Part shown: positions 1 to 39,570 of the stretch, in pieces
How positions within the stretch are numbered: position 1 is the stretch's first letter
How the letters are laid out: every line of letters starts with the position of its first letter
NCBI GenBank assembly: GCA_025201705.1
Contig: MU616816.1
Coordinates: 1-39,570 of the forward strand
Length of the DNA: 39,570 nt
Direction of reading: 5' to 3'
Source: Dissophora ornata
Lineage: Eukaryota; Mortierellomycota; Mortierellomycetes; Mortierellales; Mortierellaceae
Program-made: the position numbers and the translations under genes
Notes under the pieces: generated by a model
The model's database searches: none
Told to the model about the DNA's origin: nothing
The model's input: only the letters and a program-made list of their open reading frames with translations

Positions 1-50
<50 letters not shown>
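1..50. repeat. (CT)25 dinucleotide microsatellite
   Basis: The window opens with an uninterrupted CT dinucleotide tract. It ends three bases before the stop codon of the tetraspanin gene on the minus strand, so on that strand it is a GA tract in the 3' untranslated region. Its left end is cut by the window edge. Confidence 0.97.
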
Positions 51-52
<2 letters not shown>

Positions 53-54
<2 letters not shown>

Positions 55-1755
55 ACTGCTCCTTGAAGCTCTTCAGTCCTGGGCGTCCAGAACGAAGCAT
101 GCCATCGACATGGTTGGAGCACAGCAGAGCTGCGACCATCACGAAAAGCTGGAAGGGGACCAGAGAAAAGCTGACGGTCCAGCATATGCTCAAGAGCCTG
201 TCTTCATAGAGGTTATACTTGTGCTGGCATCCTGGCAAGTTGATCATGGGGAAACAACGCAGGTCGTATTCGCCGTACCATGTTGGATCCTGATACCCAC
301 AGCACTTCAACTATCTCAGATATACGAATCGACGCTAGCGGTTAGACGCAATGAACAGAAAAACAGAGGTAGTGAAGGAATAACGAATAATAAAAAAGAT
401 GACATAGGCAGAAGGTCAACTTACGTTGCGTTGGACTAGTAGACGCTGCTCACGTGAATAAGAATGCATCCACTCGTCTTTCAAGTGAGCACGGAGATGG
501 TTCTTGGCGCGTCTGAAGGCAATGTAGCCGACAGAGACGTAAAGCGCAAAGACAGGCCACAGCATCAGCGAGTACCACGACAGCCATATCCTATTCTCCC
601 TGAACACGCCGACTAAGCCCACCAGTGCAGTCAAGATACCGACGATCGATCCAAAAAATGCGACTAGAATAGGCACGAAAACAAATGTTAGAGACAAATC
701 ATAATATCTTCAGCTTGGGACGATGTCTGGGAAAGCAGATAGCTGAGTATTGAGGTAAGAGTAGTAAGATCCAAATACGTACTATAGATCAGGTTGCCGT
801 GGAACTCCATTACGACCACTGCATATTCCATACCTAGAAATTCCAAGACAATAAATGCATGGTGAACTGTTATTTGTTTGTTCTTTGAGAGAGTTGAAAT
901 GAACTGCGCCCAGACGGTGAACATAGCAAGTTGCCATCATCACAACATCAGCACAGCATTGGCACATCACTTACGTCCTAGCATGTATCCAAGTGTGATG
1001 CCAAATATAGCGCCCGAGTATGCTAGCAGCAACGACGCTGAAAGTAGCAGAATCCACTTTGACTTTGTCCAGATGCGATAGAATGGCTGTTCCCTGTACT
1101 GTTTTGCCCACCATGCCTGATAAGCCTGCCACCGCTCTGCCAGTGCCTCGAGTGTCGAATCCGTCTGGGTCAAGTTGTAATTGGGGTCGTTGCCAATTGC
1201 GAGATTGTGAGCGGACGATCGGTGTGAGCTGCTGTTATCCCGTGCATCATAGGATCTTGCCGATGATGTTGTTCCTTGTTTATTTCTCATGCCCGTTGCA
1301 AGTGGGGAGGCAGGTTGAAATCTAGGAGAGGAAGAGGGACCAGCGCTAAGATCTTCAGAGTATGGCTGGTACAGCTGTTGTTGTTGCTGGCCGTATGACG
1401 CCTGATACTGGTTTTGCTGTGGGTATGACTGATATTGATTGTTGGAAATAGAGGGCGACAGCGAAGACGATGCAGCTGATGTCTCGTATGCTGTCGATTG
1501 AAAGGGGTTCGCAGTTGGGATTTGTTCCGCCAACCGTTGGTGTCTCGTCAGGGGAGAGGCAGCTGCTAACTCGTGGTCTGTTGTGTAAGGCTTGTTCAGT
1601 TGCTCTAGATATGGTGAACCGGCTGCCGCAGAGCTGAATACGTAACAAGAGGTTTAAAGAGGGTAATAAGAGAATTATAATGTAGTAGTGGATAGAAAGA
1701 GCGAGGGCAAGAGAGAGAAAGAGATAGAGATAGAGATAGAGATAGAGATAGAGAT

Positions 1756-1796
<41 letters not shown>

Positions 1797-2527
1797 AAGC
1801 AAAAAAGGACGTATGACAAGGTCAGTCAGGGCTTCATGAGTTGCAGCGAAGTGTGAAGTGGCAAAAATGAATGAGAATGTTGTTGAAGGACTTTGTCGAC
1901 GGCTGGGATTAGGCAGGACGGAGAGGGAGGAAGACGTTGAGGAAACTAAGGAAATCCTCCTTTTCTCCTGTCTGGCCCGTCCGCTCACTTCCTCCTCCCA
2001 CCTCCTCTTGCTCTGCGCCATCCCTTTATCAGATATTGCAAAGTTGGATCCTGGTTGTGCCAGATTCAATTTTGGTCTATTATCGATCCGTCATGCCCAT
2101 GAACATGCGACAATCTCGATATTTTTTCTGAACTAGCTATAAATACAACAGTAGATTTGCTGCTGCAGTGTTTTGCTCCTGAAAGTGATATTAACCACAC
2201 TGCATTTGACGAGTATGCGGACAGACCCATCACATAATGCAATCAACCTCCCTGCTGCCCAATGGGTTATTATTTTTGTTTCCACGGTCTACAGAGGGAT
2301 TTTTTTGTTGTTGTTCGCCTTAAATGGCGTTCGCCGATGTTCCAATAACAAAATTTGCTCCCTTTTGTTTTTCCTGGAAACCCGATTTGATCAGCGGTTC
2401 GGTTGGAACCAACCTGGTTTTCGTACCTGCTTTGGCCATAGCTTTGTTGCTGTCGATATTGCCCTGACTGGCTAAAAGGCACAGGGCTGTTGCTCCTGCT
2501 GTCAGTACTAACAACGTTGTATGACAT
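53..2527 (-). CDS. Tetraspanin-like membrane protein, five exons
   Basis: Proposed exons (minus strand) are 2527-2427, 1633-975, 833-783, 663-425 and 310-53. All phases fit and give 435 residues. The first ~200 residues are Gln/Ser/Tyr-rich and probably cytosolic. Four membrane segments follow: one at the end of exon 2 (KWILLLSASLLLAYSGAIFG), one across the exon 3/4 joint, one later in exon 4 and one near the C-terminus. Between segments 3 and 4 the loop begins LKCCGYQDP, which is the CCG signature of the large extracellular loop, with further cysteines in RCFP and PGC. Tetraspanins organise partner proteins in the plasma membrane. The start is inferred: the exon-2 reading frame has no ATG near position 1533, only a TTG, and runs open up to an acceptor at 1634. 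An ATG exon at 2527 joins it in phase with a GTACGA donor. The long Q-rich N-terminus is unusual for the family. The exact function is unknown. Confidence 0.8.
1711..1794. repeat. (GATAGA)n/(GA)n compound microsatellite
   Basis: A GATAGA hexamer array passes into a pure GA tract. It lies in the 793-nt first intron of the tetraspanin gene, where the transcribed strand reads TCTATC/TC. Confidence 0.95.
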
Positions 2528-5500
2528 GATGCTCCGAAAATATTGGCTCCTGAAACAAAAGGACTAAAGCACGAGGCAAAGGGTAGGAGCACGCTTGAAG
2601 GGAATGGAGTAGAAGTTATCGACGAGAGCCGGTAGCGAGACAGAGAGAAAGAAAGCCAGGCAATGGGGGCGAATAAACTTGGGAGAGAAAGAGGGAAGGT
2701 CTACTACTATCTGCGACACGGGGTGATTATAGTCAGCAGAGGCGCAGGGAGAGGTAAGGAGGTGCCAAGCGGAGCTGGTTATGTGGAGGATGATCTGCAG
2801 GAAAGTCAAGAAGGGATAACTAAAAGGCAACGGCGATGAAGGAGGATTCTGTGTTTGAGGATGATGGCGCGCAGTTGTTGTTCAGGCAGGGTATCAGAAA
2901 GGGGACGAGGGAGTGAAAAAGGAAGGGTGGTGAATGAAGAAAGAGGGAGGGGCCAAAGAATAAAAGGGACAGGGATCATGAGCACCACAACACAACAACA
3001 AACATCACACCGCACAAACGAATGCCCCTTTCCCCCCCCAAAAAAACCTCCCCAGCTGCCAGGGGACTGTTTGTAGTGTGATTTCAACTCTCGGGTTGGA
3101 AAAATCATTTTCAGGCACGGCGGAAGAGCAGATCCGATCATGGCTCCCTCCCAAAAGCATCATCACAACACAACCACCAGCATCGCAAAGCACCCCACTC
3201 GGCTGCATGTAAATATTTACACACGACAAAACTATCCGGCCACATGAATGTCATCTCCATTCATTTGCGCTTGGTGACCAGGTACTGGGTAACATCCCAT
3301 CGGGATGGATGGACGGAAACGCCCTAAAAAAAGAAGCAGGGCCCATAAAGTTATATATAACATTAATGAAACTCACTGCAGCGTTGCAGCATCGATGGAA
3401 CTCTGTTTAAATTATACGCTTTCTTTAATATACATTGCAATGATTCCCCGAATGCTATAATTCGTGTACTTTACAACAGGGGACCACAAAATATATTGTT
3501 CATGACTCTTAATATAATTCAACGCCCGAATGAGATGTGAGTGCACTAACATTTCTCATGTTGCGAAAGGACACTGACCTGTAACGGCTTTTTATGCCTT
3601 GATGCTCCGTCACTGTAGAGCATCAAATAGCACACACCTATTATTATCACCATCCCTTTTCTGGTGCGCTGTCGTGACCTGACCCGTGGTGCATCAATTT
3701 CAATGATGTTGTAGGGGTGGAAAAAGAGGAGCGGCTGTCGTACGGGACTGACATGCAAAAGCCCTGCTTCCTCTTCCCCAAATATGTTCAAAAAGGCCAT
3801 GTGGACACCTTGATTATCTACCCCACTCTCCATATTTTTTTTTTTGTTAATTGCTGTACTTAAACTTGCTATCGTTTTCATTTGAGAGCATTTGCATTTG
3901 ATGCATTCGCGTTGTCCAGTCAGGCGAAAAAAATGGGCTGTTCAGGATCGACAGATGTGTGAATAGACTATACTCATGAACAAGCTGACATCGTGTGGGC
4001 GAAATAATATGCGTTTCGTTAAACACGCCGCACTGGACTTGTTGTTGCCTCCATCATTCTACACGGAAACAGTTCAGGTCCAAAGGATTTTGTCAGTGGA
4101 AGAAGAGCTTTCGACAGACATCAACAGAGCGTCTTCTCCTACTCTCTGGCTCTCCTTCGTTTGCTCAGACGATTTTGGAATAACGAAGCAGGCGGACCAA
4201 CATTGCGGACTGGCTGAATCCAAAATGAGGTGCAAGGAACCAGGCTCTCAAACTCATTTGGAAGTGGTTGCGACCTTTTTTCTAATTTTATGGTCAAACA
4301 TTGACTTATCGGTCGCGCACGTTGTTCTCAAATGTACCCGCACTCACCGTTTTACCGACACTTTACCTGGTGCTCATTTTACCAGTTCATTGAGTATAGC
4401 CTGATGATATATGAGGGCCCAAAACTACTTTGGCGTTTACCAGGAACAGCTTTTGAGGTTAAATAACATACGCGCATATCGGTTCCTTCTGCGTTCCCTT
4501 CTGCGTTCCCTTCTGTATTATTACAACGACAGAGGAGACAAAAGAACGAAAGATAAGAGAGTCGGAGATACTCGATCATGAAAAAGCTGCTTATGGTTCA
4601 AGATATATCGTCGAGGACTGAGGAATACCCGGATTGCTGAACCTTCAATGTGCTTCCATGGAACAGGGTCCAAAGGAATGGAAGACCAGATAAACAGGGC
4701 TAGAAGTGCCTTTCTTTTTTCCGAAGCATGTGGCTCTTCCATGGCTCTTCCTTAACCGTACATGTATGAAAGATTTCTCCGCGAAAGTTATCTGGAGAGC
4801 AGGAAAGCAACTTTGGCCGGTAGGTAGTCATGTACAGTACATGCACAGAAACCGAGGCCGAGGTCTGGGTAGTTAATGACAATCGGTCAGTCTTTTGCCG
4901 CCTCGCATGGTTTAGCATGTCCATCTTGAAACTGGCAGAGAAGTATATATAGCATTTGACTTATGATCTCTCTTGTCATGTATTCTATGGTTATATTCTC
5001 CACATCAATCATGAGGGTCTCAGGGTCATCTTGTCACGGCCGAGCACACATCTTCCTTTGAGACGTGTCGCGTGGAGGCAGAGGGGATGGACTAGGTGAT
5101 ATCATCTGCAGAAGCCACTCGCGGGCCACTAACTTGAAGAGAACATGGATCACTAGCCAGAACGAACAAAGCGCACAAAAGGAGAGGAGGCAGGGGGAAG
5201 GGATGCCATGCTCACGCCTGCAAAACGGTAGACGCTGGCTTCTATTTTTATGAGGATCAAAGGGCAAGTACCCATGCCCAGGAGATTCGACTCATTCGAA
5301 CATGTATTATCCAAATATGCACGCGCCTCCCCCGATACAACAATAACATGTTATTATCACAATCAGGCGCGATTTTTAAATGGACTATTGAATGGGCCTG
5401 GCTGGTCTCGGCTTCGCCATCCAACGACCGCGGCGGCCTCTTTAACCGTCTGCCGCAAGTGCCTCTTGTTCTTTTCTTGTTCTCTGCTCTTGTCCACCTT

Positions 5501-6116
5501 GCCCCACCTTCTTTTTTTTTTATTGTTTTGTTACTCAGTCCTCGTCCCCCGGACACAGCGAATCCCCCCTCGTTCGTTGTTGCTCATCCTTCCATTCCAC
5601 CCCAGATTAACCGCCTGTCCTCATTCGAACATTCAAACGCATCCTCCCTCACCTCGCCCTGCCTCGCTCTTTGATCCCACCTTGCATCTTCCATTCGAAT
5701 CAGATCGCTCTGCCGTAACGACACCCTCCCACCCGCGCATGTCCTGCCCTGGTCCTCGTTGACCGGCCTTTGTTTCAGACACGACTCGCCCGTTCTCATT
5801 TTTATTTTGTATTAATTTTGGCACCTCCGTCTTTAACCATTTCTGCATCCAGCGACACCCGCCCTCTCTCTTCCTGTCTCAAGCCGCCCTCCTTTTCTCC
5901 TTTTCTCGTTTATTATTGTCTTTACGTCTCTCCCTTGCTGCTCTTCTCCCCGCTTTTCGCTTTATCGCTTCTTGTCGCCCTTCCCTCTCATTTGTCCGCA
6001 ATCAGGATATAAATCCGCTCTTTCGAACTACATCCAAGCACAGCAGCAATAACACGCAAGAGAAAAACACGAACAAAAAGAGACCCCCCAAGCCGGCATA
6101 TAACCGTTTCCCCAAG
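2528..6116. other. 3.6 kb divergent spacer between tetraspanin and glycosyltransferase
   Basis: I find no supportable gene here. Positions 2590-2980 are purine-rich on the plus strand, so they form a pyrimidine-rich leader for the tetraspanin. Positions 5450-6060 are strongly C/T-rich on the plus strand and form the leader of the glycosyltransferase. An 11-bp unit CCTTCTGCGTT is repeated at about 4487-4518. Open frames such as 3976-4404 (+) show no recognisable domain and have ordinary spacer composition. Confidence 0.6.
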
Positions 6117-7859
6117 ATGCTGTATTTGACCAAAGACTTGTTCCCGGTGTTCGTGCCGCTGGGGGTGGTCGGGTTCTACCGCTACCTCTGGTTCGTCATC
6201 AAGCTGCTCGCCTACTTCTTTTACCGACCCATGATGCCAAAGGCCAGCCCCACCTACCGATCAGAGTACGACGTGACGATCATTGTGCCAACGATCGATG
6301 CCGGAGAAGAGTTCAAGGAAGCAGCACACTCGTGGTTGGTCAACAATCCCAAAGAGATTATCATCATTACCGAGACAAAGATGAAAGATGCCCTGCAGGA
6401 ACTGGCCAACTCTGTCGATCCAACCAGGATCAGGGTCCTCACAGTCCCCAAAGCCAACAAACGTTTACAAATGGTCGAGGGTATCAGGAACACGACCAGT
6501 GAGATCATTGTCTTTGCAGACGATGATGCTATCTGGGGGCCACAGACGTTGGAGTATATTCTCGCCTGCTTTGAAGATCCTAACATGGGAGGCGTCGGTA
6601 CTTCGCAGACCGTCAAGTCTGTGGGTCGGTATCAGACTGTCTGGGAGGTCCTAGCAGGATTCCGCCTCACGATCCGTAACATTGAAATTGCAGCTTCGAC
6701 CCACATTGACGGCGGTATCTGTTGTCTGTCTGGCCGCACAGCTGCCTATCGCACCTGTATCCTGCAGGATCCACAGTTCCAGTATGAATTCACTCATGAC
6801 TTTTGGCTGGGCAAGTACCCCCTCAACTCTGGAGACGACAAGTTCTTGACGCGCTGGATGGTCTACCACGGCTGGAACACCTACGTCCAAGTCTGCAGGG
6901 AGGCCGAGTTACTTTCAACGTTCAAGAACAACTGGCGATTCATCAAGCAGGTTTTGCGGTGGACTCGAAATACCTGGCGCTCTGATTTCCGATCTCTGTT
7001 CACGGAACGCAAGATCTGGAAGCGACATCCCTATGTGGCCTTTACAATGGTCGACAAGATCTTTAACCCGATCACGCTGCTCTCTGGACCAGTCTCTGTG
7101 ATTATCATGGCTTGCGAGGGCAAGTTCCATCTGCCGCTCTGGGACATTATTATCTCCTACGTCGTTTGGCTCATGATGACCAGAATCGTCAAGTTGTTGC
7201 CACACTTGTTCAGGCGACCCCAGGATGTTATCTGGGTGCCAGCTTTCTTGATCTTTGGTTACTACTTTGCGATCATGAAGATCTACGCCCTCTTTACGTT
7301 GCACGAGGTCGGCTGGGGAACGCGTGCTGGTATCGATCAAACGCCCGCCGAGTTGGCTCAGGAGAAGGAGAAGCAGGAAATGGAACAGCAGCAGATGATG
7401 GCCGCTCAGGAAAAGGCGTCGTACGATATGAGCAACAATGCAGCAGAACAGGCCGCCGTAGCTGCGGCTGCGACTGCGGCTGCAGCAACCGCATACGAGG
7501 AGCAACACCAGCCAGTGCGGTCGTTTGCTAGCGAGCTTCCTCGGCCCGAGTCGCCTGGAAGTGCAGATCTTATCCGTCATTTCAGCCAGGCACAGCAACG
7601 ACAGGCGCAGGTCGCAGCACAGGGGCGCGGTGGCGCCTTGTCTCCAATGAGTCCAGAGAACCAAGGATTGGATCCGGACGTGTACGAGTACAATCAGGAC
7701 GACGAACTGGCTCAGTACTTTGCACAGTCGGATGCAGCACTGGCCGCTGGCTCATATGGGCGGAACATTGATGATTATGAACAGTCGATAGACCGGTATG
7801 GACGCGGAGGAACGGGCGAAGCCTTGAACAGAGGCCAGGGACGGGCTGGATACCTGTAA
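6117..7859 (+). CDS. Processive family-2 glycosyltransferase (Cps1/GT2-like polysaccharide synthase)
   Basis: This intronless gene encodes 580 residues. The chosen ATG (context CCCAAGATGC) follows a long pyrimidine-rich leader and places a membrane anchor at residues 8-36. The frame is open upstream to 5916, but that stretch looks like untranslated leader. The GT-A catalytic core is complete: the TIIVPT strand near 54-59, the DDD nucleotide-sugar/metal motif at 135-137, GDD at 239-241 and the QxxRW product-site motif at 278-282. Two to three membrane helices follow at about 315-425. The tail after residue 430 is Gln/Ala-rich with a poly-Ala run and a Gly/Arg-rich end, and is probably cytosolic and disordered. 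Relatives include Cps1 of Cryptococcus and GT2 of plant-pathogenic ascomycetes, which are needed for polysaccharide production and hyphal growth. The product (hyaluronan-like, glucan or mixed) cannot be told from sequence. The gene converges on BMS1. Confidence 0.92.
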   Translation: MLYLTKDLFPVFVPLGVVGFYRYLWFVIKLLAYFFYRPMMPKASPTYRSEYDVTIIVPTIDAGEEFKEAAHSWLVNNPKEIIIITETKMKDALQELANSVDPTRIRVLTVPKANKRLQMVEGIRNTTSEIIVFADDDAIWGPQTLEYILACFEDPNMGGVGTSQTVKSVGRYQTVWEVLAGFRLTIRNIEIAASTHIDGGICCLSGRTAAYRTCILQDPQFQYEFTHDFWLGKYPLNSGDDKFLTRWMVYHGWNTYVQVCREAELLSTFKNNWRFIKQVLRWTRNTWRSDFRSLFTERKIWKRHPYVAFTMVDKIFNPITLLSGPVSVIIMACEGKFHLPLWDIIISYVVWLMMTRIVKLLPHLFRRPQDVIWVPAFLIFGYYFAIMKIYALFTLHEVGWGTRAGIDQTPAELAQEKEKQEMEQQQMMAAQEKASYDMSNNAAEQAAVAAAATAAAATAYEEQHQPVRSFASELPRPESPGSADLIRHFSQAQQRQAQVAAQGRGGALSPMSPENQGLDPDVYEYNQDDELAQYFAQSDAALAAGSYGRNIDDYEQSIDRYGRGGTGEALNRGQGRAGYL

Positions 7860-8175
7860 TTGTAGTTTCTGCTATATATATTTTTCTTTTCTTTTGATCG
7901 ATTGCCACGCTTTCTGTTATTTTCGTTGCATCAAGCTTTCACGCCATTATCTACTCACGTCCACCCCAATCCATACCCACCCAGACACTTCATACACACA
8001 CATACACGTCAAATATCGCATAAACATTTTTAATAGATTCCAACTCTTGCTAACGCGCTCTCTGGAGTAATGCCGAAATGGGGGATGTAGTTTTGTTTTA
8101 TAGAAATGCATTTTGAAATAATGATAATAATAACAATGTTCTAGAGGCTTAATGGATGCTAGTAATCGATGCTCA
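7860..8175. other. Convergent 3' spacer
   Basis: This short AT-rich interval holds the 3' ends of the glycosyltransferase (+) and BMS1 (-). No canonical AATAAA was found for either gene. There are TATATATA and ATAATAATAA-type tracts, and no gene. Confidence 0.7.
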
Positions 8176-11100
8176 TTAGTCGTCCGAGCCCTTGTGCTTT
8201 TTCCTCCGTCCACCGGCCTCCTTGAGTGCCTGCCGCTTCTGCTCCTTGCCCTGAGTTCGGAAGACCTCCTTGCGTTCACGCTTAACGCGATTCTCGTAGT
8301 TGGCAGTATCCTTGGCTTTCTTCTTCTCGTACACGACCTTGCGCTCCTTCTCCTTCTCTGCCCTCTTGCGGTCCTTCTCGTGCTTGAGAGTGTGAATCTG
8401 CTGCATCAAGGTGTAGATCTTCTTCTCCTCGGGCTCGAGCATCACAGCACGTCGCTGCAAGTAACCCTGCTGCCTTTGCTTCGACAGCAACTTTGGCTTG
8501 GACGCGAAGGGCAACTCTGCTCGGATCGACCTGGGGACCTTAAGCGTATTGAATCGACGCGTCATTCTTTCCACGGGTCTATATACAGAGTCGTGGTTCT
8601 GCGGCGTTTGCATCTGGAGTGCATGGCGGACCTGTCCTGTCAACCGCATGCCCTGCCACTCCTTCTTCTTCGCCAACAGTAGCGACGTGACGGGGTTGCA
8701 GAACTTCTTGGGCTTGATCGGGTACCAGGCCCTCAAGAACACAATGTCCGACATCAGTACCTTGTCCTCGAACGTGGCACGGAAATGTCCATCGGGCTTC
8801 TGAAGCGCCTTCTTGACCTGACCACGGATGCCAGAGACTGTCCGGATGTTGGCTCCCTCAAACTTGGCCACTTCGAGTGCAGATGTGAACATGTCCTTGA
8901 TAAAGGCCGTATTCTTGTGAATCTTGTATGGATGGCCAGTCAACTTCAGCTTCTTGACAATCTCAACCGAGTGGTCGATATCCAGGACAACTCCTGTTGC
9001 TGAGATTCTGAAAGAAGACTACAGAAAATACAGAAAATACAGAAAATACAGAAAATACAGAAAATACACGGTTCATATTAGTAATTGTCCCAACAAGAGC
9101 GATAATGCTAATTGCTCATATTAGGAACGTTGACTTACAGTGCCTTCGGTAACGCTTTGTACACAGCAAAAACCGGTGTTGGGAGGGTGAATGGGGCCAT
9201 AGACCGTGGCTAGACAATGCATATGCTCAGGCGTGTATTTGAGCATCCTGTTACGCGTCCCGTCGTTAAGCGAGTAAATAGGCATGGTCTGGATACGGCG
9301 CCAACCAAGCGAGAAAATCAAAGGATCGTTGGTCTTCAGGATCTTCTTGTGCCAACGGTGCTTCTTGATACGGACCTGGATGAATCCATAGTTCTCCTCC
9401 GCAGGTAGCAGGCCTCCCATAATGATGGGGTATTCGGGTTGGAAGTGCTGGATGAACTCACAGGGCATGTCCTTCAGCAGCACACGGACATAGGTTCCCG
9501 GGCGGAAACCCTCGACCATGGCACGGGTCATTGGATCGTCGTCCTCAAACTCTGCCTCGTTGATCTGCTGCTGCTTGGCCATGTCGCCCTTGATCTCGTC
9601 GTAAAAGTCCTTCTTCTCCTCGTCCTCATCACCGTACTCGGCTTCGAACTTCTTCTTTAGCTGCTCCTTCTTAGCTGCGATCTCGTCTCGACTCATATCG
9701 TCGTACGACTTTTCTCCAACTGACCTTTTACTCGATCCCTGATTATCCTCGTCGTCTTCAGCAGCGCCTTCAACCTTCTCACCAGTCTCGAGATCCTCGA
9801 AATCGCCAAACGCCTCCTCTTCGTCTCCATCGCCGCTTGTAGCAGCTCCAGGAACATCCAGTGAACCAGTAATGAAGCGGTCGCGAATCGACTCCTTAAT
9901 TTCGTGGTCATCCCACTGTTCCAAGTCTGTGAAGTCTAGCGTGGTCTTGCATGAGTCGATGGTCTGTGCAATGACAGTGTCGGTCTCCTCCTTCTTGAGT
10001 GTCAGAAAGTCGCCCTCCTCTTCGCTGTCATCTTCAGCTCCGGTACCAGGCCCAGTTCCGAAACCCTCGTCCGAGTCCGAGCCTTCACCGTCTCCCTTCA
10101 GCTTCAGCGGTGCCTCCTCGATATCGCCCTGGACAATCTGCTCTGGCGTGTACTTGCGATCGCCATAGATGAGGCGCATCAAGTTGGGTCGACGCCTCGA
10201 GTTAAACACAGATTCGGCTTTGGACATCAGGTCGTCCTTCCATCGCAAAGCGCTGTCATCCTCGTCCTCGTCCTCGTCCTCCTCACCAGTTAGATCACCA
10301 AGGTCGCTATCACTCTCTGCGAAGGCAACATCCTCCTCGTCATTGGAATCCTCGTCATTCTTCTTTCCAGTCTTTTGCTTTGCCTCAAACTTGGACTTGT
10401 ATTTCCTGCGGCTATTGGAGGAGCCATAGCCTTCCTCTTCGTCCTCGTCCTCGTCCTCCTCATCCTCCTCATCCTCCTCATCCTCGTCGTCGTCCTCGTC
10501 GTCATCCTCATCGCCGCTCTCCATCTCAATGTCCTCATCGTCGTCTCCAAACACGGCACGGCGACGAATACGTCCATTGCTATCAGTCTCCTTTTGCTCA
10601 CGAGGACCTATTCCGTCAGAGGAAATGTTGGTCAGTGCTTTGTCCCAATGTGGGTATATGATGTTAAAATCTTGAAGAACTATACAACTTACCCTTCTTT
10701 CCTGTGAGCTCTTCCTCACTGTCTTCATCCAGGCTCTCATCATTCTCGTCGTCTTCTTCAGATTCAACATCGCCAGCACGCATGGGAGCAGAGTCGGCAA
10801 AGATTCGGAGCTCACTATCCTCCAGCTGGCTGGCCAAAGTATCGGGGGCATCCTGCAGATTCATGACCATCCTCTCTCCTTGACCCTTCTCATAATCATA
10901 CTCTTCTTCTTCTTCCTCTTCCTCTTCTTCCTCTGAGGCATCGCCTGCGCCTTTGACGCCATCCTTGACAATCTGACTCTTTTTCGTGAACGATCCTGGG
11001 ACGTTAATATAGACGGCATCCTTGTCGTACATGATGCCTCCGACATCCGACATTGGTGCGTAAATCAACTTTTGCTTCTCGTCCAAACGTTTCTTGACTT

Positions 11101-12251
11101 TGTCAGGCAACGGGCATGGGTCTGCCAAGATGCTAACATCACCCATGTAATGATCGCCGACTCCTGGAATATGAACCCTCATTCCAGACTTCATGTTGGT
11201 TCCTCGAAGGTATCCGTAGAGAGTGACGGTGCGATCACAAGTCGGATTCTGGCGCACCATCTCTGGGTCCGTCAAATCTTCGACACGATCGGCAATCATA
11301 TAAGGATGTGTGTTTCTCCAGATGAGGGGTCGGAACTTCATGACTGAAATAAATCTTGACAAGTTCATGATTTCCTGATTCGGATACCGGCCATTGATTA
11401 CGCCCGAGAGATAGAAGAGTTTGGCGCCCTGGTAGATCTCGGTCCAGAAACGATGCTTCAGCTTCTTTTTGGTCGTCTTGAGCGTCTTGTTGTTCTTGAA
11501 CCGATCAAGATGTGTCAAAACGCCCATGATCTTTGGGAATCCGTGCGTCTGCAAAATGTTCAAGAACTCGAATGTCTCCATCTCCAGACCGAAGGAGGCG
11601 TCAATCAACAGCAGAATCAAGTCTGCGACCTTGGCGACGTCGATCATACTATTGAGGTCGTTGTTGCACTCAATGAATGTGAGGCGGCGCTTCTTGCCAC
11701 TAATGACGGTGATGGGTCCTTTGATTTCGGAGAGTGAGTGCTTTGTGTATCTCTTGACAAGAGACTTGATCAGCGTGGTCTTTCCAGTCTGTTAGGGAAG
11801 AAGTTAATGACCTCCGTTAGTCTTTTGGGATAGGTCTCTCCCCCTTGAATAAGTTGCATGTGAAATAGAATCCTTACTCCTGGAGGTCCAACTACTGCCA
11901 CGACAACGGGGGGTGCTTCCATCGGCGTGCGATCCACAAGGGGGACATGCAGTCTGGTCTGGTCCCTGTCCAAGTTACGGCGAGCAGCCTTTTCCGCCTT
12001 TCTTCCCGACAGGAATCCGAAAGCCTGTAATCGGACCGCAGGAAAAACAAACGCCGAGACTTTGTTAAAAGCACTGCTCCTCATTCAGGTCTCCATTGGC
12101 AGCGGTGTGCATTGCGTTTTTCGCCAGCTCGAAACGGGGCTTCTTGCTAGTTCTTGTTTACCTTTGGGTTGTTCTTTTCGGCATTCTTCTTGTGCTTGTT
12201 CACCTTTGCGCCCGAGGTCTTGACGCGATGCGCCTTCTGGGGTGCGTCCAT
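8176..12251 (-). CDS. BMS1: Ribosome biogenesis GTPase BMS1, five exons
   Basis: Exons (minus strand) are 12251-12162, 12024-11878, 11788-10693, 10607-9139 and 9018-8176, giving 1214 residues; yeast Bms1 has 1183. Bms1 is the nucleolar GTPase of the small-subunit processome that delivers Rcl1 during 18S rRNA processing. The basic start ([20 protein letters not shown]) is diagnostic. The P-loop GPPGTGKTT is at about residues 76-84 and is split by intron 2 exactly between GPPG and TGKT. The G domain is followed by a long acidic Glu/Asp middle (about 10080-10560 and 10700-10960 in DNA). The conserved C-terminal domain follows, with the block [18 protein letters not shown], ending in a basic Lys/Arg coiled tail. 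Acceptor 4 was placed at the upstream CTGTAG because only that joint keeps phase and restores the conserved FRISATG. The gene is divergent with MRS2. Confidence 0.96.
9021..9065. repeat. Five tandem copies of a 9-bp unit in BMS1 intron 4
   Basis: On the plus strand the unit is ACAGAAAAT, repeated perfectly five times. On the transcribed strand it reads ATTTTCTGT, and the array abuts the 3' splice site. It therefore builds the polypyrimidine tract of intron 4 from tandem repeats. Confidence 0.95.
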
Positions 12252-12647
12252 GATGAGAGTACAGATGGTTGTCAAGCGAACAGGGGGAAGCGGTGCTTTC
12301 TTCAGGTATTGGACACACCGCACAAAAAAAAAAAAAAAAAGAAAGCTGCGTGGCTTTGCTGTTTACATGTCAGGCTACAGATTGGTGAATCGGACTGCCA
12401 TTTCCTTTTTTTGCGTCGATCTCTGTTGATGCTCTCAAAACGAAAGAAGACGTTCGCTCCTCCAAATCCCATATCGGCGCTTGTTTCGAAAGGTTCATTA
12501 TTCCCTCATTCTTTTCCCTTCTTTGCATTCGCTGCTCCGCCCTCAGTCTCCTAATCCTTGCCCCTCGTCCTCTCCTTCGTCTCTGCTGCTCTCTTCTCTC
12601 CCCACAAGCCGTGTTCATTCTCGCCATCCTTGGACTGAACAGGAGAG
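12252..12647. promoter_or_regulatory. Divergent BMS1/MRS2 promoter region
   Basis: The start codons of BMS1 (-) and MRS2 (+) lie 396 bp apart, head to head. The interval has a poly(A) run near 12324-12340. A C/T-rich leader (about 12500-12610) precedes MRS2. No clear TATA box was seen. Confidence 0.7.
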
Positions 12648-14741
12648 ATGCAATGTGCTTTTCGTTGCCAGTTGCAACGTTCAGTTCTACCCACTACAAC
12701 GCCCACCTCCACAGCAGCAGCTAATATCCGTCTCCAGAGGACATTGAAGCGACAGCAATATCATCTGTCGCTTCTTAGCTTGCCGCGACCGGGCTTCGCC
12801 CCCTCCTCCTCCAGGGGCAACTCAGGCAATCTGATAGAGCAGTCAGGGACAGGACAGCTGCGATCAACCTTTTCGGGATGCCTCTTTCGAGACAGTCACT
12901 CTGCTGCACAGCCATCGTTTGCGTCCTCACCCTCGTGCAGATACTTCTCTGTCAGTAGCTGCAGCAGCGGCAGTCGCAAAAGTGGCACCGGACCGAGGAC
13001 TAGGATTACACGCGGCAGCTCCCCCCACTGTTCTCGCTCTGTCTCCAGTTCTCTCAGCCCGACTGGCCCGTCCACGGTTCAAAATGGAAATGATTCCTTG
13101 AGACGCTCCTTTTTTTCCCGGGCTTATACACAATCACCAGTTTACCAGCACACACAAGTGTCAAGATACCACTCTTCTTCCGGTAACAGCACCGGCAGCG
13201 GCAGCAGTAGTAACATCGACTCTCTTCAAACATGGCGTCGACCTCTTTTTAATCAACTCCTTCCTCCCGGATCGGAAACACGATCCCTGGCTACCATGCC
13301 CACGAAACCCCTGAAGGGGTCATCGCCCCCTGACCGACTCCAACGATCCCTGGCAGCTGTCCCCCACCACAACATCAAGAATGAGATTAAATTGCGATGC
13401 ACCGAATTCGACCACAAGGGTAACGTCAAGACCACTGCCGGCGAGTTCTTGAAGAGTGATCTGTGCCAGCAGGTAAAATCCCCTCCTTCCCCCCCCCCAN
13501 NNNNNNNNNNNNNNNNNNNNNNNNNNNNNAAAAAAATGTTTTGGCTATCGCCCAATGAGATACGCAACGGCCACCACGATGATGCATGTTCTATTGTCTT
13601 TGACACTAACAACTTGATGTAACTAACAAACATAGCATGGATTGCACGCCCGAGACTTACGCAAGATTGACAGCAGCTTCAACAACCAGATGCCAGTGAT
13701 CCTTGTCCGTCCAGAGGCTATTTTGGTTAATGTGGGCCATATCCGAGCGCTGATCAAGGCTGATCTCGTAGTCCTTTTCGACTCTTTCGGATCAACAGAT
13801 AGCTACAATCAATCTATCTTTATCTATGATCTGGAGGAAAAGCTGAGAATGAGTACTAGCGCAGCTGGAGGATTGCCATTCGAATTCAGGTATAGCCTCC
13901 ACTACTTTTTTTTCAGACTTGTCCCTTTGACAGATGAGAACTGCGCTAACTATTCATGTTCAATCTTCAATATCATCCATAACTCTTACAGAGCACTGGA
14001 AGCTATCTTTATCTCGGTTTTGTCATCATTACAGTCTGAAATGGAGGTCCTCGTTCACTTTGTCACCAACCTGTTGGCCCACCTGGAAGAGAGTATCGAT
14101 CAGAACAAACTGAAGGAGCTTTTACAGTACTCAAAGAAATTGTCACAATTCGAATCCAAGACGTTATTGATCCGCGATATTTTTGTAGAAGTCCTAGATC
14201 AAGGTAAGGGAAACTCTGATCTGGTTGTTATGAGCCAGACTGATCCACATTCATGTTTGGGACAACAACAGCTGATCGGCTAACGGCCACAATATTTTTT
14301 TAACTTTGAATGACACATTTTCCAGATGACGATCTCGCCAACATGTACTTGACAGAGAAGAAGCTGGGCCGTCCAAGGACGACGGAATCCCATGAGGAAA
14401 TTGAAATTCTGCTCGAGTCATACCTGAAGCAGGTCGAAGAGATTGCAAACACGGTCTCGATTGTGAAGCAACAGATGCAGTCCACTGAGGAAATCGTAAA
14501 TGTGATTTTGGGCGCCAATAGGAACCAGCTGTTGCTATTTGAGCTCCGGATTGCGATGGGTACGCTGGGGATGTCAAGTGGAGCAATCATTGCGAGTCTG
14601 TACGGTATGAACTTGCACAATTACCTGGAGACGAATCCGCATGCGTTTGCGATCGTAGGATCGACAGCTCTCGGGATTAGCATGATGGTGTTTGCATACT
14701 GTTCACGTAAGCTCAAGGTTCTCGCTAAAGGAACGGCGTGA
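12648..14741 (+). CDS. MRS2: Mitochondrial inner-membrane magnesium channel, MRS2/CorA family, four exons
   Basis: Exons are 12648-13472, 13636-13889, 13992-14203 and 14326-14741, giving 568 residues. Mrs2 forms a homopentameric channel that brings Mg2+ into the mitochondrial matrix. The first ~210 residues are Ser/Thr/Arg-rich with few acidic residues, which fits a long mitochondrial presequence. The family core begins at about KNEIKLRCTEFDHKGN and continues through QQHGLHARDLRKID at the exon 1/2 joint, LPFEFRALEAIF at the exon 2/3 joint and DDDLANMYLTEKKLG in exon 4. The signature YGMN lies at residues 523-526, between the two C-terminal membrane helices. All joints are in phase and restore conserved blocks. 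Intron 1 contains the assembly gap. Intron 2 is 102 nt with no in-frame stop. Yeast has two paralogues (Mrs2 and Lpe10), and I cannot exclude that this is the Lpe10 type. Confidence 0.93.
13500..13529. other. Assembly gap of 30 N
   Basis: Thirty undetermined bases sit in MRS2 intron 1, flanked by a C homopolymer on the left and an A homopolymer on the right. The true intron length is therefore uncertain, but the coding frame is not affected. Confidence 0.99.
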
Positions 14742-16368
14742 TCGATAGATCGTCCTTGGAGCCGGGAAAAGCAAAGATCGTGCAGCAATCTCTGAATAGC
14801 TGAAGACGATCATAGAATTGTTCACTTTGTTCCTAGAATTTGCATCATTTAGTAAAGCACCCTTGTATTTATATTCGCCATTTTGTGGGTAGCCCCTCTA
14901 CCCCCTAGAAATCTGACCCTGGATCTGGCAGTCATTGCCCCCGTGTATATCCATGCCAATGAAACGGGATGGAGTGATGGTGCATGGATATGATCGAGGC
15001 ATGGTTCCGAATACATCGGACAATTTATTGAATAGCAATTGCAATTGAAAAATAATATAATATATTTTATTGTTTCGATTCCACAATGCACATGCGCAGG
15101 GTGGAAGATCTCTTTTTTTCCCGCGCATTTTTTTTAAATGCGCGATTTTATTTTACTGTAGACTGGAACCACAATGCACAGCGACGCGAGCTGAACCACA
15201 ACGGGTATCCAGGATGGCACCTCTGATTCCTGTTGTGGGTCCATGCTCACGACAGATGATGATGGACTCCTGCTGGATTGTCAGGACCTGGCTGGCCGGC
15301 AGACCGTATTGTTCGTCGACATGCGTGCAGTGGGTGCGTCGATGGCATTGTTGCGGCAGACGAGGAGTGGCAAGGCAGACAAAGCTGCGAGTGTTGGGAT
15401 CAGCGAGCCCAGTTTGGATTAGCGAGTTCGGTTGGCAGACACGGCATGGACAGATGGATTTGTTGGTTGAGTTGCGGATGGGTCATTGATACTCTCCTGC
15501 ACGTATTCGCAGCTGCGGAGGTGAATGGCGATGTTTCGAGTGTGAGTGGGGCACTCCTCCTATTCCTGCGGTCATCATCCCTTGAGGCACAGACAGCAGA
15601 AGACATGACTGAGAGACACAGATCACACCCGCACAGTTGTAGCCACACGAGCAGCCCTCTCCACTTCTCTCTTCTCTCTTCTCTCCTCTCCTCTCCTTTC
15701 CCTCCATCCCCCATTGCAAGCTGTTCAACCGACAGTCCGCCCCTCCTGGTAATGCTAGACGTGTATCTTGCTTCCCCCGTCTCGCGCGCGCATCTCACCG
15801 TCTCCACACACATCCCCCGTGGAACCACATTGTGCTACCTCACTCCCCACGCATTCATCCTTCTCCTTCGTCCGTGCATCCCTCCCTCCCCTCAACGGCA
15901 ATTCCTGGCCTTGTTTTATTCTTATCACATCCATGTGCATCTGCACCGTTGGGTGATGCAAACTTGCCCAACAAGCCGCGCAGGCTCATCTCTCATCGAT
16001 CTGTCCAGTCCAAACCAACCCATCAGCATCACGTCGTCGTCTTCCTCTTCTTTCTCTTCTTCGCCTACTTCTATTCCATTTCCTTCTCCTTGCTCTCGCT
16101 CTCGCTTTCCCTCCCTCCCTCTCTTTCCCTCCCTCCCTCCCTTTCCCTCTTATTACGAGCACGCTTAATATCGCCTTATGTCCATGTGTCCCTAATGCCT
16201 CTCTCCAATCTCATTTCCCCGTTTAGATAATCCTCCCTTCATCCGCACTATCAGCCTGCAATCACCGAAAGCATCAGCAACCTCTGTTTCTCTGTCCGTG
16301 CTATCGCTTCCCCATAATTCTCACTCTAGCTCCCAGCTCCATCCCGCAGGAGCGCTCCATAGCGCGCA
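14742..16368. other. Spacer and long C/T-rich leader of the F-box gene
   Basis: The MRS2 3' end lies at the left and has no canonical AATAAA. From about 15640 to 16360 the plus strand is dominated by C and T, including CTCTTCT and TCCCTCC runs. This is read as promoter and leader of the F-box gene. The open frame at 15278-16168 is a composition effect of this tract: it is Ser/Pro/Leu-rich and has no domain. Confidence 0.6.
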
Positions 16369-19356
16369 ATGGCCACTCCAGATATAATCATGGAGCCTGA
16401 TGTAAACATCCAAGACACCAGCACCGGATCCAGTAGGATAAACACCCGCTGTCACCGCCACACATCCTCCTCATCTTCCTTCCCTGCGCCACCGTCCGCC
16501 ACCGCCACCACCACAAAGGCTCATCGACGTCGATTCTCCATTCAAACCTCCTCTGCCTCTTCATCCTCCTCCTCCTCCTCTTCCAACAACAACCGTGACC
16601 TACAACCGCCCAACTGCCAGCAACACCGCCATCTGACCCAAAATTACGCTACACCCCATGGCCGCTCACAGCCTGCAGCCGCCACGATGGCTGGGCCGTC
16701 ACCCTCATTCTTCCGAAGGATCTTCAAGGCGTTTGTAGGCATTGGCGGTGCCGAACAGCAGCATGGCCACAGCAACGGTCCTCGCCAGAGCAGGATCAAT
16801 CCCTCAGACCGCGCTGCTGTTGACGGGTCAACGTATTCATCGAGGTTCTATGACCACCCGCCACAGCTAGAGTCTCAAACGGATGAAAGTGGGTCGTGCG
16901 AAGAATGCGAGTGCAACTGTGGAGATCACATTAACAGCAACAGTGGCGACTGCAAAACTCTGTCGCGTCTGTATTCACCACGACAGCAGTCGAAATCGGC
17001 ATCCCGTCAAAAGAAACGGAGCAATAGCATGATCACCACGACGTCAGCCACCAGCGCAACAAGCCAGCAGCCTGGACGAAGCGCCAAGAGTATTCGGCCA
17101 GGACGGGCTGCTAGTATTGGTGGCGCTAGCATCCATTCCTACTGCGCCGCTCATAGTGCTAGTGGAAGTAGTGGATACGGTAGTGGCAGCGCCAAGGGGG
17201 CGAGCATAAATAACAGGCGTAGCTCCGTGACCAGCAGCATTGCGGGAGAGAGTATACATTATGACCTTGGAACGAACAGCCGCAAGAGCGGAGATAAGAA
17301 TCGCATTTTTATGAATAACAACCAACAGTACCGTCAGCATTTCACAGGCCATGGCTACATGTCGACAACGCCTGCGATCAACGCCAATCAACAGGATTCT
17401 ATGAAACGGCGATTGAGCTTCTTCAAGTCTGTGGCAACAGGAGCAAGCTCCACCTCTAGACGCGGATCTGCCTTCTCGACAAAGTCGCAGGAGACAGCCG
17501 TCAATTTGACAGGTATAAACCCTGCAGACGAGTTTGAGGACGATGCAGGGTATGACGAAGAGTATGAGGGCATGGATTTAGATGAGGAGGATGAAGGAGA
17601 TGACGACTTTGATGACTTTAACGACCTTAATGAATGCTATGACTATAACGAGGACGAGGCGATGAGCCAAGGACAGGACTATTACACGACTCACGACTCG
17701 ATGCTAACCGCAGATGTGGAGCTGGAACTCCACCACCGCCGACAGGCAGCCATGCGTCTGTCCACGAGACGCCTCCGCCACCTGCGCCGTCTCCGTCGCC
17801 AGAGCCTGCTCTCCGACAACAATAATCTCTTGTTTAGAAACAAATCTGGTGGCGGATGTGTGGTTTGCGCTGCACCTTTGATAGAGTGTAAGCGGCGTCC
17901 TTCGCCGATCCAGCTACCCGAGATTTTGCATTTGATCTTCCAGTTTGTGGTGGACATGACTCCGGCCGATGACTACTCGCAGCGCGAAATCTACAACTGT
18001 TTGCTGGTCTCAAAACAGTGGTACCTAGTTGCCCAGAAGACCCTTTGGCGCGAGATCCGATTCAAGAACCCGACCAAGTTGGAGCTATTTATTGACCTCT
18101 TGAAGCGCACAGAGACTGTAGAGTGCCTAGGAATCGAGCGAAATAGTCAATCGCAACGGGCTAATTCAACCCAAGGCGCAATTCAGAGCCAGCCCCAGCT
18201 GCAGCAGAGGCGCGCCAGCGTCGTCGTTCATGGACAGCAAGGCGTCGTTCATGGACAGCAAGGCGTCGTTCATGAAGACGAGTCAATAATGTCCCCGATC
18301 GCGATGCAGAAGCGCCTTTACGAGCGCGCCTCTTCGGTGAAGAAGATTGTCCTCCACAAGCTCAAGCTCATTGAAGACAAGGACATCCTGCCTCTGACTA
18401 CTTGGTTCCACAACCTGCAGATTCTCGAGTTTTACATCTGTGAGAAGCTCACAGATAGGATCGTCGTAGCCGTGGCCGAGAATTGTCCCCGGCTGCAGCA
18501 ACTGCTGATGCCGGGTTGTGCCAAGATCACGGACTCCGGTATTAGTCAGGTGGCGCTGCATTGTCCCCGCATGAAGCACTTGGATCTGAGGGCGTGCTCG
18601 AACGTGTCGGACGAGTCGTTGTTTTTGGTGGCGAAGCATTGTCCAGAGCTGTGGCACTTGAACGTTGGAAGGGTGAGTTCAGCGACGAAAGTGACGGGAA
18701 GGAGTATTGTGGAGATCGCAAAGAACACGAAGTTGAATACGCTGGGATTGGCTGGATGTGCTATGACGGATGACGCTGTGATTGAGATTGCACGGTATTC
18801 GCGTTTAGGACTTCATCGGTATGTTGCAGAGAAGGGATATTTTTCGTCTGCTCTGTGTGTGACAATTGAACGTGGACTAATAGATCTTTATGCATCTCTC
18901 TTTGTATCTTTGTATTTGTCCAGCATCTCTCTCAACAGCTGTCCGATGCTGACATGCGCGTCCATCCGGGCACTGATGCAGCTCTGCCCGAACCTGGCAG
19001 TGCTCGAAATCAAGCAATGTCTACTCATCACTGATATGGCCACCCTCTACCGGTTCTCAACTCGTCGAGTTTTGGTGGAGCTTTGCCCTGAATTGCAGAA
19101 GCGATTGCTTGAGTACAAAGTCGAGCTTGCAGCAATGAATGCGTCGATCCAGTCCAACAACATTGCGTCGACTGCAGGATCGAGTGGATGGAACGGACAG
19201 AGCACGACACAAGCCGCGACTGGCCATAATGATAATGGAAATAGCAATGGAAACAACAGTGGGAACAGCAATGCTAGCAGTAATGTTAACAGCCAGAATA
19301 ATGACAACTCCACCACACAACAGCCGACAACTACAACTGTCGTAGCGCAACAATAA
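16369..19356 (+). CDS. F-box and leucine-rich-repeat protein (GRR1/AMN1-like), two exons
   Basis: Proposed exons are 16369-18818 and 18924-19356, giving 960 residues. F-box/LRR proteins are substrate receptors of SCF ubiquitin ligases: the F-box binds Skp1 and the repeats bind the target. Residues 1-390 are Ser/Thr/Asn/Gln-rich. An acidic Asp/Glu stretch lies near 390-430. The F-box is at about 513-560 (PIQLPEILHLIFQFVVD, then NCLLVSKQWYLVAQKTLWRE). Cysteine-containing leucine-rich repeats follow from about 655 to 860, for example LQQLLMPGCAKITDSGISQV and LKHLDLRACSNVSDES-type units. The C-terminal ~90 residues are Asn/Ser/Gly/Thr-rich. The reading frame is open through the proposed intron, but removing it rejoins an LRR as RLGLHRISLNSCPMLT, so splicing is strongly preferred. 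The orthologous yeast gene is not certain. Confidence 0.87.
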   Translation: MATPDIIMEPDVNIQDTSTGSSRINTRCHRHTSSSSSFPAPPSATATTTKAHRRRFSIQTSSASSSSSSSSSNNNRDLQPPNCQQHRHLTQNYATPHGRSQPAAATMAGPSPSFFRRIFKAFVGIGGAEQQHGHSNGPRQSRINPSDRAAVDGSTYSSRFYDHPPQLESQTDESGSCEECECNCGDHINSNSGDCKTLSRLYSPRQQSKSASRQKKRSNSMITTTSATSATSQQPGRSAKSIRPGRAASIGGASIHSYCAAHSASGSSGYGSGSAKGASINNRRSSVTSSIAGESIHYDLGTNSRKSGDKNRIFMNNNQQYRQHFTGHGYMSTTPAINANQQDSMKRRLSFFKSVATGASSTSRRGSAFSTKSQETAVNLTGINPADEFEDDAGYDEEYEGMDLDEEDEGDDDFDDFNDLNECYDYNEDEAMSQGQDYYTTHDSMLTADVELELHHRRQAAMRLSTRRLRHLRRLRRQSLLSDNNNLLFRNKSGGGCVVCAAPLIECKRRPSPIQLPEILHLIFQFVVDMTPADDYSQREIYNCLLVSKQWYLVAQKTLWREIRFKNPTKLELFIDLLKRTETVECLGIERNSQSQRANSTQGAIQSQPQLQQRRASVVVHGQQGVVHGQQGVVHEDESIMSPIAMQKRLYERASSVKKIVLHKLKLIEDKDILPLTTWFHNLQILEFYICEKLTDRIVVAVAENCPRLQQLLMPGCAKITDSGISQVALHCPRMKHLDLRACSNVSDESLFLVAKHCPELWHLNVGRVSSATKVTGRSIVEIAKNTKLNTLGLAGCAMTDDAVIEIARYSRLGLHRYVAEKGYFSSALCVTIERGLIDLYASLFVSLYLSSISLNSCPMLTCASIRALMQLCPNLAVLEIKQCLLITDMATLYRFSTRRVLVELCPELQKRLLEYKVELAAMNASIQSNNIASTAGSSGWNGQSTTQAATGHNDNGNSNGNNSGNSNASSNVNSQNNDNSTTQQPTTTTVVAQQ
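18223..18274 (+). repeat. 21-bp in-frame tandem repeat in the F-box gene
   Basis: Two full copies and a 10-bp partial copy encode VVHGQQG twice and then VVH. They lie in the linker between the F-box and the leucine-rich repeats. This suggests recent replication slippage in a tolerant segment. Confidence 0.95.
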
Positions 19357-19768
19357 GTTTTGCATCCTCCGTGTTTTTAGATTTTTGCTATGAACGACAG
19401 TAACGAAACGCTAGACATTTAAATAAAGCAATGTATGCAGTGAAAGCTCAACCCTTCTCCGGTGGCAAGGGTTATGTGGCAAGGGTCATGAGTTGTTCGA
19501 ATAGAGAATGTTGCTCGCCTTTGCTACTTGGTCGTCCTGTTCGTCCCGGAGAAGGGCCTGAACTCCATCTCCAGGGTGTTATTCTACCGAGTAGCATATG
19601 GTTTGCTCCACGATCGCCGTGAATTCTCACGTGTCGGCCATCGTCCTGATTCGGCCGGAGAACAGAGCATAATTATTTTTTTTTACCCCCTCTGCCAAAC
19701 CTCTCCCCGCCCTCTCTCTTTTCTCCCTTTTCTCCCATCAACTTCCTCCACATTCAACAACACCAGTC
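19357..19768. other. Spacer between F-box gene and PEX11
   Basis: It contains the F-box gene 3' end with its AATAAA and, at about 19680-19745, a C/T-rich leader before the PEX11 start. No gene was seen. Confidence 0.6.
19422..19427 (+). terminator. AATAAA polyadenylation signal of the F-box gene
   Basis: A canonical AATAAA lies 66 nt after the stop codon, in an AT-rich stretch. The position fits a fungal poly(A) signal, but no cleavage evidence is available. Confidence 0.6.
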
Positions 19769-21279
19769 ATGGCTGCTGCTTCGAAGCAAGAGGACATCCA
19801 CAAGCCTGTTCTCCGCAAGGAGACGCCGTCGATCCTCGCCCTCGGCAAACTCTTTCCCCAGAGTAAGACCCTCGACCATGCCGTCCGCTTCCTGAGCCAG
19901 GTTCGCGGCACAGACAAGACGCTCATGGTAATGAACGGAAAAAAAAGGAGTAGCATTCCTCCAGCCCAATCGCATTCGACATGCCACCACCCCTCAGCAC
20001 GTTCGCTCCAAATCAGTTTTTGCAGGAAAGAAAATGGGATAGCATGGAGGCATGAAAATAGGAGGGGGGAAATCAAACCACAGTTGTGTCAGCACGGCAA
20101 GCACTGAGGCGGCTACAACTTGAGCAGTTTATTGTCGTTTGGCCTCAGCGGAGAAAAATAGCCTACACCTGAGCGGAGAGTCATCTGCAGACCCTTGAGT
20201 CTGGTAAGCAGCTCTCGCGGTGGATGAGAGGAGTGTCACTGACGCTCAATTGCTTGAGGAGATCCTCGATCTGTGGAGAAGATTTGCGGGCAAGGCCTGA
20301 TGAAGATTAGAGTCATAGGAGCGCACCGACACTGCAGTGGCAACCGTATTTCTCCGATCAACCTCAAGTTCATTCGCATCGCCCGCGATGCCACTTCATT
20401 CCATCGCAACTCCTCTCTTTATTGGCCTCCTGAGGCGCGTAAGAAACGGAACCCACTGACATGTATTGTTTTTGTGACAATAATCTCGCATGGTCATATC
20501 TGTAGGTCGTACAATACTTCTCCAAGATCCTCATCTGGTACTTCTTGAAGCGCGGTCGCGAGTCGACTGCCCAGCGCGTCAGGAACTTGGCTGGACCCAT
20601 TTCTGATTTCCGTATCCTCCTCCGCTACTATGGTACGTTCTCAACTTAGTCGCTTCCCTAGTCCCCTGCCCGATTCCGTGACGCAAGACGAGCATAGTCG
20701 GATAATTAATCCCGCGTCTTTGTTGATGCTGTCAAACTAGGTCTGTTGCCCTTGATCCAATGGATGCAGTATGTCGACAACACACCATCGTCTAGCCCTC
20801 TCCTTCTCTTTGTTGATCGTCTGCAGAACATCTGCAACCTGATCTACTATCCCCTGGAACACATCTACTGGCTCGGTGCCCATGAGGTCATTCCCATCAC
20901 CATGGAGAAAACCAACAAGATTGCGATCTGGTCCTGCCGGTTCTGGGCAGCCTATGTCGTATTACAGTTTGTGCACCTGGCCGAGGAGTACCGTCTGTAC
21001 AAGACGCGTCTCCATTCGGTCGAGGCCCAGGTTCGGGCTGCGGATTTGAAGGCCAAGGAGACGGGCGAGCCTGTCGACAAGACTGTCTACAAGGCCGAGT
21101 TGGCGGCATTGAAGGCAGAGAAGGCAGGAATCTTGATCAACACGATAATCAATACAGGATACATGCCCCTGACCGTCCACTGGAGTTTGGAGAAGAGCAG
21201 CTTCCCAGATGTAGGCGTCGGTATCTTTGGAGGTATTGCCGCGGTGGCTCAGTTCTACATTACCTGGAAGTCGACCTGA
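19769..21279 (+). CDS. PEX11: Peroxisomal membrane-elongation protein PEX11, three exons
   Basis: Exons are 19769-19927, 20506-20632 and 20741-21279, giving 274 residues. Pex11 inserts into the peroxisomal membrane, tubulates it through an amphipathic helix and promotes division. The conserved N-terminal block runs from LDHAVRFLSQVRGTDKTLM across the first joint into VVQYFSKILIWYFLKRG. The amphipathic segment around RVRNLAGPISDFRILLRYYG crosses the second joint. C-terminal hydrophobic stretches lie around IAIWSCRFWAAYVVLQFVHL and GIFGGIAAVAQFYITW. A charged Lys/Glu/Ala helix lies between them. Phases are 0 and 1 and both joints restore conserved sequence. Intron 1 is unusually long for this locus at 578 nt. 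Confidence 0.92.
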
Positions 21280-22080
21280 AAGTAAAAACTGAACACCATC
21301 GAGGCGTGTAGATAGGAGACTTTACAAATAAGACGAGCGTTTGCCAAGCAACGCAACTTTTGCAAAACGGATAATGCGATGGATTTGAAGATGAGGTCAT
21401 TTTTTATAGTATCCTCCGTGCGCCTTTGATCGCGATATCATTGAAGAGGGCCATTTCCTTCGGCAGCATGGATGCGGCCCTCGGACATGCTGGGAACGTG
21501 TTCCACTCGATGCAAGGTTGACGCGTGGGACTTTACCACCACTGGTGGAAATTACACATGCTTGTGAGATCATGTCGTTCTCGCCACAAACACAGGCATT
21601 GATGCAGGTCTGGCATAATGGAAGCACGAAAATTTTGCTGTCAGTTTGTTCCGGCGGCATAATTTTTACTCTTCGTGCAGGGCGAAGCATTGTTCACATG
21701 GTCAGAGGACACTTCGCATTGCGCATCGCCATCATGCATGCTTGGCATTCCCCTGCGCCATTATCGCTTTGGCGGTAAGCCTGTTCTCCCTTCTCTCGTC
21801 AACTCTCTCTCTCTCTCTCTTCCCTACTCTCTCGCTTTTACTCTTTCCACCTACGAGCCACTCTCTCACTTTCACTCTCACTCTCTCACTCTTTTACTCT
21901 CACTCCCACTCTCTCTCACTCCACTCTTACTCTTGCTGTCTCTCTCTCCGCATGTTTATGCTCTCTCGCACTCACCCAACCTCTCTGGTTTCCTATAACC
22001 TGCCGAGTCGATTGAGTTCATTTCTTACTGTATCCACCACGGCTCGCGCCCAAAACGTGAATTCCTCCGCTGTACGAAAC
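21280..22080. other. Spacer and CT-rich leader of the zinc-finger gene
   Basis: The right half (about 21795-21950) is an imperfect CTCT/CACT tract on the plus strand, typical of leaders in this window. In-frame ATGs at 21952 and 21958 could extend the next gene. Confidence 0.6.
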
Positions 22081-22878
22081 ATGTCGAGTGTTGAATCGAA
22101 AATGACTGACTCCAATCTCCCAGCGAGTGCATCCCAAGAGGTGGTCGAGACCTTCCGTGGAACCTTGCTCGCGATGGATAAACCTGGTTTGAACTTGCTG
22201 AAAATCGCCGAGTACCCGAAATGGGCCAGAAGGGTGATGAATGATGAGAGGTGTCGGCGTAAAGGTCAAGGCGGTGTCACGGACCAAGCTGCCAAGAAAG
22301 AGAAGAGCACCGCATCGATCAGTGTGGAAGCTACGCCTCCTCCTCGGGGTGGTCACTCTTCGAACCGCAGTCGGAAGACTGCTGCTTCGAGAGAAGAGGT
22401 GGATGGGGCATATCTCCACGAAGCATTGGCCAAAGAGGCAGGTTACACCCTTGTGTACGATGAAAATCTTAAAGTCGGGAAAGACGGGAGATACGGTGGG
22501 CGCTCCATCGTAGGAAAGTTTACGTGCACGAAATGCAGGCCGAAGAATCCGCGTGTCTGGAATTCAGGAATTATTGCGACTGAGCTCTGGCTTTCGACCT
22601 CCAACAGATACCGCACTCTGCTGCACTCGCAGAAATGCAAGGCGTGTAATAACTATGCGGAGCCCGAGGTGGACATTGACAACTATGTATACAAAGTGGT
22701 GAGGGCATTTGATCTTTGGAAAGACTTGAGAGAACCGGAATTGCGGAATCCGGGTGAGAGTATCATCACGGCCCCGCACGATAGTGAGAGATGTCACGGC
22801 TGCGAGATAGGCATATGCAGGAAAGGCGACCGATTCGGTCGGCCTAGGAGTCCAACGTTCAGCGGTCTGAATTATTAA
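22081..22878 (+). CDS. 3CxxC-type zinc-finger domain protein
   Basis: From the ATG at 22081 the product has 265 residues. The C-terminal half fits the 3CxxC-type zinc-finger family (Pfam zf-3CxxC). It has FTCTKC (C149, C152), KCKAC (C186, C189) and CHGC (C238, C241), with another Cys at 246 in GICRKGDRFG. A conserved aromatic segment with VWNSGIIATELW lies between the first two pairs. The N-terminal ~120 residues are polar and carry no domain. Fungal members are mostly uncharacterised, and animal relatives include receptor-transporting proteins, so a specific function cannot be assigned. The start is uncertain: in-frame ATGs at 21952/21958 would add 43 residues rich in Ser/Arg that could act as a mitochondrial presequence. 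The next gene in the same direction starts 251 nt downstream. Confidence 0.8.
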   Translation: MSSVESKMTDSNLPASASQEVVETFRGTLLAMDKPGLNLLKIAEYPKWARRVMNDERCRRKGQGGVTDQAAKKEKSTASISVEATPPPRGGHSSNRSRKTAASREEVDGAYLHEALAKEAGYTLVYDENLKVGKDGRYGGRSIVGKFTCTKCRPKNPRVWNSGIIATELWLSTSNRYRTLLHSQKCKACNNYAEPEVDIDNYVYKVVRAFDLWKDLREPELRNPGESIITAPHDSERCHGCEIGICRKGDRFGRPRSPTFSGLNY

Positions 22879-23050
22879 AGCTAGTTGTCCCACATGTCAA
22901 CTGAATTGAAACATCGGTGATTCAATACCCGTGGCACATTGTGCGCTATTGATGAAGTCTAGAAAGGTTCAAACAGCTCATCCAACCTGTCGAAGAGTGC
23001 CCAAACTAAAAGACGGTTACAGAAGTTTGCTTTGACACCAAATCCTGAGA

Positions 23051-23056
23051 AATAAA
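23051..23056 (+). terminator. AATAAA, possible poly(A) signal of the zinc-finger gene
   Basis: A canonical hexamer lies 172 nt after the 3CxxC gene stop and 74 nt before the next ATG. It would make the two plus-strand transcription units abut closely. Confidence 0.4.
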
Positions 23057-23129
23057 ACCTCACTTGAAGCCCCTCCCCAAAATTCACTCTTCTCATCCAC
23101 TCTCCCATCCACTTGAGTCGATTTCTATC

Positions 23130-24164
23130 ATGCCTGCTAAACTCGACATTCTCATTGCAAATGAGCCTGGCAAGTCCGTCTCGGTCCCTTACAGAGACGA
23201 CGAGCCCATCTTCTTCCTGATTCAACGGGTGTCCAACAGCCTCGGCGAGAACGACGACGAGATCTATTCCCGCGAGATTTTCATCAACGGCGTGCCTGCC
23301 AAAGACCTTCAGCAATCTATTTCACACTATCGAATATTTGGCAACAGCTTGACTTATCGCTCGTGGAAGGATCAACAAATACAGTTCTTCGTGAGAACAC
23401 TTACTGGAAAGACGCTTCCCTTCACCTGTAATCCTCACCAAACTGTTTATAACCTCAAGAAGATGATCCAGAAAAAGGACAGGATCCCGCCAGATCAGCA
23501 GAGGCTTATCTTTGTTAATAAGCAGCTCCAGGACGGGAAAACACTGGATCGTTACAACATTCTCCCTGACTCAACATTGCACCTGGTGTTGTCTTTGCGT
23601 GGCGGTCGCAGCGGCTCAGTTGTGCCATTCGCGGATATCTCTAACACCTCTGGCGTAACCAATATCAAGCTTTCCAGGTGGGCCCCTCCAGGCCGCATCG
23701 TTGCTCCGGGAATGAACGTCGAATGCAAGTGCGAATGTACTCGCGACTATCCAGTCATTTGTATGCGCGAGTTCGGAACCATCGAACTATCCCAGGAACG
23801 ATTCAAATGCCCCATCTGCCAAAAGAGCAACAGAAATGAACCTGTCACTGTCGGGTTCATGCATTGTAAGTATCGGCTCCATGGCGTCAAGGCAACAGGG
23901 CAGCAATATTCGTCCGAATGGGAGAGCGTAATTGAAGAGAATGTCTACCAATGTTTCGACCCAGCCAACCAAACTCTCTGGGCGCGTGTCGTCATCGAAG
24001 CCGCCGAGCTGGATGAGAGCGAAATATGTACTATCTGCCTGGAGCCGATGCATGTGCATGCAGAAAAACTGATCTGTGGCCACCGCTTCCATGAGCATTG
24101 CTTTGTTTCATGGAGGTCTTCCTGCCCACAGTGCCGTTTCAACCAACACTTGATCTCTGAATAA
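23130..24164 (+). CDS. Ubiquitin-like/ubiquitin/RING-H2 fusion, probable E3 ligase
   Basis: This single-exon gene encodes 344 residues. Residues 1-82 look like a divergent ubiquitin-like fold ([15 protein letters not shown], then [10 protein letters not shown]). Residues 84-159 are an unmistakable ubiquitin domain ([31 protein letters not shown]), which continues after Gly-Gly with RSGS. By alignment to ubiquitin positions, K11, K27, K33, K48, L8, I44 and V70 are kept. K6 is Arg, K29 is Met, K63 is Pro and R72 is Ser. Residues 185-292 are a Cys-rich region with CKCEC and CPIC. A textbook RING-H2 closes the protein: C300-x2-C303-x12-C316-x-H318-x2-H321-x2-C324-x7-C332-x2-C335. RING domains recruit E2 enzymes, so E3 activity is inferred. 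A ubiquitin hydrolase might cut after Gly159. The start at 23130 is preferred over upstream in-frame sequence because it follows a pyrimidine-rich leader. Confidence 0.88.
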
Positions 24165-24243
24165 GAATTACAGTTCTCTTCCTCTCCTCCGTATCTTCCT
24201 CCTCTCACACACTGAACTTTCAACAGCTCTGGAATGGGCAAGG

Positions 24244-24249
24244 AATAAA
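24244..24249 (+). terminator. AATAAA polyadenylation signal of the Ub-RING gene
   Basis: A canonical hexamer lies 80 nt downstream of the stop codon. Confidence 0.55.
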
Positions 24250-24583
24250 TGCTTACATTTTTTGAATACTGTACCAGGCGAATGTCGAGGAGCGCAAGAA
24301 GGTTTTGTGGGACGCGTCTGTGTCCATCCATGTTCGCAGTTGGTGCGACGTGACCCGTGCTGCAGCAATTCATGTCGATTGCGAAGGATTCTCTCATCTT
24401 ACGCCCATCCCATCATCTCCGCCCATCGATCTTGCTCATCACTTCGAACGCGCGGAATGCAACGAAAGTGCCGCGCTGCACTCATATTATGTTGACTCTG
24501 CAGAGGTAGTGCCGCAAAGTCCTTGCATATGAGCGGGTATACTCAGCAATTGCTATTGCAACAACCCGTTCGTTTCTTTGTCA

Positions 24584-24599
24584 TTTATTGTCTTTTATT
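24584..24599 (-). terminator. Tandem AATAAA signals of the dibasic-repeat gene
   Basis: TTTATT occurs twice on the plus strand, at 24584-24589 and 24594-24599. This gives two AATAAA hexamers on the minus strand, 10 bp apart, shortly after the stop codon at 24672. Confidence 0.6.
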
Positions 24600-24671
24600 G
24601 CGAGCTTGAGAACATTCAAGGCATCCATGGAGACGGATACGGGGAAAGATCTAATGATCACGGAGCCGATC

Positions 24672-27020
24672 TCAGTTGCCTCCGGGCGGCAACAAGGTCA
24701 TCGTGCCGTCTGGGTACACAAGCGTATCAATATCGATTGGCACTGGGATCACATTCGGATGCGAACCCGAATCCGGTCTCCCTGCTGGTGCTACTCCAGG
24801 CCCTCCACTTGGAGCTTGCCGCTTAGACTTGCTGCTGCCAGAACCATAGTTCGACCCATACCCATAACCAGAGTTGCCACTGTATCCGTATCCGGGGCCG
24901 CCAGAGCCATAGCTGGAACCGCCATAGACAGAGGAGTACTGGTTGCTCGTACCTCCGCTTGGACTCATTTGCGCCCCATATTTGCTCAGCTCTCCAGCCA
25001 CGTCTTGTCGCTTGTCCCTGTAGGACTTGCCACCATTGCCCGAACCATAGCCTGGACCGTGGCTTGAGCCGTAGCCCGACCCATAGTCAGAGACGCTATT
25101 GCCGTATCCAGATGATCCATGGTCAGAGCTGTACTGGCTGCTTGAGGCGTACTTGTCATCAGAGTCGTCGCCACCATCAGCGCACACATCGCCACCAGAG
25201 CTGCTGCTGAACTGGTTGGTCTTAAAGTCTGGGTCCAGAGCCGGATCACAGCGTTTGCTCCAATTGTTGTCGTAGCCTTTACCACTGCTGCTGCCGCCGC
25301 CGTAGGAGCCACCATAAGAGCCACCATAAGAGCCGCGACTACTGCTACCACTACCGCCGTAGGAGCCACCATAAAGGCTACTACTACTACTATCACCACC
25401 GCCATACTTGCTAATAGCTCCGTCCATGTCAGGGCTATCAAAATTGCTGTTGAAGTCCGGGTTCAAGAATGAAGGAGGAGGAGCAAGAAGCGAATCGCTA
25501 CGCTTGGTCCAACTGGAATAGCGACCGTCGCCTTCGCCGTAGGATCCACCATGAGAACCTCCGCTACCACTGCTGTACTTGTCAAATGCTGAGGACTCTC
25601 CCATGGCAGAGGTAGGCCAAGCCGACGATCCGGAAGTGCCTATGGAGGACACAAGCGACTCATAGGACGAGGCCGATGAAGGCCACTCATTTTCCGAGGA
25701 AGAAGGAGACAACCATGATGGCTCCGAAGATGAAGACGGCCACGACGGCGACCCTGTGCCACCACTTCCAGAGCCAAATGCGGATGCGAACTCCGATCCA
25801 GATCCAAATCCCGAGTTGGTGTCAAATGCGGGCGCGCCCGTTGAACTGCGCTTCTTCATTGTTGTCATCGTTACGGCTCGTCTACGCTGCACGCTGCCGT
25901 CATTGCTGCTGCTCTTCTGCGGCGGCGATGTCAAAGTCGGGGGCTGGGAGGCCGGTCTCTGTCCATATTCGGGAGACAGCAAGATCGCACCGCCTTGACC
26001 GCCTGGACCGCTGTACACTGCAGGGTTCCAGGCCGACGACCCTCCAAGCATTGACGGCGACCCGCTCGACATGCCCGAGCCCGAGCTTGAATTTGAGTTC
26101 ATACCGGCCGTAGATCTTCTCTTGAGCGAGCTGACAGATTGATAGGCCGCACCGTCAGAGCAGTGCAAGAGCCCCTTAGTCGTCGTGTCAAAGTTGCACA
26201 ACAGTCCGTTGCTGCCAGGGTAGAGAGGAGAGGAGGTGTATTGGCTAGAACCATAACCCGAGCCGCCAGTCGATGTAACGTCGCGCTTGCTCGTCGAAGG
26301 ATACTGCGTTTGCGTCTGCTGGGCCTGAGGTTGCGCTTGCTGTTGCTGCTGCTGCTGCTGGGGCTGGGGCTGGGGCTGGGACTGAAGCTGGGATTGGGGC
26401 TGAGGCTGAGCTTGCACATTGGACTGGGATTGAGGCTGCGTGTAAAAGGATTGGGCCTGAGCACCTTGCTGTCCTGAACCCGCGACCAAAGACCCCTGAT
26501 AATTGCCAGTGCTAATGTCAGCACCACCAGCACTGCTAGATGTCGCACCGCTGGGAGCTGCGAGCGTTGACGGAGCATACTGCCACTGCTGCCGTGCTTG
26601 TTGTTCTTGTTGCTGCTGAATCTGCTGCTGAATCTGTGGAATATTGACCGGCGGGACCATATAGACCATGGACGAAGAAGGTGACAAGGCCCCAGTGTTA
26701 AACCCGTCATTCCTCAAGATCGAGGCCAACTGTGGAGACGGATGTTCCAGACCAATAATGGACTGGTACGACCCTGTGCCGGTTGGCAAAGTCAAGGAAG
26801 AGGATGGAGAGGAGGGTTCGGGGGAGGCGTCGGTGTCCAGCGAAGAGAAGACCCCATCGGCATTAGAGGCAGGAGAAGAGCCAGTGCCGGCAGAAGAAGA
26901 AGGCGAGGACGAGGAGGTAGCTGCAGGAACGGCCGAGACAGAGATGGGGTGGATACCGTCAAGGGTCAAGGCGGAGACTAGAAGGAGTGTGAGAGAGATG
27001 GACAGTAAACGGCGCGACAT
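24672..27020 (-). CDS. Secreted Ser/Gly/Tyr/Gln-rich protein with repeated dibasic (Kex2-type) sites
   Basis: From MSRRLL at 27020 the product has 782 residues; an upstream in-frame ATG at 27044 would add eight. The N-terminus (RRLLSISLTLLLVSALTLDG) is a good signal peptide. There is no known domain. A Gln-rich block (about 26330-26620 in DNA) separates a Ser-rich N-terminus from a C-terminal half of Gly/Ser/Tyr repeats (SYGGSYGGSYGG, GYGSGYGS). Basic pairs or triplets occur at DNA 26288 (SKR), 26123 (KRR), 25886 (RRR), 25853 (KKR), 25505 (TKR), 25256 (SKR), 25013 (DKR) and 24824 (SKR). The last four are about 83, 81 and 63 residues apart. Segments after two of them share a PDF-x2-N/x3-F-like motif and a later SKYG. 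This matches the design of fungal Kex2-processed repeat proteins, which give secreted peptides. A wall protein or adhesin is the alternative. Confidence 0.8.
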   Translation of the reverse strand: MSRRLLSISLTLLLVSALTLDGIHPISVSAVPAATSSSSPSSSAGTGSSPASNADGVFSSLDTDASPEPSSPSSSLTLPTGTGSYQSIIGLEHPSPQLASILRNDGFNTGALSPSSSMVYMVPPVNIPQIQQQIQQQQEQQARQQWQYAPSTLAAPSGATSSSAGGADISTGNYQGSLVAGSGQQGAQAQSFYTQPQSQSNVQAQPQPQSQLQSQPQPQPQQQQQQQQAQPQAQQTQTQYPSTSKRDVTSTGGSGYGSSQYTSSPLYPGSNGLLCNFDTTTKGLLHCSDGAAYQSVSSLKRRSTAGMNSNSSSGSGMSSGSPSMLGGSSAWNPAVYSGPGGQGGAILLSPEYGQRPASQPPTLTSPPQKSSSNDGSVQRRRAVTMTTMKKRSSTGAPAFDTNSGFGSGSEFASAFGSGSGGTGSPSWPSSSSEPSWLSPSSSENEWPSSASSYESLVSSIGTSGSSAWPTSAMGESSAFDKYSSGSGGSHGGSYGEGDGRYSSWTKRSDSLLAPPPSFLNPDFNSNFDSPDMDGAISKYGGGDSSSSSLYGGSYGGSGSSSRGSYGGSYGGSYGGGSSSGKGYDNNWSKRCDPALDPDFKTNQFSSSSGGDVCADGGDDSDDKYASSSQYSSDHGSSGYGNSVSDYGSGYGSSHGPGYGSGNGGKSYRDKRQDVAGELSKYGAQMSPSGGTSNQYSSVYGGSSYGSGGPGYGYSGNSGYGYGSNYGSGSSKSKRQAPSGGPGVAPAGRPDSGSHPNVIPVPIDIDTLVYPDGTMTLLPPGGN

Positions 27021-27180
27021 GGTGATTTTGAGTCGCAGGAGCATAAACGGCGTTGAGCGAAAGGTTAGGGTGTGATTCTTTCAGTCAGTCGGAGCTATGA
27101 CAGAGTGGAAGAGCGAATGTTCGTTGAATATAGTAGTAAGAGCGTCGATTCCATGCTGGTGCTGGCAAGGCGAAGCCCTT

Positions 27181-27187
27181 CTTTATA
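27181..27187 (-). promoter_or_regulatory. TATA box of the dibasic-repeat gene
   Basis: TATAAAG on the minus strand lies about 160 bp upstream of the proposed ATG at 27020, in a suitable position for a core promoter. The assignment is by position and sequence only. Confidence 0.5.
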
Positions 27188-29343
27188 CGCCCGCGAAGTG
27201 ATGGACGTACATTGCGCACATTGAGTGCTGATCTATATCCATAACAGCGGTTATTTAGGGCTTTTGTGATGGGCGAAGCCAAGTGTCTGATAGCAATAAA
27301 GAGAACTCTGTGCGATGCTTCATATTGCAGGGGTTGTAGCATAGAGCATGGTACGATCATTTCAGCAAAGAGGGGTTGGACCTGGCAAAGATATCCAATG
27401 TGACATTTTCCACAGACGCGTTTGTAGCACCATCCATCAGATGGAACGAGTCACCAAACTATCGAAGCTGTTGATCAGATTTCGACTGCTTATGGTTTAG
27501 CTTGAGCCGTGCATCTTCAGATGAGGGCCAGACCCTCAGGTGAGCAACTGATCGGGACACTCTTCCCCTTCTGCACTGCGACGACACGTCGCTGATGCAA
27601 TGCGTCTTGCTCTCACGCAGTCGTGTGGGCGACATGCGTTGCTTCCGGTCCCTTCCATTCCCGAGACCCGGTCTTGATTCGTGCGTTTTGAATATATGAA
27701 AGGCGTTCAAAGTCCGGGTGCTCGTTCGTTTTGTGTTTACACGTGAAATGCACCACAGTGAAGGACAGATTTGGACGGATGGTTTCGGTTTTACCCCAGT
27801 TTCTCCCAAAACGGGAACATTAAATTCGCCCAGGAAAAAAAAATGTACACGGATACAAAATACGAACACGCCATCGAAAACAGGAGAGCAGCAAAGGAAA
27901 AAAAGGGAAAGGAAAACGGAAAAAAGAAAAAGGGAAAAAAGGGTGCTTTTGCATGCGCAACTGGGCAGAGAGATGGAGATGGGGCTTGTTTACGAACAGC
28001 CTTCGAAACCTGTCTGCAGCACACAACCACAACGAATGCCCTCAGGGTCACACCAGAAATGAATGTGTTTGATAAATGTATCTGCGTGTTCATAACGATC
28101 ATGGTTAACAGTTGTCATTAATGTGGAGGCACGGGAGGGTAAGAGCAAAGCGAGAGCAGCGTGAGGAGTGCAGTCGCATGCCCCGGTCCCGTTTGTAACG
28201 AGGTGCATACTGTATGTATGTATGGATGTATGTGCAGGAAAACAAAAACAAAAATAAAAAGTCCTGGGTCCTCGACCATACTGCAAACAAAAGCGAGAGG
28301 CAGTAACCCTCTTCTATTCCTGTTTCTACAAAGCATGTCGTGTGTTTGTGTTCTCGCCCTGTCGCCATTTTATTTTCCTCGTGTTTTGCATGAAACCGAC
28401 GGACACAGACAGAAATGTGCCTCCTGTCGGACTTGCAGCTGATGTTTTATTTTTTTTTGGTCCGTGTCGAACGGGTCTTGTTTCCGTGGACACCCACTTC
28501 GTCCTGCTGCTGTTTCTGGCGTTGGTGTCGTTCCGTTCATGCCCGGAGAGCAGCGCCACGCCCGGTTGCCTCCATTCATTCGTTCATCTGGCTGCACGGT
28601 GGGTTTACCGGATAGACCCCCAAAACGTTATTCGAAACTCAGAATCATGATCGCGCGGACAGTCATAAAAAAAGAATTGAGAACTGTGGGTGCAGAGCCT
28701 AAATTCTTCCCACGGGCAAACAGCACACGGCACACTCCCCACACCCCATCCTCGTTGAATGGACAGGAATAAAGAAATGGAGGCGACTTTTTTTTTTTTT
28801 TTTTTTTTTAAGCTTGCGCCTGGGCCGTCTGTTTTTTTTATTTTACGTTATGTCTGTGAGTGTGAACTGACTGCACCACTCGCGATCCAAAAAAATAAAA
28901 TAGAGAGCGATCAATGGGCTGTCATTGGCTACCCATCAACTCTATTTTCAGAGCGCTGAGAAAACCATAGTGTCATTACTGCTCTCTCATCATGCGTTGT
29001 AGATTTTTTTTTTGTAGATGGAGCTTTTTTTATTCGCAACGGAATGCCCCTAATATGAATATGATTTCTGCCAGTCGATTGTTCATTTTTTTTGTTTTTG
29101 CTTGCTCAAAGTCTCTGGATGCTATTTTTTTTTTTCTTGTATGTATAATTTGGTGTTGTTGGAGTAGGGAGTGAAATAAAGAAATAGGAGAAAAAAAAAC
29201 AGCTGTTCACGCGTGCTTCACAGATGCATAGGAATAAAAAAAAAAAAGAGGCTATGTATAACGAGTGCCTGCATCGCTCAAGTCTGCGAGAACAACAAGA
29301 TCATTCTTTCCCTTTTTTCCTCTCCTCAGCCGGGTTCTCGTTT
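27188..29343. other. Gene-poor, low-complexity spacer
   Basis: I see no supportable gene. Positions 27890-27940 are A/G-rich (AAAAGGGAAAGG type). A run of 22 T lies at 28788-28809, and many shorter T or A runs fill 28980-29250. Short open frames on both strands have no recognisable domain. Confidence 0.6.
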
Positions 29344-29841
29344 TTAGAGTAACCGGACCATATGAACGCCGTCTTTGGTCACCAGCGAGTCAGCATTGTA
29401 CAGAGCCTCGTACTCGGCAAAGGCACCCTCCACAATGGGATGGTCCTTCAGATGGATATCACGAGCTCTAACGACTTGAGGCACTGCGGACTCGAACCTG
29501 GACTGGTTAGGGAAGAAGAACTGCTGCGACTGACGACGAGAGCAGGCCTCGCAACCACCTCGTGCTGCTACTGGTCCTACTGAGAATGGGCGCACAGAGC
29601 GCACAGCCTCTTCCTCATCGAGCGAGTCGTAGCTATCTGAGGACACGACTGAGGATGAGAGCTGAGGTGGGGCCTGAGGTGGGGTTCTCTTCTCGAGCGC
29701 TGCGAGGGCACTGGCGCGGGCACTGGCGCGGATATCGATGGCGAAGGGCGAGACAGCGGTTGCGACGGATACTGGCTTGGCCTTGTTGTTGTTAGAGAAG
29801 GAGCCGGAGGCGATCATGGCTGGGGAAGCGACGGTCGTCAT
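29344..29841 (-). CDS. Unrecognised 165-residue protein
   Basis: This intronless frame runs from an ATG at 29841 to TAA at 29344. The coding-like signs are a strong TATA box upstream, sustained GC-rich codon use next to AT-rich flanks, and a mixed residue composition. The N-terminus is Ala/Ser/Val-rich (about 1-50). The centre has Pro/Ser and an acidic SLDEEEA stretch. A CEAC pair lies near residue 96. The C-terminal third is more structured in character, with VVRARDIHLKDHPIVEGAF and EYEALYNADSLVTKDG. No membrane segment or clear signal peptide is seen. I do not recognise the family. The C-terminal block is the likely conserved part. Confidence 0.6.
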   Translation of the reverse strand: MTTVASPAMIASGSFSNNNKAKPVSVATAVSPFAIDIRASARASALAALEKRTPPQAPPQLSSSVVSSDSYDSLDEEEAVRSVRPFSVGPVAARGGCEACSRRQSQQFFFPNQSRFESAVPQVVRARDIHLKDHPIVEGAFAEYEALYNADSLVTKDGVHMVRLL

Positions 29842-30033
29842 TGTGTAATACTTGGGTGTTCTGGGTGTAGACGAAAAAAAAAGCGTGCGAGAAAATGTGA
29901 TGTGTAGGTGAGTTTAGAGGGAGGATTTTGGTTTTGGCTGGAAAGGAACAGGAATGGGCTGGAAGAAACAAAGATGGACAACGAGTTGGAGAAACAAAGG
30001 AGGAAGGAGAAAGAAAGAGGAGACGACGTCGTC

Positions 30034-30041
30034 CTTTTATA
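30034..30041 (-). promoter_or_regulatory. TATA box (TATAAAAG) upstream of the 165-residue gene
   Basis: The sequence TATATAAAAGG on the minus strand lies about 195 bp upstream of the ATG at 29841. It is followed by a pyrimidine-rich leader on that strand, as at other genes here. Confidence 0.6.
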
Positions 30042-31636
30042 TAAGGTTGGGCGGTTGTACGCGAGTCGATGCTCTCAGTCAGTGCGGAACTAGTCATCAT
30101 TACACATGCAAAAGGCGAAAATGCGGGGGCAAGCCCAGAGGGTCTTTGCCCAAACGCTGCTGTTGTGGACATGCACTCCCCATGCACTTGCCAGTGTCCA
30201 CCTTGACGCCCTCTTTGCGACGATTACGATCACACCCGCTGTTTGCCCAGCCTAACACCGGCATCGCCTCAAATAGTGGCTGGCCCATGTCATTAAGTGC
30301 TGTTGTCTCAGAGCGGCGTACGGCAATCCCGTCGTCCCGCGCTCTCTGTCGAACAGTTATTTCCACCACCCGAGACCGAGACTCGTCTGACAAATTGAGC
30401 GGTGCTTAGTATTGCTGTGTGCTTTGAAGATAAGGGGCTTGGGGGCGAGAGTGAGTGGGTGGGCGAGTGACTAAGCCAAAAGAAGTAGGGCCGTGGAAAA
30501 ATGAAAAAGCGCAGTGACCAATCCATCGCAATCGATATCGTTCATGTCGTGCCGTAATCGTGCCATTATTCTGCCGAGGCGGCAGGCACACAGCGCAACG
30601 ATGCAATATGTGCGATATACAAGCACGCATGCCGCCACAAAACATGCCTGTTTTGAGCAGGGAACTGAGAGCTTGTACCACATGAACAAGGGCTACCGTG
30701 TTGTGTAGTACCCCACTGAATGGGCTGACACACTCCTACCCCAAGGTTTTCTTGTTGTCAGATCCTTATCCTCGCTCCACATGGCCTTGATTCCCTTGCA
30801 TGTCGTTGTTAGATAGCTGAGTCGACGATATGGTATTTGGTTTAGTATCGGTCGGCACGATTATTAAAGTTGGCATGTGGCCATGGCACACGAAACACGT
30901 TTTCATTTCTTGACCCTTTTTGGCACCGTGTGTCTTGACGACTACCTCTGACCAAGAAGCATACTCGACAGGGATGCATCTCGGCATTCATAGGCCCATG
31001 CTCACCTCAAATGACCTGGTCATGAAGGGAAGGCAGCGGAGCACGCCCCCCTCGCAACTTTGGTTTATCGGCTCTCCTTTTTTTTTTTCTCGTCTTGGGC
31101 TACGCATTTTGCGTGAACAAGAGATGGCATTGCGCGGGAGTGTTTCTGGTCCAATCATTCTGCCCACAACAGCAGGGGATTGGACACACAGCTAGCCAAA
31201 GAAGATGGTTCGTTTCCCATTCTTCGGCTTCTACGTTATCAAAAATAGCCGCGGCTTCTGAGCGTGTCCCAGCTGTGAGCCTGCAACACTAGATTTTTTT
31301 TTTTTTTTTTTTCGAGCACAATAAATTCAAAAACGCAGTCGACATGGACGTAGAAAGACTGTCGGAGCTGTGAGTCAGTTTTGCAGTGTGTGTGTGCGAT
31401 CGAGCAATTATTATTAATATTAGAGATCATTCCATCTCAAAATTCTTCTATAGCTCTCTATAAAAAAAAAGGCGAGCAAAGATGCAAACATGCGTATAAA
31501 AAAGGAGCGGAGCAGGGTAGACAATGCCATTCGTGAGGGGTGTATGTGTGCGTGCGTGTGTGTGTTACACGGGTATATGTGATGCAGATCGTTCTTTTCT
31601 CGCTTGCTTGGCCAGAAAACCGTCGGTAATGGTTTT
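30042..31636. other. Spacer without recognisable gene
   Basis: The stretch 30100-30400 has slightly higher GC and a 97-residue minus-strand frame (30100-30393) with no domain. Positions 31080-31320 contain T runs. Positions 31540-31570 are GTGT-rich. Nothing can be called. Confidence 0.55.
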
Positions 31637-31852
31637 TTACTTGCGGACGTTTGGGGTCCAGTAGACGACCTCGTCCTTCAACAGGAGCGAGGCGCTGGCA
31701 ACGACGACTGTGCTTGCGAGGACGGTGTAGGCAGTGGCCTTGGCGGTGGTGTTGTGGCCGATCGAGGCTGCGGCATTCGTCGATGCAGAGCTGGAGATGA
31801 GACGGCGGGTGATCAAGGCCCTGGGGGCGGCGGCGCGTACTGTGGACATCAT
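31637..31852 (-). CDS. Small mitochondrial-type single-pass membrane protein, 71 residues
   Basis: Two consecutive ATG codons begin the frame at 31852 and 31849. The N-terminal ~35 residues are rich in Arg, Ala and Ser with no acidic residue (STVRAAAPRALITRRLISSS), typical of a cleavable mitochondrial presequence. A single hydrophobic helix follows at about residues 39-58 (TAYTVLASTVVVASASLLL). The tail is short and polar (KDEVVYWTPNVRK). The TATA box 95 bp upstream and the G/A-rich plus strand (C/T leader on the minus strand) support a real gene. The layout resembles small accessory subunits of respiratory complexes or ATP synthase, but I cannot match it to a named subunit. Confidence 0.68.
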   Translation of the reverse strand: MMSTVRAAAPRALITRRLISSSASTNAAASIGHNTTAKATAYTVLASTVVVASASLLLKDEVVYWTPNVRK

Positions 31853-31946
31853 GTTTGTGAATGTGTGTTTTTGGGTTGTGTGAGGAAGGTAGAGAGGAGG
31901 GTGGATTGCTTGTGAAGGATTTGCGAATCTGTGCCTGGATCGGGGG

Positions 31947-31953
31947 TTTTATA
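31947..31953 (-). promoter_or_regulatory. TATA box (TATAAAA) of the 71-residue gene
   Basis: TATAAAA on the minus strand lies 95 bp upstream of the first ATG and is followed by a pyrimidine-rich leader. Confidence 0.65.
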
Positions 31954-32984
31954 GTCGCAAAGACGACTCACAAGCATGCATGCAACACATCCCAAATATA
32001 GATGCTGTGGTGCATTTGAATGAGCGATCGCTGATGACTGATAAGAGAGATGTGGCTAATATTTTGATTATTATCATCCCCAACTGTTGAACATGCCAGG
32101 GATATGTCGGTGTCTACAAGACTGTTTTGATCATCGACATCAACAATGCAGCAGATGCCCATCTGATCGACATTCCCCTCCCTCGCTTGCGAACATGGGA
32201 GGGACTGGACAAGCACCAGCCAACATAGAGCAGACTACATATTTATATTGCGATCAATGCTTCACCGCTCCAATCTTGCTTCGTTCAATTTACAGACATC
32301 TGGACGCTCCAATTGCCCCGCGGTGAAACAGCTGTCGCGGACTAATATCTACGTCCCGTCTGGATGCTCCATTGACAAGGGACTCGGACCACGTTACGCG
32401 AATATCCTCCTCGGAAGAAAGTTGATCTCATCCGTGCGCATTATGCGAAAAAAGCACTGTTACTTACTGGTGGCCCTGTCCCTCCCTTTCAGAGTCATTA
32501 TCCTTTTCCACTTGCCAAGATCTTCATCGAAGGTGTTGGGCGTTTTGTCCATTTATTCTTCGCCAGCAAGGAAATCCTGTTGAGGCTCACCATTTCCGAC
32601 AGTCATTGAGATTGTTCTGAGGAGCTTTCCCCCTTCCATGACACCATTTTTTTTTCATTGTCCCTAACGTGTATATGAGGGTGGGATATACTACGCTACC
32701 ATGTGTTTGATTGTATATTCACGCGGATGAGACCTTTCAGCCGCGGTCTAGGAAGCCTCTGCGCCTAATTATGCTCACTGTCACTCATCTGATGCCAGCG
32801 GAGAGGGGGCCGTTTGTTTCTCTTTCCTCGCTTTTGCGACATTATTGTTGTGGTGAAGTGTTAGGTAAAGTGACTAACGAGACTGTTTGAGAAACAACAC
32901 GCATGTTACGCGGCCTACATTGGTCGTCAACGGAGCGTTGGAGATATAGCAGTACAATGCAATGAGTTTGAGTTTGGCGTGTCT
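31954..32984. other. Spacer without recognisable gene
   Basis: This AT-rich sequence has short open frames only. The right end borders the decayed Crinkler-type gene, and further remnants of it may reach into this stretch unrecognised. Confidence 0.5.
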
Positions 32985-34017
32985 CCAAGGATCGTGCCTC
33001 ATCACGGACGACAAGCAGCTTGTCCTGCTCCTGGAATGCGAGCAAGCCTCCATGATTTCCGAGCTCGCCTGAAACTCTTCTTGGACAACTGGCAACAGAT
33101 ATATTTCCATAGAAATAAAAGATTGAAAACGTCTATGAACATGTGTGGGCAAACCCGGAGGAGTGTCCAGACCTCAGATAGATGTCATCAGCCCCTAAAT
33201 CGTCCCTAGAAGCATTAAAGTACAATCCCCAGTGCTGCGACAATAGCTCTATTAAGCCACGGGTTTTTTCCGCAGCCGCCAAAAATAAGTACATTCCCGG
33301 AACCGCACCTTCCAATCGGCTCCAAGATGGGGTTCGATGTTAGTCACTTCGATGGTGCATTTGCTGTAGAGGGGGTTTGGTAGATCCAAAAACAGCTGAC
33401 TGGGCCACATGTGAGCTGTTTCTTCTTGCTTGTGAAGCCATACTCTTGACAACCCAGGGACACTTCCAGTTGTTTGCGGCAGATTCTCCTGACCTCGCAC
33501 AATACGGTCAAGGAAGTTGGCGAGCGGCGATTCAGGCGCCTGTTTACAGGAAAGGAGATGAGACAGACCGTTCGAGACTGGAGGATCATTCAGCATGACA
33601 TGGTCGGTGCAATTACCTGAAGTAAGGTTTAGAGTTTCTGCGGAATAAAATAATAATGCAAGTACAGGTCCCAAAGTAAGAGACAATGTATCACTGGCGA
33701 CGTAGGACAATAACATTGATTGCTTCCTCAGCTAGCTCATCGGGAAACTCTTTGGAAAGGAGAGTTGGCAGGCGAAGTTTCTTCTTTTGTGAGAGCCCAT
33801 CCAGCTCGACAGCAACATCGTCTTCCTCATCTTTGATGGAGATGGAGACACTCCAGAGCGTGATCTCATCAGCATCGATGTCGTGGAAATAGTTGGCGTT
33901 CTTGGCTTTGATGAGGTCCTTGAGTGTGCCGACGCTGCCTGAAGATGAAGCCAAGGGTGCGAACGCGTTCGATATGGAGCCTCCACCGGCAATATAGAAG
34001 AGATCGAAAACGAACAT
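32985..34017 (-). pseudogene. Broken Crinkler (CRN)-type effector/NTPase gene
   Basis: The frame at 34017-33691 encodes 108 residues that resemble the ubiquitin-like header of Crinkler proteins: LKDLIKAKNA, then DIDADEITLWSVSI, and at the end DELAEEAINVIV. It stops directly after this header. Further along the same strand, pieces of the downstream NTPase region appear in different frames. A block with GSVPGLSRVWLHKQEE lies at about 33620-33290. A Walker-A-like segment sits at an A6 run (33264-33269), where the frame of the Gly-rich part and that of the following ELLSQHWGLYFNAS disagree. A Walker-B-like LLVVRDEA lies around 32998-33003, closer than expected. The gene is therefore interrupted by at least one stop, one frameshift and probably deletions, and the C-terminus is missing. 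Fungal CRN proteins are effector-like NTPase/nuclease proteins. The header alone could still be expressed. Family assignment is from remembered motifs. Confidence 0.7.
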
Positions 34018-35964
34018 GATGGCGACGCTAGAGGTAAGTTGCAGCGATCATGGAAGAGAATGAAGGAGGGCAAGGGAGAAGGGATCGATGTGAATAAAGC
34101 ACGAGGTACAGGCGCGCTAATGTCTTCCGCCATATTCATTGATGCAAGCTTTTCCACCATTTGGAGTCGCAGGATATCACACCTCCCTCTGCGGACCACC
34201 CTTTTGTGTGGATGCGCTACACCTGCTTTTGAGCATCATTCACCTCCCCGCATCAGCCATCAGTTCATTCGTCCTCCCGCCATCCGCAGCGCAAGTTATA
34301 TCGCTGTTGTTTTGTTTCTTCGTCCCAGGTCCATGAGGGGTCCCTTCACTCTTACTCTTGGTTGTGTGATGATAGGTGGAGGGGGGTAAGTGCCGTTGCG
34401 CGTCTCAAGGCCGCGTAATTACTCTGTTGGTTTGCTGTCTTAAATTAGCTGGCACACAGCCAACTCCTGGTTCAGCGTGTTAGTTCATCACATTGCCAGG
34501 CTAGTAGCTTGCTTTATTTGGAGTGGTAGGCGTTGCAAGGTATGATTCAATCAGCCGTGTATTCTACCCTGACTCATAACCGGAAGAAGGATGGTTCTCG
34601 ACGATGTTGTACACAAGTGGATGCTGTCTCCTTACTTTAGTGCTAAAGCACTAATTTTTTTTTTAGCATCATGGCCGAAACATTGACATGCTGCAGAAAG
34701 CCGACATTGTACTGTACATCTCTCCGCAACTCGGCAAGGACCGTATGCTTCCACGCTAGGCAGATTAATAATTTACAAGCATAACAAAAAGCAAGTCTTG
34801 TCGAAAAAGAATACGGGGAAAAGGAAGTCGTTCTCTTGACAAAGTACTCTTTTTTTAGCGCCACCCTCTGCTGTAGGGTAAATTTTACCAAGCAGTTTCG
34901 GCGACTGTTTCGTAGTCGCCCATCGGCAATAGTTGCCTAGACTCCTCCATTTTGCAATTCCATTCTACAACCGCATTTAATGAGGCCAGGATTCGTGATG
35001 GGAAACGCAATTTGGGCCCATACTGTCCACGCGTTTCAGCATCTCTTTCTCAGTCATGAGTGCACTTCGTATGTCCAGCTCACCAGCCAATCGTAGTTGA
35101 CATCCAGGAGATAGAGAGAAGGGCATTGAATTGTGTATCGTCGCCATCTTGGTATTAATAGCACATTGTACACCTGGTTCATGCTGGCCACAAGTTGAAA
35201 CACCCGCATGAATGCACTTGGTGCTAGCAAGTTTGGATGTCGCCACAAAGCGTTCAGCCCGTTACGACGAGAATGATATGGCGTAATACACCACATGGGC
35301 ACGATCACGTAGTACAGCATTCTTAAATTCGGTGCCATTATTTGATCGAATGCGTGAGACGATCGATCACCATATGGTCCCCCCGACATCCTGGCATGGA
35401 TAGCACGTAGTGGATAATACCCGCGTGTTTCAATATTAAAGTGTTGACGGTGCATACACTTTCGTACAATATCAAACACATATTATTTTTATGGTTCCTT
35501 CATAGCCATGGATCCTTTGTTTCGGGTTCTGACTGTACTTTGCTTGAAATGTACATGTGGGCCGTCTAGAGAGTGGCAGATTCGCAAAAAAGAGAGTTTT
35601 CTGTACTTTCTTTTTACCAACAAGGACCCCCACGGTCATGGGAAACGAGAGTTATAATTTTAAATGAATTTCATTTCAACTATGTAGACCTTCCCGGGCA
35701 TTGATTTTTCAATCCTCGTTATCGCCACTACCGAGAATTGCTGGTGCACGCACCTCTGCGGTTGTGAAACATTTATTCGCGACAGGTACGAGCTTGGTAT
35801 GCCATAAAAAGTCGCCAAATTTCTGTTGGGTTTTCTGCTACATCCTTATTTTTTTTTTTTTTTTGTGAAGACCTACTTTCCTTGTCAAAAATAATCTCTT
35901 TCAACTTTGATTACTCCTTTTTTTCACGGCAAACAATTAACATTAACATTATCATCACTACAAG
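34018..35964. other. Spacer left of the chimeric gene
   Basis: The left part is the pyrimidine-rich (minus strand) leader of the CRN relic. The remainder is AT-rich, with a T run at about 35850-35864. A weak TATA-like CATAAAAAG lies near 35803, about 160 bp before the next ATG. A 141-codon minus-strand frame (35479-35054) has no recognisable domain and is not called. Confidence 0.55.
34637..34664. other. Perfect 8-bp hairpin followed by ten T
   Basis: The arms TTAGTGCT and AGCACTAA are separated by two bases and followed by T10 on the plus strand. The structure looks like an intrinsic or Pol III-type terminator, but no gene is recognised upstream, so this may be chance. Confidence 0.35.
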
Positions 35965-37793
35965 ATGGTTAATATCGTCTCTACCCTCATCCTCTCATTG
36001 ACAACTATCCTCGCCCTTACCAGTGATGTATTTGCACAGAACAATGATTGTATCCTTCAGCTGCCAAAGAATCCTCTTACAGCTCAAGGTCTTGCCACTC
36101 CATTTATCCTCAAAAAGGGTAACTGCGACCAAACCAATCCAAACCAACAGGTCTTTGTTGAAGCAACTGTCTTTGACCCTGACACCAAGACGTTTGGTGT
36201 ATACCATCCTCTTGTGATCAATGAAGGTAATATAATTGGGAATATAGGTATTTTCTGCATCGCGCACTGCTTGTGGACATATGACTGTCAGAGTCGCGTC
36301 TCGGTCGTTGTAATGAGGAGGACCTAGGCTAGACACGTGTTTTACTTTGTGTCGTGCGAATTTTTGTACTCGGAGTGTGATAAATACTAAGCTTTATTTC
36401 ATTATTGTCATACCCCAGGTACACAACCCGCGATCAAGCCCGTCGCACCCACCTTGCCCCGGAACGCTGTGGTCGGTTTATGGTTCGGAGCCAATGCCAA
36501 CTCAATCACTCTGGCTGGCGACACCCAGAGCTGCATGAATGGATTGTCCAACAACGATGCCTTTGGTCAAGTTCCCTTATGTAACTCCGCCGCCTTCTTC
36601 AGTGCTGTTCATGCTGCTGATGGAGGTCAAGGTGCCGTTATCCCACCTGTCGGTAACGATAAGATGGGTAAACCTTGCCCTACAACTCCCTTCCTTGGTG
36701 CCATTGATCAAGAATCAAGCGATAACGTCATTGCAACATATCTTCAGACCAACAAGGGTCAATTCGCTCAGGCCACAAAGGCTAATCGAAATACTCTTAA
36801 GCAGTTCATCGAGATCTCCAATGGACCTGACAATGCTTTCTTGGATCCTGTAAGTTAAAAACAACCAAACTCTCTATTCAACGCTCGCCTTGCAAATGTC
36901 TTTGTCATTCCTTGGAATTTTATTAACGCGCTATTTTTTTCTATTGTTGTTGCTGCTGCTGTTGCTGTTATTGTGGATAGGCGCTTGGATGCACTCCATT
37001 GCAAGCTTCATCGATGATGGAACAAGATGTCATGCTTAGCTCTATGGCTTTGAATGAGCTTCAAGCGTCTAAGCAACAAGCCCCTGCCACTCCAGTTCCA
37101 AAAACCGACCCCATGGTCCTCTCCAACAACCATCCCAACTTGGACAGCGTGAATGCCTACCATCAAGGTGGTGGGAAGGGCGGGAAGGGTGGGAAGGGTG
37201 GAAAGGGTGACAATGGTGGAAAGGATGATATGGCATGCAATTATGCTTCCCCCTCGGGCGCGATCGACAGTGCCATCTGGAACACCAAGTGGGGGCCGCT
37301 AACCGCGGCTGACCGTGAGCTGGTGCGCAAGGTTCGACTAGCCAGCCTCTGGGAGATGCCAATGGCGCAGGAGGCGACGACGCGGGCGAAGAGCGCCAAG
37401 GTACGGCAGATCAGCGTCGCAATCGACGCGCAGCACTTGTTCTTGGACTCGGCAGTGCGTGCCGTCGGGCAGCAGCTGGGTGTCAAGCTGCCCACCGAGC
37501 CGATCACGGTGCAAAAGTGCTGGATAAACGATATCCAGAGCCAGTCGGGCCGCGACTACGACGTCACCTACGTAAAGTGGCTGCGTTTCGCACACGGGCA
37601 GATCTTTGAGCTCATCGGAACGGTCCGCGGCACCACGCAAAACACCGTGATGCGCTCGTTCGCCGACACCGCCAACATGTTTGTGCTCGGGCACATGCAG
37701 ATGATGGAGAGCACTGGCCTCACCGGGAGCTCATCGTTCCCGATCGCACCGCCCATCACACTGGCGGCGCCCGCTGCCACCCCGACGCACTAA
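35965..37793 (+). CDS. Secreted fungal protein fused to a bacterial-type DUF4142 domain, three exons
   Basis: Exons are 35965-36226, 36419-36849 and 36981-37793, giving 501 residues with all phases fitting. A signal peptide (VSTLILSLTTILALTSDVFA) opens the protein. Residues ~25-300 are a fungal secreted module of unknown function with Cys pairs (DDC-like NNDC, GNCD, QSC, LCNS, KPC, LGC) and moderate GC. A Gly/Lys minisatellite linker (37170-37223) follows. Residues ~325-485 match the bacterial DUF4142 pattern: WGPLTAADRELVRKVRLASLWEMP, AQHLFLDSAVRAVGQQLGV, then RFAHGQIFELIGTVR and RSFADTANMFVLGHM (each quoted in part). DUF4142 is a helical domain common in actinobacteria and proteobacteria, with no established activity. 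GC rises from about 52% (37201-37260) to 65-68% (37381-37500) by my count, and stays at 65% for 37801-37860 after the stop. I infer that a bacterial segment was captured by a fungal secreted gene. Confidence 0.87.
37170..37223 (+). repeat. Six 9-bp units encoding a Gly/Lys linker
   Basis: Six 9-bp units of the form GGTGGGAAG, with small changes, encode GGK repeats (one unit reads GDN). They lie in exon 3 about 35 bp before the start of the GC-rich DUF4142 segment, so they mark the linker between the fungal and bacterial-type modules. Confidence 0.95.
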
Positions 37794-37860
37794 CCACCAC
37801 GACGCGCTAATCGTCCTGGCGGTGGCGGGTCAGCTTGTTGATCGTGCCACGGCCCCTGAT
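37245..37860. other. GC-rich segment of probable bacterial origin
   Basis: Compositional change begins near 37245 inside exon 3, just after the ATGCAATTATGC stretch. It continues through the DUF4142 coding part and about 65 nt of downstream sequence, and ends abruptly near 37857, where ATGTATATAC begins. Counted GC is 65% (37381-37440), 68% (37441-37500), 65% (37801-37860) and 48% (37861-37920). It contains no intron. Confidence 0.75.
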
Positions 37861-38190
37861 ATGTATATACGTTCACAACATCAATAAGGCGTCCTCTAGG
37901 CGCTTGTCGCAGCACCTGTCCTTTTACTCACTGTATATGAAACATAGACTACATAAGTCATAGAGCAGCTCAAAGGAAAAAATAGCTTCACCTTTGTTTC
38001 TGTCCCGCATATGACCATCCCTTGCCTTGTTCATAACATCTTTTTTAAGCGAGGAGAAGACTTTGTTCCAGCAACAGTCAAACTAACCCAGGTTGATTGC
38101 ATGCAATTTGGGTGCAAATGCGATTATCTCACAAAAGTTTATTCATCAATTTTACAACGTCTGCTTTCCTCACAGATCTCACGCGTCCAA
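37794..38190. other. Convergent spacer
   Basis: It holds the GC-rich remainder of the transferred segment to about 37860, then ordinary AT-rich sequence. The poly(A) signal of the HD-domain gene is near the right end. No gene was seen, and no canonical AATAAA was found for the chimeric gene. Confidence 0.6.
38138..38143 (-). terminator. AATAAA polyadenylation signal of the HD-domain gene
   Basis: TTTATT on the plus strand gives AATAAA on the minus strand, about 48 nt after the stop codon at 38191. Confidence 0.55.
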
Positions 38191-38934
38191 CTAATCCCAC
38201 TGGCTCATGGGTCCACTCTTCCCATTCTTCTCAATCATCTCCTCAAACCCATCAATCCTACTGACCATCGCATACGGCTTAAGTTTCTTCTCCTCCTCCA
38301 CCGTCGCTTTGAAACACCCACACCACCCCTTCCTGGGATACTCCTCACAAACTCCCTCAATCGTCCCCCTGTCAACAAGCTCTACCCCCGCCCCAATGTT
38401 ATCCAACAACGTCCCCCAATGGATCAACCTCGTCAACAAACTAATGCTCCCAATGGGCTGGACATCCTGATGACGGATAATCGCTTCTGCAATACTCTCC
38501 GCTTGATCCTTCTCCGCGACGCCCTTACCCCCACCACTGACTTTGACATCCTGCAGTAAGTCCAGGGCGTGATAGCCTGCCCAGAACTCATACGAGAGAC
38601 GAGTACTCGAGATGTGCTCAGGTGTAGTCCCGATGTCGTGCAACATGGCTGTGCAGAACCATGTTTCGTCCAAGGCGCTGCCGGGGGTGAGGGCGAAGGA
38701 GGGGTAGCATTCGCGGGCGATGGCGCAGCCGTAGCTGTAGACGCGCAGTGAATGTCTATAAGTGTCTTCGGGCAACTTGGACTTGCAGTACGAGTCGATG
38801 CGAGTTGCCAGCGGAGTAGTTGGAGGCTTCAGGGCAGAGATCGGGACTCTTTTGGGGGAGGAGTTCTCGGGTTTGTCCTTTTCCTGGTCGGCGGGGCGGG
38901 CGGTGAGACCGTATTTGGAAGTGTTGTCGGCCAT
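38191..38934 (-). CDS. HD-domain protein, cyanamide hydratase-like (DDI2/DDI3 family)
   Basis: This intronless frame encodes 247 residues, close to the yeast Ddi2/3 proteins (225). Cyanamide hydratases are metal-dependent HD-domain enzymes that convert cyanamide to urea. The metal ligands of an HD domain are visible: H61 in YRHSLRVYSYG, H99-D100 in AMLHDIGTT, H155 in IIRHQD and D178 in GTLLDNIGAG. The first ~40 residues are polar and probably disordered. The ATG at 38934 is the only good start. The substrate is inferred from family resemblance: related HD proteins include isocyanide hydratase-like and other small hydrolases, so detoxification of a nitrile-type compound is the safest description. 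The gene points toward the chimeric DUF4142 gene and ends about 400 nt from it. Confidence 0.87.
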   Translation of the reverse strand: MADNTSKYGLTARPADQEKDKPENSSPKRVPISALKPPTTPLATRIDSYCKSKLPEDTYRHSLRVYSYGCAIARECYPSFALTPGSALDETWFCTAMLHDIGTTPEHISSTRLSYEFWAGYHALDLLQDVKVSGGGKGVAEKDQAESIAEAIIRHQDVQPIGSISLLTRLIHWGTLLDNIGAGVELVDRGTIEGVCEEYPRKGWCGCFKATVEEEKKLKPYAMVSRIDGFEEMIEKNGKSGPMSQWD

Positions 38935-39570
38935 GGTTGAAGACGCTGATTGAATGTGACGATGTGCTGCTGTAGAATTTCAAATTGAAGCTGATTAGGG
39001 CGAATGGAAGGTTGGTGACAAGGATGTAGCAAGGGACAGGAGGTATTTATTCACATTTGTCTGAGAAGCGCAGTCAAGTTTGACGCAGAACAAGTAAATT
39101 GACAGCGGGAACGCCAAACGAGATGCGCTGCGCAGGAGCAAAAATACAATTTGTAATATACCCGGTTTCTGCTCCCGCATCCTTCCTGTGCGTCATCGCT
39201 GCTGGCACAGAGTTTGAACCCCCACTTGGCAAGTCCTCGCGTTGGTGCTGTAATTGCGCGCCAAGTTTCAGTGCGCGACTGTGCTCCTCTGACCTCATGG
39301 CTGTCTGGACTCTGGACTCTCTGCACACTTGCAGAGAAAAACTTATGCGCGCCCTGTCCATGGAGATCTGTTATGTCCACAAGGCTCGTACGTCTTAACG
39401 TCGGTCGTAGACACCTAGGATGTGCGCCTCAAGTTGGAGACCTCATGCCGCTTTTTTTTCTCTTTCTCTTTCTTTTCTAAACGAACCCACTCGACCTGTT
39501 TTCAAGGCTCTCTCTCTCTCCCTTTCTAAGTCGGCGCTTGGACCTCCTTTCAGCCTTTCGGCCTTTTCAG
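38935..39570. other. Right-edge spacer
   Basis: No supportable gene. The last ~110 bases are C/T-rich on the plus strand (CTCTCTCTCTCCC), like the leaders that precede other plus-strand genes here, so a plus-strand gene may begin just beyond the window. Confidence 0.5.

Follow-up and report, generated by a model that had tools for sequence, protein, structure and literature searches.

The window, by which we mean the whole analysed stretch of 39,570 nucleotides (contig MU616816.1, our C255) from the 31.4 Mb, 968-contig genome of Dissophora ornata, carries a gene that starts like a fungal secreted protein and ends in a domain known from bacteria. Such a locus raises the question of whether the join is real, how old it is, where the two halves come from and what the product might do. 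An earlier note, made from the letters alone, had read the gene as an interkingdom chimera.

Gene structure

Three exons on the forward strand, at 35965-36226, 36419-36849 and 36981-37793, encode one in-phase protein of 501 residues. The earlier note had proposed the same gene, and we could reproduce its model; both introns (192 and 131 nt) have GT-AG borders and the breaks in the paralogs agree with them. The features are as follows.

35965..36226, forward: exon 1, signal peptide (judged by eye) and start of the module; a similar start is kept in most homologs
35965-36036, forward: signal peptide, residues 1-24, hydrophobic start with a cut after VFA, a by-eye judgement
36227..36418, forward: intron 1, 192 nt, GT-AG, after LVINEG; position matches two C356 paralogs, by eye
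36419..36849, forward: exon 2, middle of the secreted module
36850..36980, forward: intron 2, 131 nt, GT-AG, between FLDP and ALGC; position matches three paralogs, by eye
36981..37169, forward: first part of exon 3, end of the module core through NAYHQG, from the alignment
37170..37224, forward: Gly-Lys linker, 9-nt tandem repeat in 6.1 copies; relatives have a KR/RR site in the linker
37236..37238, forward: Cys317 of the linker, predicted to pair with Cys411, which is confined to the fungal rows
37245..37860, forward: high-GC tract, 63.6% up to the stop codon and 65.7% over the following 67 nt
37308..37709, forward: DUF4142 (PF13628), residues 341-474, predicted ferritin-like four-helix bundle, fold from homolog P0001
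37353..37355, forward: E356 in helix 1, candidate metal ligand, 22/22 fungal and 106/106 bacterial rows
37434..37448, forward: H383 and D387 (HxxxD) in helix 2, candidate metal ligands
37518..37520, forward: Cys411, gained in the fungal clade, 21/22 fungal and 0/106 bacterial rows
37593..37595, forward: H436 in helix 3, candidate metal ligand, 22/22 fungal and 106/106 bacterial rows
37692..37709, forward: H469 and E474 (HxxxxE) in helix 4, candidate metal ligands, 22/22 fungal and 106/106 bacterial rows
37777..37810, forward: 17-bp direct (tandem) duplication that includes the stop codon

Recurrence of the fusion in relatives

The search with the full protein gave 772 matches. Among the best 120 of these 772, the module and DUF4142 occur together in 14 proteins (P0001-P0013 and P0025), which are 45-66% identical to the window protein. 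Thirteen of them come from named Mortierella, Podila, Entomortierella and Linnemannia records, all Mortierellaceae, and one is metagenomic. The earlier note had suggested looking for the same fusion in relatives, and it is present there. A profile of seven fusions recovered 50 proteins, and all of those marked with PF13628 belong to Mortierellaceae or to unnamed metagenomes. Other family members depart from this architecture: P0014 of Gryganskiella cystojenkinii diverges from the domain after 94 residues and looks broken or mis-modelled, the gene models of Actinomortierella P0056 and P0240 begin well inside the module, and P0121 of Dissophora lacks the module, its signal peptide being joined to DUF4142 by a short spacer.

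Because the fusion recurs in other Mortierellaceae, a misassembly private to this contig is ruled out, and because 14 of the listed matches are fused and the fungal domains form one clade (see below), the event is older than several genera. The chimera is genuine, having arisen neither by misassembly nor in recent times; the earlier claim of an in-frame fusion stands, and the fusion is not a one-off.

We treated unnamed metagenomic rows as bacterial, except for those that had the fungal linker and for P0125, which has a domain sequence of fungal type. Fungal-type DUF4142 fusions or pieces of them were seen in metagenomes as P0004, P0123, P0125, P0129, P0130 and P0132. P0004 and P0125 are annotated as 'predicted outer membrane protein' and probably come from fungi despite this bacterial label.

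Base composition

The GC content rises along the gene, from 43.5% in exon 1 and 50.6% in exon 2 to 51.1% at the start of exon 3 and 63.6% over 37245-37793, where GC3 is 0.836. The high GC extends about 67 nt 3′ of the stop codon. For comparison we sampled 20 contigs of this genome, 200 kb in total. None of 2866 overlapping, N-free windows of 549 nt reached 63.6% (the highest had 60.5%), and of the 97 open frames with 183 or more aa, shadow frames counted, not one had a GC3 as high as 0.836; the highest frame had 0.711 and the top 183-codon stretch 0.760. The GC content of the domain is an outlier beyond chance. The earlier note was right about the foreign composition, although its figure of 65-68% was slightly high. 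It had also named, as evidence against its reading, a tree that places this copy within an old fungal clade of ordinary composition. Half of this was found: the clade is old, but the GC content here is still abnormal. Because the fungal clade is old, the foreign composition cannot be used to date the transfer.

Origin of the DUF4142 domain

PF13628 matches residues 341-474 with 46 bits (the Pfam curated cut-off is 27) over profile positions 2-136 of 138, and this is the sole DUF4142 match that we found in the 31.4 Mb genome. The nearest non-fungal domains, 65-70% identical, are the metagenomic P0122, P0124, P0126 and P0128, which have a lipobox by eye, followed by those of Nonomuraea and other Streptosporangiaceae at about 54-64%. 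Tree 1 comprised 52 rows including the window, after 11 of 62 database rows had been left out on motif or length (P0014, P0130, P0132 and eight bacterial ones). Its 20 fungal rows form one clade with support of 100/98, placed beside actinobacterial lipoproteins. Tree 2, with more outgroups, again has its 12 fungal rows in one clade (99/98); the arrangement in which the ingroup bacteria form a clade beside the fungi was not rejected there (AU p 0.376).

Six actinobacterial genomes, selected as carriers, have 4-11 DUF4142 matches each vs one in the fungus, and the family is present in 4 of 14 well-known control genomes. The bacterial outgroups and this copy-number distribution argue for transfer from bacteria to the fungus. 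Most bacterial relatives have a lipoprotein-like start (a loose pattern in 103 of 113). The actinobacterial ancestry in the trees, together with the profile match, bears out the earlier assignment of the C-terminus to a bacterial-type DUF4142, and a single acquisition from an actinobacterium by an ancestor of the Mortierellaceae is the likeliest source of the domain.

The secreted module

Stand-alone modules, about 400 residues long, are numerous in Mortierellaceae. Three further copies lie in the genome of the window, two on contig C356 and one on C157. Judged by eye from frame changes, both C356 copies have the two introns at the positions of the window gene; in the C157 copy, which runs into the end of its contig, intron 2 was seen by eye and intron 1 at its 3′ end alone. 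Both C356 copies fall within about 4 kb. The modules of the fusions make up a single clade among the stand-alone modules of Mortierellaceae (SH-aLRT 99 in a quick tree; the clade includes one metagenomic fragment). Since the domains form one clade and the modules group together, a single fusion event fits both halves.

The stand-alone family spans Mortierellaceae, the chytrid Physocladia, Xylographa, Kitasatospora and Ktedonobacteraceae, with the Kitasatospora and Ktedonobacteraceae relatives at 44-49% identity, and is found also in Micromonosporaceae. No bacterial module protein among the best 120 of the 772 matches was marked with DUF4142, and no module was seen in the 27 bacterial DUF4142 loci examined, each of about 8 kb. 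Three of the 27 genomes behind these loci have a module match elsewhere, strong in Dactylosporangium and in Planosporangium and weak in the third. As the family is also bacterial, 'fungal' here describes the residence of the module, its intron positions and its nearest kin, for which the earlier label holds; it does not hold as an exclusive origin.

A stand-alone module of the P0015 type was modelled confidently (pLDDT 89), and the model (P0015 and relatives) found no fold match in the PDB. The JGI metagenome proteins P0019, P0021, P0028 and P0035, of 834-856 residues, contain two tandem modules and fall among the bacterial modules in the tree; P0019 has, by eye, a hydrophobic tail resembling a GPI anchor.

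Fold and conserved residues of the domain

The predicted fold of the DUF4142 part is a ferritin-like four-helix bundle. In the model of homolog P0001, which has a pLDDT above 90 over 321-470, four long helices (329-355, 359-386, 410-438 and 442-464) are present, and helix 2 is linked to helix 3 by a long crossover that holds a short helix at 396-406. A Foldseek search with this fold had a best E-value of 2.6e-3 and no match at or below 0.001. Structure comparison placed ferritins, Dps and DUF305 within a few Z units of each other, and rank 50 still scored 13.3; helical bundles match each other easily and the Z scores are close, so DUF305/CopM is not singled out. A Pfam scan at E up to 1 reported DUF4142 alone in the window protein, with no DUF305 match.

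After seven of 113 bacterial rows had been excluded from the conservation count, E356, H383, H436, H469 and E474 proved invariant in all 22 fungal and all 106 bacterial rows, and D387 is present in 22/22 and 101/106. By eye, the E/H/H residues recur in six of six further actinobacterial members, and the fourth His in all four whose stretch reaches that position. Out of 74 columns conserved in bacteria, 63 have the same most frequent residue in fungi, and 38 do not vary at all among the 22 fungal rows; all six Glu/His/Asp candidates belong to these 38. The first Glu and the His residues of helices 2 and 3 lie mid-helix in the P0001 model, the His of helix 4 lies at 73% of its helix and the last Glu, equivalent to E474, at 95%; because of this last position, E474 may lie outside any single site.

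The ligands of canonical di-iron ferritins follow the order E / ExxH / E / ExxH. The ExxH pattern is not conserved here, where the set reads E-HxxxD-H-HxxxxE. At position 380 the window protein has Asp and 92 of 106 bacterial rows have Ala, and Val stands three residues ahead of H469. From the conserved residues and the fold we propose extracellular metal binding as a role of the bundle, which is more specific than the 'interaction with bacteria' guessed at before.

The join, the linker and the cysteines

The way in which the halves meet differs among the copies. P0006 of Entomortierella beljakovae has a complete module that runs through VKR-DGHL into DUF4142. The module of the window, Podila and Linnemannia copies ends near NAYRxG or its equivalent; according to the alignment and the module model these copies are without its C-terminal helical part, and the DUF4142 four-helix bundle stands in its place.

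KR or RR is a candidate cleavage site of Kex2. It is present in the linker of each of the 21 relatives in which this part is complete, a set that excludes P0121 (no module) and P0125 (a fragment). The longer pattern [KR]R[SDE]x[HR] was found in 19 of these 21 fusions vs 0 of 33 stand-alone modules; three of the 33 have KR or RR within their last 60 residues. The genome also has P_proprotein-domain matches on contig C442, this being the domain of kexin-type proteases. The dibasic linker of the relatives is thus a candidate Kex2 cut. The linker of the window has neither KR nor RR, and its 9-nt repeat encodes Gly-Lys. As the dibasic site is replaced by Gly-Lys repeats, the domain would stay attached to the module here, and a Kex2 release step does not apply to this copy.

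Cys411 is a further fungal feature, being present in 21 of 22 fungal rows and in 0 of 106 bacterial ones; the bacterial domains are not free of cysteine, as 32 of the 106 have one at one other column. Most fungal members have exactly one additional cysteine in the linker. P0001 lacks Cys411 and has two linker cysteines, P0025 and P0056 have two and two, and P0125 is a fragment without linker. A disulfide between Cys411 and the linker cysteine, formed in the secretory pathway, is the predicted and natural reading of this pattern.

Proposed history and alternatives

We consider it somewhat probable that a copy of the secreted module was joined to a DUF4142 domain obtained once from an actinobacterium in an ancestor of Mortierellaceae, and that the product is secreted, with metal binding outside the cell as its likely function. 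A single horizontal transfer would have been followed by fusion, the domain landing in, or beside, a duplicated copy of the resident secreted-protein gene, which would have brought a fungal signal peptide to replace the lipoprotein signal of the bacteria. The more detailed course of events we hold tentatively, at a little short of even credence: a surface lipoprotein domain of bacteria would have become a secreted ferritin-like metal binder by way of the duplicated module, a Kex2 site and a new disulfide. The cysteine pair would be an adaptation to the secretory pathway, and in most relatives Kex2-type cleavage at KR/RR after the module would free the domain; the window species would have lost this site in exchange for the Gly-Lys tether, leaving a two-domain protein. 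The E-HxxxD-H-HxxxxE set may bind a transition metal, copper or iron being likeliest, and the domain may work like an extracellular metal buffer of the CopM type.

The same origin and export could serve another end, with the domain directed at bacteria or surfaces as a secreted binding or decoy protein toward actinomycetes or endobacteria. Most bacterial DUF4142 relatives look like lipoproteins, i.e. surface proteins, and the module too is found in actinobacteria and Ktedonobacteraceae; the location of all six ligand candidates among the 38 fixed, best-conserved columns speaks against this use, which we regard as unlikely. It is improbable that DUF4142 is a passenger under weak constraint and on its way to being lost. 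Gryganskiella P0014, which leaves the domain sequence, and the truncated Actinomortierella models would suit such decay, but the agreement of 63 of the 74 bacterial-conserved columns and the fixation of 38 do not.

Two further readings concern how the gene arose. Actinobacterial relatives exist for both halves, and the entire fused gene could have come from a bacterium that already had module and DUF4142 together. We judge this very improbable given that no bacterial protein with both was among the best 120 of 772 matches, that 0 of 27 bacterial DUF4142 loci have the module (a match exists in only 3 of the 27 genomes) and that the fusion modules nest within Mortierellaceae stand-alone modules, with intron positions common to both. 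A joining of fungal and bacterial DNA by misassembly, contamination or gene-model error could draw on the sharp composition shift within exon 3 and on the 968 contigs of the assembly; it is scarcely credible with the identical join in 13 proteins of other named Mortierellaceae records and with the window's domain grouping with Mortierellaceae domains, not with bacteria.

Comparison with known systems

The Streptosporangiales lipoproteins (Nonomuraea) and the uncultured P0122-P0133 contain the same full-length domain at about 54-70% identity, share its E/H/H/H/E set and have a comparable SFPxxPP tail at the C-terminus. The bacterial DUF4142 proteins that we read are single-domain with mostly a lipobox-like start, whereas the fungal one has a putative eukaryotic-type signal peptide and the module, as well as the cysteine at the column where the bacterial rows have none. 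CopM of Synechocystis (DUF305) is an exported copper-binding protein; the window protein is no DUF305 member, and the resemblance would be one of predicted fold alone. MllJ of Methylorubrum extorquens, likened here by its description in PMC11317620, is a ferritin-like DUF4142 protein of the methylolanthanin (lanthanophore) locus, putatively periplasmic; it is bacterial and, in that description, its function is likewise only inferred.

Fusions after transfer are reported for 100 of 829 xenologs in early diverging fungi (PMC11291939), in which, as here, a bacterial domain was joined to other sequence; the main text of that paper does not name DUF4142. The window gene is of the same kind, combining a domain of bacterial phylogeny with a resident gene and being inherited in related fungi. 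Compared with the fusions as described there, it adds the conserved dibasic site of the relatives and the new cysteines. Mortierellaceae also acquired a bacterial gene for InaZ-type ice-nucleation proteins, the product of which is cell-free (PMC12978214); these belong to another family, and the abstract describes no fusion to a resident secreted module. The open-licence literature that we searched held no paper naming both 'Mortierella' and 'DUF4142'.

The locus illustrates clearly how an exported domain of bacteria can be put to use in a eukaryote, through a signal peptide and carrier already resident there, newly gained cysteines and a processing motif that accompanies the fusion and is absent from the 33 unfused relatives checked. 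Extracellular metal binding would be a first testable function for a domain of unknown function that has 4 to 11 copies in some actinobacteria. The analysis also points to an uncharacterised secreted module, common to actinobacteria, Ktedonobacteraceae and fungi, that matched no solved fold.

Downstream of the gene, at 38191-38979 on the reverse strand, we saw a stop-less open frame with, by eye, an HD-type motif, presumably related to HD-domain enzymes of the cyanamide hydratase type.
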